Of a stretch of DNA of 63,602 nt, positions 1 through 63,602 are shown one piece after another (position 1 is the stretch's first letter; each line of letters starts with the position of its first letter). The notes under the pieces were generated by a model. The model did not search any database. It saw nothing but the letters and a program-made list of their open reading frames with translations, and was not told the DNA's origin. The DNA comes from a virus, in the IMG/VR virus record IMGVR_UViG_3300046791_000392, positions 1 through 63,602 of that record; one strand, written 5' to 3'. Made by a program: the position numbers and the translations under genes.

Positions 1-79
1 GGCCGGACATGGGACAGCCCGCGCACCGCGGGGGCTGACCATGGACCGGCAGGCCGCCGCCGGCATCCAGGTAGCAGGC
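1..79 (+). repeat. Left copy of 79-nt terminal direct repeat
   Basis: Aligned by eye without gaps to 63524-63602 with 67 of 79 positions identical. Seven of the twelve differences are A/T or G/C swaps. This copy has a degenerate version of the palindrome that is almost perfect in the right copy. The imperfect identity argues against a classical terminal redundancy. If the molecule is circular, the two copies would sit in tandem across the junction. Confidence 0.75.
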
Positions 80-130
80 AGGCCACCTGTCCACAACCGG
101 ATTTCCCGCCGGCCGCGCCCGCCGCCGGCG

Positions 131-192
131 GTGCGGCGGATCGGGTATCCGCCGCACTACTCAAGGAAATGCCTGCGCTGCAGGCATTTCCT
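131..192. other. Two adjacent perfect hairpins
   Basis: 131-141 pairs with 147-157 (11 bp, loop CGGGT). 164-176 pairs with 180-192 (13 bp, loop GCT). Only six bases separate them and neither is followed by a T run, so they do not look like ordinary intrinsic terminators. They could be RNA structures, a protein-binding site or part of an origin. Confidence 0.6.
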
Positions 193-342
193 CGAGCACG
201 CTCTTCCGTACCCACGCCCCTACCCACGCCGTCGATGCGAGAAACGCCCGGAAACACTGGATTGTTGGAAATCATGCCGGACACGGTCGAGCGCGGCCGG
301 CGTGCGGTGCACGTGTCCAGCATGTCCAGGCGCGGCCTACTG

Positions 343-351
343 TGGTATGAT
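343..351 (+). promoter_or_regulatory. Candidate extended -10 promoter
   Basis: TGGTATGAT fits an extended -10 box (TGnTATAAT with one change at 346-351). No good -35 is present; TGTCCA lies at 323-328 with a 17-nt gap. It would give a leader of about 265 nt before the gene at 625. Confidence 0.3.
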
Positions 352-624
352 CCGCATGGACACGCGCCGGGTGCGAAGTTTTTGGCTGTCCACGGAAATT
401 GGATACTCCCCCGGGGTATATGCCGGCGCCGAGCCGCGCGATTTTTACCAGCGTTCTCGCGTTTTTTACGGTCTGTAAAATTATCTTCTCCAATGGGCGT
501 AGGCACTTACGCTGTCCATGGAAGATCGCCCTTTTCACGGACAGGCAAGTGTGGGCATTCTTGACGTCCGGCCGGTGGCCGGGCCGGCCACGCCGTGCAA
601 AACCCACCTGGAGGTACAACCGCA

Positions 625-2139
625 ATGTCCACCCTACCCGCCCTCACCGCCGCCCAGCGGCGCACCGCGTTGAAGCAGGCGCTGCGTAACGTCGCGAACA
701 TCGCGGATATCGCAGACAAGGTCTGCGGCGTCCGGAACCTCTCACAGCTGACCATGGCGCAGCTGGACGCCGTCGCCGCTGCCGCCAAGCTGGACGTGTC
801 CAATCTCGCGGCGCCGGCTGTCCAGGCCGCGCCGGCTGTCCACGCCGCGCCGGACGCGGTCGAGCCCGCAGCGGTCGAGCCCGACGCGGTCGAGCCCGAC
901 GCGGTCGAGGCTGCGCTGGGCGACACCGTGTCCGCCGCCGCCGTGGACGCCGACATAGCCGCTGTCCTGTCCAGCAGCTTCGCGGACATGCCGGCGGCGC
1001 TGCGCCTGCTGGCGCTGCGCGCCAACCAACCGCCGCGCGTGGTCGAGCGCGTCGTGACCGTGGACAAGATCGTGGAAAAGATCGTTCACGCGGACCTGCC
1101 GGTGGCGCCGGTCGCGGCGAAACCGGGCAAGGCGCCGGTCGTGTCCAAGCCGGTTGTGAAGCTCCTGCGGGTCGCAACCGCGCAGGAGATTTTCAAGATC
1201 AAGCATCCCGTCCTGGCGCGCCTGGAAGTCGCGGTCTACGACGACCCGCTGGCCCCCGCGATTGACCCGGCATACGTCTTTGACGGCGACGTTCTCGCCC
1301 TCGCCCTGCTGCGGTTGAACAACCTGCAAAACCTGCTGCTGGCCGGCCCCAAGGGCACGGGCAAGACTTCGTTCGCGGAGCAGATCGCGGCCTATCTTGG
1401 GCGTTTCTTCGCCCTGATCTCGTTTGACCGCACCAGCGAGATCGACCCGTTGATTGGCCAGATTGAACTGGCCGGCGGCAACACTTTCTGGAGGGACGGC
1501 GCACTCGTCGCCGCCATGCGCCGGCCCGGCAGCATCATCCTGCTGGACGAGCCCGACGTCGCCAAGGCCGGCGCGCTCGCGGCCTTGCACCCGGTCCTGG
1601 CCGGCCGGTCCATCCTGATCTCGCGGACCGGCGAACGTGTCCAGGCGGCGGACGGCGTGGCGTTCTTCGCCGCATCCAACACCACCGGGCACGGGGACGC
1701 GACCGGCACCTACGTGGATAGGAATTTGATGGACGCCGCCTTTCGCGACCGCTTCGCGGACATCGTCGTAATCGACTACCCGTCGGCAGCGGTCGAGCGC
1801 CGCATCCTGACCACGCGCACCGGGATCAGCCGGGCGGCGGCGGACATCCTGGTGGCGTACGCCCGCGCCACCAGGGGCCGCGCGGACAAAGAGCAGGACA
1901 TCGCGCAGGGCCTGGGATTGCGCCGGCTGCTCGCCTGGGCCACCGGGCTGCTGGGCGGCGTCAATCCGGACCTCGTGTTCCGGTCGAGCATCGTGAACCA
2001 GCATTCTACGGAGGAAGGCGAGGTCCTGTGGCAACTGTACAAATCAACGGTCGATCAGGGCGCCCTCGTCGCCGCCGTGGACGCGCCGGACGCGCCGGGT
2101 TCCGACGAGGAACAGCCGGACACCGACGTGTTCGCCTGA
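625..2139 (+). CDS. AAA+ ATPase, MoxR/CobS-like
   Basis: 504 residues. Start chosen at 625 because GGAGG lies 10 nt upstream; an earlier in-frame ATG at 595 has no ribosome site. Visible features: an Ala/Pro-rich linker with repeated AVEPD units near residues 65-95, Walker A GPKGTGKTS near 241-249, Walker B ILLDEPD near 305-311, then a MoxR-type sensor region. MoxR/CobS ATPases act as hexameric remodelling motors with a VWA-domain partner, and such a partner (CobT-like) is the next gene. Cobalamin synthesis itself is unlikely in a phage; a chaperone-like role on a phage or host complex is the inference. The N-terminal 60 residues match no family I recognise. Confidence 0.85.
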   Translation: MSTLPALTAAQRRTALKQALRNVANIADIADKVCGVRNLSQLTMAQLDAVAAAAKLDVSNLAAPAVQAAPAVHAAPDAVEPAAVEPDAVEPDAVEAALGDTVSAAAVDADIAAVLSSSFADMPAALRLLALRANQPPRVVERVVTVDKIVEKIVHADLPVAPVAAKPGKAPVVSKPVVKLLRVATAQEIFKIKHPVLARLEVAVYDDPLAPAIDPAYVFDGDVLALALLRLNNLQNLLLAGPKGTGKTSFAEQIAAYLGRFFALISFDRTSEIDPLIGQIELAGGNTFWRDGALVAAMRRPGSIILLDEPDVAKAGALAALHPVLAGRSILISRTGERVQAADGVAFFAASNTTGHGDATGTYVDRNLMDAAFRDRFADIVVIDYPSAAVERRILTTRTGISRAAADILVAYARATRGRADKEQDIAQGLGLRRLLAWATGLLGGVNPDLVFRSSIVNQHSTEEGEVLWQLYKSTVDQGALVAAVDAPDAPGSDEEQPDTDVFA

Positions 2140-2185
2140 CGCAGCCGGTTCCCCTGCGCATGCTTGCGCAGGGGTTCCGGGTACG
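2140..2185 (+). other. Structured hairpin element, copy 1
   Basis: Begins on the base after the stop codon. Inner stem 2151-2160 with 2165-2174 (10 bp, loop TGCT), a symmetric TT/TT internal loop, then an outer CCGG/CCGG helix (2145-2148 with 2177-2180). The flanks (CGCAGCCGGTTCCCCTG and CAGGGGTTCCGGGTACG) are identical to copy 2 at 4508-4555, while the inner stem sequence differs yet still pairs. There is no T run. Likely an RNA 3'-end, stability or regulatory structure. Confidence 0.75.
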
Positions 2186-2215
2186 CCAGCCGGCTTACCT
2201 AACCTGGAGTAGTAA

Positions 2216-4507
2216 ATGAGACAACATCTTACCCTTGAAGAGTTTCTGGCGGCAGCGCGGGAAAGCATGGCCAAAATGGCCCTGTACTACCGGCCGGACC
2301 GCAAGTCGAAAATTGGCAAGATCACCGTCGCCAGCCAGGGCAAGACCGGGTCCATTGCGTTCAAGTGGCGCGACGTGCGCGGCACCCGCATCCTGGACGC
2401 CCTGGTGAATTTCCCCGCCCTGCCGATTGCGGCGAAGCTCACCCGGCGCGAAGCCGAAATTTGGCTGGGGTACGCGGTGCACGAAATCGGCGGCCACGCC
2501 CTGCACACCGACACGGTGGCGTGGGACCAAGCGGTTGTGCAGGGGCGCGGTTTTGCACGCTTGGTGAATGGTCTTGAAGACCCCAGGATCGAGGCCTGCG
2601 CGATCCGGATCATTCCCGGCGCGCGCAAGCGCTTGACCGATCTTCTGGAGCACGTCCTGGACAAGGCCTTGGCCGGCGGGTACTCCCCGATGGACCCGCT
2701 GAACCTCGCGTTCACGTTCGCCCTGCTGGGTCGCGTGCGCCTGTCCGGCACGCTGTCCAAGCGCATCAAGGCTGACGTCGTGTCCAAGATGACGCCGGCC
2801 GCGCGCCGCTGGTTTCGCGGGCACCTGGACACGCTGGCGAATTGCAAAAGCACGGAAGACGTGGTCGCCCTGGCGCACGTGATCGCCGCCCAGGTGAAGG
2901 TTCCGGAACCGCAGAAGGGCGACGAGGGCGACCTGGGCAAAGCCCCCGACGAGCAGGAGCAGGGCGAGCAGAAGCCCGGCGAGCAGCAGGAGCAGGGCGA
3001 GCAGCAGGAGCAGGGCGAGCAGCAGGAGCAGGGCGAGCAGCAGGAGCAGGGCGAGCAGCAGGAGCAGGGCAAGCCCGGCGACGCCGACGCCGACGAGGGC
3101 GACGAGGGCGACGAGGGCGACGAGGGCGACGAGGGCGACGAGGGCGACGAGGGCGACGAGGGCGACGAGGGCGACGAGGGCGACGAGGGCGAGGGCGACG
3201 AGGGCGAGGGCGAGGGCGAGGGCGAGGGCGAGGGCGAGGAAGCCGCTCAGGAGCCCGCCCAGGAGCCTGGACAGGGCGAGGGCGGCGAAGCCCCGGCAGA
3301 AGAGCCCGACGCGCTGGACGACCCCCAGGACGGGCAGGGCGACGGCACCGGCGACGAGGGCGCAGGTACGCCCCCGCCCTGGACGCTGCCGCCCTCCGAA
3401 ATGGCTAAGCTCCACGACCCGGAGCCGGACTTGGGCGACATGGCGCAGAAGATCCAGGACCGCTCCGACAAGGCCGGCGACGGCGGGCACCTGTACGGCG
3501 GCGCCAATGTCCTGCGCAAGGTCGAGGGCGGCGGCGACGGCGGCTACACGTCACGCCCCACCGGCCGCGCCCTGGACGAATTGCGCATCGCCGCCCGCCT
3601 GGGCAGCGCCAGGAACCGGGGCCTGCTGCGGCAAATCCTGGTATCGGCGGAACGGTCCGGCTGGAACGCGTTCGAGCGGTCCGGCGCCCTGAACCCGGCG
3701 GATATCGCGCGCAGTCAAACCGGCGACCAGAACGTGTTCCGGCGCCGCTGGATCGAGGAGGGCATTTCCACGACGGTGTCCATCCTGGTGGACGGTTCCA
3801 GCAGCATGAACGGCGAGGAAATGAGCCACGCCACCGCCATGGCGTACGTGCTCGCCGACGTCACGGAAAAATGCGGCCTGCAGTCGGAGGTCGCCGTGTT
3901 CCGCGACACCGGGCAGCGCACCGCCGCCCTGCCGGTGTTTGACAACGGCTGGCGCCCGGTGCACCGCCGCTGGTACGGCAGTAACGGCGACGACACCCGC
4001 ATCGCCCCCGATGGCCGGCTCGACCGGACCCAGGCGAACGAAAGCAGCGACGGCGCGACGTGCGACCTGTTCCTGGTCCAGGAACGGGGGGAGCGCCTGT
4101 CATCCGCCCCCGTGCTCGACCGGTTCCTGCGCATGTTCACGGTGGCGTGGGGGGGCACGCCCGATTTCGCCGGCACCATGGCCATGGTCTTGAGGCTGGC
4201 GCGCAGCGAGGGCGACCGCAAAATCCTGTTTGTGGTCACGGACGGGTGCGGCAACAAGGACGCCATGAAATGGATTGTTTCGTGGGCCAAGCGCAAGTTT
4301 GATATCGACGTGATCGGCGTCGGCATCGGGTCGCACACGGCCGTGTACCTCAAGGAACAATACCGGTTGTGGACGGCGGCGAGCATTGCCCGCGCATTCG
4401 GCACCGGCCCCGGCGCCGGGCAGGCGTGGTCCGCGTTCGCCAGCGAAGCGCTCGCCCTGCTGGTGAAGCAGGCGCGAACCAACTTCAAGGCGCGCCGCGC
4501 GGGATAG
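2216..4507 (+). CDS. CobT-like VWA-domain protein
   Basis: 763 residues, start supported by GGAG 7 nt upstream. An N-terminal CobT-like region contains HEIGGH near residue 89. Residues about 233-376 are a low-complexity acidic segment of GEQQEQ and DEG repeats. A C-terminal von Willebrand factor A domain has the MIDAS motif DGSSSM near 526-531 and a threonine in the GGTPD segment further on. This is the architecture of cobaltochelatase CobT-type subunits, which pair with a CobS/MoxR ATPase, here the gene directly upstream. Metal binding by the MIDAS is expected. The substrate is unknown. The very long acidic repeat is unusual and probably flexible, perhaps DNA-mimicking or cation-binding (inference). 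Confidence 0.85.
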   Translation: MRQHLTLEEFLAAARESMAKMALYYRPDRKSKIGKITVASQGKTGSIAFKWRDVRGTRILDALVNFPALPIAAKLTRREAEIWLGYAVHEIGGHALHTDTVAWDQAVVQGRGFARLVNGLEDPRIEACAIRIIPGARKRLTDLLEHVLDKALAGGYSPMDPLNLAFTFALLGRVRLSGTLSKRIKADVVSKMTPAARRWFRGHLDTLANCKSTEDVVALAHVIAAQVKVPEPQKGDEGDLGKAPDEQEQGEQKPGEQQEQGEQQEQGEQQEQGEQQEQGEQQEQGKPGDADADEGDEGDEGDEGDEGDEGDEGDEGDEGDEGDEGEGDEGEGEGEGEGEGEEAAQEPAQEPGQGEGGEAPAEEPDALDDPQDGQGDGTGDEGAGTPPPWTLPPSEMAKLHDPEPDLGDMAQKIQDRSDKAGDGGHLYGGANVLRKVEGGGDGGYTSRPTGRALDELRIAARLGSARNRGLLRQILVSAERSGWNAFERSGALNPADIARSQTGDQNVFRRRWIEEGISTTVSILVDGSSSMNGEEMSHATAMAYVLADVTEKCGLQSEVAVFRDTGQRTAALPVFDNGWRPVHRRWYGSNGDDTRIAPDGRLDRTQANESSDGATCDLFLVQERGERLSSAPVLDRFLRMFTVAWGGTPDFAGTMAMVLRLARSEGDRKILFVVTDGCGNKDAMKWIVSWAKRKFDIDVIGVGIGSHTAVYLKEQYRLWTAASIARAFGTGPGAGQAWSAFASEALALLVKQARTNFKARRAG
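2979..3069 (+). repeat. 18-bp tandem repeat in the VWA gene
   Basis: About five head-to-tail copies of an 18-bp unit coding GEQQEQ. Near-exact nucleotide copies point to slippage or unequal recombination rather than selection on the protein sequence alone. Confidence 0.8.
3092..3190 (+). repeat. Eleven 9-bp units coding DEG
   Basis: Eleven perfect copies of GACGAGGGC, followed by degenerate GAGGGC units to about 3240. The reverse strand of this stretch gives a spurious long open frame of ALV repeats. Confidence 0.9.
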
Positions 4508-4555
4508 CGCAGCCGGTTCCCCTGCCGCCAGCCGGCGGCAGGGGTTCCGGGTACG
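4508..4555 (+). other. Structured hairpin element, copy 2
   Basis: Begins on the base after the VWA gene stop. Inner stem 4519-4529 with 4534-4544 (11 bp, loop AGCC), TT/TT internal loop and outer CCGG/CCGG helix (4513-4516 with 4547-4550). It shares 17-nt flanks on each side with 2140-2185; the stem bases differ but stay complementary. Confidence 0.75.
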
Positions 4556-4590
4556 CTGTTCCCCGCGTGCCGCAACCTGGAGCCTCGACC

Positions 4591-4788
4591 ATGTCCACCA
4601 TCGAAGAACGCGCCCGCGTCCGGCGCGCTAGCTACATCCGCCGCGCCGTGGCGCAAGCCCGCGCCTTCAACCACACCATGGTCCGCCGCCGGCACGCGGG
4701 CGACGTGCGCGGCGCCCTGCTGGCGCGCGAGCGCCGCGATATCTGGCTTGACGCCGCACGCCGGGCGAAGGCCGGCGTTTCCCTGTGA
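4591..4788 (+). CDS. Small basic protein, unknown
   Basis: 65 residues, rich in arginine and alanine, predicted helical, no membrane segment. The ribosome site CCTGGAG ends 8 nt before the ATG. The same AACCTGGAG-type site recurs before several genes in this genome. Its stop overlaps the GTG of the next gene by 4 nt, so the two are probably translationally coupled. I do not recognise the family. Confidence 0.65.
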   Translation: MSTIEERARVRRASYIRRAVAQARAFNHTMVRRRHAGDVRGALLARERRDIWLDAARRAKAGVSL

Positions 4789-5093
4789 ACCGCCGCCGGT
4801 CCGCCCTCGGCCTCGCCGCCCTGCTGGCAGGCTGTTCCCACCCCCTGCCCCCGCGCCGCGCCCCGGGCGTCTGGGGGCCGCTGCCGCCGGACCCCTCGCC
4901 ACCCTACCCGGCACGCCTTGAACGCCCCCAGGCGCCCGCCCTGGCGCCCTGGCGCCCGGTTCCGCCGGGCACCTACGCCCCCCCGCCGGCACCCGGCCCG
5001 TTCCCCCCGCCCCCGTTCCCCCCGGCGGCGGACCCGGCGAACCCGTACCCGGCGCCGGACCCCAGGCTCCCGCCGGACGCGCGGGCGACATGA
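4785..5093 (+). CDS. Proline-rich lipoprotein
   Basis: 102 residues, GTG start in a GTGA overlap with the previous stop. Basic N-terminus, hydrophobic stretch and lipobox LLAGC with the lipidation cysteine at residue 17, followed by a very proline-rich mature part. Small proline-rich lipoproteins are typical of Rz1-like outer-membrane spanins, so an o-spanin is possible; no i-spanin is evident next to it and the position in an early-type operon is odd. It could equally be another exported lipoprotein. Confidence 0.6.
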   Translation: MNRRRSALGLAALLAGCSHPLPPRRAPGVWGPLPPDPSPPYPARLERPQAPALAPWRPVPPGTYAPPPAPGPFPPPPFPPAADPANPYPAPDPRLPPDARAT

Positions 5094-5302
5094 CCATGCC
5101 CCGCCCCGCGACCTGGACCCTGGTCAAGCCGGCCGGCCTGTGGTGCGCGCGCGTGGCGCTCGCCCCCGGCGAGCAGCCACCGGTCCCGGGTGATTGGCTC
5201 GTCGTGCGCGCCCAGTCGGGCCGCGTCCGCGAGGAGGTCGTGACCGGCACCGTGCGCGCCGGCCCGGGCTACGTGATCTGCCGCACGGCGAGCATGCCAT
5301 GA
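5090..5302 (+). CDS. Small protein, unknown
   Basis: 70 residues, ATGA overlap with the previous gene; a second ATG two codons later is equally possible. Predicted beta-rich, with a PGDWLVVRAQSG segment resembling a small barrel. No recognised family. It sits between a lipoprotein gene and a two-helix membrane protein gene in a coupled operon. Confidence 0.55.
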   Translation: MTMPRPATWTLVKPAGLWCARVALAPGEQPPVPGDWLVVRAQSGRVREEVVTGTVRAGPGYVICRTASMP

Positions 5303-5457
5303 TCGCCCCCGTGCTGGTGCCGGCGGTCCTGGCCTGGGCGTTCCTCGCCTGGGGCACGCGCGTCGGGCGAGCCGGCGACGGTAACCTGTCCGACGTGCTC
5401 CACGGCGTCGGCGGCACGCTCGTGCTGGTCGCCCTGGTGAACCTGATCGCCGCCTGA
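5299..5457 (+). CDS. Small two-helix membrane protein
   Basis: 52 residues, ATGA overlap with the previous stop. Two hydrophobic segments (about 3-19 and 34-51) are separated by a short polar loop, a holin-like topology. Last gene before a strong terminator. The lipoprotein, small protein and this membrane protein could together form a lysis or envelope module, but there is no direct evidence. Confidence 0.55.
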   Translation: MIAPVLVPAVLAWAFLAWGTRVGRAGDGNLSDVLHGVGGTLVLVALVNLIAA

Positions 5458-5481
5458 AAAAACCTCCTGGTAACAGGGCAA

Positions 5482-5510
5482 GGGCCGGCGGGAAACCGCC
5501 GGCCCTTTTT
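5482..5510 (+). terminator. Rho-independent terminator
   Basis: 10-bp stem GGGCCGGCGG/CCGCCGGCCC with a GAAA tetraloop, followed by five T. Ends the 625-5457 operon just before the convergent RuvC gene. Confidence 0.93.
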
Positions 5511-5517
5511 CGTGAGT

Positions 5518-6030
5518 TCAATCCAGGTCCATGAGCGCCGCCATGAGAATGCTCAGGGCATCGGATTCGTCCTCGGTGAGTCGCGTGTTCGCGCGCACCC
5601 GGCGGGACACCCCTCGAAAGTGTCCATGGACATGATCGTGGACAGCCTGCTTGGACGCCTGCCCGTTGCCGGTGGCGGCGAACTTTCCCATGGACACAGG
5701 TACAGCCCGATACAAGATCCCAAAGTTTTCGCATTGGGCCATGAGCACGCCCATGAGCTGGCCGTACACGTGCGCGGCCTGGACACCCGTATGGGCATGG
5801 ACACGCTCGTACGCCACCCAGGTAACGGGCATGACCTGGGTGAGCAGGTCCACCAGGTGCGCCGCAAATCTCAAGGGTCTTACGCCGGCGCCCTCCCCAT
5901 CGCGGGGCTTCAGGTTCAGGCTGGACACGTCCACGCAGTCGAATGTCCCGCATCGCGTGGAATCATAGACCGCGATCCCGGTGCGCGTGCCGAGATCGAT
6001 CCCGATACAGCGCCCCTGTCCCGGCAGCAT
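5518..6030 (-). CDS. ruvC: RuvC-like Holliday junction resolvase
   Basis: 170 residues from the chosen start, where the first beta strand of the fold begins almost at once. Acidic active-site candidates: D12 (GIDLGTRTG), E75 (VAYERVH), D154 and D157 (EDESDALS), matching the RuvC/RNase H fold pattern, with the usual GQLMGVL helix between. The enzyme would cut branched recombination or replication intermediates before packaging. In-frame starts at 6072 and 6228 exist, but the extra residues are Arg/Pro-rich and look non-coding. Convergent with the left operon; last gene of the leftward replication operon after an AT-rich gap. Confidence 0.85.
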   Translation of the reverse strand: MLPGQGRCIGIDLGTRTGIAVYDSTRCGTFDCVDVSSLNLKPRDGEGAGVRPLRFAAHLVDLLTQVMPVTWVAYERVHAHTGVQAAHVYGQLMGVLMAQCENFGILYRAVPVSMGKFAATGNGQASKQAVHDHVHGHFRGVSRRVRANTRLTEDESDALSILMAALMDLD

Positions 6031-6261
6031 GAACCCGCCGGCCAGCACCCGGGCGCGCCTGTCCAGCAGCATGCGTCTACGGCGCGCCGGCCGGACCCGT
6101 GCGTCGCCCCTGATCGAGGGCCCGGGCCGGTCGAGATCGTCGCTCAAATCAGCACCGGGCCGGGCCCGCCAGGACAAGTGACCCACGGGGGCCCGGGGGC
6201 CACCGCATGGGCCACCCAGCGAACCCATTGGCGTTGCTGCTGTTTTCCTCTGAGGTTACCC

Positions 6262-6472
6262 GTACCCCCCCTCTTCTCCTTATAACTAGAGATATAGGGA
6301 AATAAATAACCATACATAAAATCCCTATAGGAGAAGAGGTTTACCCCCCCGGGGCCCCCTACGTGGCTCAAGCACTTTGCCGTGGCATTCCAAGCACATA
6401 CCCAGTGGCCCATCAATAAAACCCGGGGGCACTATAGTTAACATGTTGATTCATATACATTAAGTGCTGGGG
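6262..6472. other. AT-rich inverted-repeat region, candidate origin
   Basis: Between RuvC and the D5-like helicase. 6270-6284 pairs with 6326-6339 (14 bp, one bulge). TATAGGGA at 6293-6300 pairs with 6322-6329, competing with the first pairing. A second AT-rich patch is flanked by GCACT (6429-6433) and AGTGC (6463-6467). This is one of the few A/T-rich stretches in a GC-rich genome and lies beside replication genes. Origin or termination region are both possible; from 6229 to 6459 there is no gene. Confidence 0.45.
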
Positions 6473-8286
6473 CCCCCCTTCCGGAGGGGCACTACGTTGC
6501 TCGCGACGTCGTCCTCGGGCTCGGCCTGGGCCAGACCGCTCGGTGTCCCCGTACCACGCGGCACGCGGTTGACCGCCTTGGACCCGGGCACGAAATCGTC
6601 CGTGGACTTGTCCCGCTGGCCGCTCATGAACACCCGGCCGTGGCGCCACCAGTCCAGGCCCTCGACGTTGAGGTGCACGCCAAGCTGCCCCTTGACCTTG
6701 CGCCCGTCCTTCTTGCCCTCGTGCCGCACGGCATTGTACGTCCGCCTGAGAATGCCGAAGATCGCGTCCATCTCGTCACGCGCCTTGGTCTGCGCCGCCG
6801 CCGCCCAGCTGTTCGACTGGTAGATCCAGCCGAGATACGCCGCGCGGATGTCCTCGTTGGCGACCCAGCCGCCGCCGGCGTGCGCGATGATCGCATCGAC
6901 CACGAACGCCCGCATGTCGTTGGTCCGGTCGTGCTCGGCGCGCGCCGCCTCGCGCAGCCATGCCGGATAGAAATGCTGCCCGCTGGACAGCACCTCGCCG
7001 GCGATCTTGTGCAGCACCTCGAACAGGATATTGCGCTGGCCGGCGAAGATCTCCTTGAGGTGCGGGTTCGCCGGCTCGGTGTTGGGAATGCTCGGGTCGT
7101 AGTCCACCGGCGCCACGAAATGCGTGCGCATCGGGAAGTACATCAGCCGGGACAAGGTGGCATCGGACGCATCGTTGTGCTTGAGCCGGCCGTTGGCGCA
7201 CAGCCCGATCAATAATCCCAGCGTGCCCTCGAAATGCTCCTTGTACTTGCGCTCGATGGTGATCCGCTCGTTGGTCAGCAGCATCTTCAGGAGATCGTCG
7301 CCGATGACCTGGGCGATGGCCGGCGTCTCGTGCATCAGCCACGCCGCCTTGCCGATAAGCTCGGCCAGCCCGAAATCCTTGTTGAGCTTCTTGAGCGCCG
7401 CGCCGGACACCAGCGTCTTGCCGATCACCGCCGTCACGAGGTCCATCACCGTGCTCTTGCCGGTGTCGGTGTCGCCCAGGAACACGGCGCCCTTGTACAG
7501 GGGCTTGGCGCGGTCGCGCGGCATGCAGAACTGGCTCGCCCAGCTGAGCATCGCCATGACGAACGCGCGCTCGCGCACCGGGTCCTGCCAATGCAGCGCC
7601 GTGGGTTGGAGACGGTCGATCAGTTCGGCGCGCGCCGTCGCCACCAGGGCCGGCGTGATCCCGGGCTCGTACGCCGCCGCGATCCGTGGACAGGCGTGGG
7701 CCTGGAGCATGTCCAGGCGTGTGGCCATGCGTAGGCTGGACACCCCGGAATGATCCAGCATCCGGAGCCAGCCGTTGGCCTGCAGCACCACGCCGTGGCC
7801 GGCCTGCAGGGGCAGGTTCCAGTCGCCGGCTTGGCGCACCATCTCGGGATGGATCGCCAAGGTCGCGACGAAGTCCCGCGTCCGGTTGGCGGTCGCCGTG
7901 TCGCTGGCGTTGGCTCCGCACGCCGCCACGATCCAGCGCCAGAACACGGTGAACAGCTGCGCCGCGCGCTCGTCGCCGGCGTGCGCGTCGGCCGCCGTGT
8001 CCCAGGTGAAGGTCCCGGCGCCGGCGCCGTCGTTGTACAGCCACCATTCGCCGGCATGGCGCACCAGCCCCTTGTCCAGGCTGTCCAGCCACTGGCGGAA
8101 CGCCGCCGCCACCAGCTTGGGATGATCGCCCGAATTATAGGGAAACTCCTGGCCGGCATTGACCAGGACGGGCGCCGGCGGCTTGCCCTTGAGCTTGGTC
8201 GCGCCGTACCAGTCCTTGACCTTGGCGCACAGCTGGCCGGGCGCCGTGCTCGGGTCGTAGCGGGAATCGTGGGGATCGATGGCCAT
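6460..8286 (-). CDS. D5/SF3-like replicative helicase
   Basis: 608 residues. Walker A GDTDTGKST near residues 270-278, a Walker B-like hydrophobic strand ending in HET (AAWLMHETPA, near 311-320), and an SF3-type ATPase core resembling phage/plasmid P4 primase C-terminal and poxvirus D5 helicases. The N-terminal 230 residues resemble the D5_N-type accessory region. The C-terminal tail after about 560 is polar and probably disordered. Downstream of the primase and a small gene in one leftward operon, it is the likely replicative helicase working with the separate primase. Only 1 nt lies between it and the upstream gene's stop. Confidence 0.82.
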   Translation of the reverse strand: MAIDPHDSRYDPSTAPGQLCAKVKDWYGATKLKGKPPAPVLVNAGQEFPYNSGDHPKLVAAAFRQWLDSLDKGLVRHAGEWWLYNDGAGAGTFTWDTAADAHAGDERAAQLFTVFWRWIVAACGANASDTATANRTRDFVATLAIHPEMVRQAGDWNLPLQAGHGVVLQANGWLRMLDHSGVSSLRMATRLDMLQAHACPRIAAAYEPGITPALVATARAELIDRLQPTALHWQDPVRERAFVMAMLSWASQFCMPRDRAKPLYKGAVFLGDTDTGKSTVMDLVTAVIGKTLVSGAALKKLNKDFGLAELIGKAAWLMHETPAIAQVIGDDLLKMLLTNERITIERKYKEHFEGTLGLLIGLCANGRLKHNDASDATLSRLMYFPMRTHFVAPVDYDPSIPNTEPANPHLKEIFAGQRNILFEVLHKIAGEVLSSGQHFYPAWLREAARAEHDRTNDMRAFVVDAIIAHAGGGWVANEDIRAAYLGWIYQSNSWAAAAQTKARDEMDAIFGILRRTYNAVRHEGKKDGRKVKGQLGVHLNVEGLDWWRHGRVFMSGQRDKSTDDFVPGSKAVNRVPRGTGTPSGLAQAEPEDDVASNVVPLRKGGPST

Positions 8287-8287
8287 G

Positions 8288-8794
8288 TCACGTCACCAGG
8301 AAACGATGCAGCAGGTTCGTGATGTCCTCGTCGGTCGCCGGGCGCAGCCGGTTGTCGCGCCGGATGCACAGCACATCGTGCATGTCGGCGCGGCCCATGC
8401 GCTGGACACAGATTTCCTGGAACCGCATCGCCGCCCTGGACAGCGAAAATTCCGGCATCGTCCGCCACGTTGCGACCAGCTGCCGGATGCGCTTGGCCGT
8501 CAGCGGCGTGTCGGACATCGTGCGCCAGAAGTCCTGCGCCATGATCGCCATGTCGGTATCGGCGATGCGGCGCCATTCCGGATCGTGCACGGCATCCTCG
8601 TATTGCCACCACGTGCCGGCGCACCACAGCACGGGGCCGTTGCCGCCATCGGCAAGGTCGTCCTTGAACGCCTTGGCCACGCGCTCGATCACGTGCGGGC
8701 GATGGCACGGGAACGCCGTGCCCGGGCTGTCCAGCTGGTGCCGCTGGATGAGGTCGCGCAAGTCCTTGTTGGGGTCGTCGTGCACGTCGTTCAT
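8288..8794 (-). CDS. Replication-operon protein, unknown
   Basis: 168 residues. Start chosen at 8794 from the ATGA overlap with the primase stop. Soluble, mixed helix composition, several tryptophans (VLWCAGTWWQYED). Because it is coupled between primase and helicase genes it may be a loader or adaptor for one of them (context only). No family recognised. Confidence 0.75.
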   Translation of the reverse strand: MNDVHDDPNKDLRDLIQRHQLDSPGTAFPCHRPHVIERVAKAFKDDLADGGNGPVLWCAGTWWQYEDAVHDPEWRRIADTDMAIMAQDFWRTMSDTPLTAKRIRQLVATWRTMPEFSLSRAAMRFQEICVQRMGRADMHDVLCIRRDNRLRPATDEDITNLLHRFLVT

Positions 8795-9915
8795 GAGCCT
8801 GCTCCCGTTCTCTCGTGTGTCTTCATCACCGACCGCACCACCGTCGTCAGCTCGCCTTGGGACAGAGGCGCCGGCTTGCCGCCGGCGGCGCGCACGCTGT
8901 CCGCTGCCTCGACGGAGCGGGCCAGGAGGTTCAAGATCGCGTCGTCCTCGGACAGGCCCCGGCGCACGAGCCAGCCGGCGACCTGCGCCGCCGCCACGTT
9001 GCGCCCGCCCTTGAGCACCAGCTGGCGCTTGATCTCGGCCCATTCCGCGTCGGACTTCGCCGGCTTGGCGGGCTCGCCCCCGCTGCCATTGGCGCCGCCG
9101 GCCTGGAAGAGGGCGCCGGCACGGGCCTCGGTGGCATGGGTGCGCTCGACCGTGGACAGGACAGCGGGCACGCTGGACCATGCGCCGTCCTTGGTCCGTG
9201 ACAGCTTGATGCCGAACCCGTGAAGCTCTTCGAGCAGGGCCCCGGCCTTGCACGTGCGCCCGGGCTCCAGGCGCAACACCTTGGCAACCGCGCCGCCCCG
9301 GTTCATGTTCGCCGTGCAGGGCAGGCGCAACCCGCCGGCACAGTGGCACACGGCGGGATCGCCGGCGAACACCCGGGCCAGTTCCTGGTTGATCCGCTCG
9401 ATGAGCACGTGGCCCGGCACGCCGGGCGCGCCCGACCCATTCGATCCGACCGTGCCGGCGCCGGCTACCAAGGGCACATCGAAGTGCCAGAGGGCTTGGA
9501 CACCGCCGCCGGTGGCCACGATCACCGAAGGCCTGTGGACAAGGCTGTCCAGGGCGGCCACGACCATATCTATATACCGGGCCTCGGCCTGGCGGGGCTT
9601 ACCCACCAGGTCAATATCCACCCAGGCGTACTGGAACACCCTGGCGTACGCCTTCTGGGGACCGGGCGCGTCCATGGCGAAGCGCGCACCCTTGTAATAG
9701 AGATTGCGTCGGCCGGCCCACTCGCTGGCGAACTCGATCACGTCGCTGGCGTCCAGCACCGCAAGCTGGGCCACGCCGGAACTCATGAAGCTTTCCCGGG
9801 ATGCATCCCCGGGTACGGCGACCAACCAGATCTGGGTGTCGGGGAGGTGATCCCCGCTATGGGAAGTATTTATCGATTTAAGGTATTCGAGCGCGGCTTT
9901 CCCTGCGCTGGACAT
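8791..9915 (-). CDS. Archaeo-eukaryotic-type DNA primase
   Basis: 374 residues. Motif I WVDID supplies D100 and D102; motif II lies in GGGVQALWHF with H144; a later segment with RLPCTANMN near 197-205 resembles the RLPGTxN strand of plasmid and phage AEP (PrimPol/RepB-type) primases. The C-terminal 100 residues contain an Arg/Lys helical domain. It would make primers, or act as a primase-polymerase, for the D5-like helicase two genes downstream. First gene of the leftward operon, transcribed from the divergent region 9916-10362. Confidence 0.8.
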   Translation of the reverse strand: MSSAGKAALEYLKSINTSHSGDHLPDTQIWLVAVPGDASRESFMSSGVAQLAVLDASDVIEFASEWAGRRNLYYKGARFAMDAPGPQKAYARVFQYAWVDIDLVGKPRQAEARYIDMVVAALDSLVHRPSVIVATGGGVQALWHFDVPLVAGAGTVGSNGSGAPGVPGHVLIERINQELARVFAGDPAVCHCAGGLRLPCTANMNRGGAVAKVLRLEPGRTCKAGALLEELHGFGIKLSRTKDGAWSSVPAVLSTVERTHATEARAGALFQAGGANGSGGEPAKPAKSDAEWAEIKRQLVLKGGRNVAAAQVAGWLVRRGLSEDDAILNLLARSVEAADSVRAAGGKPAPLSQGELTTVVRSVMKTHERTGAGS

Positions 9916-10121
9916 GGCGCATCCTTGGTTTGACTGGCAGTGAACAGACTAGCATCAGGCTCGTGTTGGGGGTCCGGAGCCTGCGCCCGAAGCCCCGGAA
10001 GTGTCAAGAAAACGTCGCTCAACCGTAACGCGCAGTGTATTTCAAGCCGGCGAACTTGGTTTCGCAACCGGAGCGATTTACCCGTTCGGCGTAGATCGAC
10101 GCAGATCGGCGTAGACAGGGC

Positions 10122-10150
10122 TTGCGTGTCCAGGACAATCCCCCTATATC
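10122..10150 (+). promoter_or_regulatory. Candidate sigma-70-type promoter
   Basis: TTGCGT (10122-10127), a 17-nt spacer and TATATC (10145-10150). Start expected near 10157, so the transcript would run to the terminator at 10264 without crossing a gene. Confidence 0.5.
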
Positions 10151-10156
10151 TCGAAC

Positions 10157-10264
10157 AGGCGCTCCTGGACAGGGAACGCTGGCATCCTGATCGACTCTGG
10201 CAGGTCGAGACGGACAGACTAGGCAGTCGGGCCCCGCCGGGTGAAACTCCCGGCGGGGTTTTTT
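10157..10264 (+). ncRNA. Candidate ~108-nt small RNA
   Basis: Bounded by a promoter candidate and a strong intrinsic terminator, with no open frame and no recognised RNA family. An internal TCGAC/GTCGA hairpin precedes the terminator. It sits between the divergent primase and helicase operons, a place suited to replication control or antisense regulation (inference). Confidence 0.45.
10232..10264 (+). terminator. Rho-independent terminator
   Basis: 10-bp stem CCCCGCCGGG/CCCGGCGGGG (10232-10241 with 10249-10258), 7-nt loop, then six T. No gene lies directly upstream on this strand, which is why a short non-coding RNA is proposed. Confidence 0.92.
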
Positions 10265-10273
10265 CATGGTCCC

Positions 10274-10302
10274 TTGCGCCGGCCGCCGGCGCGGCTTATG
10301 TT
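10274..10302 (+). promoter_or_regulatory. Candidate promoter of the early operon
   Basis: TTGCGC (10274-10279), 17-nt spacer, TATGTT (10297-10302), directly after the terminator and about 60 nt before the helicase start. Confidence 0.5.
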
Positions 10303-10309
10303 CTCTCAT

Positions 10310-10323
10310 TGGCGTATACGCCA
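10310..10323. promoter_or_regulatory. 14-bp palindrome, candidate operator
   Basis: TGGCGTATACGCCA is a perfect palindrome overlapping the expected transcription start of the helicase operon. Its GGCGTA half-site recurs at 496-501, 10088-10093 and 10108-10113, suggesting one regulator for both early control regions. Confidence 0.45.
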
Positions 10324-10362
10324 CTCGGGGAAGATCCCCCTTCTGCCAGGAGAAACCGCGTA

Positions 10363-12654
10363 ATGGCCCGTCAACGTACGTGCATTCTGTCGCTGGTCGA
10401 GCAGACCGGCGCCGTCGTCAACCCGATCAGTGGCATCCCCGGCGCCAGCCTCCACGGCGGCGCCAACGTCGTGGTGTCGCGCATCCTGGTGATGGATGCC
10501 CCCTATGACGCCTTGTTCAAGGACGTCATGAAGGGCACGCCGCACGCGCGCTTCAACGGCACGACCAAGACCTGGGACGTGAACCTGTTGAATGCCGCGC
10601 CCGGCGTGGTGCAGCAGGTCCTGCTCTATCTCACCAGCGCGCCCTTCCTGACGGGGGCGCGCGACCGGCAGTTCGACATCGCGCTCAACCCGGAACTCTG
10701 CGCGCTCGCCAGCACCGCCCTTGCGGGAGGTCCGCTGCCCACGCTCTACGATTGGGCCGGCGCCAGCGTGGTCGCGAACGGCACGCACTGGGTCGCCTGC
10801 AGGGATCTCGCGGCGCTGCTCGCCGACATGGGACTTAGTACTCTGCCGCCGCCGGCGCCAGTACCACCGGTCGTGCAGTCCTACCGCCGCTCGCGCTTTC
10901 CGACCGTGCCCCAGGTGCCGGTCGCGGCGCCGGCCGCGCCCTACCAGCCGTCGCCGGCCGTGAACCAAGCCGCTGCCGCCGCGCAGGTCCATCGTCCGCC
11001 CGACCACGGCGTGACGCCCGATCCGACCGAGCCCGAGAGCGAGATGACCGAGGCCGACCCGGTGAGCTTGGCCGGCAGCTACGACAGGAACGCGACGACC
11101 GACACGGAACTGGCCACGATATCGCGCAACGTGACCGGCAATCTCGCGACGCTGCCGGCGATGCCGACCCATGTCGGCACCAGCGAGACGCGGAAGCTCT
11201 ACACGCACCAGCGCGAGGCGCTGGCGCGCATCGACGCCGCGATCAACCTGGCTCAGGGCGACCCGACGCGGCTGATCCTGGCGCACGATCCTGGCCTGGG
11301 AAAGACCACGACGGCGGTGGCGTTCGCCGCGCAGCACAAGGTGCGCCGCGTCGTGGTCGTGTGTCCCGAGCGGGCGCGCTCGCTGTGGGCCGAGCACTTC
11401 CAGCGCTGGGCCGGGCGCGAGACGTTCCGCTATGGCGTGGACGCCAGCGCCGGCCGTGAGTGGTCCGAAACCAAGGACGGCGTGCTGATCGTCGGCTATG
11501 CCTCGATCATCAAGCAGTCGTTCGCGGACAAGCTGGGCCGGGCGCCGTTCGAGGGTGATCTCTTGATCGTGGACGAGGCCCACTATCTCGCGAGCAACAA
11601 GAGTAAGCGCTCGCTGGCCGTGCGTAACATTGCGCAGCAGTTCCAGCACGTGCTCATGCTGACCGGCACGCCGATGCTGGCCCATCCCATCGAACTCTTT
11701 CCCCTGCTCAATCTCGCCAACGCGCACGCGTTCCCCAGCTACTGGCAGTTCGCCACCAAGTTCGCGGGCGCGCGCAAGACCAAGTTCGGTTGGGACGTCA
11801 AGGGCGCCAGCAATCTCCCGGAACTGACCCGCCTGCTCGCCGGGTACATGCACCGGGTGCGCAAATCCGACGCGGATCTTCCTCCGAAGCGCCGGGTGTC
11901 GGTGCCCATCGACCTGGAGAACACCGACCGCGCCGACATGGAAGACGCCGTCGCGGAAGCCGTCGCCGGCATGAAGCTGCCGACCGGCATTCCGGGGGCG
12001 GATGTCCACGACGGGGGGCAGGCCTCGCAGATCGCGGTGTCCGGAAGTATTCGCCAGATCGTGTATGAGGCGCGCCGGGAAGAAACCCTGGAGTGGATCG
12101 TGGACTGGGCCAAGGGGAGCCCGGACAAGAAGCTCGTGGTGTTCGCCTGGAACAAGGCGGTGGTGCACGATCTTGTCCAGGGCATGACCGGGGCGCTGGG
12201 CCTGACCGCGCCCGAGATCGTCGGCCTGACCGGCGACGATCCGATCAGCGTGCGCGACGAGGCGATCAAGCGCTTCAACACCGACCCCGACCTGCGCTTC
12301 CTGGTCGCGACCATCGCGTCGTGCGGCACGGCCTACGACATGCACAAGCAGTGCGCCGATGGGGTCTTCGTGCAATGCGACTGGACCCCGGGGTCGATGA
12401 TCCAGGCCGAAGATAGATTGGGCCGCGCGCCCGGCGGCGAGCCGGTGACGTGGTACTACCTCGCCGCCGCCGGCACCATCGATGAGCGCATCATCAAGAC
12501 CCTGATGAAGAAGCAGGAGACGTTCCAGGCCGTGGTGGACGGCGGCGTCACGCCGGCCAACCATTTCGAGGATGTTCTTCACGAGATCCTGCAGTGGCGC
12601 GCCGAGCGCGCCGCCGCCAAGGCGGCGCGCGCCAAGAAGGAGGCCGTGGCATGA
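10363..12654 (+). CDS. SF2/SNF2-type helicase
   Basis: 763 residues. Start at 10363 with AGGAGA upstream; a longer frame to 9940 would cross the terminator and promoter. N-terminal region about 1-130 includes a FNGTTKTWDV strand like HARP/SMARCAL1-type annealing domains. A proline-rich linker (about 160-230) leads into the core: motif I DPGLGKTT near 309-316, DEAH at 404-407, LTGTP near 433-437, and QAEDRLGRAPG near 681-691. This layout fits SNF2/HARP-like translocases that remodel forks or anneal strands. First gene of the long rightward early operon; its stop overlaps the next ATG. Confidence 0.87.
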   Translation: MARQRTCILSLVEQTGAVVNPISGIPGASLHGGANVVVSRILVMDAPYDALFKDVMKGTPHARFNGTTKTWDVNLLNAAPGVVQQVLLYLTSAPFLTGARDRQFDIALNPELCALASTALAGGPLPTLYDWAGASVVANGTHWVACRDLAALLADMGLSTLPPPAPVPPVVQSYRRSRFPTVPQVPVAAPAAPYQPSPAVNQAAAAAQVHRPPDHGVTPDPTEPESEMTEADPVSLAGSYDRNATTDTELATISRNVTGNLATLPAMPTHVGTSETRKLYTHQREALARIDAAINLAQGDPTRLILAHDPGLGKTTTAVAFAAQHKVRRVVVVCPERARSLWAEHFQRWAGRETFRYGVDASAGREWSETKDGVLIVGYASIIKQSFADKLGRAPFEGDLLIVDEAHYLASNKSKRSLAVRNIAQQFQHVLMLTGTPMLAHPIELFPLLNLANAHAFPSYWQFATKFAGARKTKFGWDVKGASNLPELTRLLAGYMHRVRKSDADLPPKRRVSVPIDLENTDRADMEDAVAEAVAGMKLPTGIPGADVHDGGQASQIAVSGSIRQIVYEARREETLEWIVDWAKGSPDKKLVVFAWNKAVVHDLVQGMTGALGLTAPEIVGLTGDDPISVRDEAIKRFNTDPDLRFLVATIASCGTAYDMHKQCADGVFVQCDWTPGSMIQAEDRLGRAPGGEPVTWYYLAAAGTIDERIIKTLMKKQETFQAVVDGGVTPANHFEDVLHEILQWRAERAAAKAARAKKEAVA

Positions 12655-13151
12655 GCAAGCATGCATGGCGACCGCTGACACGGAGCAACACCGTCAAGCC
12701 GCTGACGCAGGAAGACATCGACCTCGCCGTGTCGGTGACCGGCGGCGCCGCCGACGAGATGCGCGCGGCGCTTGAGCAGGAAGTGAACCGCTGCGAGTAC
12801 TGGATCAACGACCTCTATCAGGTCCAGGTCCGCAGGTTCGACGGCAAGATCCCCTGCGTCCATCTCAACATCAGGCGCCGCGACGGTCGCGTGATCCTGC
12901 GCGACTGGCGGCACTTCCAGAACATCAAGAACGAGCTTGTCGGTCCCGAGTGCGAGGCCATCGAGCTTTACCCTGCGGAGAGCCGGCTCTCCGACACCGC
13001 CAACAAGTACCATCTGTGGTGCGTGGCCGATCCCACCTATCGCTTCCCATTCGGGATGCAGGGCCGCGACGTGATCGACAAGCCCGACGTGCAGATGAAG
13101 CCGGGCTTCAGGCAACGCAAGTTCAACAACGTCACGCATGAGGAACCATGA
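12651..13151 (+). CDS. Conserved phage protein (DUF7694-like)
   Basis: 166 residues, ATGA overlap with the helicase stop. Contains a characteristic stretch with YQVQV, RDWRHFQNIKNELVGPE and ELYPAESRLSDTANKYHLW, a pattern recurring in many phage and prophage proteins of unknown function; DUF7694 is my recollection of the name. No catalytic motif can be assigned. Coupled to the helicase, so probably expressed early. Confidence 0.8.
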   Translation: MSKHAWRPLTRSNTVKPLTQEDIDLAVSVTGGAADEMRAALEQEVNRCEYWINDLYQVQVRRFDGKIPCVHLNIRRRDGRVILRDWRHFQNIKNELVGPECEAIELYPAESRLSDTANKYHLWCVADPTYRFPFGMQGRDVIDKPDVQMKPGFRQRKFNNVTHEEP

Positions 13152-13351
13152 CCATGCTCAAGCTCACGATCACGGCGATCCGCGAACCCATCGGCAGCGG
13201 CCCCGGCGAGGTGATGGCGCGCAACGCCACCGATCAGGCGGTGAAGATCGCGATCACCAAGAAGGACTGGCCGATGTTCACCGACGCCGACCTCGACGTC
13301 GGGGACAGCGCCGACTACGACCCCAAGACGCGCGCCTGGACGCGGGGGTGA
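13148..13351 (+). CDS. Small protein, unknown
   Basis: 67 residues, ATGA overlap with the previous gene and GAGG upstream. Predicted short beta-rich domain with an acidic C-terminal half (TDADLDVGDSADYD). No family recognised. Confidence 0.65.
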   Translation: MTMLKLTITAIREPIGSGPGEVMARNATDQAVKIAITKKDWPMFTDADLDVGDSADYDPKTRAWTRG

Positions 13352-13355
13352 CGCC

Positions 13356-13442
13356 ATGGCCGATGTGCTGTGGATCATGGGGTGTTTCGGCGTCATGGCC
13401 CTGTGCGCCGCCGCCCTTTATCTGTTCGTGATGTTCGCATGA
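13356..13442 (+). CDS. 28-residue membrane peptide
   Basis: A single hydrophobic helix covers nearly the whole product (MADVLWIMGCF...LYLFVMFA). Preceded by GGGGGTGA and ending in an ATGA overlap with the next gene, consistent with the dense coupling of this operon. Function unknown; could be an inner-membrane regulatory peptide. Confidence 0.55.
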   Translation: MADVLWIMGCFGVMALCAAALYLFVMFA

Positions 13443-13654
13443 GCGCCGATCTTTCGCGCGGCGACATCGCCTTGGCGGCGGCGCTCTACGCCAAGGCGCA
13501 CGCGCCATGGGGCTGGCAAGCCAAGCTGCGCAGCAGGCTCGCCGCCGCCTACATGCAGGGCGCGTACGACGCGCTCATGATCTACCAGACCGCCGGCCAG
13601 CCGATAGCGAACCCTGTCCACCGACCGTTTCAACCTGGAGAGCCCCATGTCTAA
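13439..13654 (+). CDS. Small protein, unknown
   Basis: 71 residues, ATGA-coupled to the membrane peptide. Helical N-terminal two-thirds (about 5-50) and a proline-rich tail. Overlaps the next gene by 8 nt. No family recognised. Confidence 0.6.
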   Translation: MSADLSRGDIALAAALYAKAHAPWGWQAKLRSRLAAAYMQGAYDALMIYQTAGQPIANPVHRPFQPGEPHV

Positions 13655-13862
13655 GGCCCGACCGATTGGTCCGTACATCGTCAACCTGCCGCTGAACTAC
13701 CAGGAGCGCGAGATCATCGCCGAAGCCGCACGCGTAACCGGAGTGCCCGTGCGCACGTGGATTGCGCGCATCGTCGTCGGCGCGGCGCGCTACCAGATCG
13801 CCAGCGACGCCGTCGCCTTCGTGGACGAGGACGGCGTGGTGTACCGGGAGCCACGCCCATGA
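13647..13862 (+). CDS. Small RHH-like protein
   Basis: 71 residues with ribosome site CCTGGAGAGCCCC before the ATG. A beta strand (YIVNLPLNYQERE) followed by two helices (EIIAEAARVTGVPVRTWIARIV) resembles ribbon-helix-helix DNA-binding or mobilisation-type proteins. It directly precedes a HicA-like gene with an ATGA overlap, so it could serve as that toxin's antitoxin, although it lacks the HicB enzyme-like fold. Confidence 0.6.
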   Translation: MSKARPIGPYIVNLPLNYQEREIIAEAARVTGVPVRTWIARIVVGAARYQIASDAVAFVDEDGVVYREPRP

Positions 13863-14080
13863 AGAAGCTCCGCACCGGCAGCGCCTACGGGCGCAAGCTC
13901 GTGGACGAGGCGCTCGCCTTGGGCTGGGACGCCCGGCGGTCCGGCGGCAACCATCTCCAGTTTAACAAAGGAACCAAGCGCGTCACGGCGCCTGGCACGC
14001 CGCGCGATGCCGACCGCAGTCTCAAGAAGACGCTGTCCAGGCTGCGGCGGTTGTCCAGCCTGTCCATGGTGGCGGTGTAA
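13859..14080 (+). CDS. HicA-like dsRNA-binding protein
   Basis: 73 residues with the HicA/YcfA pattern: LGWDARRSGGNHLQF with the expected histidine at 32, then TAPGTPRDADRSLKKTLSRLRR. HicA toxins are small dsRNA-binding-fold mRNA interferases; the histidine is the key residue and is kept. No HicB follows; an RHH-like protein is encoded upstream. It could be a toxin, an antitoxin mimic or an RNA-binding regulator. Confidence 0.6.
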   Translation: MKKLRTGSAYGRKLVDEALALGWDARRSGGNHLQFNKGTKRVTAPGTPRDADRSLKKTLSRLRRLSSLSMVAV

Positions 14081-14135
14081 TGTATCCCCAGCCGCCGCCG
14101 GCGGGTCCGGCGTAACCCCAAGGAGGTTGTCTACC

Positions 14136-14567
14136 ATGTCCACCGAGCACGTCATCGTTACCGAGCCGCCGCCGGCGCCCCCGCCCGAGCCGGTTCCGGC
14201 ATCCGAGCCGGGCCAGGACTATCTCGCCGCCGAGGCCTTCGCCCGGTCCGCCGTCGAGGCCAAGGCCGAAGCCGAGGTCCAGGCCATCGCGTCGGCCGCG
14301 CTCACCACCGAGCGCGGCATCCAGTGCGCCAAGGCCCACGAGCTTGTGGACCTGTGGTTCTTTGGCGAGTGGGACGAAGCCAAGTTCCGCCGCTGGGCGG
14401 TGTTGACCGGGAGCGAAGATCCCCCGGCGCTGGGCAAGATCATCGCCGTCATGGGCCTGCTCCTGGGGGGCATGACGCCGCCCCCGCCGCCGGCACGCGA
14501 GGTTGCGGAGTACACACCCCAGCCGACCTTTGGCGTCCAGCCGCCAGAGGCGCCACCGCAGTACTGA
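14136..14567 (+). CDS. Proline-rich hypothetical protein
   Basis: 143 residues, start supported by AGGAGG 11 nt upstream. Proline-rich N-terminus (PPPAPPPEPVPASEP), a helical core around residues 28-105 (including ELVDLWFFGEWDEAKFRRWAV) and a proline/glutamine-rich tail. No family recognised. Confidence 0.65.
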   Translation: MSTEHVIVTEPPPAPPPEPVPASEPGQDYLAAEAFARSAVEAKAEAEVQAIASAALTTERGIQCAKAHELVDLWFFGEWDEAKFRRWAVLTGSEDPPALGKIIAVMGLLLGGMTPPPPPAREVAEYTPQPTFGVQPPEAPPQY

Positions 14568-14626
14568 CGTTCGCCGATGCTCAGCCGGCGATGGCGCCGG
14601 CTGAGCCCTTTCACCTGGAGGTGATC

Positions 14627-14962
14627 GTGACCGACCCCCGCAACCCTGGACTGGACGAGTTCACCGAGCGTGTCCACGACGCGCTCGCCGATGGCTTTGG
14701 CGAGCCGCACTACGCAGCGCTACGCATGACGGCGATGGATCTGGTCAAGGCGAACCCGGTGCTGCTGCCGATGATGATGCTGCTGGTCGTGGTGCTGGAT
14801 CGCATGAAGTCCCTGGAAGAGGAGAGCGAAGACCGCTGGCACGAGCGGTTGGCCAAGATGGAAGCAGAGGCCAACATCACGCCGGAAAAGCGCGCGTGGA
14901 TGCACCAAACGATGTTGCGGATCAAGCAGGAGTACCAGACGAAATTCCCGGTGGCGCCGTGA
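14627..14962 (+). CDS. Helical protein, unknown
   Basis: 111 residues from a GTG with GGAGG 5 nt upstream; an in-frame ATG at 14591 has no ribosome site. Hydrophobic segment near residues 41-53 (VLLPMMMLLVVVL) followed by a long charged helix, so possibly membrane-anchored with a coiled coil. GTGA overlap with the next gene. Confidence 0.6.
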   Translation: MTDPRNPGLDEFTERVHDALADGFGEPHYAALRMTAMDLVKANPVLLPMMMLLVVVLDRMKSLEEESEDRWHERLAKMEAEANITPEKRAWMHQTMLRIKQEYQTKFPVAP

Positions 14963-15279
14963 CCGACAGCGAGCTTGTCCGGCTGCGCTCCGAGATCGAA
15001 GCACTGAAACTCTACCGGGCGCTGATCCGTTCGGCCCTGGTCGAGCTTTACTACGAGCTTCAGGAAGCCGGCGACGTGCCGATGAACACCCGCATGATGC
15101 AGGCCCTGCATCGGCTGGCGTTGATCAACTCCACCGACCGCGAACGCCTGTCCGATACCTTGCATGTGTATCGGCTTCGCTCAGCCTTGGGCACCGCCGA
15201 CCAGCACACCCTGGACAAGGAACTGCTGTCCACGCTGTCCAGCATCGCACCGTTCGTGCCGGCGCCGAGCATCACTTGA
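14959..15279 (+). CDS. Helical protein, unknown
   Basis: 106 residues, GTG start in a GTGA overlap. Starts with a leucine/charged helix (ELVRLRSEIEALKLYRALI) likely to form a coiled coil. No recognised family. Ends 20 nt before the next start. Confidence 0.6.
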   Translation: MTDSELVRLRSEIEALKLYRALIRSALVELYYELQEAGDVPMNTRMMQALHRLALINSTDRERLSDTLHVYRLRSALGTADQHTLDKELLSTLSSIAPFVPAPSIT

Positions 15280-15299
15280 ACCTGGGGATAAACAATCTT

Positions 15300-15626
15300 A
15301 TGGGCGCACTCGAAAACCAGCTGATGGAATGCGACAAGGAGATCCTGGTCGATCAGATCAAGCAGCACATGCGGCACATCGACGGCTTGATCGAGGCCAA
15401 CAACGACCTGCTGGAGCGCTCGCGCGAGATCGCGCGCGAGAGCGCGACGTGGCACGAGCTTGCGTTGACCAGCGCGCGTACGCTGGCTAGGGTACGCGCC
15501 GAAATTACCGAACTGGCGAAGTCAGTCACGACCACCGCGCACAGCAGCCCGGCGGTGCGCGTCGTCATGATGCAACGCATCTTCGACCGGCTGACCGCCG
15601 CCATCGACGGAAAGGATACTGCATGA
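15300..15626 (+). CDS. Coiled-coil protein, unknown
   Basis: 108 residues. ATG at 15300 preferred, with TGGGGA upstream; a TTG at 15276 in frame is an alternative. Almost entirely helical with heptad-like spacing. ATGA overlap with the following HTH gene, so it may act with it. Confidence 0.58.
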   Translation: MGALENQLMECDKEILVDQIKQHMRHIDGLIEANNDLLERSREIARESATWHELALTSARTLARVRAEITELAKSVTTTAHSSPAVRVVMMQRIFDRLTAAIDGKDTA

Positions 15627-16189
15627 CGAGAAGCGTGTTGCGCGACGACGCGATCCTGGTGCGTGATGCATTGCTCAGCTTCATGACCAAGCGACGTGTC
15701 AAGTCGCAAAGCGAGTTCGCGCGTGCGTCGCAGGTGTCGCCCGGCCTGCTGTGCGACGTGATCCAGCTGCGCCGCAATCTTTCGCCGCAGAGCGTCGAGC
15801 GCATAACCAAGGCCTACAGCATGACGCGGCGGCAGGCCGAGCATCTCAATTACTGCGCCGCCCGCGCCGCCGGCTGGAAGCTGCCGGAACTGACGGAGGC
15901 CCAGCGCATCGCCATCGTCGCGCCCGACCCGGACTTGCTCCATCCCGAGCGCAGCAGGCACGCGCACAAGGAACCCAAGACGCTGGGGCGGACCAAGCGC
16001 AAGGTCGTGGTGGTGAACGCCAAGCCGAAGATCCCCAAGCCGAAGAAGCCGCCGCCGGCGCGCGTCCTGGCGGTGCGCGCGCCGCGCGTCGCGGTGACGA
16101 CGGTGCCGCCGCCGGACATGCGCCCGACCGGGTTCACGCCGCCGACCTTGGAAGCCCTTACCGCCGACATCGAACGGGAGTTGGCATGA
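15623..16189 (+). CDS. HTH domain regulator
   Basis: 188 residues. Residues about 15-75 form a Cro/C1-type helix-turn-helix (SEFARASQVSPGLLCDVIQLRRNLSPQSVERI), followed by a second helical stretch and a long basic, proline-rich tail with KPKIPKPKKPPPA. Probably a DNA-binding regulator of early or host genes. ATGA-coupled on both sides. Confidence 0.7.
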   Translation: MTRSVLRDDAILVRDALLSFMTKRRVKSQSEFARASQVSPGLLCDVIQLRRNLSPQSVERITKAYSMTRRQAEHLNYCAARAAGWKLPELTEAQRIAIVAPDPDLLHPERSRHAHKEPKTLGRTKRKVVVVNAKPKIPKPKKPPPARVLAVRAPRVAVTTVPPPDMRPTGFTPPTLEALTADIERELA

Positions 16190-16455
16190 TGGACAATCAC
16201 CAGATCGGCGACGCGCCGGCCGACGCAGCCATCCAGCGCGAGATGATGGCGGTCGCGCGCACCATCGACATGTGGCTCAAGGACCGCACGGCGCCGGTGC
16301 CGTGGGGCTTCATCATCATGATGTTCCCGCTGGACGATCACGAGGGCCGCTGCAACTACATGTCCAACGCCAAGCGCGAGGACATCGTCGTGCTGCTCAA
16401 GGAACAGATCCGACGCTTTGAAGGGGGGGCGGAAATACCCCCGGGGCACGCATGA
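16186..16455 (+). CDS. Small protein, unknown
   Basis: 89 residues, ATGA overlap with the regulator. A WGFIIMMFPLDDHEGRCNYMSN segment resembles a short alpha/beta fold seen in many phage hypotheticals, with a stretch like EDIVVLLKEQIRRFEGG at the end. Function unknown. Confidence 0.62.
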   Translation: MMDNHQIGDAPADAAIQREMMAVARTIDMWLKDRTAPVPWGFIIMMFPLDDHEGRCNYMSNAKREDIVVLLKEQIRRFEGGAEIPPGHA

Positions 16456-16694
16456 CCGACGCCCCTCTCCGCAAGGCCCTGGACGAAGTCTTTCGTGGCC
16501 ACGAGTGGATCGACTTCGACTGGAACGGCTGGCGCGAGCGCGCCCGGCAGGCCTTGGCGTCGCCGCCGGTCGTGTCCATGGACACCGGCCACGGCGATGT
16601 CGGCGCCGCCGGTGCCGAGCACATCGATACCAGCGACATTCCCGAGGTGCCGGCGGAATGGTTCACGACCGCGAAGCTCACGGAGCCGAAGTAA
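16452..16694 (+). CDS. Small acidic protein, unknown
   Basis: 80 residues, ATGA overlap with the previous gene, and its stop abuts the ATG of the nuclease gene. Acidic, with a helical first half and a flexible second half. No family recognised. Confidence 0.6.
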   Translation: MTDAPLRKALDEVFRGHEWIDFDWNGWRERARQALASPPVVSMDTGHGDVGAAGAEHIDTSDIPEVPAEWFTTAKLTEPK

Positions 16695-17744
16695 ATGACC
16701 ATCGCATTCAACATCGACGGCGCGATCCAGAGCGGCATCGCCGTCGCGCAAGGCCGCAAGACCTGGGGCGGCCACGACCGGAATACCAGCGTAGGCAGTT
16801 CCGAGATCGGCGGCTGCATCCGAAGGATCTGGTACGGCAAGCACGATGTCCCGGCGGACGATGGCTTTGTCCAGGACTGGGGCGCCGCCGAGCGCGGCAA
16901 TGCCATCGAGGACTGGATGGTCGTGCGTGTCCAGGACGCGCTCAAGCATGATCCGGCCTACGCCGACTGGGAACTCAAGCACGCCGGCGCCGACCAGATC
17001 ACCCTGGTGGACACACCCCAAAGTGCGACGCCCGACGGCGTGCTCGTGCACAGATCGGGTGCGGCGATCACGCTGGAGATCAAGTCCCAGGACCCCCGGA
17101 TTTACGAGACGAGCATCGCACCCCAGGTGGCACACAAGCTTCAAGTCATCCAGGCGATGGGCCTGGTGCGCCGGCGCACCAACTACAAGCCGGACAGCGG
17201 GATCTTGATCTACGTGAACACGAGCTTCGTGAACCAGTACCGGCCCTATCCCATCGCCTACACCGAGACAGGATACGAGGCTTTGCGCCGGCGCGCCGAG
17301 TCGATCATGAACGGCGCGTGGACCGTGGATAAACCGCCTCCCGCAGAAGGCATCGCCGAAGGCGGCAAGGAGTGCCAGTACTGTCCATGGCGCATCCAGT
17401 GCACATTGAAGGAGATCGGGAGATTGCCCCTCGATGTGAAGCCGGTGCCGGCCGCCGCCGTCGCCAAGCTCCACGAGCTTGCCGTCATACGCAAAGAGCT
17501 TCTCATGCGCGAGCACGACGCCGAGGCGAGCAAGAAGAGCGTCGAGGCCGAGATCATCAAGCTCATGGAAACCCACGAGAGCAAGCGCGTCGCCGGCGAC
17601 TGGGGCTCGCTCTCCGTTTACAAGGCGCACTCGCCGCCGGTGGTCATGCGCGACAAGCTGGAGGAAGAGGTCGGCAAGGAGCGCATGCCGGAATTTTTCA
17701 AGGAAGGCACGCCGTACATCCGGATCAACGTTGCACTGAAGTAG
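16695..17744 (+). CDS. PD-(D/E)XK nuclease, Cas4/RecB-like
   Basis: 349 residues. Active-site triad D114 (ATPDGVL), E128 and K130 (LEIK), with the helix around 145-155 completing the fold. Four cysteines at 41, 227, 230 and 236 (GGC near the front; CQYCPWRIQC) are placed as in Cas4/AddB-type Fe-S nucleases. The C-terminal 90 residues are helical and extend beyond the minimal domain. Likely a 5' exonuclease for recombination or host DNA breakdown, between an SSB candidate and early regulators. Confidence 0.85.
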   Translation: MTIAFNIDGAIQSGIAVAQGRKTWGGHDRNTSVGSSEIGGCIRRIWYGKHDVPADDGFVQDWGAAERGNAIEDWMVVRVQDALKHDPAYADWELKHAGADQITLVDTPQSATPDGVLVHRSGAAITLEIKSQDPRIYETSIAPQVAHKLQVIQAMGLVRRRTNYKPDSGILIYVNTSFVNQYRPYPIAYTETGYEALRRRAESIMNGAWTVDKPPPAEGIAEGGKECQYCPWRIQCTLKEIGRLPLDVKPVPAAAVAKLHELAVIRKELLMREHDAEASKKSVEAEIIKLMETHESKRVAGDWGSLSVYKAHSPPVVMRDKLEEEVGKERMPEFFKEGTPYIRINVALK

Positions 17745-17838
17745 GTATCTACGCTAATTTGAGAACTTCCGCCGGGACGTAGCCGCACCCGGCGGGATCT
17801 CCCGGCGGCTAATTCGCAAACCAAGGAACGCGCAAACC

Positions 17839-18864
17839 ATGACTGGCAATAACGAGATCGCGACCCAGACCGGCAGCACTGCCGTGGGTCACACCGCCCC
17901 CGACGCCCTGTACCGGGCGCACCACGACGAGAGCAAGAACCTCCGCGCCGGACGGATCTTTCTCAAGTACTCCAAGGGGGATTGGATGATCGGCAAGGAT
18001 GCCGAGGGCTTCCACGACAACACCTTCCACTTCGTGCCGGCGATGGACCTGTTCGAGAAGGGCTGGCAGTGCTGGTCCGGCGGACGCCCCATCGATGAGC
18101 GCTTCGTGCCCTACGGCACGCCGCCGATCCTCGAAAGCACCCTTCCCGATCATGGCCCGTACGCCGCCAAGAACGACGGCTGGACCGAGGCCTTGAAGTT
18201 CCCGCTGATGATCGTGCCCGGCGGCAAGAACACCACCGCGTGGCTCAACGTGGAGTTCTCCGCGTCGTCGGCCGGCGGCAAGAACATGATCTATTCGCTG
18301 AGCCGGCAGTTCAGCGAGAAGATCAAGCTGGGCGAGATCACCGCACAGAAATCCTACGTGCTGTGCCGCGCCGGCTCCGATCACTACATGCATCGCGAGT
18401 TCGGCAAGGTGTTCTACCCGACGGTGGAGATCATCCAGGCGCTGTCGATGGACGAGGTCCAGGCGCTGCTGTCCAAGGCGGTGACGACCAACGCACCCAC
18501 GGGTGACACGCCGGCGGTGACCTCGACGCCGGCCACGCCGACGACACCCGATGCGCTGGATCTCGCGAAGGTCACGGTCACGGTGGCCCCGACGGGTATC
18601 GTGAAGCCGGACGGCACGCCGGTTCAGCCGGCGTGGGTCAACGCTCCCGATGCCGCCGACGCCGAGGACGTGTCGGAGGAAGAGGCCGAAGCAGAACTGG
18701 CCTTGGCCGAGGCCAAGGCGAAGCTGGCGCGCGCCAAGGCGGCGAAGGCCAAGGCGGCGATGTCCACGTCGGCGCCTGCAGTCACGGTGCCGCCGCCGGA
18801 ACCTACCGCGCCCGAGCCCACGCCGGCGAAGAAGACCACCAACCGCCGACGCGCCACGGTTTGA
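17839..18864 (+). CDS. Putative ssDNA-binding protein
   Basis: 341 residues. An N-terminal mixed alpha/beta domain of about 200 residues is followed by a Thr/Pro-rich linker, a strongly acidic/alanine helix (DAADAEDVSEEEAEAELALAE) and a basic end (KKTTNRRR). Position between the Cas4-like nuclease and DNA polymerase, plus the acidic tail, suggest an SSB-type role, but no OB-fold motif can be proved by eye. The 94-nt gap before it contains GC-rich inverted repeats (CCGCCGGG/CCCGGCGG). Confidence 0.5.
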   Translation: MTGNNEIATQTGSTAVGHTAPDALYRAHHDESKNLRAGRIFLKYSKGDWMIGKDAEGFHDNTFHFVPAMDLFEKGWQCWSGGRPIDERFVPYGTPPILESTLPDHGPYAAKNDGWTEALKFPLMIVPGGKNTTAWLNVEFSASSAGGKNMIYSLSRQFSEKIKLGEITAQKSYVLCRAGSDHYMHREFGKVFYPTVEIIQALSMDEVQALLSKAVTTNAPTGDTPAVTSTPATPTTPDALDLAKVTVTVAPTGIVKPDGTPVQPAWVNAPDAADAEDVSEEEAEAELALAEAKAKLARAKAAKAKAAMSTSAPAVTVPPPEPTAPEPTPAKKTTNRRRATV

Positions 18865-18888
18865 GCCGCGCTGCCTGACCAGCAGCTA

Positions 18889-18959
18889 GTGGGGGTGGCT
18901 CCCCTACGATGAAGCCGGGTGGTTCCGGCAACAATCAGCCCTCTGGTCGAAGCTCGACC
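18889..18959 (+). other. Three short hairpins before the polymerase
   Basis: 18889-18895 with 18901-18907 (one G-T pair), 18914-18918 with 18925-18929, and 18945-18950 with 18954-18959. They fall in the leader of the DNA polymerase gene and partly inside a possible 33-codon frame. No tRNA consensus is present. May be an attenuation-like or translational control leader. Confidence 0.4.
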
Positions 18960-19010
18960 CGCGATGGTGGTAGCGCCAGCGAGGCAACGTGGAGGGGACA
19001 GCCCCGATGA
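18909..19010 (+). CDS. Possible 33-residue leader peptide
   Basis: ATG at 18909, a Gly/Ser/Arg-rich product, and a TGA that overlaps the polymerase ATG in the same ATGA pattern used throughout the operon. A purine-rich GGGGGTGG lies upstream but is locked in a hairpin. It may be a real coupled peptide or chance. Confidence 0.35.
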   Translation: MKPGGSGNNQPSGRSSTRDGGSASEATWRGQPR

Positions 19011-21280
19011 TAACGACCTCGCCCACCGACCTTTTGCCAGATCCTTTCGCCGCCATGCGCAAGCCGGCCCTGCCGGCTTACGACTGGACGGCGGGCAAGA
19101 ATCTCAACCTTGTCACCACTCTGGACGACGTGCGCGATGTTCGCGATTGGATGGATCTTGTCATCGACAAGTCCAAGCGCAAGCCGGCGCTGATCTCGCT
19201 CGACATCGAAACCTACGGCCCGCCGGAACTATGGGCCGAAGCCGTCCGGCTGGGCGCCCAGGTCAGGGCGATCAAGGCCAGGCGCGACGCGCTCCCGCAC
19301 AAGAAGCGCCGCAGCCCTATCGAACAAGCCACCTGGGACACGCTGAACGCCGAGCAGCTTGCCATCGAAGCCTTGGCCGATGAGATGAGCGCACGCTCGC
19401 GAAGATCCGGATTGATCGCTGGCCTGAACAAGGTGCGGCTTGTCCAGCTGTACGCCGGTGGACAGAACGTCTGGACACTGGACATCCTGAAGCTTGGCGC
19501 CGTCACCGACGTCCGCGCCCTGCTCAAGGACCTGATCTACAGGTCTAACATCCAGTGGGTCGGGCACAACATCCAGTTCGACGTCGCGATGCTCTACGCC
19601 ATGACCTGCGGGGCGAACGCGCCGGCCGATGGCTACCTGCCGGCGCATGTGCCCCACTGCTCGATGCTGCAGGCGCAGGCGCTCCTGTCGTTGTCCTACA
19701 TCCGCAAGAACCTGGAGACGCGCGTCGGCATTGTGCTCAATCGGCCGCTCGATAAATCGCAGCAGGTATCCGACTGGGGCCGGCCCGATCTCAGCGAGGC
19801 TCAGCTGGTCTACGCCAGCATCGACGTGATCGCATCCTGGGACCTGTGGCACGCCCAGCACACGATGGTCATGGAGCGCACCAGCGCCGTCGAGGGCCTG
19901 GAGAACTGCGGCGGCGTCTACGAGATCATGCGTAACGCGATCAGGGGCACCGCCCAGATCGTCGCCGCCGGCGTGGAGTTCGATCTTGTCGAGCACACCA
20001 AGGTCGCCGGCACGGTCCAACATGAATATGACCGGCTGCGCCTGGAGATCGAGCACGAGCTTCAGCGGCTATACGCGGACACGGCCAGCCCGCAGATCGA
20101 TAACGTTAACTCCACGGTGCAGTGGAACAAGCTGATCCTGGCGTGGCTCACCGAGATCCAGAAGAAGGAATGGCCGAAGACGGAGAAGGGCGCGCTCGCC
20201 GTCGGCGGCGGCGATATCAAGATCGCACTCGGCCGGGACATCGTACCATTGGCGCTCACGGCGCTGCTCACGACGTTCCAGAAATACCTAGATGTCAAAA
20301 CCCAGCATGACCGGCTGGGCTTGAAGTACCAGCGCTGGGCCGTGGAGATCCGGCCTGGCCGCTATCGCCTCTTTCCGGGATACATGATCGGCGGCGCCGA
20401 AACCGGACGCTATTCCGCGAGCGACCCGCCTCTCCAGCAGATCCCGCGCGAGGACGAGTACCGAAAACTTTTCGTGGCACGGCCCGGTTACAAATTGGTC
20501 GTGTGCGATTACGGCCAGATCGAGGTGCGCGTGGCGGCGGTGCTCTCGGGCGATGGGGTGTTGCTCGCGGCCATCGAAGCCGGTCTGGATATCCACGCGA
20601 TCACGGCCCTCGCATGCTTTCACGATCACCCGGCTGTCCAGACCCTGCTGTCCACGGTGGGCTACACCGGCACCAACTGGTTCGAGATCGTGCACCTGGA
20701 CGAAGTGCGCGCATTTTTCAAAGGCCGTGGCAAGAACCTGCGGCAGATGGCGAAGAACTCGATCTTTGGCCTGATCTATGGCCAGGGACCGACCAACCTG
20801 ATGCTGAAGATCTTCTTGGATGTCGGCATCTGGGTGACGGTGCAGGAAGCGGGACGTATCCAGGAGATGCTCCTGGGGGCGTACCCCGGCCTGCGCAAGT
20901 GGATCAACCGCACGCGGTCCATCGCGGAGGACACGCATCTGGCGTGGACACCGCAAGGCCGCTGCTACGACGTGGACACCAACTGGTACACCAAGAGCAT
21001 CAACACGCCATGCCAAGGGGGTGCGGCCGAGATCATGCTGGAAGCGATGAGTGCGTTCCCCGACGCGTTCGGCGATCACGCCATCGACGGCTATCTCGTG
21101 ATGACCGTGCACGACGAACTGATCGCCGAAGTCAAAGCGGCTCATGCGCAGCGCGCGCTGGATCTCATGCAAGAGACGATGGTGATCGCGGCGATCAACC
21201 TGTTCCCCAGCATGCCCGTGCACAAGCTGGTCGAGGGTGGGATCGGCGACAACTGGAAGACTGCCAAGGAGGGCAAATGA
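19007..21280 (+). CDS. Family A DNA polymerase
   Basis: 757 residues; start with GGAGGGG upstream. 3'-5' exonuclease domain: Exo I D66/E68 (LDIETYG), Exo II D192 (HNIQFD), Exo III D273 (YASID). Polymerase motif A DYGQIEVR at 501, motif B around 579-592 (RQMAKNSIFGLIYG), motif C HDE at 702-704. No 5' nuclease domain, as usual for phages. Unusual: about 60 extra charged residues between Exo I and the next core strand (RLVQLY), and GQIEV rather than SQIEL in motif A. Replicates the genome with the separate primase and helicases. Confidence 0.95.
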   Translation: MITTSPTDLLPDPFAAMRKPALPAYDWTAGKNLNLVTTLDDVRDVRDWMDLVIDKSKRKPALISLDIETYGPPELWAEAVRLGAQVRAIKARRDALPHKKRRSPIEQATWDTLNAEQLAIEALADEMSARSRRSGLIAGLNKVRLVQLYAGGQNVWTLDILKLGAVTDVRALLKDLIYRSNIQWVGHNIQFDVAMLYAMTCGANAPADGYLPAHVPHCSMLQAQALLSLSYIRKNLETRVGIVLNRPLDKSQQVSDWGRPDLSEAQLVYASIDVIASWDLWHAQHTMVMERTSAVEGLENCGGVYEIMRNAIRGTAQIVAAGVEFDLVEHTKVAGTVQHEYDRLRLEIEHELQRLYADTASPQIDNVNSTVQWNKLILAWLTEIQKKEWPKTEKGALAVGGGDIKIALGRDIVPLALTALLTTFQKYLDVKTQHDRLGLKYQRWAVEIRPGRYRLFPGYMIGGAETGRYSASDPPLQQIPREDEYRKLFVARPGYKLVVCDYGQIEVRVAAVLSGDGVLLAAIEAGLDIHAITALACFHDHPAVQTLLSTVGYTGTNWFEIVHLDEVRAFFKGRGKNLRQMAKNSIFGLIYGQGPTNLMLKIFLDVGIWVTVQEAGRIQEMLLGAYPGLRKWINRTRSIAEDTHLAWTPQGRCYDVDTNWYTKSINTPCQGGAAEIMLEAMSAFPDAFGDHAIDGYLVMTVHDELIAEVKAAHAQRALDLMQETMVIAAINLFPSMPVHKLVEGGIGDNWKTAKEGK

Positions 21281-21549
21281 CCACGGTGCACGAGATCACG
21301 TCCGGCGTTTGCCCACACTGCAAGCTGGTGCTGGATCGGCATCTGAACGCGCTGGACGACAGCTATGTACCATGTCCCGGCACGGTGACGCTGTGCGCCG
21401 GCTGCTCGTCGGTGCTGGTGTTCGATGAGCACATGCAGTTGCGCGAGATTACGGCGGAAGAACTGGCTACGGCGCCGGGCCACATGCTGCAGCTGATGCG
21501 CGAGATGTTCGACTACCTCAAGCGCATTCGCGACGAGGAAGGCAAATGA
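21277..21549 (+). CDS. Zinc-ribbon protein
   Basis: 90 residues, ATGA overlap with the polymerase. Two Cys pairs (CPHC near residue 12 and CAGC near 46) suggest a zinc-binding knuckle, followed by a helical tail. Coupled to the polymerase and dNMP kinase genes; may be a replication accessory or regulator. Confidence 0.68.
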   Translation: MTTVHEITSGVCPHCKLVLDRHLNALDDSYVPCPGTVTLCAGCSSVLVFDEHMQLREITAEELATAPGHMLQLMREMFDYLKRIRDEEGK

Positions 21550-22445
21550 CTGTCTCACCTCGTGTCGCCGAAGAGATCGACACGCTCGTCGCGGCGCACC
21601 CGGAGCGCGCCTGGCTCGTGCCGCGCACGATAGGGATCGGCGGCAAGATCGGCCATGGCAAGAGCACGCTGGCGCGGATGATCCAAGCCAAGTTCGAGCA
21701 CCTCGAACTGGCGTTCGCCGATCATCTGCGCAATGTGTGCGAGATCCTGCTGGGCCTGCCCCCGGAGTGCATGTCCGATCCGGCGCTCAAGGCGGCGCCG
21801 CTGGTCGGGTTCGACAACGGGCATGTGTTCCCGTTCGACGCGCGCAACCCGGTCGCCCTGAACCTGCAGATCGACAAGGCGCTGGGCGTCGCCTACTGCG
21901 TCGGGGCGGACGTCTTCACCGACGCCGGGGTTGTCCAGCCGATCAAGTATCGCGCCGTGCGGCAGACCTTCGTGGTCGGTCCGCGCGACATGGCGCCGCA
22001 CGGCGTGCGACGCGCCATACAGATGCGCTTCCTGCAGCACATCTGGATGCCGCTGCGCAACGGCAAGGTGTTCAGCCCGCGCGAGATCCTGCAGCTGGTC
22101 GGCACCGAGATCTTCCGCGCCGTTGATCCGACGATCTGGGCCTGGGCCTGGACCCAGCAGGCCGAAGGCCACGACGTGGTGGCGCCGGACGTGAGATTCT
22201 CGAACGAGGTGAACGCGATCCGCGAGCGCCAGGGGGTTTGCATCCACGTGTCCAGGCCTGGACACAGCGCGCTGTCCAACCACGTGTCGGAACTGTCCCT
22301 GGACACCGCCAACTTCGATTTCATCCTGATCAACGACGGCGACCTCGAAGACCTTTGGCTCGCCCTGGTCGGCATCCTGGATAAATACTCCCGGACGCGC
22401 ACCGCGCAGGGCACCGAAAACTATCTCAAGGCGATGACGGCGTGA
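21546..22445 (+). CDS. Deoxynucleoside monophosphate kinase
   Basis: 299 residues. P-loop GKIGHGKS at 33-40, and an REILQLVGTEIFRAVDPTIWAW segment near 180-200 typical of T4 gp1-like dNMP kinases. Would phosphorylate dNMPs to dNDPs to feed phage DNA synthesis. ATGA-coupled to the zinc-ribbon gene. It is longer than many homologues because of an insertion of about 60 residues after the P-loop helix. Confidence 0.8.
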   Translation: MTVSPRVAEEIDTLVAAHPERAWLVPRTIGIGGKIGHGKSTLARMIQAKFEHLELAFADHLRNVCEILLGLPPECMSDPALKAAPLVGFDNGHVFPFDARNPVALNLQIDKALGVAYCVGADVFTDAGVVQPIKYRAVRQTFVVGPRDMAPHGVRRAIQMRFLQHIWMPLRNGKVFSPREILQLVGTEIFRAVDPTIWAWAWTQQAEGHDVVAPDVRFSNEVNAIRERQGVCIHVSRPGHSALSNHVSELSLDTANFDFILINDGDLEDLWLALVGILDKYSRTRTAQGTENYLKAMTA

Positions 22446-22448
22446 GCC

Positions 22449-22901
22449 ATGCCCCGGCCTTACATCAAGCACGGGAAAACAGTTGGCAGATCCGCCGGCA
22501 AATCCGTGTACGTGCCTCACAAGACGGCGTTGCACCGCGTCGGCGCCGTGTGGCTGGCGGCGCACGAAACCGTGTGGCCGTCGGCCATGTACCATCGCCG
22601 GCGGGCCTGTCTCGATGTGCTGTGCGCAGTGATGGGATTGATCGAGGTCGAGCGCATCACCTGGGAAGACGTCGTGAAATTCGTCAGGCATCGCCGCCGG
22701 CAGGAGATCTCTCCGATCATCATCGGCGTCGAACTCAAGACCCTCACCCTGCTGCTCGAATGGTGCCAGCGTTACGGCATCGTCGGCGATGTCGCCACGC
22801 ACGGGCTGCGCGTGCGCGATATCGATCCGCAGTGGCAATCGTCGCCGCTGCACAAGCTGGCCCGCATTCACCTGGAGGTGATCAATGCCAACCGAAGATG
22901 A
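22449..22901 (+). CDS. Recombinase core-binding-like domain
   Basis: 150 residues. Residues about 50-125 resemble the SAM-like core-binding domain of tyrosine recombinases (ITWEDVVKFVRHRRRQEIS...ELKTLTLLLEWCQRYGIV), but the catalytic half (R...HxxR...Y) is absent and the gene ends cleanly. It may be a DNA-binding remnant or a purposely short protein. Not evidence for lysogeny. Overlaps the next gene by 17 nt. Confidence 0.55.
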   Translation: MPRPYIKHGKTVGRSAGKSVYVPHKTALHRVGAVWLAAHETVWPSAMYHRRRACLDVLCAVMGLIEVERITWEDVVKFVRHRRRQEISPIIIGVELKTLTLLLEWCQRYGIVGDVATHGLRVRDIDPQWQSSPLHKLARIHLEVINANRR

Positions 22902-23235
22902 TTTGCGTGAAGCGTTGGAGGGCATGGTCGATCAGTTCGCCTATCGCATCCGCACCAAGGAGGGAGGCCGCGCATTCTGGACCGGCGGCTTGTCGGCGCT
23001 CGAACAAGCGTTTCATGTCCTGGGCTGGGCTGATCCACACGAAGTGAGCGATGGCGCCTGCGAGATCGCTGGCTGTCACGATTGGGCGACCTGCGTCGGG
23101 CCCTATCCCCGGTCGCGCGCCAAGGCGAACACCGATCCGAACATGATCGGGTTCGGCTTCCTGTGCACCAACCACTACTTCGCCTGGAGCGGTCGGGAAG
23201 CCGTCGCCGCCGAAGATCTCGGGAGAGCGAAATGA
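22885..23235 (+). CDS. Cys/His-rich small protein
   Basis: 116 residues with CACCTGGAG before the start. Cysteines and histidines in EIAGCHDWATCVG and LCTNHYFAW suggest a metal site. Soluble; no family recognised. ATGA overlap with the next gene. Confidence 0.65.
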   Translation: MPTEDDLREALEGMVDQFAYRIRTKEGGRAFWTGGLSALEQAFHVLGWADPHEVSDGACEIAGCHDWATCVGPYPRSRAKANTDPNMIGFGFLCTNHYFAWSGREAVAAEDLGRAK

Positions 23236-23606
23236 CCCAGCGATTGTTCCACGTCGAGATGCTCGTCAAGGAAACCAAGCTGTGGGATCTGCTCGATGTC
23301 ATCGAGAAGACCGCCGGCGTCGGCGATCTCAAGGTGCGTCACGTGACCGAAGCACCGAAGCTGTCGGACAACGTGGACGTGTCCACGACGCAGCTGGCGC
23401 TGCCCGATGTCCAGCCGGCGCCGATGTACGGAGAGAACCTGATCAAGGTCCTGCATGCGATGTCTGACGAACCTGTCAGTCCGCGTAGCCTCGCTGGTCC
23501 GACCGGGCTGCGGCCGAAGCAGGTCGCGATGGCGCTGTACATCCTGCTGCAGAAGAAGCGCGTGCGCCGGATCGCCGTTGGCACCTATGTGCGGGTGACG
23601 CCATGA
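23232..23606 (+). CDS. Winged-helix-like protein
   Basis: 124 residues. The C-terminal half (NLIKVLHAMSDEPVSPRSLAG...VAMALYILLQKKRVRRIAVGTYV) looks like a winged helix, with a recognition helix and a beta hairpin ending in basic residues. Likely DNA-binding. Coupled to a second HTH gene. Confidence 0.62.
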   Translation: MTQRLFHVEMLVKETKLWDLLDVIEKTAGVGDLKVRHVTEAPKLSDNVDVSTTQLALPDVQPAPMYGENLIKVLHAMSDEPVSPRSLAGPTGLRPKQVAMALYILLQKKRVRRIAVGTYVRVTP

Positions 23607-23896
23607 AGGGCGCGCTCAAGCTCTACAAGAGCTACATGTTCACGGATCGGAAAGATCCCGTGATCGACAAGGTGCGCACGGCCATGCAAACGCGTGGCGC
23701 CGACTACGTCGAGATCTCGGCCGCGTCCGGCGTATCGGCGACCACCGTGCGCAACTGGTTCGAGGGCGATACCTGCCGACCCCAGTATGCGACGGTCGCG
23801 GCGGTGCTTGGCGGGCTGGGCTACGAACTCGTGATCCAGGAGCGTGGCACGGCCAAGGTCGTGCCGATCCATGCCAAGCGCAAGGCGTCACGGTGA
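23603..23896 (+). CDS. HTH (XRE-like) protein
   Basis: 97 residues. Helix-turn-helix at about 35-75 (EISAASGVSATTVRNWFEGDTCRPQYATVAAVLGGLGYEL), the usual layout of Cro/C1-type regulators, with a basic C-terminus. Probably a small repressor or activator; ATGA-coupled to the winged-helix gene. Confidence 0.72.
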   Translation: MKGALKLYKSYMFTDRKDPVIDKVRTAMQTRGADYVEISAASGVSATTVRNWFEGDTCRPQYATVAAVLGGLGYELVIQERGTAKVVPIHAKRKASR

Positions 23897-23941
23897 CGTG
23901 CTAGGTTCTCGCCAGGTCGTTCATCCTAGAGGAGTTTTCGC

Positions 23942-24454
23942 ATGCCTCCAGTCTTCGCCATGATCATCCCGCTCAACGAGATCGCCGGCATGCCCGGCGT
24001 GCCGACGCATCCGATTGCGCCCGGTGGACAGCCCGGACGCCCCGACCAGGGACTTCCTCCTCCGGGTTGGCCTGGCGGGCCGCATGTTCCTTCGCAGGGA
24101 CCGGGCTTCCCGACCAACCCGATTGCACCGGGCGGCCAGCAGCCGGGCATCGACAATTCCCTGCCGCCGCTGCCGCCGGGCACCTCGCCGCCGAATGTCC
24201 CCAGCACGGGACCGGGGTTCCCGACCCACCCGATCAACCTGCCCGGCACGCCGAACGCGCCGCCGGGTCAGATCTGGCCGCCGGTGGCGGATGTCCACAC
24301 CAAGACGTGGACACTAGCATGGTTGCCGGGACACGGCTTGCGCTGGATCACCGTCGAGCCGCCGCGTCCGGACCAGGGCCTGCCGCCGGGCATGCCGGGT
24401 CAGCCGGCGCGGCCGGGCCAGCCCCTCCCACCGACCGCGCAGCCCAAGGCCTGA
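23942..24454 (+). CDS. Pro/Gly-rich repeat protein
   Basis: 170 residues with AGAGGAG before the ATG. Built mostly of PG-rich units such as PGVPTHPIAPGG, GPGFPTNPIAPGG and GPGFPTHPINLPG, with one ordered stretch around residues 118-142. Probably extended and flexible. Function unknown. Confidence 0.62.
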   Translation: MPPVFAMIIPLNEIAGMPGVPTHPIAPGGQPGRPDQGLPPPGWPGGPHVPSQGPGFPTNPIAPGGQQPGIDNSLPPLPPGTSPPNVPSTGPGFPTHPINLPGTPNAPPGQIWPPVADVHTKTWTLAWLPGHGLRWITVEPPRPDQGLPPGMPGQPARPGQPLPPTAQPKA

Positions 24455-24506
24455 TCCGGATTCGCACGCAGCACGCGGCGCCCCGTTTGGTGCGTGCGAG
24501 TACGGC

Positions 24507-24542
24507 CCCCGCCGCCGGCGGTCCAACACGCCGGCGGTGGGG
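24507..24542 (+). other. GC-rich hairpin, possible terminator
   Basis: 24507-24520 pairs with 24529-24542 (14 bp with one G-T) around loop GTCCAACA. No T run. It follows the Pro/Gly-rich gene. Confidence 0.5.
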
Positions 24543-24564
24543 TGCCTGTCCAAGGACCCCCCAC

Positions 24565-24762
24565 ATGATCACCGGCCTGTACACACGCGGCGGCGTGGAC
24601 ATCGACGGCGAGATCCGCCCGCTGTCCAACCACGAGAAGATCGAGCGCGACATCCAATTGATCCGCGCCGCGCTGATCAAGAGCCGGCGGGTCCTGCGCG
24701 CCGGGCCGCGCGTGTCGGAGCGGCTTACAGTCGTAGATCCAGGGTCCGGTAAGGTCTTGTAA
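24565..24762 (+). CDS. Small protein, unknown
   Basis: 65 residues, charged and mostly helical (NHEKIERDIQLIRAALIKSRRVL). No clear ribosome site before the ATG at 24565. Ends 9 nt before the sigma-54-like promoter of the next gene. No family recognised. Confidence 0.5.
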   Translation: MITGLYTRGGVDIDGEIRPLSNHEKIERDIQLIRAALIKSRRVLRAGPRVSERLTVVDPGSGKVL

Positions 24763-24769
24763 TCGTTCG

Positions 24770-24786
24770 CTGGCACGGCGCGTGCT
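24770..24786 (+). promoter_or_regulatory. Sigma-54 (RpoN)-type promoter
   Basis: CTGGCACG-GCGC-GTGCT matches the -24/-12 consensus (YTGGCACG-N4-TTGCW) at all eight -24 positions and four of five -12 positions, with the invariant GG at 24772-24773 and GC at 24784-24785 in correct register. Start expected near 24797, leaving a leader of about 43 nt before the PEP-CTERM gene. Expression would need host RpoN and an enhancer-binding activator. Confidence 0.7.
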
Positions 24787-24839
24787 TGCTGCCCATGGTC
24801 CGGCCGGACGCGGTCGGGTTTCACTCCTGGGAGAACTTC

Positions 24840-25517
24840 ATGAACCTGCGTAAATCTCTGCTCGGCGTGGGTATTGCCGGGTTCCTCGCCCTCGCCGGAC
24901 CGGCATACGCCGATATCATCCTCACCTACGGCCAAAGCGGCGGCGGTCCCACCATCACCGGCACCGCGTCCGCCAGCGGCACCACCTGGGGCGGCACCGA
25001 CATCCCGGTCACCGTGACCCAGATCGCCCCGAATGGACCTGCTACCCCGTTCGCGGCGTTCCTCGACGTCACTGCCGTCAGCATCGGCGGGGCCAACACG
25101 GTCGGGCCGTTCATCACTCAGGAGTTCAGCGGCAGCTTCTCGATCTGCTCGACCGCCGCCGGCTGCACGGTCAACTATCTGTCCGGGACGTTCTCGGACG
25201 GCGCGCTGACGGCCAACGGCGCGATCCAGATCGTGGTTGCGGCGCCCGACGTGACGTTCACGTCGAGCGTGATCCTGGCGCTGGGCGAGCCCAATGCGCT
25301 GGGCTTCACCCTGACCGACGTCGCCCCGCCGGTAAGCCTCGTTGCATGCACCACCTGCGACGGCGGCGGGCCGGGACAGACGATCAACTCGTTTGTCGCT
25401 GGCGTCGCCGGTAACGCCGCCGCCAACGTCGTCCCGGAGCCGGCGACCATCGCACTTTTCGGTGCGAGCCTGCTCGGGTTTGGCATCATGCGCCGTCGCC
25501 GCACGCGCGCGGCGTAA
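24840..25517 (+). CDS. PEP-CTERM sorted exported protein
   Basis: 225 residues. Signal peptide 1-24 with a cleavage-like AYA-D, a beta-rich Thr/Ser/Gly/Ala mature region with few charges and two Cys pairs, and a C-terminal sorting tail: VPEP (PEP at 199-201), hydrophobic helix, then RRRR. This tripartite tail is the signature recognised by exosortases in Gram-negative bacteria. The host must supply the exosortase; no such enzyme is encoded here. Start at 24840 has GGGAGA upstream. The protein probably reaches the outer surface or exopolysaccharide layer of the infected cell. Rare cargo for a phage. Confidence 0.88.
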   Translation: MNLRKSLLGVGIAGFLALAGPAYADIILTYGQSGGGPTITGTASASGTTWGGTDIPVTVTQIAPNGPATPFAAFLDVTAVSIGGANTVGPFITQEFSGSFSICSTAAGCTVNYLSGTFSDGALTANGAIQIVVAAPDVTFTSSVILALGEPNALGFTLTDVAPPVSLVACTTCDGGGPGQTINSFVAGVAGNAAANVVPEPATIALFGASLLGFGIMRRRRTRAA

Positions 25518-25528
25518 GTCCGTCTTCC

Positions 25529-25547
25529 GGAGGGGGCGTTCGCCCCC
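25529..25547 (+). other. GGGGGC hairpin after PEP-CTERM gene
   Basis: GGGGGC/GCCCCC stem with GTTC loop. The core GGGGCGTTCGCCCC is nearly the same as that of the hairpin at 26078-26103. A weak T-rich tract follows (CTCTCTTT), so it could terminate or protect mRNA. Confidence 0.5.
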
Positions 25548-25592
25548 TTCGTCTCTCTTTCGCGCCAGGTTGAACAGGGAAAGGCAAGACCA

Positions 25593-26069
25593 ATGCGCAA
25601 GAAAACTCTGTCCGATGCCGACATCGTGTCGCGTCGCACCGTGCTCGGCGCCGCCGCCGGCGCGGTCGCCGCCGCCGTCGTGACGCCGACCACGGCCGAA
25701 GCGCAACGGCTGCAGAGCGACACTGACCAGGGACCGAACAGCGACCCACCGGGCCGGCCTCGCCCGCGTGGACAGAGCGATACCGACAGAGGGCCGAACT
25801 CCGATGCGCCGGGCCGGCCGGGATCGCGCCAACCAACGAGTGACAACGACACCGGGCGCAACGCCGACCCGGCGGGGCGCCCGCGCCGGCAGTTCACCGA
25901 CAACGACCGTGGTCCCAACTCCGACGCCGCCGGGCACGGGGGTCCGCGTGGAACCGACAACGACACCGGGCGCTACGCCGACCAAGCCGGGCGCGGCCGG
26001 ATCACCGACAACGACAGCGGTCGCAACGCCGACCCGGCGGGCGAGGGTCGCGGCCCCGGCCGGCGCTAA
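25593..26069 (+). CDS. Tat-exported DxDxG-repeat protein
   Basis: 158 residues. Twin-arginine signal SRRTVLG at 13-19, hydrophobic stretch, cleavage-like AEA-Q near 37. The mature part is six imperfect repeats of pattern (S/T)D(T/N)DxGx(N/Y)(S/A)DxxG. The regular spacing of acidic residues resembles calcium-binding loops such as thrombospondin type 3 repeats, but binding is inferred. Next to the PEP-CTERM gene in the same direction, it suggests a cassette acting outside the cytoplasm. Confidence 0.78.
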   Translation: MRKKTLSDADIVSRRTVLGAAAGAVAAAVVTPTTAEAQRLQSDTDQGPNSDPPGRPRPRGQSDTDRGPNSDAPGRPGSRQPTSDNDTGRNADPAGRPRRQFTDNDRGPNSDAAGHGGPRGTDNDTGRYADQAGRGRITDNDSGRNADPAGEGRGPGRR

Positions 26070-26077
26070 GGTATGAT

Positions 26078-26103
26078 CCGGGCGGGGCATTCGCCCCGCC
26101 CGG
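26078..26103 (+). other. 11-bp hairpin between genes
   Basis: CCGGGCGGGGC pairs with GCCCCGCCCGG around loop ATTC. It shares the GGGGC(A/G)TTCGCCCC core with 25529-25547 and lies just before the ribosome site of the next gene. Confidence 0.55.
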
Positions 26104-26113
26104 AGAACCCCAT

Positions 26114-26371
26114 ATGCCCGCCATCGTCTACGGCAGAGCCTTCGTCCTGGCGCAGGACAAGCGCTTGATCGACCTGGTCGCGACCATCGAGACGAATGTC
26201 GGGCCGCTGGTGGACACCTATGTGACGAGTGTCCATGACGTGTACCTGTGGGTGCTTCGTCATACGAGCGGCGCTGGACAGGCCACCGCGCTGGGCCTGA
26301 TCAACGCCGCGTACGGCGCCACGTACGACGCAACCAAGCCCTGGCTCGGGCCGATCCCGGCCGTGCCGTGA
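26114..26371 (+). CDS. Small protein, unknown
   Basis: 85 residues with CCCGGAGA upstream. Helical, moderately hydrophobic (IDLVATIETNVGPLVDTYVTSVHDVYLWVLRH), with no clear signal peptide. GTGA overlap with the next gene. Unknown function. Confidence 0.6.
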   Translation: MPAIVYGRAFVLAQDKRLIDLVATIETNVGPLVDTYVTSVHDVYLWVLRHTSGAGQATALGLINAAYGATYDATKPWLGPIPAVP

Positions 26372-26760
26372 GCGACACGCTCACGCTCGATCCGGTGCCG
26401 CAGGCGGCGCGCGCCACCGGCAACGGCTTCAAGTGCCTCGCGTGCGGCTTTGCCGACACCGCCGTCAAGGACACGCGGCCGACGAATTTTGGACCGCATC
26501 GGGTGATCCGCCGCCGGCGGCATTGCGCGCGCTGCAAGGGGCGCTGCACTACGGTCGAAATCGAACTCGGTGCGCTGGAAGGCATCGCCGGTGCCAACCC
26601 GGGCATGGCGGCGACGGCGCTGCAGGCCGCGATGCTGGCGGTGCGGCGCGCCGCCGACCTGCTGAACGTCACGCTACCGGTGCGGGACAAACAGCGGGAC
26701 GTGCGGCTCGCCGAAGACGCCGAACCACACGGCCACGCCGTACGCGACAATCATCAATAA
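26368..26760 (+). CDS. NrdR-like zinc-ribbon protein
   Basis: 130 residues, GTG start in a GTGA overlap. Residues about 20-64 match the NrdR N-terminal zinc ribbon: CLACG (C23, C26), DTAVKDTRP, IRRRRHCARC (C53, C56), TTVEI. The ATP-cone of full NrdR is missing and replaced by an unrelated helical tail. NrdR represses ribonucleotide reductase operons, so this stand-alone ribbon could act on host nucleotide genes. Last gene of the rightward operon. Confidence 0.7.
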   Translation: MSDTLTLDPVPQAARATGNGFKCLACGFADTAVKDTRPTNFGPHRVIRRRRHCARCKGRCTTVEIELGALEGIAGANPGMAATALQAAMLAVRRAADLLNVTLPVRDKQRDVRLAEDAEPHGHAVRDNHQ

Positions 26761-26780
26761 GACGAGCAATCCGTCGCGGA

Positions 26781-26987
26781 CTATCGCGACTTTGGCGCTG
26801 CTTGACCCGGCTTGCTGTCCTTGTCCTGCTCGATCATGACGATCTGGTCGTCATCGATGTGCAGGGTTTTGCCGGTTTCGCCGGGCGCCACCTTGAATGT
26901 GTCGGTCGTCTTGCCCGCTGTCTGCACTTGGACAACCACGCCACGCGTGGCGTTGTAGGGACTGGCGATCACGACTGAAGTCGTCAT
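26781..26987 (-). CDS. Small protein, unknown
   Basis: 68 residues with GAGGAAA before the ATG. Beta-rich, with an acidic stretch (HIDDDQIVMIEQDKD). Last gene of the leftward late region, 20 nt from the convergent early operon. A weak hairpin (26773-26790) overlaps its stop region and may serve both sides. Confidence 0.65.
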   Translation of the reverse strand: MTTSVVIASPYNATRGVVVQVQTAGKTTDTFKVAPGETGKTLHIDDDQIVMIEQDKDSKPGQAAPKSR

Positions 26988-26996
26988 AGGATTTCC

Positions 26997-27164
26997 TCAC
27001 CTGATGGGGGCACCGAATACTTGGTAGCCCAGAATGAACAACAAGATCCACAGCATCAGGTTGCCACCCCATACCACGGGCTGGCCGAACGCGTTGCGGT
27101 GGACGTAGACACCGAACAGCAAGCTCAACAAGAATATTAGCCAGAAAATAAACCCTAGTGCCAT
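26997..27164 (-). CDS. Small membrane protein
   Basis: 55 residues with GGGAGG before the ATG. Two hydrophobic segments (about 3-19 and 34-50) separated by a polar HRNAFGQPVVWGG loop. Might be a holin-like or accessory membrane protein; function unknown. Confidence 0.65.
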   Translation of the reverse strand: MALGFIFWLIFLLSLLFGVYVHRNAFGQPVVWGGNLMLWILLFILGYQVFGAPIR

Positions 27165-27190
27165 TGCTGCCTCCCGTGCATCATGCCGGC

Positions 27191-27715
27191 ATGGGCCGAC
27201 CAAAATGCGTGATGATCCATTGCATGTGTACGCAATGCGGGGAAGATTTCGAGATCTACCCCAGCGACGTCAAGCACGGACGCGGAAAGTTCTGCTCCAA
27301 GCCGTGTCGCGCCGCGTGGGAGACGATCCCGCTCGCAATCCGGTTCCAGCGCTACATCGGGGTGACAACCCCCAAAGGATGCGTCCTCTGGACAGGCTGC
27401 ACAAATGCGGATGGCTACGGCATCATCGGATCTGGCACCGGCAAAGGACGCAATTTGCTCGCTCATCGCGTTTCCTGGGAGCGCACGCATGGTCCCGTCC
27501 CTCCTGGACTTTGTGTCCTGCATAGCTGCGACAACCCGCCGTGCATCAATGACGTGCACCTGTTTCTCGGAACCAAAGCCGACAACAATGCCGACAGAAA
27601 AGCCAAAGGAAGGTCGCATGGTCGGCGCTTCGGCAGTCGTCGGTTCTTACAAGAACAGCGGCGGGCTCAACGCCTCATAGCCGGCCCATCAAGAGCAGGA
27701 CCACGAGCACGATGA
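27191..27715 (+). CDS. HNH homing-type endonuclease
   Basis: 174 residues, on the opposite strand to its neighbours. N-terminal Cys pairs (C13/C16, C35/C39) form a probable zinc site, followed by an HNH_3-type core: LLAHRVSWERTHG, CVLHSCDNPPCINDVHLFLGTKADN. No ribosome site is obvious at the chosen start. Its 3' end overlaps the DUF3309-like gene on the other strand. Free-standing HNH genes of this kind are usually selfish homing elements. Confidence 0.78.
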   Translation: MGRPKCVMIHCMCTQCGEDFEIYPSDVKHGRGKFCSKPCRAAWETIPLAIRFQRYIGVTTPKGCVLWTGCTNADGYGIIGSGTGKGRNLLAHRVSWERTHGPVPPGLCVLHSCDNPPCINDVHLFLGTKADNNADRKAKGRSHGRRFGSRRFLQEQRRAQRLIAGPSRAGPRAR

Positions 27716-27830
27716 GGATCACGCCGACCGCGCCGCTCGGACCGTAGCCGTAGGAGTGATACCCGAAGTTCGGCAGGCCGCCGACGAGCAGCAGGATCAG
27801 GATGATGATCAGGATGACGCCGATGCTCAT
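27675..27830 (-). CDS. DUF3309-like membrane protein
   Basis: 51 residues. Two hydrophobic helices around a YHSYGYGPSGAVG motif: MSIGVILI...LPNFGYHSYGYGPSG...LLLMGRL, the pattern of small DUF3309-type membrane proteins found in bacteria and phages. Its stop lies inside the opposite-strand HNH gene; ATGA overlap with the upstream gene supports the start. Confidence 0.75.
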   Translation of the reverse strand: MSIGVILIIILILLLVGGLPNFGYHSYGYGPSGAVGVILIVLVVLLLMGRL

Positions 27831-28681
27831 GGTTGGACACCTCCTAGGCGGCGCATCATCGACTGCAGGACATCGCGCATCATCGCGTCGCTACCGCCGG
27901 GCGCGAGGCGCGAGTTGCCGGGAATATTCAGTGCAGGGTTGGACAATGCCGCCGCCAAGGCTTGTCGAGCGCTCGGTTCGTTGGGATCGACGCCATACTG
28001 GCGCATGAAGTCTTCCATCCACGCGGTCGGGTGATCCGGACCCTTGAGCGGCAGCGGCTCGACGCGCGGCGGCGCATCGACCGACGATTGCCAATGGTAC
28101 TGCGGCTCGCCGCCGACCGTGTCCGGCGCGTAGGGTTCCGGTCGCGCATCGTATTGCCACGCGCGGCGATAGTTGAAATCCGGGTCGTTGTAATTCGGCT
28201 GCTCGCCAAAGCGCTCGCTGAACTGGCGCCGCCAATCGCGATAGCCCCGGCCGAACATCATGTCGTAGTCGAAGTTGGGTGCCATGTCCGCCGGCGGCGG
28301 TGGGGACACCGCACTGGTGGCACCGCCGAAGTAGAACGAGCCGGGCTCCGGTGGGGAGGTGCGACCGCTGGGCACCGGCGGGGGGACATCGCCCTCGCCG
28401 GGCGATACGGTCCGCGTCTCGCTGGGATCGATAGGTCCGTAACCTGGGTCCGGCGTAAGCCAACCTGGCCCAAGTGGATTGCGCTCGGGGATCTGCGGTC
28501 CTCGGATGTGTAGCTGTGGCATATCGTAGAGCCGGCGCTGCAGCCGTGGCAGATTATCGTCGTATTGCGGCATTGGCATGCGCACCGTCTCGTTGCCGAA
28601 GACGCTGTCGCGAAACGTCTCGCCCGGCATCTCGTCGGGGGAACCACCCAGTCGGGCGAATACGGTGTCCCAAAAGCTCAT
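27827..28681 (-). CDS. Probable virion protein, SFW-type
   Basis: 284 residues; ATG at 28681 chosen because TTGGAG lies about 10 nt upstream and a start 15 nt earlier does not fit as well. Opens with MSFWDTVFARLGG, like two other structural-region proteins here, then a long Pro/Gly/Tyr-rich, probably flexible body and a helical end. Likely an internal virion or tail-associated protein (context). Confidence 0.6.
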   Translation of the reverse strand: MSFWDTVFARLGGSPDEMPGETFRDSVFGNETVRMPMPQYDDNLPRLQRRLYDMPQLHIRGPQIPERNPLGPGWLTPDPGYGPIDPSETRTVSPGEGDVPPPVPSGRTSPPEPGSFYFGGATSAVSPPPPADMAPNFDYDMMFGRGYRDWRRQFSERFGEQPNYNDPDFNYRRAWQYDARPEPYAPDTVGGEPQYHWQSSVDAPPRVEPLPLKGPDHPTAWMEDFMRQYGVDPNEPSARQALAAALSNPALNIPGNSRLAPGGSDAMMRDVLQSMMRRLGGVQP

Positions 28682-29394
28682 CGCAATTGGCTCCAAGTCA
28701 TACCCGGATTGGCGTAAAGCTGCCGGACCCGCGCGGCGTTGACCTGATCGGCGGTGGCGCGCAGGCGCTCAAGCAGGGCGCCGTACATCTGCGTGTCCTG
28801 CGGCGAGAACTCCATCAGCCCGCCGTACGATTCGGGGAAGTTCAGCTGGCGGTCCTGGAAGACGTTCATCTCCTCGGACAGCCGCGCGTTGGGGCTGACC
28901 TCGTGATACGGCACGCCGTAGGCTCGCGCCGCCGCCGGCAGCAGGGCCATGCCGCGATGGCGAAATTCATGGCGGCCGACCAGCGGGAAGTCCGGGCGCT
29001 CCATTTGTGGCAGGTAGCGCGCGGTGCGCGTCATGGTTTCGGCCGGGTACGACATCGCCGGCCCGTTTATGGGTGTCTGGGCCGGCGGTGCCGACATGCG
29101 TAGCGCGCCAAGACCACCTTGTCCGAAACGCACCGTGTCCGGCGTCTCCGTGCTTTCGGGAAAGTAATACTCGCCGCCGCGCTCGGGCGTCGAGGTGTTC
29201 CGGTTCCAGTCGATCACATTGGAATTGAAGCCGGCGAGCGCGATGGGGTCGTTCCACATCGTGCCGACGATGGAACCCAGCAAACCACCGCGCTCGGTCG
29301 CGGTCGGTTCGGCGCCGACGCTCTGGTCGAGATACTGCGGCTGCGGCTGGTTCAGCTGGCCGAAGATGTCTTCCCAGAAGCTGCGCGGTGCCAT
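28678..29394 (-). CDS. Probable virion protein, SFW-type
   Basis: 238 residues. N-terminus RSFWEDIFGQLNQ resembles that of the preceding and following SFW proteins. The middle has a short VGRHEFRHRGMALLPAAARAYGVP segment with histidines that superficially resembles an HxxxH metal site but lacks HExxH. Four-nt overlap with the downstream gene. Probably virion-associated. Confidence 0.6.
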   Translation of the reverse strand: MAPRSFWEDIFGQLNQPQPQYLDQSVGAEPTATERGGLLGSIVGTMWNDPIALAGFNSNVIDWNRNTSTPERGGEYYFPESTETPDTVRFGQGGLGALRMSAPPAQTPINGPAMSYPAETMTRTARYLPQMERPDFPLVGRHEFRHRGMALLPAAARAYGVPYHEVSPNARLSEEMNVFQDRQLNFPESYGGLMEFSPQDTQMYGALLERLRATADQVNAARVRQLYANPGMTWSQLR

Positions 29395-29401
29395 GTCACG
29401 C

Positions 29402-31180
29402 TCACACGCGGAAGCGGCGCGGATCGAACGCGGTACGCTGGCCGAAGATGAACGGCGACCATTGCGGTTCTTCTCCGGAGTAATAGTTCACGCCGAACGG
29501 CAGCTGTTCCGGCGTCGGTTTCGTGCCCGGATCGTCCGGTTTGACTGGTTGATCCGGTAGGGGTTCCAGACCCAGTGCCGCGAGCAGCATGTCCTCGACC
29601 CGGCTGTCGGCTTGGTTGCCGCCGGTGAGATCGCGTTCCTGCGGGACCATCAAGGCTTCGCGCAGTTGCTGGAGCGTGGGGTTGGGCGGGAGTCCCGGAA
29701 GTGTCGTAGGCACGCCGCGCAGCTGGGTGGGATCATAGGTGCGCGGGTCGGCCGGCGGTGGTGCTGCGCCGACATCGCCACGGTCATCCTGTCCCAGCAA
29801 CCAGTTGCCGACGGTCGGACGCGTGCTGAGCCCGATGGCGCCGGGCACGATGCCGGCGGTTTCCCGACCATGAAGGGCATCCCAGATCATGGTGCCCAGG
29901 TTGGGCTGCGCGCGCGCCAAGGGCGAACCGGCACGCCCTGGAGTGAGCCCGGTGAGACTGCCACCGGTCTGCACCGCGCCCAGTGCACTTCCGATTTGGC
30001 TCACGCCGGGCACGCCGAGAGAGCCCAGCATGCCCGGCAGGTTCTGGTTTAGCTCAGCCGCGACCGGCCCGCCGATGGTGGAACTACCAAGAGCGGCGAG
30101 CGCCTGCATGATCGCAGTGCCGATATTGGGTGGCGGCGCGAACGGTGTCGTGGACGGCGCCGACGCCAAGCGCTCGGCGTCGGTGTAGCCCGTGTTCGGC
30201 GAGATATCCGGCTGCGCGCTCGGGCTCGTGTCTGGCGCCGTCGCCGGCGCCGGCGTGTCCGGCGTCGGCGTGCTTGGCGTGCCCGGTGTCGGCTGGCCCA
30301 ACGATGCCGCGAGTTCCGGCGTGAGCCCGGTCATGGGGGTATCATCCGGCGCCGATTGCGGCGTTGCTCCTGTCGAACGCGACGCTGCTGGCGCCGGACT
30401 ATACGACACGCCAATACGATTTCCGAATGGGTCCGGAACGGAGAAATCCGGCGTTGCCAGCGGCGACGTCAGGCGCCCGCCGGGCACAAACGTACCCTGT
30501 GCGAGCAGGTCGCCTTCGCGCAGGCCGGTCAGCGACGGGTTCGGTGTGCCGACCGGGTTGCCGAGTTCGTCCACTTCGCCACGCTGCTGCTCGTCGTCGG
30601 TGGCCGCGAACGGATCGGTGATGCCGAACGGATTGCCCGTCGGCGCCGGTGGGCCGAACTGCTCCACGATGTTGGTGAAGCTCGGGGTGGCGCCCAAGCT
30701 CACGCTGGACATAGTCGGCGCCGCCGCCGGCTCGGCATAGGGACCAAGACCTGAGAGGCCCGGGTCCGGCGTGTCCAGCCCGGGCTGCGGCGCACTGCCG
30801 GCCGGCTCGGCCTCGGCGGGCGTGCCGGTTTCTACCGGCGCCGGCTCGCCGCCAGTGGGTGCCGGCGGGCCGTAGGTTTCGCTCGGCGCCGGCGGGCCGT
30901 AGGTTTCGCTCGGCGCCGCAGTGCCGGGATCACCCGTCGTCGCCGGGCCGGCGGCAATCGCATCGGTGACGCCGGCATCGTGCTGCGCTTCTTGCGAGGC
31001 ATCGAAACCGCCGCTGGTGGTGTCACCACCCTGGAAGCCGCCGGCATCGATACCGCCCTGGACACCGGCGTCGTGCCCGGCTTCGTGTCCACCGTCGCCG
31101 CCGCCATCGCCGCCACCACCGCCGCCGTCACCGCCGCCTTCGTAGACCTGGCGCCGCCCGCGCGGTTCAAATGGCCACAT
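29402..31180 (-). CDS. Low-complexity virion-region protein
   Basis: 592 residues. Starts with a Gly/Asp-rich stretch (EGGGDGGGGGGDGGGDGG), then Thr/Pro/Ala-rich repeats (ETYGPPAPS twice) and a somewhat more ordered half after about 330 with an IMQALAALGSSTIGGPVAAEL helix. Probably an elongated structural or internal protein. No domain recognised. Overlaps the acyltransferase gene upstream by 14 nt. Confidence 0.6.
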   Translation of the reverse strand: MWPFEPRGRRQVYEGGGDGGGGGGDGGGDGGHEAGHDAGVQGGIDAGGFQGGDTTSGGFDASQEAQHDAGVTDAIAAGPATTGDPGTAAPSETYGPPAPSETYGPPAPTGGEPAPVETGTPAEAEPAGSAPQPGLDTPDPGLSGLGPYAEPAAAPTMSSVSLGATPSFTNIVEQFGPPAPTGNPFGITDPFAATDDEQQRGEVDELGNPVGTPNPSLTGLREGDLLAQGTFVPGGRLTSPLATPDFSVPDPFGNRIGVSYSPAPAASRSTGATPQSAPDDTPMTGLTPELAASLGQPTPGTPSTPTPDTPAPATAPDTSPSAQPDISPNTGYTDAERLASAPSTTPFAPPPNIGTAIMQALAALGSSTIGGPVAAELNQNLPGMLGSLGVPGVSQIGSALGAVQTGGSLTGLTPGRAGSPLARAQPNLGTMIWDALHGRETAGIVPGAIGLSTRPTVGNWLLGQDDRGDVGAAPPPADPRTYDPTQLRGVPTTLPGLPPNPTLQQLREALMVPQERDLTGGNQADSRVEDMLLAALGLEPLPDQPVKPDDPGTKPTPEQLPFGVNYYSGEEPQWSPFIFGQRTAFDPRRFRV

Positions 31181-31661
31181 CGTCGTATCCTCGAAACATG
31201 GCGAGCCGGCGCTTGCCGTTGGTGGTGCGCCTGGCGAAGCAGGTCTGGCCCCGGAAAATCTCGCGGAGATCGTTGACGATCATCCGGCACGTGCTGTCCA
31301 GGGCGATCATGTCCACGATGGTGGTGTGCAGCACCGGGTAGGCTGTCCAGAAATGATTACCCAGCCAGTGCTGATATTCGAGACGGAGCTTGTTGGCGAC
31401 AAGGTCCTCGACCGCGTGCAGGGGCATCTCGATCCAGGTCGCGATCCCGACCGGCATGCCGTCGCGGTCCCAGTAGAGCTTGTAGGTGGACAGTTCGAGT
31501 GGCGGCCGGAACAACCGCTCGACCTCGCTCACCGCCCAGCGCCTGTGGAGATCCGAGTGCGCGACGAGATACCACACGACGTTCATCGGGTCGGCGCCGA
31601 AGCGCGCGTCGGCGAGCGTCGGTCGGTTCGCAAACACGACAACGTTCGCCGACGCGGTCAT
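31167..31661 (-). CDS. HlyC-like lysine acyltransferase
   Basis: 164 residues. The N-terminal half matches the RTX toxin-activating acyltransferase pattern: WYLVAHSDLHRRWAVSEV with the catalytic-type histidine at 39 (HlyC His23 equivalent), then YKLYWDRDGMPVGIATWIEM. The later HlyC aspartate region (DWIAPFG) is replaced by a TAYPVLH segment, so activity is uncertain; the end (DLREIFRG...RRLAMFRG) still fits. HlyC enzymes acylate lysines of RTX toxins from acyl-ACP. No toxin is encoded here. Start set by in-frame Met and near-abutting upstream stop. Confidence 0.65.
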   Translation of the reverse strand: MTASANVVVFANRPTLADARFGADPMNVVWYLVAHSDLHRRWAVSEVERLFRPPLELSTYKLYWDRDGMPVGIATWIEMPLHAVEDLVANKLRLEYQHWLGNHFWTAYPVLHTTIVDMIALDSTCRMIVNDLREIFRGQTCFARRTTNGKRRLAMFRGYDDVAI

Positions 31662-31662
31662 C

Positions 31663-31746
31663 TCAGTAGGCGCCCTTGGCGCCCTTCTTGCCCTTGGCCT
31701 TGGCTTTCGCCTTGCCCTTGGGCTTCGCGGCCTTCTTCTTCGGCAT
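31663..31746 (-). CDS. 27-residue Lys/Ala-rich peptide
   Basis: MPKKKAAKPKGKAKAKAKG followed by KKGAKGAY, with a strong AGGAGA ribosome site, so likely real. Histone-tail-like basic composition suggests binding to DNA, RNA or an acidic partner. Next to the acyltransferase gene; its many lysines are tempting as acylation targets, but that is speculation. Confidence 0.6.
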   Translation of the reverse strand: MPKKKAAKPKGKAKAKAKGKKGAKGAY

Positions 31747-31771
31747 CGCTGTCTCCTGGTGTAGCCAGCCC

Positions 31772-31936
31772 CTAGCGGGACCGGCGCTTTGGTTTGCGCT
31801 TCGTCTTGCGAAGCTCGCCGCTGATCGACGCACCGCCGCCCTTGGGGAAGCACACGTGAATGTACCGTCCGCGCTTGGGCACGATGGTACGTACTCGCCC
31901 GCCGGCGGCAACGCAGCGGGTGAACTTCGCCGGCAT
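31772..31936 (-). CDS. 54-residue basic protein
   Basis: AAGGG before the ATG. A beta-rich first part (TRCVAAGGRVRTIVPKRGRYIHVCFPKGGG) and a basic tail (RKTKRKPKRRSR). Probably nucleic-acid binding. No family recognised. Confidence 0.6.
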   Translation of the reverse strand: MPAKFTRCVAAGGRVRTIVPKRGRYIHVCFPKGGGASISGELRKTKRKPKRRSR

Positions 31937-31943
31937 GACACCC

Positions 31944-32273
31944 TTACGTCATGACCATGAGCTTGCGCAGGTTGCCGGCAGCGTCCTTGACCGTGATGTA
32001 CCCGGTCGCCGGCGCGTCGGCGCTGGTTGTCCAGGTGCCAAACTGGACATAGCCGGCGCCCTTGGGCACCAGCGAGATATCGATGGCAGCGTCGGTGCCG
32101 GTCGCCGTGATCGCCGGGTCGGAGCCGGCGGCAGCGCCCGAGATCGTCAGGTAGTTCACGTTGGTGGCGCCGGCCGGCGGCCCCAGGATCTGATCGAAGA
32201 GCGCGCGAACCTGCCGCGCAAGAGGACCAACTCCTCGGCCCCGGAGAGACGTGCTATCGAGTGGCATGGACAT
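31944..32273 (-). CDS. Small tail-type structural protein
   Basis: 109 residues with GGAGC before the ATG. After a helical start, a beta-rich segment (YLTISGAAAGSDPAITATGTDAAIDISLVPKGAGYVQFG) resembles repeat units in phage tail-spike and fibre proteins. Possibly a small fibre or head decoration subunit. Confidence 0.6.
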   Translation of the reverse strand: MSMPLDSTSLRGRGVGPLARQVRALFDQILGPPAGATNVNYLTISGAAAGSDPAITATGTDAAIDISLVPKGAGYVQFGTWTTSADAPATGYITVKDAAGNLRKLMVMT

Positions 32274-32298
32274 GCTCCGTGGTTGATTGGTTGATTGG

Positions 32299-32703
32299 TT
32301 ATGGAACCGTGGACAGCTTACTCCACCACGGCTTGAAGTTCTTCAGGTCATCGAGGTCGGGCCAGGTCCCGGTGAACGTGATCGCGCGATCATCGAGGGT
32401 CACGAACGCCGGGGGTTTCTCGGCCGGCCACCCGATCAGGTCCAGCCATTCGGGGACGCCGATGCTGCCGGCCGCACCAGTCATCGCGTGATGCGCGAGC
32501 CATGCTTTCATGGCGGAAATTCCGCCGGCCCAGTGCGACCGCGACGAATGAATCTGGACATCGAACACGTGGACAGCCTTGGACAGGAACTCCAAGGCGC
32601 CGGGCACGGGCGGATCGGGAATATGCGTCGCACCGCGCCAGCCCGACGCATACGAATGGATCACGCCGTCGAAGTCGAGGCACAGGATGGGCTTCTTAGT
32701 CAT
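32299..32703 (-). CDS. HAD-superfamily phosphatase
   Basis: 134 residues. HAD motif I LCLDFDG with D10 and D12, motif II-type serine in IHSSRS (S53), lysine near 96 and motif IV LDDRA (D104, D105). Resembles small phage HAD phosphatases, including the 3'-phosphatase part of polynucleotide kinases, though the kinase half is absent. Likely acts on nucleotide or nucleic-acid ends. ATGA overlap with the upstream gene. Confidence 0.8.
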   Translation of the reverse strand: MTKKPILCLDFDGVIHSYASGWRGATHIPDPPVPGALEFLSKAVHVFDVQIHSSRSHWAGGISAMKAWLAHHAMTGAAGSIGVPEWLDLIGWPAEKPPAFVTLDDRAITFTGTWPDLDDLKNFKPWWSKLSTVP

Positions 32704-32876
32704 GGTCGAAGCACCATCTCGACCGCGACCGCGACGGCCAGGGCGATGCCGCCGCTGACCAGCGTAACGAGCTTCCACGCCACGCCCCAGCGGCGGTCAC
32801 ACAGCACAACGTGTCCGTTGAAGTCGCCCCGCAGCGCCGTCAGCTGGATCTCAAGCTGGCGCATGCGGTCGTCCAT
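32700..32876 (-). CDS. Coiled coil plus membrane helix, holin-like
   Basis: 58 residues. An N-terminal amphipathic helix (RMRQLEIQLTALRGDFNGH) is followed by one membrane segment (ALVSGGIALAVAVAVEMVL-like, about 36-55). This resembles XhlA-type holins or membrane-anchored accessory proteins. With no other lysis gene nearby it is the best holin candidate on this side, but evidence is weak. Confidence 0.55.
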   Translation of the reverse strand: MDDRMRQLEIQLTALRGDFNGHVVLCDRRWGVAWKLVTLVSGGIALAVAVAVEMVLRP

Positions 32877-32877
32877 G

Positions 32878-33057
32878 TCACTTCGGACCGGGTGCCGGCG
32901 GTGGCTCGTAGTCGGCCGCGTACGCAGTGTTACCGGCGGCGACCCATTGCTGGTACGCGCGCCAGTCGGCATTGCGTTCATCGTTCGGAATGAACGCGCC
33001 GTCGCTGAGACGCTGCACGCCACCCATTGCATTGAGCTTGTATGTTTCAGTTGTCAT
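32878..33057 (-). CDS. Fibre-assembly-type small protein, copy 2
   Basis: 59 residues: MTTETYKLNAMGGVQRLSDG start, PNDERNADWRAYQQWVAAGN, PPPAPGPK end. Very similar to the protein at 35390-35566. The NxDWxxYxxWVxxGNT pattern is common in phage tail-fibre assembly or minor tail proteins encoded right after fibre genes, as here. Confidence 0.75.
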   Translation of the reverse strand: MTTETYKLNAMGGVQRLSDGAFIPNDERNADWRAYQQWVAAGNTAYAADYEPPPAPGPK

Positions 33058-33059
33058 GA

Positions 33060-34202
33060 TTAGATCCCTGCGTCGGCCTGCCAATGCACACCGCACTGTT
33101 GGTTGACGCCACCACCGGCATTGCCGGTCGATGCGACACCGAAGCACCTGTCGATGGCGCCGAATGCGACTGTAGCGCTGTGATCGACCGAAGCACTCTC
33201 GTTGCGCACCTGCCCGTTGGCAGCAGATGGATTGTAAAACGCCACCGATGGAGACGTGCGCATCCGCACACCAAAAGAATGGAACATGCTAAAGCTCGAC
33301 GCGCCTCCCGTGATGGTCTGCCCCATCAGTTCGCCGTTGTTGATACCGACGCCTGAGTTGGGGGCCATGCCATACTGAAACGACTTCTGATAGTGCCGCT
33401 GGCACGCCTGCAACTCGCTCTCGAACGGCCTGCGCTCGAACGGCGTCGCGACGCTGCCGATCTCAAGCTGCACATCGTCAATCGCCCATACATCCGCAGC
33501 ACCCGCTGTGCCAACCGGCGTCCACAAGAACTGAAGCGACGCCTGCGTCGCATTTGTCGGCACCACGACGGCGGATGTGAACGTCAAGCGCTGCGGCGTG
33601 CCTACCGGCAATGTTGCCGTGGCAGCGATAACATCCGTCTCGCCGGTGAATGCAACCGTGCTGCGCTTGGCCGCAGCGCCAGTGCCGGTGCGAAATCGCA
33701 CGAGCAGTGCCTGTCCTGCCGGTGTCCAGCCGGCATTGCAATATGCTATGAACGACAGCGTGACGATGCTGTTCTGCGCCATCACGATCTCGTCGGTATC
33801 AAGCGGAAACTCAAAGACCATGATGCTGACGCCGGTCTGTCCGCTGCTGCGGAAGATGTTGGCACCAAAGCGCGATCCCGCTACACCAGGAGCACCTTGT
33901 GCAACGACGCTTGCTTGATTGGCGCCCGTCGTCAGCCACCAACCGTCACTCGTATAAGCACCGCCGGCAGCCCCTACCGAGATAGCAGCACTCCCGCCGG
34001 CCCCGCGCTGCCACACCTCAAAGCCGCCGTTGCGTCCAAGTATGTTGCGATACGACAGCGCACGACCGATGTTCGCTGGATCACCGGCACCACTACCGAT
34101 CTCACGTCCCTTCACTGTGCCGTCAGGCATGTCAGCAAGCTGTGCATCCGTCACGCTGTTGAGCGGAGGATAGAAGCCTGGTGACTGCGGATAGTAGGGC
34201 AT
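33060..34202 (-). CDS. Tail fibre/receptor-binding protein, copy C
   Basis: 380 residues. Third of three tandem paralogues: a short anchor (DAQLADMPDGTVKGREIGSG), a NGGFEVWQRGAGG domain, a lectin-like beta region with ATPFERRPFESELQAC+RHYQK, and a variable C-terminal tip ending in WQADAGI. A 73-bp block (33401-33473) is identical to 35907-35979 in copy A. Expected to contact host surface sugars. Confidence 0.82.
   Translation of the reverse strand: MPYYPQSPGFYPPLNSVTDAQLADMPDGTVKGREIGSGAGDPANIGRALSYRNILGRNGGFEVWQRGAGGSAAISVGAAGGAYTSDGWWLTTGANQASVVAQGAPGVAGSRFGANIFRSSGQTGVSIMVFEFPLDTDEIVMAQNSIVTLSFIAYCNAGWTPAGQALLVRFRTGTGAAAKRSTVAFTGETDVIAATATLPVGTPQRLTFTSAVVVPTNATQASLQFLWTPVGTAGAADVWAIDDVQLEIGSVATPFERRPFESELQACQRHYQKSFQYGMAPNSGVGINNGELMGQTITGGASSFSMFHSFGVRMRTSPSVAFYNPSAANGQVRNESASVDHSATVAFGAIDRCFGVASTGNAGGGVNQQCGVHWQADAGI
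33401..33473 (-). repeat. 73-bp repeat shared by fibre genes C and A
   Basis: By eye identical to 35907-35979. Codes the conserved FERRPFESELQAC region. Offers a site for recombination or gene conversion between paralogues. Confidence 0.85.
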
Positions 34203-34205
34203 GTG

Positions 34206-35387
34206 CTAGATACCTGCGTCGGCGGTGAGATGCACACCAACTTGTGTGTTCACTCCTGGAGTGCCTGGAATTACGCCATATATCATCGTGCTTTCTTGTG
34301 ATGTGTACACTACAGTAGTGCCAGTGAATGGTAGATTAGCAATAAGGTCATATATCTGATTGCCGCTTGCACCAATACTAATAGGGGTAACAGTTGGCGC
34401 AGCACGCATCGAAATTGGAAAGCGATATGGGAGCATCGCCAACGCACCACTGCCACCAGGAACAACGGTGTTGTACTGAATGTGCCCCAGCGTGTTACCT
34501 AACTGTGCAACAGGTGCGACTGGATAGTTGAATGTCTTCTGATAGTGTCTCTTACACGCCAACAGTTCACTCTCAAATGGTCTACGCTCGAATGGTGTTG
34601 CAACGCTACCGACTTCGAGTTGTACGTCGTCAAGTGCCCAGTAGTCAGATGATGCTGTGCCGACAGGCACCCAGTCGAAATAGACGGATGCCTGCGTCGT
34701 ATTGTTCGGGACCACAATCGTGGATGTCATTGTGAAGCGTGTGACGGTCGGCGTCACTGAAACCGCTACGGTCGTATCAATGATCACTTGCTCGCCAGTG
34801 TATGCACCGGCAGACCGTCTTGCCGGTGATCCACTGCCGATGAACAATCGAACGCGGACGTTCTTGCCTACTGGCGAGAACGTCGCGGATGCGAGTGTTG
34901 AGAACGACAGCGTGACGAAATTACCGCGTGCCGTCGCAATCTCGTCGGTGTCCAATGGATACTCGTACGAGATCGCTGCGACGCCCGTCTGTCCATCAGT
35001 GCGTTGCAGGACAACAGCCCAGCGCGATCCTGGCGCCAAGCCGAAGCCCGATACGCCAGCCCACTGATAAACATTCGAGTTCTGTCCTGCGCTGCAAGCG
35101 TAGTACCAGCCATCTGCTGTGTATCCTGCCGTGGAAGGCATCGCCATCTGCGCTGGCGCACCACCAGCACCTCTCTGCCACACTTCAAATCCACCATTGC
35201 GACCGAGTATGTTCCTGTAGCTCAGTCCTTGTGATGCAGCAATCAAGCTGCTCATCGGCAAGTCTTGTGGATCACCAGTGCCAGTACCAGCAGCACGACC
35301 CTTGACTGTGTTCGCTGCCATGTCTGCGAGCAGCACATTGTCGATGCTGTTGGGATAGAGGCCGCCGCCTTGTGGATAGAGAGGCAT
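34206..35387 (-). CDS. Tail fibre/receptor-binding protein, copy B
   Basis: 393 residues, start set by the MPLYPQGGG N-terminus shared with its paralogues. Same domain order as copies A and C with a different tip (HLTADAGI end). The coding sequence is clearly richer in A/T and uses different codons from the neighbours, as in a recently acquired or separately evolved allele. Confidence 0.82.
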   Translation of the reverse strand: MPLYPQGGGLYPNSIDNVLLADMAANTVKGRAAGTGTGDPQDLPMSSLIAASQGLSYRNILGRNGGFEVWQRGAGGAPAQMAMPSTAGYTADGWYYACSAGQNSNVYQWAGVSGFGLAPGSRWAVVLQRTDGQTGVAAISYEYPLDTDEIATARGNFVTLSFSTLASATFSPVGKNVRVRLFIGSGSPARRSAGAYTGEQVIIDTTVAVSVTPTVTRFTMTSTIVVPNNTTQASVYFDWVPVGTASSDYWALDDVQLEVGSVATPFERRPFESELLACKRHYQKTFNYPVAPVAQLGNTLGHIQYNTVVPGGSGALAMLPYRFPISMRAAPTVTPISIGASGNQIYDLIANLPFTGTTVVYTSQESTMIYGVIPGTPGVNTQVGVHLTADAGI

Positions 35388-35389
35388 GG

Positions 35390-35566
35390 CTATTTCGGTC
35401 CCGGCAGTGGAGGTGGCTCGTAGTCGGCGGCATAGGCCGTGTTGCCCGCTTCCACCCACGCGACGTATTCGCGCCAGTCTGAATTTCGTTCATCTTCCGG
35501 CACGAACGCTCCGTCGCTGAGACGCTGCACGCCGCCCATTGCATTGAGCTTGTAGCTTTCGGTCAT
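35390..35566 (-). CDS. Fibre-assembly-type small protein, copy 1
   Basis: 58 residues: MTESYKLNAMGGVQRLSDG start, PEDERNSDWREYVAWVEAGN, PPPLPGPK end. Nearly the same as copy 2 at 32878-33057. Lies between fibre genes A and B. Confidence 0.75.
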   Translation of the reverse strand: MTESYKLNAMGGVQRLSDGAFVPEDERNSDWREYVAWVEAGNTAYAADYEPPPLPGPK

Positions 35567-35568
35567 GG

Positions 35569-36732
35569 CTAGATCCCTGCGTCTGCGGTGAAATGGACGC
35601 CCAGCTGATGCCCGGTGGCTGTCGAAACGGGACCAGCGCCATTTACGGCAACGGAGTTTGCCGACCCGGCAAGACTTGTCGTCGTAAAATCAGCGCCTGC
35701 CGATTGGTTGCGTGCGAACGCATTTGCAGCACTTGTATTGAACCCGATGGTGGTCGGCATAGCGCGCATATCCACAGGCAGGCGCATCTGAAAGCCTTGA
35801 TTGCCGGCGCCGGACAGAAGCGCCCACCAGTTCAGCTCGCCGCTATTGAACCCGATATTCTGTGCAGGCGCGGTCGGGTACATAAAGGTTTTGTAGTAGT
35901 GCCGCCGGCACGCCTGCAACTCGCTCTCGAACGGCCTGCGCTCGAACGGCGTCGCGACGCTGCCGATCTCAAGCTGCACGTCGTCAATCGCCATAAGATC
36001 AGCACTAGCCGTACCGACTGGTGTCCAATAGACCCTGACGCACGCTTGTGTCGTGTTCGCCGGTATGGGCACGGAAGATGTAACGACAAAGCGCGTGAGC
36101 GCTGTCGTCAAAACGCAGGCTGCATTTCCTGGGAATGTAACGCCGGTCCACGCACCGCCAGTGAAACGAGAAACCGGCCCGGTTCCGCAAACGACCTGCG
36201 CTTGTAGAATGCTACCCGCTGGCGACCAGCCAGCGGCTTTCCATGCTATGAATGACAGCGTGACAGTTTCGCCACGCATCTTTGCGATCTCGTCACTGTC
36301 GAGCGGAAACTCCAAGATTACTAAGTTAGTAGCGGTGTTCCCATCGCCACGTTGCATGAGACATGCATAGCTAGATCCAGAGCCAGGATTATTGGCGGGA
36401 GTTTGATTGACAAAGAAAACGTTGGTAGCGGCATCCGTCCAACACCACCAACCATCTGCCGTGTATCGTCCACCCGTCGGTATGTTGAAGTTCGCACTCC
36501 CACCCGCGCCGCGCTGCCACACCTCAAAGCCGCCGTTGCGGCCGAGGATGTTCCGGTAGCTCAGCGGCACCATCGCCTGGAACTGCGCCGCCGTGAGATC
36601 CGTCGGATCACCGGTTCCGGCGCCCAAGGCTCTCCCTTTCACGGTCCCGGCCGGCATGTCCGTCAGGATGACGTTGTCCACGGTGTTGGGGAGCAGAACG
36701 CTCCCGCCGGGCGCTGGGGGAAAATACGGCAT
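35569..36732 (-). CDS. Tail fibre/receptor-binding protein, copy A
   Basis: 387 residues. First paralogue of the array: anchor (DNVILTDMPAGTVKGRALGAG), NGGFEVWQRGAGGSA, the FERRPFESELQACRRHYYK strand and a tip ending in HFTADAGI. Overlaps the longer fibre gene by one base (TAATG). Confidence 0.82.
   Translation of the reverse strand: MPYFPPAPGGSVLLPNTVDNVILTDMPAGTVKGRALGAGTGDPTDLTAAQFQAMVPLSYRNILGRNGGFEVWQRGAGGSANFNIPTGGRYTADGWWCWTDAATNVFFVNQTPANNPGSGSSYACLMQRGDGNTATNLVILEFPLDSDEIAKMRGETVTLSFIAWKAAGWSPAGSILQAQVVCGTGPVSRFTGGAWTGVTFPGNAACVLTTALTRFVVTSSVPIPANTTQACVRVYWTPVGTASADLMAIDDVQLEIGSVATPFERRPFESELQACRRHYYKTFMYPTAPAQNIGFNSGELNWWALLSGAGNQGFQMRLPVDMRAMPTTIGFNTSAANAFARNQSAGADFTTTSLAGSANSVAVNGAGPVSTATGHQLGVHFTADAGI
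35907..35979 (-). repeat. 73-bp repeat shared by fibre genes A and C
   Basis: Partner of 33401-33473; the two differ at the base immediately after. Confidence 0.85.
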
Positions 36733-38063
36733 TATTCAAAGAACTCCGTGATGCGCGCGGCGCCCGTCGCGTTCGCCCAGATGGCGAACACCGCGCCGAA
36801 GAACCCGAACGGGACCTCGTAGTAGGCGCCCGGCAGCATGTCCACGGTGAACGCCGTGTTCGACGCCGCCGCCCCCAGGTTCAGGTACATTTCCGCCGGC
36901 GAGTCGTTATAGACCGACGCGCCCAGGCGCAGCGCATTCGCTGCGAGAAGCTGGGTGCTCGTGATCGCCGCCGGCACGTTGGTTCGGGTAGACGTTCCGG
37001 TCACGACGCCGCCTCCGCTCTTGAATAGCTTGCCGTTGACGTAGAAGCCGTTGGACACGTTCACCGTGCCCGGGCCCAGATCGCCGCCGGTCGGGGCGCC
37101 CAGTATGACACCGCCGGGCGCCGTGATCGTAGAACCGCCGTTGATCGCGCCGGTCGCCGTGATCGTGCTCGCCTGCAGCGGCTGGGTGAACGTCAGCGGC
37201 GCCGTATTGAGAATGCCGACGATGCCCGCCTGGTTGAGGTCCATCGGCTGACCGGAACCGGAGCCGGCCAAGCGTCCCTTGACCATCCCCTGGCCCATCG
37301 CGGCCAGCTGGGCGTTCATCACCGCGCCGTTGCGGATGCTCGGATCGGGATAGGTCCCCGAAAGATCTCCCCCCGCCGGACCCGTGGCCGGACCCGGCAC
37401 GCCGACGATGGGCACGCTGACGATGCCGGTGATCCGGCCCTTGCTGTCGTAAGTGATCTGAGGTACGTGCGTCGCGTCGCCGATGGAACCGCCGGCGCCC
37501 AGCGCCGGGATCAGGATCAGGGCTGGGTTAGGATAGGTGCCGGCGAGATCGCCGCCGGCGGGCCCGCCAGGGACAGACGTGCCGGGCGAGGTCGCCAGGA
37601 TCGTCGTGAGTGCTGTTACACGCCCCTTGGCGTCGATGGTGACCACGGGAATATGCGTGGCGTCACCGAATGTACCGGCGCCGACGATGGCCTTGAGCAA
37701 CGGATCGGGATAATTCCCGGTGAGATCGCCGCCGGCGGGCCCGCCGGGTGTCGAGCCAGCGATGCCCAGTCCCACGAACGTATTGAAGATGTCCGTGGTG
37801 ATCGAGACATCGTCGGTGTCGCCCACCGTGTGCAGCAGGTCCCGCCACGTGATGGTGAAGCTGGAAGCACCGAACGTGAGTTGGAACGTGTCGGTATCTT
37901 CGCGAAGGATGAGCCGGCCGCCATTCACGAGAAGCATCGCGCCGTTGCCGGCGAAATCGGTCTGGACGTCCCCCGGCTTGTACGGCACGACGTAGGTGTT
38001 CTTGCCGGGCTCCGACGTGATCCCGCCCTTCAAGATGAAGTTATACGTGCTGATCTTGGTCAT
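36732..38063 (-). CDS. Tail fibre with GGPAGGDLxGxYPxP repeats
   Basis: 443 residues. Three GGPAGGDL(T/A/S)G(N/T)YP(D/N)P repeats near 105-235, alternating with DATHIPVVTIDAKGRVT-type strands, a phage tail-fibre shaft pattern. It also carries the GMVKGRLAGSGSGQPMDL motif found at the anchor of the three downstream paralogues, so they may share an attachment site. The C-terminal end is hydrophobic and beta-rich. Probably the main side fibre. Confidence 0.8.
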   Translation of the reverse strand: MTKISTYNFILKGGITSEPGKNTYVVPYKPGDVQTDFAGNGAMLLVNGGRLILREDTDTFQLTFGASSFTITWRDLLHTVGDTDDVSITTDIFNTFVGLGIAGSTPGGPAGGDLTGNYPDPLLKAIVGAGTFGDATHIPVVTIDAKGRVTALTTILATSPGTSVPGGPAGGDLAGTYPNPALILIPALGAGGSIGDATHVPQITYDSKGRITGIVSVPIVGVPGPATGPAGGDLSGTYPDPSIRNGAVMNAQLAAMGQGMVKGRLAGSGSGQPMDLNQAGIVGILNTAPLTFTQPLQASTITATGAINGGSTITAPGGVILGAPTGGDLGPGTVNVSNGFYVNGKLFKSGGGVVTGTSTRTNVPAAITSTQLLAANALRLGASVYNDSPAEMYLNLGAAASNTAFTVDMLPGAYYEVPFGFFGAVFAIWANATGAARITEFFE

Positions 38064-41000
38064 CGCGTTGCCCCGCCGTAGGGATCACGGCCCCGGCCGC
38101 CGCCATAGGGATCGCGCTGGCCGCCCCCGCTGTAAGGATCGCTCGGCCCACCGCGCTGGCGTCCGCCGTGCGGGATCGGCGTGCCTGTCCAGGTCGGGAA
38201 CGGCGTCGGCGGCCGGCCCGGCGCTGGGGCTATCTGATCAACGAGATACTGGCGGAACCCGCCAAGCTGGCTCAGCCCCGGCACCAGCAAGGTCGCGTTG
38301 TTCATCATGGTGTGGACATCGCGCGGACTGTCGAAGCCCGCGATCATCCAGCGCGCGGCGCCGCCGATGAAGTTCTGCAGGCGATCACCAAGGGTGGCTG
38401 CGGGCACCCATTGTCCAGCCGCCGATCCACCGGTCGCTGTTCTCCCCATCGTGATGACGTCCACGATGAACTGGTACGGGCCGGCGATGCCGCCGCGCCC
38501 GATCATGCGCATCAGCATCTGCTTCGCCGGGGAATCATCCATGCCGGCGCGATGCCACGCCGGATTGCCGGCGTCGCCGTACTGATACCATTCCCAGAGC
38601 TTCGCCGTGAGCGCCGCCAGGGCGGCATAGCCGACCAGCCAGATCAGCGGGAACGGATTGCCGTGCCCCATCTCGCGGATCGGGCGCTGCACGACGGTGT
38701 TGCCGAAGCCGACCGCGAAGTTCTTGATCTGCGCCACCAGCTTGAAGCGCGGGTCGCTCATCCACGCCGGCTTCATGCCAGCCGTAGGTTCAATGATAAT
38801 TTCCTGCGTGATCTGACGGATGGCGGCGTCGAACTTGAGATTGGTCCCGGGCTGGTAGGTATCGGGATCGATGCCCTGCACGTCGGCCGGGGTCAGGCCG
38901 ACTTCGCGCAGCCATCGCATGTAGTGTCCGGCGAAGCGGCCCCCGGCGCTGGCCTGCTCGCCCCAATGCGGCAGCGTGCGGATCGCGGCGTTGACCGCCA
39001 TGGTCTTGCCGAGATTGGTCCACGCCGTGAGGAAGGTTCCCCAGAACGCCCAGTTCGAGATGTTGTTGGGATCGATGTTCCAGCGCCCGACCGCAAACGA
39101 CGCATGCGTCGAGGCGAAGTCGAGCAGCTGCGACTGGAGATGATCGCGAAGAACGCCGACGTCACGTGCGATGCGCCGCGCATTGCTGTCGCCTTGGAGC
39201 GTGATGGTACGGAAGATCTGATTGAACCCGCCGGTCAGCGCATAGAACTGGCCGCGCATGCCCAGGCGCACGCCGCTCATCATCGCCTCGGGCAGCGACG
39301 CGAGCGTCGTGAAGAACAGCATGTTGGTGTTGACCGCCGCCTTGAGCCCTTCCTGGGCGCGGTTGAACGGTCGCGACGGCCGGGTCTGCAGCGTGTTGAA
39401 GTTGGCCTGAACCTGGCGGATCAGGTCGAACAGGTCCTGGCCGGCGAGGCGCGGCATGCCGGCGGCTTTGCGGTCGGCCTGGATGCCGGCGATCATGCGG
39501 TCGATGTCTTCGCCCTTAGGGCCGAAGCGCCGGTTGAACTCGCCGTGCCGCGCCATGCCGATGGCGTATTGCGGCAGGATGGTCATCGGGTTGTTGTTGA
39601 GCAGGTCGTTGATCGTGACGTCGGCGGTGACACCCCCCACGGTCACCGGCACAGAAATGTGTGCGGGGATCTTCAGCAGGCGCTCGCGCGTGCGCGCGGT
39701 GAGCTTGGTGACCGTGCCGGTTTTCCACTGGTTGGTTGCGGCGTACGAGACATAGCCGCCCTCGCCCATGACGTTGTCGATCAGGTCATCGATCAACTCG
39801 TCCTGGTTGGGCTTGCCGCGTCCGACGCCAAGACCCTTGAAAAATTCATGCGCGACGATGTTCTTGGCCACGCCCCGGAACGGCCCGGCGCCGAATTTTC
39901 CGTCGAGTTCCCAGATCTGCGGGAAATAATTGGGCAAGCGCTTGATGTGATCGGCGCCGGTCACATGCTGGACACCGTTGGCGGTGCCCCAGATCGAGTG
40001 CCCGTTCATATGATCGTTGGTGAAGTCCAGGATGCTGTCCATCCACTGGCGGAACCACAGGGCATCGGCCGCCGTGAGATGGCTGAGTTGGACACGTCCC
40101 GTCGCCGGGTTCACGTTCGCCCCGCGCATGGCCAACGGAATTTCACGTCTCGCTGCCCTGGACAGCGGCTCGATCTTCTGGCGCAAAGCCTCCAGTTGCG
40201 GGCCGATGATGCCCTGCACCACCGAGTGATAATCCTCGTTGATCACGCCGGTGGTGCGCGTGGCGACGAAGCTCGCCGGGTCGCGCCTGAACATGTTCCC
40301 GAGTTCGTAGCCGTGCTTGACCCAGCCGCTCAGCACGCGGATCTGCTTGCTCGACTGCATGAACAGCCAGTCGAGCCCGACCAGGAAATGGCTGTAGTTC
40401 GCCCACCACTTGCGCCACCGGGGATCGCCCGGCGCCGGCTGATACCCCGGGATACGCCGGATGCGCCGCAGGTAAACCTCGGACGCTTCCTTATCGACGC
40501 TGTCTTCCATCTGCGCGTTGAACGGCAGGGCGTGTCCCACGATCATGGTCGCGGGTGTTTCCTGAGTTTCACTCGGTGGTGAGGGGTTCTCGGCCTGCGC
40601 CTGGTTCTGGACAGCGAACCGCGTCGTCTGGACAGCGGTGCCGAAATCCTGCGCCAGCTGGTCCATCACATCGCGCGCCGTAACCACGGGCACACGTGCT
40701 TTGTCGGCTATCGCTTGGGCCTTGGCGTCGATGGGCCCGACGTACTTGGTCATCGCGTGCAGGCCGGTGCGCTCGTCCGGCTCGGGTGCGACGATGTACC
40801 CCTGGCTGCGCCAGAACGGCACGCTCGGCGGGAGGGCTTCGCCCTCGATGCGCCGCACGCCCTGCTCGGCGGCGGTCTTCTCGAACTTGCGCACGATCCG
40901 ACTGCCTTCGCCGGCCCCCCGCTGGTTGGGCGGCAGGTAGATCATGCTAATGAAAGCGGTGTTGGTCTTGGGCACCAGCCGGGCGCGGAACTTCACGCCC

Positions 41001-44000
41001 GACGGGAGATCACGCGCGAGATAGTTCCCGTCGGCTTTCCAGTTGCTGTCCACGTTGTGGACACGCGGTCCGGCGTCGCCCACCACGACGCCATCGACGT
41101 TATGCTCGGCGGCGTACCGGGCGAACCTCCTGCCGGCGAGCGCCGTGCGCTCGGGCGAGGTATCCGTGACGATGTTGGTGATCTCGAACAGCGTACGCCC
41201 TTGGGCGTCCTTGCGCGGCGTGTACTGGACACGAACCTCGGACTCCACCGTGTCGCTCGGGTTGGAGCGCAAGACCACTTCGCCGGGCGTGCGGTCATCG
41301 ACCATCATCTCGGCGGCGTTGACGTAGTTCCACATCATCCCGCGCGAGATCGGGCCCTGGCCGGCGCGGCTCTTCATCCAGTTGAGCAGGCCGGACCACT
41401 GCAGTTCGTGCATCGGCACGCCGTGCGTGGCCTTGCGGAAGTCCGACAGCCACTGGCCGGACGTGCCCGAGATCAAGGCTGAGCTTTGCACCGCCGCGCG
41501 CAGCGCCGGGAAGGCGTACGACGAGTAGATTTTCTGCGCCGTGCCGGGGTCGTCGTCGGTGAAGCTCTCGCCGGGATAGTCGTCCTTGGGATTGACCGCG
41601 ACTGACGCCAGGCCATCCGTTTTAGCCTTGGTGATCAGTTCCGCGATCATGTTGTCGGTGATCGGCTCGCTCTGGACACGCGGGATGCCGACGGTCGGAT
41701 CGCGCTCCTGGACATCGGCAATCGCCTGCTCGGTGTTCTCCAGCAGGTACAGGATCTCCTCGATGTCCTGCTTCTCGGTCGCCGGGACAAAGCCATAATC
41801 GCCGGGCGTGCCGAACTCGCCGGTCACCGTGCGGTAGACCGCGTCGCCGATATTGATGTTGTATTCCTGCGCGAACTGCCCGTCTGAGATCTCGATGCCG
41901 AAATCCTGCATCAGCATGCGCTGCGCACGGAAGGCCACGTCTTCCCAGTGCACGGCGCGCATCGCCTCGCGCAGGCTTAGCTCATTGAGCGTGACGGTGA
42001 CCGTCTTGCCTTCCTTGCCCAGCTGGCCTTCCATCGTGCGGCCAACACGGCCATAGCGCCGGCTCGACCCGTACTTCTGCTGCATCAGCGCTTCGGTGAT
42101 GCCGTGGGCAAGCTCGTGAAAAATTCTCCACGCCTCGGTGTAGGCGACATCCTTGAACGATGCTTCCGCCACGCGCGGGTCGTAGATCCACAGCGTGCCC
42201 TTGTGATAGCCATCGACCCGGGGTCGCGGCAGCACCGCCTCGATGCCCAACTCAGGATCGCTGACATACGAGAAACGTTTGACGTTGATGCGGAACTGCC
42301 GCTGCCAGTTCTTGAACCCCTCCGGATCGGCAATCGCCTTGTCCATCGGGTAGATCTTCAGCTGCTCGTTGGTGTCGATCCCCGGCTGCGTCTTGCCGAA
42401 ACGATTGTAGATCTGCATCTGGGCGAACGGCCCGGGATCGATGCCGGCGAACTCGCTGCTGTTGGCAAAATACGCGTCTACCTGGGCTCGTTGCTTTTTG
42501 CCGGTAGGGATTCGGGCGGCTCCGTCTCGGACGTCGATGGGTCCACCCACGGGTATTGATGGGGTAATTTGCCCACCGACCGTGTTGTCGCCCCCTTCGT
42601 GGGGGACGTCGATGCCGACAGCCCCAAATTCTTCGGCGATGATGCCCTCGGCCTTGGCCCGATGAACGTGAAGTTGGTCTGCGAGTCCAGGGCGAACGCG
42701 CTCCAGGGCTTCATGATAATCTTCGCCATTCGGTTTAGCCTCCCAGTCATTGCCAACGAGGCGGGCGTCCACCCGGCCCGGCGGGGACATCTCCAGGGTT
42801 TCGACGCCAGGATACGTCGCGACCGCCGCCTTGAGCGCCGCATGGAATGCATTGTCGTCCAGCGGCGCGTACGGCGTCCTGGACAGCGCCTTGAAATCCT
42901 CGCCGCTGAGATTGAAGAACAGGATCTTGTTGCCCTGAACCTTGTAGCCACCTTGCAGCGACGGATCGACCGCGATCACGTGATCCCACACGTGCTTTGC
43001 CTGTTCGGGCGACACCGTGTCGCCGGCGTCCGGGATCGTGATCGCGACCATCGCGGTCGGCTTCTGCAGCCAGTTGCCGTAGCCGGCGAGCCGCGTGATC
43101 AGCACGCTGTCCCGCAGGAACACGTAGCCGATGGCGTTGGACAGGGTTTCATTGGCCCAGTCCGGCATCGGGATGCGCGTCTCGATGGACGGGTTCTGCA
43201 TCGCCATGAAGCCGCCGCTGGCGACGTTGAACAACGGATTGAACTTATGCGCCCCGACCGTGGTCACGACCGCCGGCAGGAGTTCCACGACCATGCGCTC
43301 GGTGACGCGCTTGCGCCACTCGTACGGCATCGCCGCGACCATCTCGCCGACCATGCGCTTGTTGGTCGGCGTGATCTCGTAATGCAGCGAGCGGTCGCTG
43401 AGCTTGATGAAGTCGCCGTAGTTGCGCGTGTCCTGGTCGGCCTTGCGGTCACTCTCCTGCTTGATGCCGCACCAGATCGCCGCCTGGACCTCCTCGACCT
43501 TCCAGCCCAGCGCGTCGGCCAGGGCGGTGATGATCAGGCGCGAATGCTCGAACTGCTGCGGATCGGGATTGTCGGTGTCGTAGCCCAGCGCCCGCATCAT
43601 CCAGCGGTCGGTCACCGCGACGTAGTCGTCAACCAGGTTGAGGTGCTGCGCCATCGCGCGATAGAACGCCTGGGTCTTCTGCGCACTGCTCGACCACTTG
43701 CCCGTCTCCTTGATCATGTTGGCCATGACCTGGGACGTCTCGAACCCGACCTGCTTGATGCCGAGTTCGGGATACGACCCGATGGGCATGTGCGGCCGGA
43801 TGGCTTCCTGCGCCATCGCGCTCAAGGTCTGCGTGGTATTGCCTCCCACGGCCTGTCCAGGGGACGTGGCGGCGAGATACTTCATGAAGTGCAGGGCGAA
43901 CTCGCCGAAGCGGTCGCTCACGATCTTCGCCGTGAGTTCGTACCAGCGCTTGCCGGACCCGTCCGCGCCCTCGCCGCTCTTTGCCAGGCTGAGCAGGCGC

Positions 44001-47000
44001 GTGATCGCCGTCATGTTCTGCGGCGCGCCCATCAGCACGTTGAGCTTGTAGGCCTCCTTGAACGAGTAGTCCTTGACGCGCGTGACCGCCGCATCGAACA
44101 CCTTGTTCTTGGTGTCCATCGGCAGGTCTGTCCACGTCGCGCCCAACTCGCGCTTCATGCCCTTCTCGAACCGCGAGCGCAGATTTTTCCCGCGATAGAG
44201 AATGGCGAAATAGGTGGCGGCGGCCTCGCGCGCGGCGACGGAGTTCCCATCGCCCGATGCGCGCTTGGCACGAAGCTCGGCGTCGGTCGCCACTTCGTAT
44301 TCGCCGGTTATCGGGTCCGGCGTCCGCGACTGGCGCTGCAGCGTGTAGCTGGACAGGTCGATGTGCAGCTGCGCCGCGAGATCGTTGAACACCGACGTGA
44401 TGATGTCCCGGCCCAGAACCCAGTCCAAACCGTCCGCGACGTACTGCACGATGCGACGGATGAACTCGGCGATGTAGGTCCCTAGCGACGGGTCCTGTCC
44501 CGGCGCCAGTTTCTCGAACGCCGTCGCGTAACGCCCACCTAGGGCGGCTTCGACTTTTAACGCGAGGAACTCGTTCGCCAGCACCGCCGGCGTGTTGTCC
44601 TTGTTCGGGTCGTTCGGCTCGCCGGTCGGCGCGTAGAGATCCAGCACCTCCTGGAACGTTGGATCGTTGGACATGTTCAGCGTGAGCTTCGACCACAGCG
44701 TGGTCAGGTCGGCGTCGGTCTGCCCGCTCAGGCCGACCATGAAGTGCGTCAGTTCGTGCGCGACATCCTGGACAGCCTTGGCACGCGACGCGGGCGTCGC
44801 ATCGGGCGCCCGCAAGGCGATGGACGTCCGGCGAATGCCGTCGGCCAGCGCACGCACGCGAGAGCCGAGATACATCGCAGCGGTGTCGGGATCGGAGAAC
44901 CGGGCCTGCTTGCCCTGCTTGACCAGGGTCGCGTCGGCCTGCGCCGCCCAGTTGGCGAAGTCGATGATGTCCAACTCGGAAAGCGCCGGCCCGATGTGGC
45001 GCTCGAAATGCTGGAGCATCTTGCGCAGTGCACGGCGCTCGCGACGCGGCAGATCCGCGTAGAACTCCATGATGCCGTCGATGCCCCGTTTAAGCGTACG
45101 GCGCACTTCGCCGGCCAGGCGCTGGGTCGCGCTCGCCGTGCTGGCCTTGGAGATCTTACGGAAAAACTGATCTGCTTCGGCCGCCGGCATGCCGGCGTCG
45201 ATCAGGTCCTGCTCGCTGAACACCTCGGGGAGCTTGATGCCGAGACGGATCGCGCGCTGGTCGAGTTCCGACCGGATCTCGCCCGGGAGATCTTCCAAGA
45301 GCACGCGCTTGGGTGTGAGCGTGGCCTTGGCCGCCGATAGCGTCTCGCTGGTGCGCTTGTTCGCCGTCGCCTGCTGGCCCGACGTCTGCGTGAGCCCTTC
45401 GAGTTCAAGCTGCTCCTGATCGGTGAGCGGCGGCGGCTTCAAGGGCTCGTGCTTGATGCCGGCCGGGGTGGTCTGATCCTTGACGGCGCCAGAGCCGGCT
45501 TCCGGGAACGTCGTGCTCTGCTGACGCTTGACCGCAGCATCCGCCGCCTGGTTGGCGGCCTGCTGTTCCGGCGTGACCTGCTCGCCCTCGCGCTGGAGGT
45601 TGAGCCCCAGCTGAGTACCCTTCGCGGGCGGCTGCGCGGCGCGCGTGTCCCGGCCTGTCCGGGCCTGTCCACCGGTCGTGTCCACGGCGGCTTGCTGCTC
45701 GGCGCGGGCCTGTGCTTCGCGACCCACACGCTCGGCCTCCATGCGCATCCGGGCAAGCCTGACCATGTGCTGGCCTTGCGGGGACAGCACCAGGTTTTCC
45801 GAATTGGTGTTGTCCAGCTGCATGACCTGGCCGGTGCCGACGAAATAATCCTTGCCGTCCTGCCCGACCACACGCTGTTTGCCGCCCGTACGCGAAATGG
45901 GTTGGCCGTTCTCGTCGCTGGCGAGCACGATGGTCTGGCCGCGCTGGCCCTTGGATGGTGGCCGCTGCAGCACCCACACGGGACGATTGACCATGCGGAT
46001 CGGATCGCGCAGCAGATCGATCACTTCGCGGTTGGCTTCGATCTCGCGCATGCGCGCCTGGACTTCGGGGCGCGCCGCCTGCTCGGGCGGCATATTACGC
46101 ATGCGCTCGAAATCGGCCTCGGACTGCAGCAGGTAGTTATAGAACTCCAGGCTGAAGCCAACGATGGGATCGCCGACATAGTCGGGGCGGGACTTCTTCC
46201 ACGCCGCGTCGATGTCGCGAATGCGCTGCTGCTGCGCGCGCAGGAACTCGGTGCGATCCTCACGAGGAGGAAGTGCGAAGTACTCCTGCTCGCGGCCCTC
46301 GATGCCGGAACGCGGCGGCGAGAAATCCACGTTGGGTCCGCCGGCGCCGCCGGCACCGCCGGGACCGCCGGGACCGTTGGGTCCGTTCGGGTCCGGTCCG
46401 GGAAGCCCCGGCATGCCGCCGGGACCATTGGGGCCGGGCGGGGCACCGCCCATGAACGTGCCACCTTGTGCCGAACCCCACCCTCCCGGAGGTGGCGTTC
46501 CTCCTGGCGGCGCCGCCGGCAGATTGCCGGGGTTGAGCCCACCAGGGTTATGCACGCGCCGCCCGCCGGGCAGCATGCCCAGGATCGTCTGGATCAGCAC
46601 GCCGCCGGCGAAACCGCCGATGCCGCTGTCCACCGTGCCTTGATACCAGTCGCGGCTCGGATCGTAGCTCACGAGGTGCGACGCGATCATGTTTTGCGCG
46701 ACTTGCTGCGCAATCTCGGTGCTGGCCTCGGAGAACCCGGTTTCGAGCAGACGATAGCCGGTGTTGCCGAAACGCCGCGTGATCGCGCGCTGGATGGCAT
46801 TGCCGGTGGTCGCGTCCACCAGGCTGAACGCGCGGAACACCGGAAGCGAATCTAAAGCTCCTCCTATTGCGCCATTCAAGCGCGACGCCGCGATCACGTC
46901 ATCGAAGCTGGCGCCGTGCTGGACAGCATCGCGATACGTGTCGGCGCCGTTCTGCGGGAAGCTCGTGAGCCCGAAACCAATACGGGCACCAGTTTGCGCC

Positions 47001-47962
47001 GCGTTGCGCCCGATGATGCCGCCGAGATACGGCACGGCACGCGCTGCTGCCAATGCCCGCGCGCCGACGCTGGCGGCAAGCACGGCACCGCCTGCTGCCG
47101 GCGCGCCGAAGCCAGCGGTAGCATACGACACGCCGGCGGCAAGCAGCACCGTCTGGATCGTGCCGATGGCGTTGCCGACGACCGGCGCGAAGATGTTGAC
47201 CATCCAGTCGTCGCGATGTTCCGGATTGATCGGGAACTGCTCGGCGAGAAACCGGTCAACCGCGTCGGCGCTTTGCTGCAGAGGTCCTTCCTGCTGGCCC
47301 GCGAGGATCTGCATGCCGCGTGGAATGTCCCCGCCGGCGGCACGGGCGTAGGACTCGGCGCCGGCATTGAACACCGACGACGCCCAGCTGATGTTGCGCG
47401 ACGCCGCCAGCTGGGGCGATAGCTCCTGCTCGGTGGCGCGCGCCGCTTCCTCCGGGTCGGGCAACGGAAGATTGTCCAGACCCTGCGGCTGGGTGCCGGC
47501 ATTGGGCGATGTTTCCGACGGCGTCGTGATCGACGGCGCCGGCTGAGCGTAGCCTCCGGGTGCACCGCCGGCGCCCGGTACGCGCTCGCGCCGAAACGCC
47601 AGGGCCTGCCAGCGCGCGCGCTCCGGTATCCAGTCCGGCACCGGGCCCTCGGTGACACGCCGCGTGTACGGTCCACCGGGCCCGGTGCCGGGAATGGTGG
47701 CCCATGCAGTATTAGGCGGAAGCGGCGTCCCGTCCGGGGCGTAGTTTTGCGTCGGCGCCGGCGGCTGGAACAGCGGTGCGACCGGCGCCGGCAGCGCCGC
47801 ATCCGTCGCGCGCGCGGCGTCTTCTGCCGGCGGCAGATGATCGGGCGGTGGCGGCGGGACCTGGGCGACCTGCGGCAGCGGTGCATCGAGCGTACCGGGC
47901 GCACGCGGCTGGCTTCCCGGTACGGTGTCCTGCGGCTCCCACGGATCATCAAGACGGGCCAT
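38060..47962 (-). CDS. Giant polyvalent internal virion protein
   Basis: 3300 residues. Pro-rich N-terminus, hydrophobic Ala/Gly stretch near 261-317, Gly/Pro-rich linker near 460-530, a first zinc-peptidase-type HELTH at 1069-1073, a second HELAH at 1949-1953, a GNAT acetyltransferase-like region near 2300-2410 (YLPPNQRGAGEGSRIV, FWRSQGY), long helical segments, a membrane helix near 3102-3129 and a Gly/Arg/Asp-rich tail with repeated DPYGGG. This matches the large polyvalent proteins thought to be injected with DNA to disarm host functions. Whether it is cleaved is unknown. It follows the transglycosylase and precedes the fibres. Confidence 0.85.
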   Translation of the reverse strand: MARLDDPWEPQDTVPGSQPRAPGTLDAPLPQVAQVPPPPPDHLPPAEDAARATDAALPAPVAPLFQPPAPTQNYAPDGTPLPPNTAWATIPGTGPGGPYTRRVTEGPVPDWIPERARWQALAFRRERVPGAGGAPGGYAQPAPSITTPSETSPNAGTQPQGLDNLPLPDPEEAARATEQELSPQLAASRNISWASSVFNAGAESYARAAGGDIPRGMQILAGQQEGPLQQSADAVDRFLAEQFPINPEHRDDWMVNIFAPVVGNAIGTIQTVLLAAGVSYATAGFGAPAAGGAVLAASVGARALAAARAVPYLGGIIGRNAAQTGARIGFGLTSFPQNGADTYRDAVQHGASFDDVIAASRLNGAIGGALDSLPVFRAFSLVDATTGNAIQRAITRRFGNTGYRLLETGFSEASTEIAQQVAQNMIASHLVSYDPSRDWYQGTVDSGIGGFAGGVLIQTILGMLPGGRRVHNPGGLNPGNLPAAPPGGTPPPGGWGSAQGGTFMGGAPPGPNGPGGMPGLPGPDPNGPNGPGGPGGAGGAGGPNVDFSPPRSGIEGREQEYFALPPREDRTEFLRAQQQRIRDIDAAWKKSRPDYVGDPIVGFSLEFYNYLLQSEADFERMRNMPPEQAARPEVQARMREIEANREVIDLLRDPIRMVNRPVWVLQRPPSKGQRGQTIVLASDENGQPISRTGGKQRVVGQDGKDYFVGTGQVMQLDNTNSENLVLSPQGQHMVRLARMRMEAERVGREAQARAEQQAAVDTTGGQARTGRDTRAAQPPAKGTQLGLNLQREGEQVTPEQQAANQAADAAVKRQQSTTFPEAGSGAVKDQTTPAGIKHEPLKPPPLTDQEQLELEGLTQTSGQQATANKRTSETLSAAKATLTPKRVLLEDLPGEIRSELDQRAIRLGIKLPEVFSEQDLIDAGMPAAEADQFFRKISKASTASATQRLAGEVRRTLKRGIDGIMEFYADLPRRERRALRKMLQHFERHIGPALSELDIIDFANWAAQADATLVKQGKQARFSDPDTAAMYLGSRVRALADGIRRTSIALRAPDATPASRAKAVQDVAHELTHFMVGLSGQTDADLTTLWSKLTLNMSNDPTFQEVLDLYAPTGEPNDPNKDNTPAVLANEFLALKVEAALGGRYATAFEKLAPGQDPSLGTYIAEFIRRIVQYVADGLDWVLGRDIITSVFNDLAAQLHIDLSSYTLQRQSRTPDPITGEYEVATDAELRAKRASGDGNSVAAREAAATYFAILYRGKNLRSRFEKGMKRELGATWTDLPMDTKNKVFDAAVTRVKDYSFKEAYKLNVLMGAPQNMTAITRLLSLAKSGEGADGSGKRWYELTAKIVSDRFGEFALHFMKYLAATSPGQAVGGNTTQTLSAMAQEAIRPHMPIGSYPELGIKQVGFETSQVMANMIKETGKWSSSAQKTQAFYRAMAQHLNLVDDYVAVTDRWMMRALGYDTDNPDPQQFEHSRLIITALADALGWKVEEVQAAIWCGIKQESDRKADQDTRNYGDFIKLSDRSLHYEITPTNKRMVGEMVAAMPYEWRKRVTERMVVELLPAVVTTVGAHKFNPLFNVASGGFMAMQNPSIETRIPMPDWANETLSNAIGYVFLRDSVLITRLAGYGNWLQKPTAMVAITIPDAGDTVSPEQAKHVWDHVIAVDPSLQGGYKVQGNKILFFNLSGEDFKALSRTPYAPLDDNAFHAALKAAVATYPGVETLEMSPPGRVDARLVGNDWEAKPNGEDYHEALERVRPGLADQLHVHRAKAEGIIAEEFGAVGIDVPHEGGDNTVGGQITPSIPVGGPIDVRDGAARIPTGKKQRAQVDAYFANSSEFAGIDPGPFAQMQIYNRFGKTQPGIDTNEQLKIYPMDKAIADPEGFKNWQRQFRINVKRFSYVSDPELGIEAVLPRPRVDGYHKGTLWIYDPRVAEASFKDVAYTEAWRIFHELAHGITEALMQQKYGSSRRYGRVGRTMEGQLGKEGKTVTVTLNELSLREAMRAVHWEDVAFRAQRMLMQDFGIEISDGQFAQEYNINIGDAVYRTVTGEFGTPGDYGFVPATEKQDIEEILYLLENTEQAIADVQERDPTVGIPRVQSEPITDNMIAELITKAKTDGLASVAVNPKDDYPGESFTDDDPGTAQKIYSSYAFPALRAAVQSSALISGTSGQWLSDFRKATHGVPMHELQWSGLLNWMKSRAGQGPISRGMMWNYVNAAEMMVDDRTPGEVVLRSNPSDTVESEVRVQYTPRKDAQGRTLFEITNIVTDTSPERTALAGRRFARYAAEHNVDGVVVGDAGPRVHNVDSNWKADGNYLARDLPSGVKFRARLVPKTNTAFISMIYLPPNQRGAGEGSRIVRKFEKTAAEQGVRRIEGEALPPSVPFWRSQGYIVAPEPDERTGLHAMTKYVGPIDAKAQAIADKARVPVVTARDVMDQLAQDFGTAVQTTRFAVQNQAQAENPSPPSETQETPATMIVGHALPFNAQMEDSVDKEASEVYLRRIRRIPGYQPAPGDPRWRKWWANYSHFLVGLDWLFMQSSKQIRVLSGWVKHGYELGNMFRRDPASFVATRTTGVINEDYHSVVQGIIGPQLEALRQKIEPLSRAARREIPLAMRGANVNPATGRVQLSHLTAADALWFRQWMDSILDFTNDHMNGHSIWGTANGVQHVTGADHIKRLPNYFPQIWELDGKFGAGPFRGVAKNIVAHEFFKGLGVGRGKPNQDELIDDLIDNVMGEGGYVSYAATNQWKTGTVTKLTARTRERLLKIPAHISVPVTVGGVTADVTINDLLNNNPMTILPQYAIGMARHGEFNRRFGPKGEDIDRMIAGIQADRKAAGMPRLAGQDLFDLIRQVQANFNTLQTRPSRPFNRAQEGLKAAVNTNMLFFTTLASLPEAMMSGVRLGMRGQFYALTGGFNQIFRTITLQGDSNARRIARDVGVLRDHLQSQLLDFASTHASFAVGRWNIDPNNISNWAFWGTFLTAWTNLGKTMAVNAAIRTLPHWGEQASAGGRFAGHYMRWLREVGLTPADVQGIDPDTYQPGTNLKFDAAIRQITQEIIIEPTAGMKPAWMSDPRFKLVAQIKNFAVGFGNTVVQRPIREMGHGNPFPLIWLVGYAALAALTAKLWEWYQYGDAGNPAWHRAGMDDSPAKQMLMRMIGRGGIAGPYQFIVDVITMGRTATGGSAAGQWVPAATLGDRLQNFIGGAARWMIAGFDSPRDVHTMMNNATLLVPGLSQLGGFRQYLVDQIAPAPGRPPTPFPTWTGTPIPHGGRQRGGPSDPYSGGGQRDPYGGGRGRDPYGGATR

Positions 47963-47963
47963 C

Positions 47964-49661
47964 TTAGCTGACCGTGCTCAGCTGGCGCGTGACTTCGTAC
48001 ACGATGTGATCGACCAAGGCTGGTGAATACCGGCGCCGCACGGCATCGGGCAAGGCCGCGAGCAGCTGTTCCCGGAGCGCCCGGCGCTCCGTCGGATTGA
48101 CCGACGATGTGATGCGCGTCGCGATGCTGCGGATCGTGAGATCGATGTACTGGTTGACCGAACCTTGCTCCTGCGCCGTCGGTGCGCGCTGGGTGACGTT
48201 GCCGGTCGGCGTGCCCTGCGGTTGCGTGGTCAACGTGCCGCTCCCGCCGCTGAACCGGGGGAGAGAATTACGATCCGGTCCGTCCCAGCCGCCGGCGCCG
48301 GCACCGATGCGTTCGATGTAGGCTTGGGTTTCGCGTGGCATGTTCGCGTACAGCGTCTGGCGCGGCACGCCGTTCGGGAAGCGGTTCATCATGCGGTTGA
48401 GATTTTCCGGGCCCCAGTTGTAGGCCGCGAGCGCCAACATGACGTCGCCGTTGTAATCCCGCAGCTGCTTGGCGAAATACGCCGTGCCGACGCGGATGTT
48501 CCCGTATGGGTCGGTGATCGGCCGGCCCTCGCGCAGTTCGCGCGCGACCTGGTTGTAGGTGCTCGGCAGCACCTGGGCGACGCCGAACGCGCGCTCGGTA
48601 CGCCCGGGAATCACTGGCCCCTGGACCATCTGGCCGCCTTCGCCGGACCCGAACACCGCCGCGAGAAGCCCCGGCGAAATATTGAACTCGCGCCCCGCTG
48701 CTTCGATAGGGCCTTGGAAATTCTGCAACGTGCGCTGGGTGCGGGCTTCTTCGGTGGCGCCGGAGCGGCCGACCTGCGTTGGCTGTCCACTCTGTCCAAC
48801 CTGTCCAGGCTGTCCAGTCGGTGGAAGTGCCGTCGTGCCCGGCGTCCCACTTCCGGTGCCCGTCTCCGGACGCCGGGCACGCGCGCGTGACTCGTCATAC
48901 GTCAGCGCCCCCGCCGACGGCCACCACCCGGTGAGCGGCATGCCGGTGCCGCGCGGCGTCACGGTGATGCCGGGCGCCATGTCGGCGTAGATGCCTTGCA
49001 TGATCGTACCGAGACTGCGCCGGTCCATCGGCAGCTGCATCGGCAGGCGATTTTCCATGCTGCGGAGCATGCGCGCGCGCGCATCGGCGTAGAGCGGGTT
49101 CGGCATCATGCCGCCGCGCGGGTTGGGCACGAAGTAATCGGGCATCTGCGGCGCCAGCGCGTCATCGATCACCGTGCCCATGACGACGCGCATCTCTTCC
49201 CATTCGTTGGGATTGAGCGTCGTGCGTTGGCGGTTTTGTTGCGCCTGCTGGCGCTGCAGCAGCAGGTCCTGCTGCTGCTGGAACAGCCGCATCTGCGACG
49301 CCTCGGCGTCTTGCGCGTGCTGCTGCTGCGAAATCTCCGCAGCATTACGGGCTGCATCCTCGCGCTCGGCCTGAAGGTTGATCCGTGCCGAGAACGGATA
49401 CTGGAGCATCCCCTGGCCCGACACGCCGGGGCCAACCGGACCGGACGCCCGCTGCAAACGAGCCAGCGTGTCCTCGGTCCCCGGGCGGAAATTCTCGGGC
49501 ACGAAGAACGTCGCGTAATCCTCACCCCGAGAACCATGAGCAATCGCCTGCTCGGTCAGGCGCTGCTGCTCGGTGCGGTCGGCCTGCTCGCGCTCGGTCG
49601 TGCCTTGCTGCCAGCCGGTGGCAATCTGGCCCAGCGTGCGCGCGATGTCCTCGAACGCCAT
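47964..49661 (-). CDS. Virion lytic transglycosylase
   Basis: 565 residues. The first 300 residues are Gln/Glu-rich helices and low-complexity linker. The SLT domain spans about 320-460: catalytic-type glutamate in VFGSGEGG (E341), AFGVAQVLPSTY, AAYNWGPENL. Such enzymes sit in the virion and open peptidoglycan during DNA entry; together with the giant protein downstream this fits an ejection machine. The glutamate context (GSGEGG rather than ESGG) is slightly off consensus. Confidence 0.85.
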   Translation of the reverse strand: MAFEDIARTLGQIATGWQQGTTEREQADRTEQQRLTEQAIAHGSRGEDYATFFVPENFRPGTEDTLARLQRASGPVGPGVSGQGMLQYPFSARINLQAEREDAARNAAEISQQQHAQDAEASQMRLFQQQQDLLLQRQQAQQNRQRTTLNPNEWEEMRVVMGTVIDDALAPQMPDYFVPNPRGGMMPNPLYADARARMLRSMENRLPMQLPMDRRSLGTIMQGIYADMAPGITVTPRGTGMPLTGWWPSAGALTYDESRARARRPETGTGSGTPGTTALPPTGQPGQVGQSGQPTQVGRSGATEEARTQRTLQNFQGPIEAAGREFNISPGLLAAVFGSGEGGQMVQGPVIPGRTERAFGVAQVLPSTYNQVARELREGRPITDPYGNIRVGTAYFAKQLRDYNGDVMLALAAYNWGPENLNRMMNRFPNGVPRQTLYANMPRETQAYIERIGAGAGGWDGPDRNSLPRFSGGSGTLTTQPQGTPTGNVTQRAPTAQEQGSVNQYIDLTIRSIATRITSSVNPTERRALREQLLAALPDAVRRRYSPALVDHIVYEVTRQLSTVS

Positions 49662-49664
49662 GGC

Positions 49665-51113
49665 TTACGTCCGCGCCTGGTTGGCCGCCAGCTGCTGCGA
49701 GAACGGCGAGTTGGCGAGCACGCGCGTCATGTTGGAGAAGTCCATCTGCGGTACGAGTTGGTTCACGTAGTTTCCGACAGCGGTGAGGTTCGCCGCCTGC
49801 TGCGCCGCCGTCTGGTTGGTCACCGCCGCCGTGCGGTTCCACTCAGCAAGGGCTTGATTCCATGCCGAGTAGGCGTTGGTTTCGATGTTGGCGATATTAT
49901 CGGCCTTGGCCTTGTCCAGGGCCGCGAGCGCATTGGTATAGACCGTGGACCGCAGCATTCCCCGGGCAGCGAACTTGGCTTCGAGCCCGCTCGCGGTCGT
50001 CGCGTATTGCTCGTTGATCGCGCGCGTCGCGCGCTCGCCGAACAATCGCCGGAACTCGGCGCCATCGGGTGGTGTGCCCGGCGTCGGTTGCTGGGCCTGG
50101 AGATCGCGTAAAGTCTGGGCGGCGATGTCGGCGCGCGACGCCCCGAATAATGGAACAAGCATGCTCCCGATCTGGACAGCCTGCATAGCAGCGCTGACCG
50201 GGTTGGCGGCGGCAGCGTCAGCCAGGCTTGTCCAGGCCCGGTCGAACCAGTTGCCGTCCACCCGGGTGCCGCCGCCGGCACGCGACTGCATGCTGCCGAT
50301 ATCGACGGACGGTGCCGCCGCCGCCGGCGGTGTGCCCGCCGGCGCAGTCGGCGCAGTCGGCGTGGTCGGCGCTACGGTGGCATGCGGCACCGGATGCACA
50401 GGACCTGGCTGTGCTGTCGTGTCGAGACTGCCGGGAGCCGGGGTCGCTGCCGGCGTGTCCAGCGGCGGCACAGGAGGCTGCGGCCCGCCACCCGGCATCG
50501 ACGGCGGTGGCACCGGTGCCCAAGCATCGGGGAAATCCCCAGGCGTCAGCTGCGCCCGGGCGCCCGTGCCAAGATCGGTCGTCGCATCGGATAGCTCGCC
50601 GCGATAGCCAGGCGTGTCGGCACTCACGGTGCTGACCGGATAAGCGCGTCCGTTGAACGGGCTCTGCGTCGCCGGATCGGTCGGCTGTCCGGCGAACGGC
50701 GCCAGCGGCGTGCGCGTGACGCTTTCGTCATAGCCGGGGTAGCCCGAGATCGCGCCGTTGCCCCGGTCAGTCAGGCCAGGAACAGCGCTCCCCGGGCTCG
50801 TTCCGCCGCTGCCGGACAGCTGGTTCCACACGTCGCCGAAATTGCCGACGGCGCCGAACGCCTGGCCAGCGTTGTACCCACCAAGACCGATCTGCAGCGC
50901 GCCGGTTGCCTTGTCCAGGTCCGAGTGCCCGGGGCCAAACGTGCTGGCGGCACCCGATGCGACGTTCGCCACGCTCGAAAGACCTTGGAGTGCCGTGCCC
51001 CAGTCGCCCAGGCTGTCGAACGCGCCGGCGCCCGACGCAAGCCCTGCGGCGCCGGCGCCAATACGAAATGCCGGGCTGGACAGGACATCGGTGATCTGGC
51101 TCCAGAAACTCAT
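49665..51113 (-). CDS. Internal virion protein, SFW-type
   Basis: 482 residues. Starts MSFWSQITDVLSSP, then small-residue helices (AGAAGLASGAGAF), a long Pro/Ala/Thr-rich linker (about 200-290), and a helical C-terminal domain rich in Ala/Gln. Location between tail tubular B and the transglycosylase is where T7-like phages encode internal core proteins. Confidence 0.72.
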   Translation of the reverse strand: MSFWSQITDVLSSPAFRIGAGAAGLASGAGAFDSLGDWGTALQGLSSVANVASGAASTFGPGHSDLDKATGALQIGLGGYNAGQAFGAVGNFGDVWNQLSGSGGTSPGSAVPGLTDRGNGAISGYPGYDESVTRTPLAPFAGQPTDPATQSPFNGRAYPVSTVSADTPGYRGELSDATTDLGTGARAQLTPGDFPDAWAPVPPPSMPGGGPQPPVPPLDTPAATPAPGSLDTTAQPGPVHPVPHATVAPTTPTAPTAPAGTPPAAAAPSVDIGSMQSRAGGGTRVDGNWFDRAWTSLADAAAANPVSAAMQAVQIGSMLVPLFGASRADIAAQTLRDLQAQQPTPGTPPDGAEFRRLFGERATRAINEQYATTASGLEAKFAARGMLRSTVYTNALAALDKAKADNIANIETNAYSAWNQALAEWNRTAAVTNQTAAQQAANLTAVGNYVNQLVPQMDFSNMTRVLANSPFSQQLAANQART

Positions 51114-51122
51114 GACGTCCTC

Positions 51123-52589
51123 TCATTCGGCGACGATGGCGAAATCCATGATGCGCAGGTCGCCGATGTCCTCGGACACGAACTCAAGCTGGACACCGTA
51201 GGCACGATGCTCGAAGGGCAGATCCAACGGACGCTCGGGCGCGTAGAACGAACCATCGTTGTCGGGATACGTGGACAGCACGTCGTCATCGAGCAGTTCA
51301 AGATCCTGGTTGAAAGCGCGGATCTTGAACTTGGCGTCGCCGCTCGCGCGCACCATCAAGCGCTTATAATTTTTCTCGCGCTGCGGCGAACCTTGATAGA
51401 GCACCGCCGTGCGCGCCCTCATTTTTGAGGTGTCGGTCTGATAACGCATGTCGTCGTCACACAGGCCGACGCCGGGCACCGCCACCACCAGCTTGCCGTT
51501 GAAGTACGAGCCATCGGCCCAGCCGGCGGACGGCGTGAAGCCCCAGGACAAATGGGGCTGTCTGCCGGCCGGCTCGATGGTGAAGGTGAAGCGCGCCCAA
51601 TAGATCGGCGCAGCACCGACCACTTGCGGCATGAACAGGTGATAGTGCCCCTTGTCGGGGTCCCACACCGCACGCGGCTCCCACTGGCCCGGCGGGGGCA
51701 GCAGCTGGACGCACTGGAAATAGATGTCCTGGACGACACGCGAGAACGTGATGCTCTCCAGCGTGATGCCATTGAGTGCCCGCCGAATCGAGTGCACGCC
51801 GAACTTCGACGCGAAGAACAGATCGTTGCCCACGCGCTTGATCGTGCGCTTGCCGATGCAGCCGATGGGCACACGGAAGTCGCGAAGGAGTTGCCAGTTG
51901 TTGATGTCGGGATCGGCCACGTAGAGCAGGGTTTCGTTCTGGCAGAAGATCGCGAGCTTGTTGCCCTCGAACACGCCAAGACCCTTGATGCGGTCCTTGG
52001 CCGTGAGATCGTCGCGAATGTCGAACCGTGCGCCGTCGCCGGCACCGACGCCGACGGTGAAGTCGAACGCACCGGCCTTGGTCACGGCAAGCTCGGTGAA
52101 GTCGGGGCCGTAGGCACCGGTGACCAGTCGCGCCATGAGCGCGGCGGCGCACTCGCCACGAACGGCGATAGGCCAAGTCGTCTCGAACAGCCACGCGGAG
52201 CCGTCCCACGACAACGGCTCGTACGTGTTGCCGATCAGCGCGTATTCCTTGTTGAGAAAGTGCACCCAGTCAACCGGCGTGCCGAACGGCCACGTGCTCG
52301 CGGCGCTGGTCGTGACCGACGACGACGCTTCGACATAGCTGTGGAAGTGAATGAGGCCGGCGCCGTTGTCGAACCCGTAGAGCACGACACCGTCGCCGTA
52401 GTGCTCGCAATAGCCGATGCTCGGCGCCGACGTCGGCTTGTACTTGTGCCCCGGCAGCTTGTTGATCTGCCCGCGCAGGTCCACGAACGCGTGCTCGCAG
52501 ATCTCCAGGAAGCGCTCGCCCATCTGACGCCGGTCGGCAATCGCGTCGAGCCCGACGAAGCGCGAATAAGGGAAGAGCTTCTCGGGCAT
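51123..52589 (-). CDS. Tail tubular protein B (T7 gp12-like)
   Basis: 488 residues from the ATG at 52589, which overlaps the previous stop by one base (TGATG). Beta-rich throughout, with Trp/Asp propeller-like strands (WDGSAWLFETTW, WEPRAVWDPDKGHYHLFMP), as in the tail nozzle proteins. Together with the gp11-like protein upstream it would form the short tail tube. Confidence 0.8.
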   Translation of the reverse strand: MPEKLFPYSRFVGLDAIADRRQMGERFLEICEHAFVDLRGQINKLPGHKYKPTSAPSIGYCEHYGDGVVLYGFDNGAGLIHFHSYVEASSSVTTSAASTWPFGTPVDWVHFLNKEYALIGNTYEPLSWDGSAWLFETTWPIAVRGECAAALMARLVTGAYGPDFTELAVTKAGAFDFTVGVGAGDGARFDIRDDLTAKDRIKGLGVFEGNKLAIFCQNETLLYVADPDINNWQLLRDFRVPIGCIGKRTIKRVGNDLFFASKFGVHSIRRALNGITLESITFSRVVQDIYFQCVQLLPPPGQWEPRAVWDPDKGHYHLFMPQVVGAAPIYWARFTFTIEPAGRQPHLSWGFTPSAGWADGSYFNGKLVVAVPGVGLCDDDMRYQTDTSKMRARTAVLYQGSPQREKNYKRLMVRASGDAKFKIRAFNQDLELLDDDVLSTYPDNDGSFYAPERPLDLPFEHRAYGVQLEFVSEDIGDLRIMDFAIVAE

Positions 52590-53290
52590 CAGAAATCGGC
52601 CCCGCGCTGGTCGTGGTCGATCTCCAGGATGCCGTTGACGTTGCGCAGCTGGCCCAGCCACGAGTTCAGTTCGGTGTAGTACTGCGCCCGGGTCTTGGTG
52701 ACGTTCTGCGGCCGGGTGGTGATCTCGCGGTCCACCGCCCAGTAGTACTTGATGCCCTCGATCATCACGCGGTCGCCGATCACGCGTGCCTCGCCCGGCG
52801 ACGTGTAGCGCGCGATCCGGCCCCGGTAGACCGGCGTGACGACGCAGCCGGCCAAGGTGATGTGCGGAGCGTCGGCGATGCGCAGCTGGCTCTGGCCGTT
52901 GATCCAGCTTTCGAGCGTGAAGGTCACGATATCGCCGGGCACCGTGCCGTAGCCGACGCCGCGCAAACGAATGGGATTGTACGGTCCCATGCCGGTGAAG
53001 CCCGACGTGATCCGGATCGTGGTGTCGTCGGCGGTCACATCGGCCGTGCCGTCGTCGAACTGGAACTCAAGCAGCTGCAGGAAGTAGGGATGCCGGTTGA
53101 TGTCGTCCACCACCTTGTTCGCCGCGTTCATCAGGTGGTTCTGGTACTTCGCGATGAGCACGGCGGCGTTCTTCTCGCCGGCCTCGTTGACCGCGTCCTC
53201 GATCAGCTTATCAAGCCTTGAGAACTCGCCGGACGACGTCGCCGGATCGGCGTTAAAGGGAAAAGGTCGATTGTTCAGCGCCGCGACCAT
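52589..53290 (-). CDS. Tail tubular protein A (T7 gp11-like)
   Basis: 233 residues. Helical opening (SRLDKLIEDAVNEAGEK...YQNHLMNAANKVVDDINRHPYF) followed by beta strands, the pattern of gp11-type adaptor proteins joining portal to nozzle. Directly upstream of the gp12-like gene. A tyrosine/tryptophan-rich end (YYTELNSWLGQLRNVNG). Confidence 0.8.
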   Translation of the reverse strand: MVAALNNRPFPFNADPATSSGEFSRLDKLIEDAVNEAGEKNAAVLIAKYQNHLMNAANKVVDDINRHPYFLQLLEFQFDDGTADVTADDTTIRITSGFTGMGPYNPIRLRGVGYGTVPGDIVTFTLESWINGQSQLRIADAPHITLAGCVVTPVYRGRIARYTSPGEARVIGDRVMIEGIKYYWAVDREITTRPQNVTKTRAQYYTELNSWLGQLRNVNGILEIDHDQRGADF

Positions 53291-53965
53291 CTAGACGGCC
53301 TGAAGTCTGGTCACGCGCTGCTCGCGCACGAACATGTGGTTCTCGAACCGCTCGACCTTGTCGCGCGGCACCGCCGCATAGCCGTCCTCGAACCGCACCT
53401 CCCAGTCGCCGAACAGCATCACGAGATTGGGATTGGTCTTGGTCGCGTACATCACGACCTCGCCGGACTTCATGCGCGCGACGCTGTCGCTGAACGCCTT
53501 GTGGTCGCGATACGACACGATCTCGTTGCCGATCACCGCGACCTCGTCGGCGGTGAAGAACTTGTCGGTGTTGAAAAGGAAATGCCGCTTGAGCCGGGCA
53601 GCGACCGACTCGGGAACCTTGACACGGCCCAAGTCGAACCGAACTTGCACGTCGCCCAGTTCGATCAGCAGGCCGGGATCGCGCGACACGAACTCGACCA
53701 TGGCGCCGTCATAGGGCTGCGACGTGCCGCCCTCGCCCCACATCGTCCAGCGGCCATCGACCAGGGTCACCGATCCCGGAGCGGGAATAGCTGTCCGGTG
53801 GACCTCGACCGGATGCTCGGCCGGCGCCGCGAATAGCGCCTCTGGCGCTGTGTCCTGGCTCATCGTGTCCACGACGTCCTGGACAGCCGTCTCCTGGACA
53901 TGGCTGTCCGCGCCAGGGATCTTCACGATCTCGCTGTCCTTGGTGACCTGCTTCGCTGCCGGCAT
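53291..53965 (-). CDS. Capsid-region protein, unknown
   Basis: 224 residues; GGAGAA precedes the ATG at 53965. A low-complexity N-terminus (about 1-70) and beta-rich body with MVEFVSRDPGLLIELGDVQVRFD and a similar later pair of strands VVMYATKTNPNLVMLFGDWEVRFEDG, which may be a duplicated domain. Between the major capsid and tail genes, so perhaps a head decoration or connector protein. Confidence 0.65.
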   Translation of the reverse strand: MPAAKQVTKDSEIVKIPGADSHVQETAVQDVVDTMSQDTAPEALFAAPAEHPVEVHRTAIPAPGSVTLVDGRWTMWGEGGTSQPYDGAMVEFVSRDPGLLIELGDVQVRFDLGRVKVPESVAARLKRHFLFNTDKFFTADEVAVIGNEIVSYRDHKAFSDSVARMKSGEVVMYATKTNPNLVMLFGDWEVRFEDGYAAVPRDKVERFENHMFVREQRVTRLQAV

Positions 53966-54047
53966 GAGTTCTCCTCGATGTGAATTGGGGCGGCGAGAAA
54001 GAACTCCCGCCGCCCCACCCTGGACAGAGATCACCTTGGACGTGCGA

Positions 54048-55226
54048 CTAGACGATCTTGGTCCACCCGGTGATCAGGGAGTGGGTCTTCTCCTGGAGCA
54101 TCTCCAAGCCGCATTCGGCGAGGTACTCGTCGGTGACGCCGTCGATGCCGGGGGACTGGCGGTCCTTGAGCAGGACGAGATCATCGATGTAGCGGTAGCG
54201 CAAGTCGCCGGTGTCGAGGATGAGCATCATGCTCTCGGCGCCGGGGATCTGGCGGAACTGCGGGTGCGTCTTGACCATCAGCTGGCCGGCGAACGTCATG
54301 TACGACGTCATCGACATGCCGTAAGTCATGTTGGTGTCGGCCGACTCGATGGTCCACCGGTCCTTGGCGATGCGCTGCAGCATGTCGGCGCACTGCCAGC
54401 CGCAGAGGGCGAGCTTCTGCGACGAGCCGAACGCGAACACGTGCTGCGCCAGGAAGGTGTCGAACGTAAGCTCATCGAGCAGGCCAGGCGTGGTCGCCAC
54501 CGAAACATCGAGCACGTGAGAGGTCAGGAACGACGTGATGCCGCCGGTGTAGCGCTCGGGCTGGCCATTGGCACCGGTGATGATGTCCTTCTTGCCCCAG
54601 ATGAAGCCGCGCTCCGTCTCCATCATGTGCTGCTTGAGCGCGTCGCGGGTTTTTTCCACGTACTGGTCGCCGGTCCGGAAATTGGTCTTCATCGCCGTCC
54701 GGGTGATGTTCACCGGCGTCCGGAAAATCTGACAGAAGTTCTCGGTGCTCGCCGCGTCCCAGCTGATCGCGGTCGGCGTGTCGGCGCCTTCCGAGTTCGC
54801 ATTGCCGATCAGGAACCACACGTCGGAGGCGTTGACCGCGACACCGGTGCCGGCATTGCCGATGCCGCGCGTGACGGTGACAGAGGTCGCCGTGGGCTTG
54901 GCGGTGACCTTCGCGACTTCGCCGGTCCGCCAATTTCGGATGAGAGCGCCGATGCGGATGAACGTGAGATCGGCGGCGGCAGTGGCGTTGAGGGTCACGT
55001 CACCGGCGAGCGCGGTTCCCGAGTGGGTGAACCGGAAGTCCGGAAGATCCTTGCGGAAGTTGTGGTATTCCGGATCGTCTGTCGATTCGCTCGCGAGCAT
55101 CGACAGGATGGCGGTCAAAGGGGCGGAACCGTTGGGCTCCAGCATGAGCCACTTCTCGCGCCAATTCTCTGCACGGTGGTCGGCCGGAAATCCTCCGGTG
55201 CCACGCATGCCCAGGACTGCTGGCAT
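54048..55226 (-). CDS. Major capsid protein
   Basis: 392 residues; ATG at 55226 has GAGG at good spacing, unlike starts 6 and 18 nt earlier. Follows the scaffold gene, with HK97-like elements: an N-terminal arm, FRKDLPDFRF, a strand-rich middle and a helical core (FDTFLAQHVFAFGSSQKLALCGWQ...). Resembles SU10/DUF5309-type capsid proteins. No protease was seen. Confidence 0.82.
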   Translation of the reverse strand: MPAVLGMRGTGGFPADHRAENWREKWLMLEPNGSAPLTAILSMLASESTDDPEYHNFRKDLPDFRFTHSGTALAGDVTLNATAAADLTFIRIGALIRNWRTGEVAKVTAKPTATSVTVTRGIGNAGTGVAVNASDVWFLIGNANSEGADTPTAISWDAASTENFCQIFRTPVNITRTAMKTNFRTGDQYVEKTRDALKQHMMETERGFIWGKKDIITGANGQPERYTGGITSFLTSHVLDVSVATTPGLLDELTFDTFLAQHVFAFGSSQKLALCGWQCADMLQRIAKDRWTIESADTNMTYGMSMTSYMTFAGQLMVKTHPQFRQIPGAESMMLILDTGDLRYRYIDDLVLLKDRQSPGIDGVTDEYLAECGLEMLQEKTHSLITGWTKIV

Positions 55227-55370
55227 GGACATCACCTCGATCAAGGGTTGCGTTACCGCTTGCCTTGTCCCGGTGCTTCGTCGCTATGCCAGCGTCTCCG
55301 GTGTCGGTCTTTGCCGGCCGTGAGGCGCGAGGGTAGGTCGGATAGGCACAGACTACAGCGCGCGCGGAGC

Positions 55371-55565
55371 TTACGCCTCCGCTTGCATCGGCGTCAAATG
55401 GCGTGGCAAGCCGCCGTGCACGACCGACCGGCGGTCGCCGGTCGTGCACGAGCCGTGCGCGATGTGATGCCCGGTCTGCTCCAGCTGACGCACCAAAATC
55501 ATCGCTCGTTCGGCAGCTGCCGCTGCATCGCCATTGCCGGCGATGACGATTGTCCAATCGGTCAT
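55371..55565 (-). CDS. Small protein between scaffold and capsid
   Basis: 64 residues with GAGGG before the ATG. A beta-alpha start (WTIVIAGNGDAAAAAERAMILVRQL) and a basic end. The following 144 nt to the capsid gene (55227-55370) have no gene and may hold a capsid promoter or leader. Confidence 0.6.
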   Translation of the reverse strand: MTDWTIVIAGNGDAAAAAERAMILVRQLEQTGHHIAHGSCTTGDRRSVVHGGLPRHLTPMQAEA

Positions 55566-55571
55566 GCGGCC

Positions 55572-55603
55572 CTCACATCTACTCTCACATCTACTCTCAC
55601 ATC
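55572..55603. repeat. 12-bp tandem repeat
   Basis: CTCACATCTACT twice plus a partial third copy, spanning the scaffold stop and the ribosome site of the next gene. On the coding strand it gives repeated GATGTGAGAGTA units with overlapping ATG and TGA codons, a possible reinitiation site. Confidence 0.8.
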
Positions 55604-56928
55604 ATCTTATCCATGAGCGTGCGGTTGAAGTCCTCCTCGGGGATCTGGCCATTGGGACCGGCGGCACCGCCCGCACCCGGGATCATGCCGCCGCCCGGGC
55701 GCGGGCTCGCCATTTCGCCGCCGGCACGTGCGAGATCGGCAGACACGCGCTGGGTAGCATCCTTGCGCTCTGCAATCGCGCGCCGGCCGGCGGCGACCTC
55801 GTAATACTTACGGATCGCGCTGCCCATTGCACGCGGATCTTGCAGCACACGTTGCTTGAATCCGGGGAACTCGCTGTCCGTCTCGCCGATGAACTTGGCG
55901 AAGCCGGCGACCTCTTCCGGAGTATCGATCCCGAGTTCGGTAGCAACACGCGCGGCCTCGGCGTTGACCGCGCTCTGCAATGCCTGTTGCGAACGCATCT
56001 GCAGGTCCTGCTGGAACTTCTGGACCTGCTGGACAAGCCCGCCATAGGTCCCGACCATGGTGTCCAGCGCGTTGCCGTGCTTGAACATCGCCATCAGCGC
56101 ACTGCGTGCGCCATCGGGGAACTGCAAGCCGTTCATCTGCTCCAGGGCTTGCATGTCCTGCTCGGCGTTGGGATTGGGCGGCGGCAACGCGAACGGCCGG
56201 CTCGCTGCTTGCGCGGCGACGCGCGCCGCTGCTGCCGCCGCCGGCGCGCCGCCGGCCATGGCCTGGAGCGGATTCACCGGAGCGACGTCGGCGCCGCCGG
56301 CACCGTTCGGAGGCATCATTCCGTTGCCGCCGCCGTTCGGGGGCATGGCGCCGTTGCCGCCGCCGTTGGCGCCCTGCTGCTGGACAATGCGCTGGACAGC
56401 GGTCATCACCAGTTCGGCGAGCTTGCGCGGATCGCTGATCCCGGTCTGGCGCTTGATCTCGTTGATCACGCCGAGAACAGGTGAGTTCTCTCCCACCGCA
56501 AGGCCCTGCTGGGCCAGCTGGCGGATCGTGTCCACGGGATATTCGCGATCCTCGCCCCGGAACTTGATCCGCATCGTGCTCGGAAGATCGTTGGGCCGTG
56601 GGCCCGCCTGGCCGGCGTTGGTCTGCGTGGTTTCCGGCGGCGGATTATCCGTGGACATCGCCTCGGCCGACGCGGAACGCGGTGTACCCTTTCTGATTTC
56701 AAAATCGAAATCGGCCGGCACGGTGCCTTGCGTACGTTCCGGGCGCACCGACGTCTGCGCCGGCGGTGCCGCTTGCGGGCTATCGTTCGGCGCCGAACGC
56801 TGGTCCGGCGGATTGGCCACGGTCGCCGGCTTGTTGGCGCCGGTCGCAGCGGTGCTGGCGCCCGACCCGGGAACCCGAATGCTCGTCGCCGTGCGCTCGT
56901 CAACCGGCTTGGTCATCGCCATGGTCAT
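55597..56928 (-). CDS. Scaffolding protein
   Basis: 443 residues from 56928 (GGAGAAG just upstream; 56922 is an alternative). Long Pro/Ala/Gln-rich N-terminal half, a region FRGEDREYPVDTIRQLAQQGLAVGE (about 125-150), Gly/Asn repeats (GANGGGNGAMPPNGGGNG), then a helical C-terminal half (LVQQVQKFQQDLQMRSQQ). Typical of podovirus scaffolds; lies between portal and capsid genes. Overlaps the upstream gene by 29 nt. Confidence 0.78.
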   Translation of the reverse strand: MTMAMTKPVDERTATSIRVPGSGASTAATGANKPATVANPPDQRSAPNDSPQAAPPAQTSVRPERTQGTVPADFDFEIRKGTPRSASAEAMSTDNPPPETTQTNAGQAGPRPNDLPSTMRIKFRGEDREYPVDTIRQLAQQGLAVGENSPVLGVINEIKRQTGISDPRKLAELVMTAVQRIVQQQGANGGGNGAMPPNGGGNGMMPPNGAGGADVAPVNPLQAMAGGAPAAAAAARVAAQAASRPFALPPPNPNAEQDMQALEQMNGLQFPDGARSALMAMFKHGNALDTMVGTYGGLVQQVQKFQQDLQMRSQQALQSAVNAEAARVATELGIDTPEEVAGFAKFIGETDSEFPGFKQRVLQDPRAMGSAIRKYYEVAAGRRAIAERKDATQRVSADLARAGGEMASPRPGGGMIPGAGGAAGPNGQIPEEDFNRTLMDKMM

Positions 56929-57241
56929 CTTCTCCGTCGGTTGCGGACTGGCGGCCTTGTCGCGGCGCCTGTCCAATGATCTGTCCAGCGAACAGCACCT
57001 GTCCGCCGCGAATGAGGTCGGGCAACGTAAGAGCGGTCCGGAAAGCACTGGCCATGGCGGCGGCCACGCGAAGGTTCTCTGCCGGGCCGCCGGCGCTGGC
57101 CATGCAGATCTCCATGTGCTGCATCATCTGGTTGTCCAGATGGCGCAGATAGGTCTTCCAGAACCAGCTGCCGGCGATGCGGGTGTATTCGGCTTCGAGA
57201 AACGCCGGCGGGGTATAGACGGCGATAGGTTCCGGCGTCAT
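56900..57241 (-). CDS. Small capsid-region protein
   Basis: 113 residues, ATGA overlap with the portal stop. Helical, with an acidic/glutamine-rich tail (DGEDDHGDDQAG). May assist the portal or scaffold; no family recognised. Confidence 0.65.
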   Translation of the reverse strand: MTPEPIAVYTPPAFLEAEYTRIAGSWFWKTYLRHLDNQMMQHMEICMASAGGPAENLRVAAAMASAFRTALTLPDLIRGGQVLFAGQIIGQAPRQGRQSATDGEDDHGDDQAG

Positions 57242-59649
57242 CGCACGCCGGTGGCCTGGGTCGGCTCGGACTGCAACGGCATCTGCGCCTGGGGCGAGCT
57301 TTGCGCCGCCGCCGTGGCGCGCATCGCCTCGGACAGCGGCACGACATTGCCGGCCTGCTTGTCCTTCATGACCTGCTCGTCGGGTTGGACCTGGGCCTTG
57401 GTCTGCGCCATCTGCTGATGCGCGGCGGCGATCTGCTGCTGGACACCCGGGTTGTTCGCCATCGCAGCGGCCTGCTGCTGCGCGTTCTGCGCCTGGCCTT
57501 CTTTCTGGGTGTTCTGCCACTCCTCGACGTCGTTGAAGCCCATCGAAATGAACAGCTCGTTGAAGATCTTCGCCATGTTCCAGTTGGCGCCGGTGTTGGT
57601 TTCGCCGATGACGCGGATCGCGCGCATCAGGTTCTCGGAGTTGGCGCGGGGATCGGCTGGAAGCGTGCCATCGCTGAGCAGATAATCGAACTCGCCCAGC
57701 ACTTCCTTCTGCTTCCACTCGTACCAGCCGTCCTCCATCTTGGCGTACTGCGGCGGCAGCTGGACCTGGCCGCCGAACACGCCGAAGTACTGCAGGTTCC
57801 ACACCATCTGCAGAACCATGGGCCGGATCTGCGACGCGCTTAGCATGCGCGCCTGCGTGCCCAGGCGCTGCTGACCGAGAGAGGTCAGTCTTGCGATCTC
57901 GGTCGCGGAGCGCTGGGTGTCGGTCTGAACTCCCTGTGCCGTGTCGTTGGCCGCGAGCAGCCGCTGCTGCAGCTGAGCCGCTTGATCCATTTCTTGCCAG
58001 AAGCTGGCGGTCGAATCCTTCTGGTCAATCGGCAGCAAGGCCGACTTGAGATCAGCGCCAGGAAGAGCGCGAATAAGACGGGCGGTGTTGGGGTTGAGGA
58101 TATCATCGATCATGACCTTGGTCGGATCGGCGATCATCCGGCCCCGGATCAGGTTCTGGGTGTTCTCGACGCGAGCGCGCAGCAGCCAATCCTGAAAGCG
58201 TTGAAGTGGCGCGCCCAACTCGTAGGCGCTGCTCGCGAAGATCTTGTGCGCGTCCCAGTCGCACGCGCCCGACACCACCGGGATCTGGCCGTGCGGGTAC
58301 GGAGATTTATCGAACATGATCACGGTCTTCTCGTCCGCGACCACGATCCGGTACAGCCCGAAGGGGGCATTTATGCCGAACCATTTCGGCGAGATGTAAG
58401 CGTAGATGGTGTTCAGCACGTGCGCCCGGCCAAGGCCGAACTTGGACCCGGCCTGCGGCGTTTCGGTACGGCCCCCGTCACGAAGAGTATCCGGCCTGGT
58501 CCCGCGCTGGTTCTCGTTGAGAACCCGGTTGCAATCCCAGCCCATCACCAGGTGGTTCTTCTCGACGCGCTCCAGGTTGGCGTAGAGCTTGCGTCTATAG
58601 AGTGCGCTGATCGACGCCGTGGTGCGCACGCCGACGAAGTCGGCCTCGTGCGCGTTCTGCAGGGTCACGCGCGGATCGGGGAAGTAGGACCACGGATCGA
58701 TGTTGAGCGGGATGTTCCCGACCTGACCGTAGTAGGTCGCTACGGGCGAGATCCCGTAACGATTTTGATCGAGCGTGATCTGGTAGAGCAGACGTTCGTA
58801 GCCGACGCGTCGCATATTGTTGGAAAGCTCAGCCTCGATAATGCGCGCTGCGAGCCGTGAACTGGTGCGTCGCGCGGGATAGATCTTGAAGGCAGGCATG
58901 CCTCCGAATATCGCGAGGTTGTAGGTGCAGCGAACGTCGCAGATCGCGCGCGAGTACGGCGTGCGGATGACATCGATGATCCGGGGCTTGCGCCGCCGGC
59001 CCTTCTTGGTGCTGGCCTGCATCGCCTCGACCGTCGCGGTCGGCACATAGAGATCGTGGGTCTGGTCGGCTTCGGTCCACGTGTCGTAGCGCCGCGAGAT
59101 GTGCTCGTAGGACAGCCCGAAGCACTCGCCGACATAGTCCACGATGTCCTGCTCGATGTCGGACGGCAAAGCCGCCGCCGCGTTCTTGGACATCGTCAGC
59201 ATGTTGGACACGGTTTCGGCCGACCGTGGGATATCGCCGTCGCCGATGATCGAAATGTAATCGCCGAAATTCGCGTCGGGCCCGGGCTGATCGTCCTTCT
59301 CGTTGGATTCGGTCTTGTCCTCGGCGGCGTTCTCGTTGTCGGGCCCGGCCTTGTCGCTGGACAGCGGGTTCCACGAGCGCCGAATGGTATTTCCCTCTTC
59401 GCGCACGGCGTTGGCCTGCGCCATCTGCTGGGCGACCTCCTGGCGGCCCAAGGCTAGGATGTCTTCCGGCGGCGTGTGCGGGCCCAAGGTGTCGGTGACA
59501 CTTTCCCACGCGCGACGAGTCGGCAGCGCTTCATCGCGGATCGTAGGGAGGGACTTGGCTCCAGGCACCGTCGGCGTGACGAATCCCGACATATCCGACT
59601 GATCGCCCGTGTCCGGCACGGCGAACGGATCGACGGTGCGCGTCGGCAT
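57238..59649 (-). CDS. Portal protein
   Basis: 803 residues. Typical podovirus portal pattern: an N-terminal low-complexity arm (1-150), a core with RYDTWTEADQTHDLYVP, DPWSYFPDPR, a long wing and stem with helices, and a C-terminal Gln/Ala-rich barrel (QQQAAAMANNPGVQQQIAAAHQQM). Longer than T7 gp8 (about 536) because of the extended arm and tail. Forms the DNA gateway and packaging motor dock. Confidence 0.88.
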   Translation of the reverse strand: MPTRTVDPFAVPDTGDQSDMSGFVTPTVPGAKSLPTIRDEALPTRRAWESVTDTLGPHTPPEDILALGRQEVAQQMAQANAVREEGNTIRRSWNPLSSDKAGPDNENAAEDKTESNEKDDQPGPDANFGDYISIIGDGDIPRSAETVSNMLTMSKNAAAALPSDIEQDIVDYVGECFGLSYEHISRRYDTWTEADQTHDLYVPTATVEAMQASTKKGRRRKPRIIDVIRTPYSRAICDVRCTYNLAIFGGMPAFKIYPARRTSSRLAARIIEAELSNNMRRVGYERLLYQITLDQNRYGISPVATYYGQVGNIPLNIDPWSYFPDPRVTLQNAHEADFVGVRTTASISALYRRKLYANLERVEKNHLVMGWDCNRVLNENQRGTRPDTLRDGGRTETPQAGSKFGLGRAHVLNTIYAYISPKWFGINAPFGLYRIVVADEKTVIMFDKSPYPHGQIPVVSGACDWDAHKIFASSAYELGAPLQRFQDWLLRARVENTQNLIRGRMIADPTKVMIDDILNPNTARLIRALPGADLKSALLPIDQKDSTASFWQEMDQAAQLQQRLLAANDTAQGVQTDTQRSATEIARLTSLGQQRLGTQARMLSASQIRPMVLQMVWNLQYFGVFGGQVQLPPQYAKMEDGWYEWKQKEVLGEFDYLLSDGTLPADPRANSENLMRAIRVIGETNTGANWNMAKIFNELFISMGFNDVEEWQNTQKEGQAQNAQQQAAAMANNPGVQQQIAAAHQQMAQTKAQVQPDEQVMKDKQAGNVVPLSEAMRATAAAQSSPQAQMPLQSEPTQATGVR

Positions 59650-59786
59650 GAAGCGGCTACTCCGGATGGTATGTCCCGGCGGGACTGTACACCAAGTCTC
59701 TGAAACGGCTAAGCTTGCTTTGCCGGACTTTCCCCCGGCGGCGCCCCGTGCTCCATGGGTGAGTACCCTCCCCCGTGGTCACGTCT

Positions 59787-59838
59787 CCATCCCCGGGGTC
59801 GCCGTTTCCCTCCAGGTGGCGGTTGGTCCCGGGGATGG
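59787..59838 (-). other. Long hairpin upstream of portal gene
   Basis: CCATCCCCGGG (59787-59797) pairs with CCCGGGGATGG (59828-59838), 11 bp, around a 30-nt interior that can form a further CGCC/GGCG helix. Falls in the portal leader on the coding strand. Confidence 0.6.
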
Positions 59839-59850
59839 GCGCTTAGGGCC

Positions 59851-59902
59851 CCGCGCCGGTGCAAGGGCGTGCGCGCTTGCGGTAGCCCCCAGACCGGCGC
59901 GG
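59851..59902 (-). other. Nested hairpin upstream of portal gene
   Basis: Outer CCGCGCCGGT/ACCGGCGCGG (59851-59860 with 59893-59902) with a directly stacked inner GCAAG/CTTGC helix (59861-59865 with 59876-59880). With the neighbouring hairpin it forms a compact RNA-like fold. Confidence 0.6.
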
Positions 59903-59912
59903 GTGCTTCAAA

Positions 59913-59945
59913 GAAAAAGGCGCGCCGTCGTTCCGTCGGCGCGCC
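59913..59945 (-). terminator. Rho-independent terminator (leftward)
   Basis: 9-bp stem GGCGCGCCG/CGGCGCGCC (59919-59927 with 59937-59945), then A5 on the plus strand, i.e. a T run on the transcribed strand. Ends the terminase/accessory block. Confidence 0.88.
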
Positions 59946-59981
59946 TCGCGACGCAAGTCGCTTGGTCAAGCAGTCACGACA

Positions 59982-60116
59982 TCACACGCCTCCCCACTCG
60001 TTGCGCCGAAGCATCCGTTTACGCCAGCGCCGGTGTTCGCGCCAGTTGAACAGCATGATCTGACCGGCGCCGGCGATCACACCGAGTGCGAAGCTCCAGC
60101 CGCTGAAGTCGCTCAT
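59982..60116 (-). CDS. 44-residue membrane protein
   Basis: One hydrophobic segment (WSFALGVIAGAGQIMLF) followed by a strongly basic tail (REHRRWRKRMLRRNEW), giving a clear positive-inside orientation. ATGA overlap with the upstream gene. Last gene before the leftward terminator. Function unknown. Confidence 0.65.
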   Translation of the reverse strand: MSDFSGWSFALGVIAGAGQIMLFNWREHRRWRKRMLRRNEWGGV

Positions 60117-60292
60117 GGCTTGAACGGGTGATCGACGCCCTCGGCGTCGGTCGCGATGGTGGGCCGGCGCCGGGTCTTGCTCCAGCGCATGGCTTCCTTG
60201 GCGTCGGCGAGGATCTTGTCGGCTTCCTCGACCTGCCGGCGCACGCGCTCCTTCAATGTGCCGGCTTCCGCGAGCTTGACGTTAATTGCCAC
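60113..60292 (-). CDS. Small helical protein
   Basis: 59 residues from a GTG with GGGAG 9 nt upstream. A charged helix (EAGTLKERVRRQVEEADKILADAKEAMRW) and a basic/acidic end. No family recognised. Confidence 0.6.
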   Translation of the reverse strand: MAINVKLAEAGTLKERVRRQVEEADKILADAKEAMRWSKTRRRPTIATDAEGVDHPFKP

Positions 60293-60407
60293 GTGTCGTT
60301 CTCCCGCACCGTGGACAGCGCCAGATCGTACCACCGCGCCGGTCGTACTCGATGACGCCGCCGCAGCCGCCCCACCAGCACATGAAGATGCGGCGCAGCC
60401 AGATCAT
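60282..60407 (-). CDS. 41-residue zinc-knuckle-like protein
   Basis: ATGA overlap with the Acb2-like gene. Contains CWWGGCGG and CPRCG, so four cysteines placed as in a small zinc ribbon, in a basic context. Probably nucleic-acid or protein binding. Confidence 0.6.
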   Translation of the reverse strand: MIWLRRIFMCWWGGCGGVIEYDRRGGTIWRCPRCGRTTRGN

Positions 60408-60631
60408 TCGCCGTTGGGCCGCGCGATGGCGCGGATCGCCCACATGAAGCCGGTCTGGATCTCGGTCTTCGCGATGGCGGCGGACCGTGCGTTGACGCCG
60501 GGTGTGTTGTGCACTTCCTGGACGAGCGCGAGCACGTCCTTCTCGCACGCCTTGAGCTTGTTCATGATCGCGATCTCTTCCGTCGAGAGATCGCGATACC
60601 CGGAAATCTGCTTGTGCTGATTGTCCACCAT
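60404..60631 (-). CDS. acb2: Acb2-like anti-CBASS cyclic nucleotide sponge
   Basis: 75 residues; AGGGAG 8 nt before the ATG. Fits the Acb2/Tad1-hairpin family: HKQISGYRDLSTEEIAIMNKLK near the start, a second helix, and TEIQTGFMWAIRAIARP near the end. Y12 and K27 align with the ligand-contacting Tyr11 and Lys26 that I recall for Acb2. Acb2 binds cyclic di- and trinucleotides made by CBASS and related defences and stops effector activation. Sits in the accessory block between terminase and portal, with an amber-interrupted gene directly upstream. Confidence 0.85.
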   Translation of the reverse strand: MVDNQHKQISGYRDLSTEEIAIMNKLKACEKDVLALVQEVHNTPGVNARSAAIAKTEIQTGFMWAIRAIARPNGE

Positions 60632-60828
60632 CAGATCACTCCCTTCTTGAGGGCGAGCCATGCCGGCATCGTCCATGTGTTGTTCTCGTCGTCGCTGCCG
60701 TAGCCCTGCTCGACCTGCGACTTGGGAAACTAGATCTCCTCGCCGCCCTCGACGCGCAACAGCACGGCGGCGTCGGTTTCACGAACCAGCTGTCCCCAGA
60801 TCTCGACGGTGTCATGCGAGGTGGTCAT
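60631..60828 (-). pseudogene. Conserved small gene split by in-frame amber
   Basis: Begins MTTSHDTVEIWGQLVRE after a textbook CCTGGAG ribosome site. After 32 codons a TAG (60732-60730) interrupts; in the same frame the sequence continues FPKSQVEQGYG...TWTMPAWLALKKGVI and ends at a TGA that overlaps the Acb2 start by one base. The joined product (64 residues plus the amber) looks like a widespread small phage protein whose motif reads WFPKSQ, so TAG probably stands for an original TGG. Nonsense mutation, sequencing error or suppression are all possible. Other genes here use TAG as a real stop. Confidence 0.72.
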
Positions 60829-62203
60829 CGACGTTCTCCAGGTCGCTGTCGCTGTCGCTGTCGTCGTAGGCATCGCTCGCTTCGCCAGGCTCGCGCATGT
60901 CGTTGAGCCGCGCCTCAAGACCCCTCGTATAGAGCCCGTCCTCGGGCACCAGCATCGGCGGCATCTCGCTCGCGGCCAGCATGAGCGCCGTCACGCAATC
61001 GTCGTACATGCCCATCGGCGAGGAGTACCTGACCTTGCCGGTGGGCAGGATATCGTAGGTGAACGCCTCAAGCTCGTTCCACAGGAACGAGATGTCCTTG
61101 GATGCTTCGGCGGTGACCGTGGGTGGAGGTATATGCATGGCGCCGCTCTCGATCAGGCTGGCGAGATTCTGCGTCATGAAGGCTTTTCGCTCGTTGGAAA
61201 ACTTCACGCCGGTCATCGGCACGCCGTCGCCGGCCATGGCCTCGTAAAGAACTTCGCCGGGGCCGGCGATGTCCATGACCATCTTGCCGCGATAGCGCGT
61301 GAGATAGTTTTTGATCCGCATCAGCATCGTGTGCCACGGAAGATCTTTGAAGCGCTCGAACCCGACGACCTTGTTGTTCTCGTCCAATGATAAGAGCACT
61401 GTCCAATCGGAATGCCGCCCGATGTCGATGCCCGTCCGGCAGTTCGCCGCCTGTGGGCGGAGCTTGCAATCCTGGGACCGGGCACGCATCGCGCTGAGTC
61501 CCTTGAACACCATGCCGCCGGTGTCGAGGAACTCGGCCATGAACTCCTGATTGAACATATCCTCGGGGAGTTCGAGCTTGAGCCGATCCAATTCCTCCAC
61601 GGGGATGTAGGGATTGTCATACGTGGAGAATCGGAAGCTCTTCCACATGTTGACGCGCCCGTCCTTGTCGTCCTTGTTCAGGCCGCGCAGATAGATCTTG
61701 TGAAACGCGTTCTTGCCCTTGGGCGTGCCGCTCAACCATGCCCAGCCCTGGCGGTCGATGAGCATCGCCGCGATAGGGCCTTCCCATAGCTCCATCAAGG
61801 CCCCTATGAGCCCGGCCTCGTTGATGATGATGCCGTCGTACTGCCCCGACCGAAGGTTGTCCGGCTGGTCGGCCGAGAAGAACGTGATCCGGTCGCCATT
61901 GATGAGGGTGACCTCCATCGGCGGCGTTCTGATCACCCCGTCTTTCGCTATGAGCTTTCCCGATTCGGCGAACTGCCGGAAGATCCGAAAGCTCTCCTTG
62001 CCCTGCGGGTTGTAGACGGGGTTCAGCCACGCGTAGAGCTTCTGACCCCTCGGGGAGATCTTCGAGAAGCACTCGATCAAGAGATTGATGCTGATCAAGT
62101 GGTCCTTGCCCCAGCGTCTCCCGCACACCAGCGTCTTGAAGCGATGATTGTCGCGCAGCACCTCCATCTGCGTGGGATGGACCTCGAAATTGAAATCAAG
62201 CAT
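60812..62203 (-). CDS. terL: Terminase large subunit
   Basis: 463 residues. ATPase: Walker A-like CGRRWGKD at 27-34, Walker B GIIINEAG with E129, SGTPKG at 158-163. Nuclease domain: D260 (GIDIGRHSD), D311 (MVMDIAG), D401/D402 (MYDDCVTALM). Acidic C-terminal tail with SDSDSDLENVDD. Drives DNA into the head at the portal and cuts the concatemer. Start by Met before the first conserved strand; 8-nt overlap with the upstream gene. Confidence 0.92.
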   Translation of the reverse strand: MLDFNFEVHPTQMEVLRDNHRFKTLVCGRRWGKDHLISINLLIECFSKISPRGQKLYAWLNPVYNPQGKESFRIFRQFAESGKLIAKDGVIRTPPMEVTLINGDRITFFSADQPDNLRSGQYDGIIINEAGLIGALMELWEGPIAAMLIDRQGWAWLSGTPKGKNAFHKIYLRGLNKDDKDGRVNMWKSFRFSTYDNPYIPVEELDRLKLELPEDMFNQEFMAEFLDTGGMVFKGLSAMRARSQDCKLRPQAANCRTGIDIGRHSDWTVLLSLDENNKVVGFERFKDLPWHTMLMRIKNYLTRYRGKMVMDIAGPGEVLYEAMAGDGVPMTGVKFSNERKAFMTQNLASLIESGAMHIPPPTVTAEASKDISFLWNELEAFTYDILPTGKVRYSSPMGMYDDCVTALMLAASEMPPMLVPEDGLYTRGLEARLNDMREPGEASDAYDDSDSDSDLENVDDHLA

Positions 62204-62447
62204 GGTCACCCGCCACTCCACGCAACGCCGACAACGCCGGCTCCGGATCTTCGACGGCGCCATCCCACGGCGCCGCCGCCGGCACCCGGGCCAGCGTGCG
62301 CAGCGCATGTCGCTTCAGCGTCATCGCGTCGGCGTTCATCGCCACGACATCGGCCAGTGCCGCCCTCAGCAATACCCTCTCCCGGCGAAGATTTTCGATC
62401 TCGCCCTGCATCAGCTGGCTGCGCCGGATGACGCTAATTCGCCCCAT
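62196..62447 (-). CDS. Small coiled-coil protein
   Basis: 83 residues, overlapping both neighbours slightly (8 and 14 nt). A helical, basic first half (QLMQGEIENLRRERVLLRAALADVVAMNADAMTLKRHALR) and a Pro/Ala end. Could be a terminase partner. Confidence 0.6.
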   Translation of the reverse strand: MGRISVIRRSQLMQGEIENLRRERVLLRAALADVVAMNADAMTLKRHALRTLARVPAAAPWDGAVEDPEPALSALRGVAGDHA

Positions 62448-63258
62448 CGGGTGTGTCCTTCTCTGGAAGATCGCGCGGCAGCGTATCACGGACGACCGTC
62501 GGATCGCCGGCCGGCGCATCGGGACCACCGGCCATGGCCTTCTCGACCACCTCGCCCAGGTTCATCGTGATCGGCGAGATCTGCCTTGCCGCGTTCGGGT
62601 GATTGGGCCCGCCAGCACGTAGTCTTGCGTCGGTGGGATCGCCGGCGCCGTCGGCATTGGTCACAGTATTCACCGTGATCTTTACTTGCCGGGCGTCGAT
62701 GTGGGTGCCCTTGCCAAGGCCGGGCCGGCCCTCGATGTCCATGTCGGTGATCGGCGGCAACAACCTATGGAGGATCAGGCCAGCAAGCTTTACCTGCGTA
62801 GCGGTCATCGCCGCCGCGTCGGGGATCATTTGCACCGGTCTTCCGCTCGGATCGATGATGGTGTACGGCTCGGCAAGGATGAACTTACCGATGCGATTTG
62901 CTATCTCCGGTAGGACTTTTGCGAGACTCGTCCTGAATGCATGCGATGCATCGAAAAACAACTCTACGTCTCCACGCGTAATGCGTGCGATATCTCCGGG
63001 CGGGGCGTTATCGCGCGTCATGGACGGCTGCGGGAGGTTTGGACGAAAATCCACGCCGTGCGCGCTGGCCGCAGCCTTGAGATTTGCGGTTGCCTCCTGG
63101 TGGGGAATACGCTTGCGGCTGTGCAACCGAGCGCCATCGGGGTACTCGGGCTGGGGGATATCGTTCTCGATGACACCGTAGGGTGCATCGGGAGCACGGA
63201 TATTCGCCGTGTTGGGCGGCTTATTCGGGTGCCGGTTGGTGGTGCGATGCGAGGACAT
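62434..63258 (-). CDS. Candidate terminase small subunit
   Basis: 274 residues with CAGGAACC upstream. Polar, Pro/Asn/Asp-rich N-terminus, a helical central region (FFDASHAFRTSLAKVLPEIANRIGKFIL) and an acidic tail. Position as first gene of the late operon, two genes before TerL, is the main argument; no HTH is clear. May instead be a packaging-region hypothetical. Confidence 0.45.
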   Translation of the reverse strand: MSSHRTTNRHPNKPPNTANIRAPDAPYGVIENDIPQPEYPDGARLHSRKRIPHQEATANLKAAASAHGVDFRPNLPQPSMTRDNAPPGDIARITRGDVELFFDASHAFRTSLAKVLPEIANRIGKFILAEPYTIIDPSGRPVQMIPDAAAMTATQVKLAGLILHRLLPPITDMDIEGRPGLGKGTHIDARQVKITVNTVTNADGAGDPTDARLRAGGPNHPNAARQISPITMNLGEVVEKAMAGGPDAPAGDPTVVRDTLPRDLPEKDTPDGAN

Positions 63259-63523
63259 GATGGGGTTCCTGTGAGTTGGGTGTGTAAGTGTGCGGCCGGG
63301 GGCCGATCCTGTCCATGGACAGGTCGTTGCGGGGTGGTAACGCGGTTCGACAGGAATTTCGATTCATATGAAAAATCAAAAAGTTAGAGGGTTCATTGGA
63401 AATTGGTCGGGGTGCCGGCGGCGAAAACCTCTTACTCACTCTTGCACCACCTCACAGCGCGCGGGCGGGGGGCCCCGCAGGCCGCTGTCAAGGTGCCCAA
63501 GGTTCCAAGACAGGGGCCTTCGC
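63259..63523. other. Right-end non-coding region
   Basis: No gene seen. An A/T-rich patch (63353-63412, with the palindrome TTCATATGAA at 63363-63372) could hold the late promoter, but I find no well-spaced -35/-10 pair. Beyond it is GC-rich sequence leading into the terminal repeat. Confidence 0.5.
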
Positions 63524-63602
63524 GGCCGGTCCATGGACAGTCCGCGCACAGCGCGGGCTGTCCATGGACCGGCAGGCCGCCCCCGGCAACCACGTAGCAC
63601 GC
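63524..63602 (+). repeat. Right copy of 79-nt terminal direct repeat
   Basis: 67 of 79 positions match 1-79 by eye. Contains a near-perfect palindrome (next entry). Confidence 0.75.
63525..63573. other. Long palindrome in right repeat
   Basis: Arms 63525-63547 and 63551-63573 pair over 23 bp with one T/G mismatch, loop ACA. Each arm carries GGTCCATGGAC, itself a short palindrome. Strong candidate for a protein-binding, termination or packaging site. Confidence 0.8.

Follow-up and report, generated by a model that had tools for sequence, protein, structure and literature searches.

The window, an IMG/VR virus record of 63,602 bases that was analyzed over its full length, carries a gene for what is almost certainly a PEP-CTERM protein (P0001), preceded by a two-box promoter of the kind predicted for proteobacterial PEP-CTERM genes. 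The phage context, the PEP-CTERM tail, the two-box promoter and its conservation were each established from the sequence. On balance, the gene is read as an accessory ("moron") gene that supplies a substrate for exosortase, is controlled by the host, and alters the envelope of the carrier cell. The features concerned are:

24713-24729, plus strand: motif 1, predicted box for PrsR (NtrC-type activator), TGTCGGAGCGGCTTACA, fitting TGTC-N7-(T/C)TTACA
24770-24786, plus strand: motif 2, predicted sigma-54 -24/-12 promoter, CTGGCACG-N4-GTGCT, with GG at 24772-24773 and GC at 24784-24785
24840-25517, plus strand: gene of PEP-CTERM protein P0001, 225 aa (open reading frame; profile matches; 35 family loci)
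24840-24911, plus strand: Sec-type signal peptide, MNLRKSLLGVGIAGFLALAGPAYA followed by D (read from the sequence; model helix 6-17)
25431-25502, plus strand: PEP-CTERM sorting tail, VPEPATIALFGASLLGFGIMRRRR (TIGR02595, PF07589; helix 202-224)
25528-25551, plus strand: intrinsic-terminator-like hairpin with a 10-bp stem, directly 3' of the P0001 gene

An earlier note on this DNA had described the product as a signal peptide, a beta-rich body and a PEP-helix-RRRR tail, and all three parts were recovered. The signal peptide was read as a KR n-region and a hydrophobic core ending in AYA, with D following, and A22 and A24 were invariant across the family alignment. In the AlphaFold2 model the body was composed of strands only, at a pLDDT of about 85-92 in most blocks, and the C-terminal helix ran into RRRR. 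The HMM search that the note had proposed gave P0001 27.9 bits with TIGR02595 (curated cut-off 16) and 26.8 bits with the Pfam model PF07589 (curated cut-off 20.7). Membership in floc_PepA (NF033554) was rejected, since P0001 scored 31.8 bits where 80 are required and owed this score to the tail; the body alone matched neither this nor any other NCBIfam model. No structure in PDB or BFVD matched the P0001 fold at an E value below 0.001.

The P0001 gene is likely a single-gene unit, because the terminator-like hairpin lies directly behind it; four terminator-like sites (overlapping or other) were found in the scanned region versus 1.1 expected. The next gene in the 3' direction (25593-26069, plus strand) encodes a protein that has a Tat-like signal and several 'SDxDxGxNxDxxG' repeats and for which no match was found among families, plasmids or cultured phages. 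On the 5' side lies a gene for a proline-rich protein with PDQGLP/HPIA-type repeats (23942-24454, plus strand), for which neither a PHROG nor a cultured-phage match was found. In several lineages this gene recurs immediately or a short distance 5' of the phage PEP-CTERM gene, at the following positions:

L011, 9393-9947; L012, 9201-9884; L062, 6405-6893; L065, 142-621; L068, 4752-5450: proline-rich repeat gene in relatives

The window is a genuine tailed-phage contig, in agreement with the earlier claim that the gene is phage-encoded. The genes that mark it as such include:

60812-62203, minus strand: large terminase (TerL), a phage hallmark
57238-59649, minus strand: SU10-like portal, a phage hallmark
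54048-55226, minus strand: major capsid protein, a phage hallmark
38060-47962, minus strand: protein of 3300 aa, encoded within the structural arm and containing a GNAT acetyltransferase domain (residues 2331-2389)
33060-36732, minus strand: three tandem tail-fiber genes, all assigned to phrog_4492

The tail-fiber trio is possibly a host-range cassette. Also encoded are a primase, a family A-type DNA polymerase, a SNF2-type helicase, a PD-(D/E)XK nuclease and a dNMP kinase, together with a phage protein bearing an NrdR-type zinc ribbon (26368-26760, plus strand; PF22811, 41 bits).

By capsid protein, the closest cultured phages were Roseobacter phage CRP-810 (44% identical) and then Caulobacter phage Kuura (35%). 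CRP-810, a Roseobacter CHUG phage (PMC11288001), also shares with the window a stabilization protein (29% identical), a CobS/CobT-like pair at the left end and a leftward structural arm, but matches were obtained for just 4 of the 26 CRP-810 proteins tested, a comparison that left out TerL and the portal. The CRP-810-type family is defined by conserved synteny together with capsid, Prim-Pol, TerL, portal, AAA ATPase and PD-(D/E)XK genes (PMC11288001); the PrimPol, AAA and PD-(D/E)XK genes of CRP-810 were unmatched in the window by tblastn, whereas the capsid and the CobS/CobT arrangement were common to both. CRP-810 has an integrase; no tyrosine integrase was detected in the window by a search that does find the one in CRP-810. 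The GNAT of CRP-810 is a separate gene rather than a domain within a larger protein, and the CRP-810 annotation (first 49 kb), unlike the window, contains no PEP-CTERM gene. None was found in the searched viral contigs with related capsid proteins, all of which were partial. Phages of the CRP-810 type are mostly temperate, and prophages have been reported in SAR11, Poseidonocella and Sphingomonadaceae (PMC11288001). Because of the kinship with CRP-810 and the hosts of these prophages, an alphaproteobacterial host is likely for the window phage.

Scans of 2.9 million viral contigs placed the P0001 family, a diverse one, at 35 loci. TIGR02595 matched all 18 representative members, as did NF033554 weakly (18/18), and every complete member ended in a PEP-helix-Arg-type tail (with VAEP in L009 and L010). 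Twenty-six columns were invariant across 18 aligned sequences, most of them within the body. Genes found next to family members code for a tail sheath, an integrase, portals and terminases from more than one PHROG, so the family is carried by several, unrelated phage types of different morphotypes. No P0001 homologue was found in cultured phages or plasmids at the cut-offs used. A second PEP-CTERM gene was present close to the family gene in six contigs (L054, L056, L057, L058, L063 and L066); in L054 (10593-11420) and L056 (10604-11431) it stands in tandem behind the family gene and encodes a PEP-CTERM-type protein of about 275 aa with 'DGFEEW', unlike P0001. In L010, a relative that has both the PEP-CTERM gene and the promoter, an integrase gene adjoins a tRNA-Val-like 3' half (2534-3654). 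This region is likely attP, so at least L010 looks temperate.

The distribution of the family bears on whether the gene is merely host DNA, that is, a bacterial PEP-CTERM gene and promoter recently transduced or misassembled into the contig and useless to the phage. The bacterial type of the promoter would fit such an origin, as would the fact that PEP-CTERM genes are otherwise known from bacteria. It is nevertheless very improbable: against the 35 viral-contig loci, no body homologue was found in the 398 Pseudomonadota genomes searched (a search run without a positive bacterial control), and a scan of 84,980 species with short exact peptide patterns, which could miss remote homologues, gave one match, to the tail only. 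Relatives of the gene moreover adjoin TerL, portal or lysis genes, and the proline-rich repeat gene lies close on the 5' side in several of them.

In proteobacterial PEP-CTERM genes, a 17-nt motif 1 ending in TTTACA is followed, after a spacer of 32-92 nt, by a sigma-54 motif 2 located about 71 (23-221) nt before the start codon, and PrsR is the predicted activator (Haft et al. 2006, PMC1569441). In the window, a 41-nt spacer separates motif 1 from TGGCACGGCGCGTGCT, GG and GC are 12 nt apart, motif 2 reads CTGGCACG-GCGC-GTGCT, and 53 nt lie between its end and the ATG at 24840. The spacer, the GG/GC pair and the start-codon distance all agree with the published description, and motif 1 does so with one mismatch in its ending (CTTACA for TTTACA); the CTTACA ending is also present among bacterial sites. 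The -12 box is GTGC, not TTGC.

Of the sigma-54-type promoter proposed in the earlier note, the -24/-12 register was upheld, and a PrsR box and conservation in other phages were added to it. The motif by itself was no better than chance: two equal-or-better sites were found in the window versus 0-3 per shuffle, scored with a sigma-54 weight matrix that was our own approximation. It gains significance because the cognate PrsR box lies 41 nt 5' of it. The complete two-box element occurred once in the window and in none of 30 shuffled windows, and within 847 kb of fetched loci it was found only 5' of PEP-CTERM genes (besides the window, L001, in L009, L010, L054, L057, L058, L063 and the bacterial L049).

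The PrsR-type box was common to L009, L010, L054, L056, L057, L063 and bacterial genomes. Both boxes were present in five phage lineages, with spacers of 41 nt in the window and L009/L010, 49 nt in L054, and 42 nt in L057/L058 and L063; L056 kept motif 1 and had a degenerate motif 2. The lineages bearing the promoter formed two well-supported clades in the protein tree. The window and L009 agree in both boxes and in the precise spacing of 41 nt, yet their spacers are identical at only 14 of 41 bases, a pattern suggesting that the boxes have been under selection. The proposal that the promoter is absent from the relatives (L002-L016) was discarded because it does not hold for L009/L010 or for the L054-L063 clade. 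The two-box element is missing from about two thirds of the lineages in the family, and host-regulon control is therefore not universal.

Very probably, then, the P0001 gene is under PrsR/sigma-54 control, as predicted from these motifs. The converse, that P0001 is a genuine PEP-CTERM protein whose promoter is fortuitous or a relict and whose gene is expressed by read-through from a rightward early operon, could draw on the chance level of the sigma-54 motif, on the many relatives without the element, and on an upstream open reading frame (24565-24762) that overlaps motif 1. The outcome of the shuffles, the restriction of the element to sites before PEP-CTERM genes, and the conservation of boxes and spacing where the spacer diverged make it quite improbable.

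The link to the RpoN and PrsK/PrsR network that had been suggested for this gene is supported by the naturally spaced cognate PrsR box, by the conservation in other phages and by the behavior of the element in bacteria. An exact pattern, TGTCN8TTACA-N(38-68)-TGGCAN6TTGC, was scanned against 398 Pseudomonadota genomes and gave 28 sites in 23 of them, with none for the reversed-pattern control. Sixteen of the 28 sites precede PEP-CTERM-type open reading frames, nine by the strict pattern and seven by eye; the latter have SEP/TEP/VPxPA-type tails and were counted separately, since the 'PEP' regular expression misses SEP/VPxPA-type bacterial tails. PrsR scored above its cut-off in 19 of the 23 genomes with the element and in 1 of 23 without it (Fisher p about 7e-8); the latter were hand-picked from the same 398-genome list while the PrsR result was still unseen. 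The two-box element thus predicts PrsR in bacteria. The Acetobacteraceae MAG behind L049 (G037), which has the element, contained an exosortase (197 bits), PrsR and 22 PEP-CTERM matches.

From these features a course of events may be proposed. The PrsR response regulator of the host would bind 24713-24729 and activate the sigma-54 RNA polymerase of the host, and the gene would be transcribed as a single-gene unit from the promoter at 24770-24786 to the terminator at 25528-25551. P0001 would be exported by Sec and would stay anchored in the inner membrane through its PEP-helix-Arg tail until host exosortase cut the tail, whereupon the product would pass to the outer surface or the exopolysaccharide matrix. 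There the beta-sheet domain would alter the envelope of the carrier cell, whether infected or, possibly, lysogenic, and display would occur when the PrsK/PrsR program of the host is on. Surface sorting of P0001 by the host is considered likely.

Phage morons and lysogenic-conversion genes are accessory genes with their own promoter and terminator that change the host envelope and bring about superinfection exclusion. The P0001 gene is proposed to resemble them in being accessory, in having a promoter and a terminator to itself and in acting on the host envelope, and to differ in that a host exosortase route and a host two-component/sigma-54 switch would replace phage control. By analogy with morons, the favored purpose is that P0001 shields the carrier cell from other phages, or makes cells aggregate, during the EPS/PEP-CTERM state of the host; this is advanced tentatively, at slightly less than even chances, and it is from this analogy that we infer superinfection exclusion or aggregation by P0001.

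Bacterial PEP-CTERM proteins (Haft et al. 2006, PMC1569441) share with P0001 the signal peptide, the PEP-helix-Arg tail above both cut-offs, the single-gene unit and the proteobacterial two-box PrsR/sigma-54 promoter. P0001 differs from them in being phage-carried and in having a body that belongs to no described bacterial family, and its phages differ from bacterial PEP-CTERM systems in that no exosortase was found on the 12 viral records tested, the window included. Aquincola tertiaricarbonis PepA (NF033554), a direct analogue from bacteria whose gene is RpoN1-dependent and drives flocculation, likewise has an RpoN-type promoter (-24 box TGGCAC, -12 box CTGCTT; PMC9850573).

With the same promoter and tail, P0001 might instead be a decoy, a surplus substrate that blocks sorting of host PEP-CTERM proteins and so strips away matrix or surface proteins hindering phage release or adsorption, its body having no task of its own. 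Use of the host's own activator would tie the level of decoy to that of substrate, and the tandem pairs of PEP-CTERM genes in six contigs would suit such a role. Yet a pure decoy would need no conserved body, whereas that of P0001 is conserved over large divergence, and one added substrate is small beside, for example, the 22 PEP-CTERM matches in G037; we regard the decoy as unlikely. It is scarcely probable that P0001 is a virion or lysis component, such as a secreted envelope-acting lysis protein for which the PEP tail is merely a membrane anchor. In L016 the family gene precedes holin-like and endolysin-like open reading frames (read by eye), and in L011 and L012 it is near the terminase; but host two-component control fits late functions poorly, the full PEP-helix-Arg signature has been kept rather than just any TM helix, and in the window the gene stands apart from the structural genes.

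The reading of P0001 as a host-controlled exosortase substrate may extend to other phages. A two-box search of viral contigs gave 109 stretches, of which chance alone was expected to give many (by a rough estimate, tens). Among 80 stretches examined, 11 were followed by PEP-CTERM or PEP-like open reading frames unrelated to P0001. Contigs among these included L151 (portal and head protease), L157 (endolysin and tail fiber), L122 (terminase) and L146 (integrase), and some could be prophage flanks. Whether phages recurrently hijack host PEP-CTERM/exosortase display, unrelated lineages having independently acquired substrates and the PrsR/sigma-54 switch and so joining the surface coat or EPS matrix under biofilm-type regulation by the host, is evenly balanced.

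No report of phage-encoded exosortase substrates was found in the open-access literature. Exosortase sorting and phage morons were each known before; what is new is the joining of the two under control of a host two-component switch. If correct, this would connect phages with the protein-sorting system that is least understood among those of Gram-negative bacteria and provide small natural substrates that the host must process, allowing a direct test of the roles of PEP-CTERM proteins at the cell surface. The promoter would mean that phage cargo has been connected to a two-component/sigma-54 regulon of the host. The two-box pattern would offer a means of finding cargo genes of this kind and of predicting hosts (PrsR-positive, exosortase-positive Proteobacteria).

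Five of the bacterial sites, all with a 43-nt spacer (L073, L074, L076, L078 and L081), lie 5' of a gene for a conserved protein of about 80-90 aa (RLFVIKTRxEAxLIIYALALGA). It is not a PEP-CTERM protein, its five genomes are PrsR-positive, and it is possibly an unknown member of the PrsR regulon.
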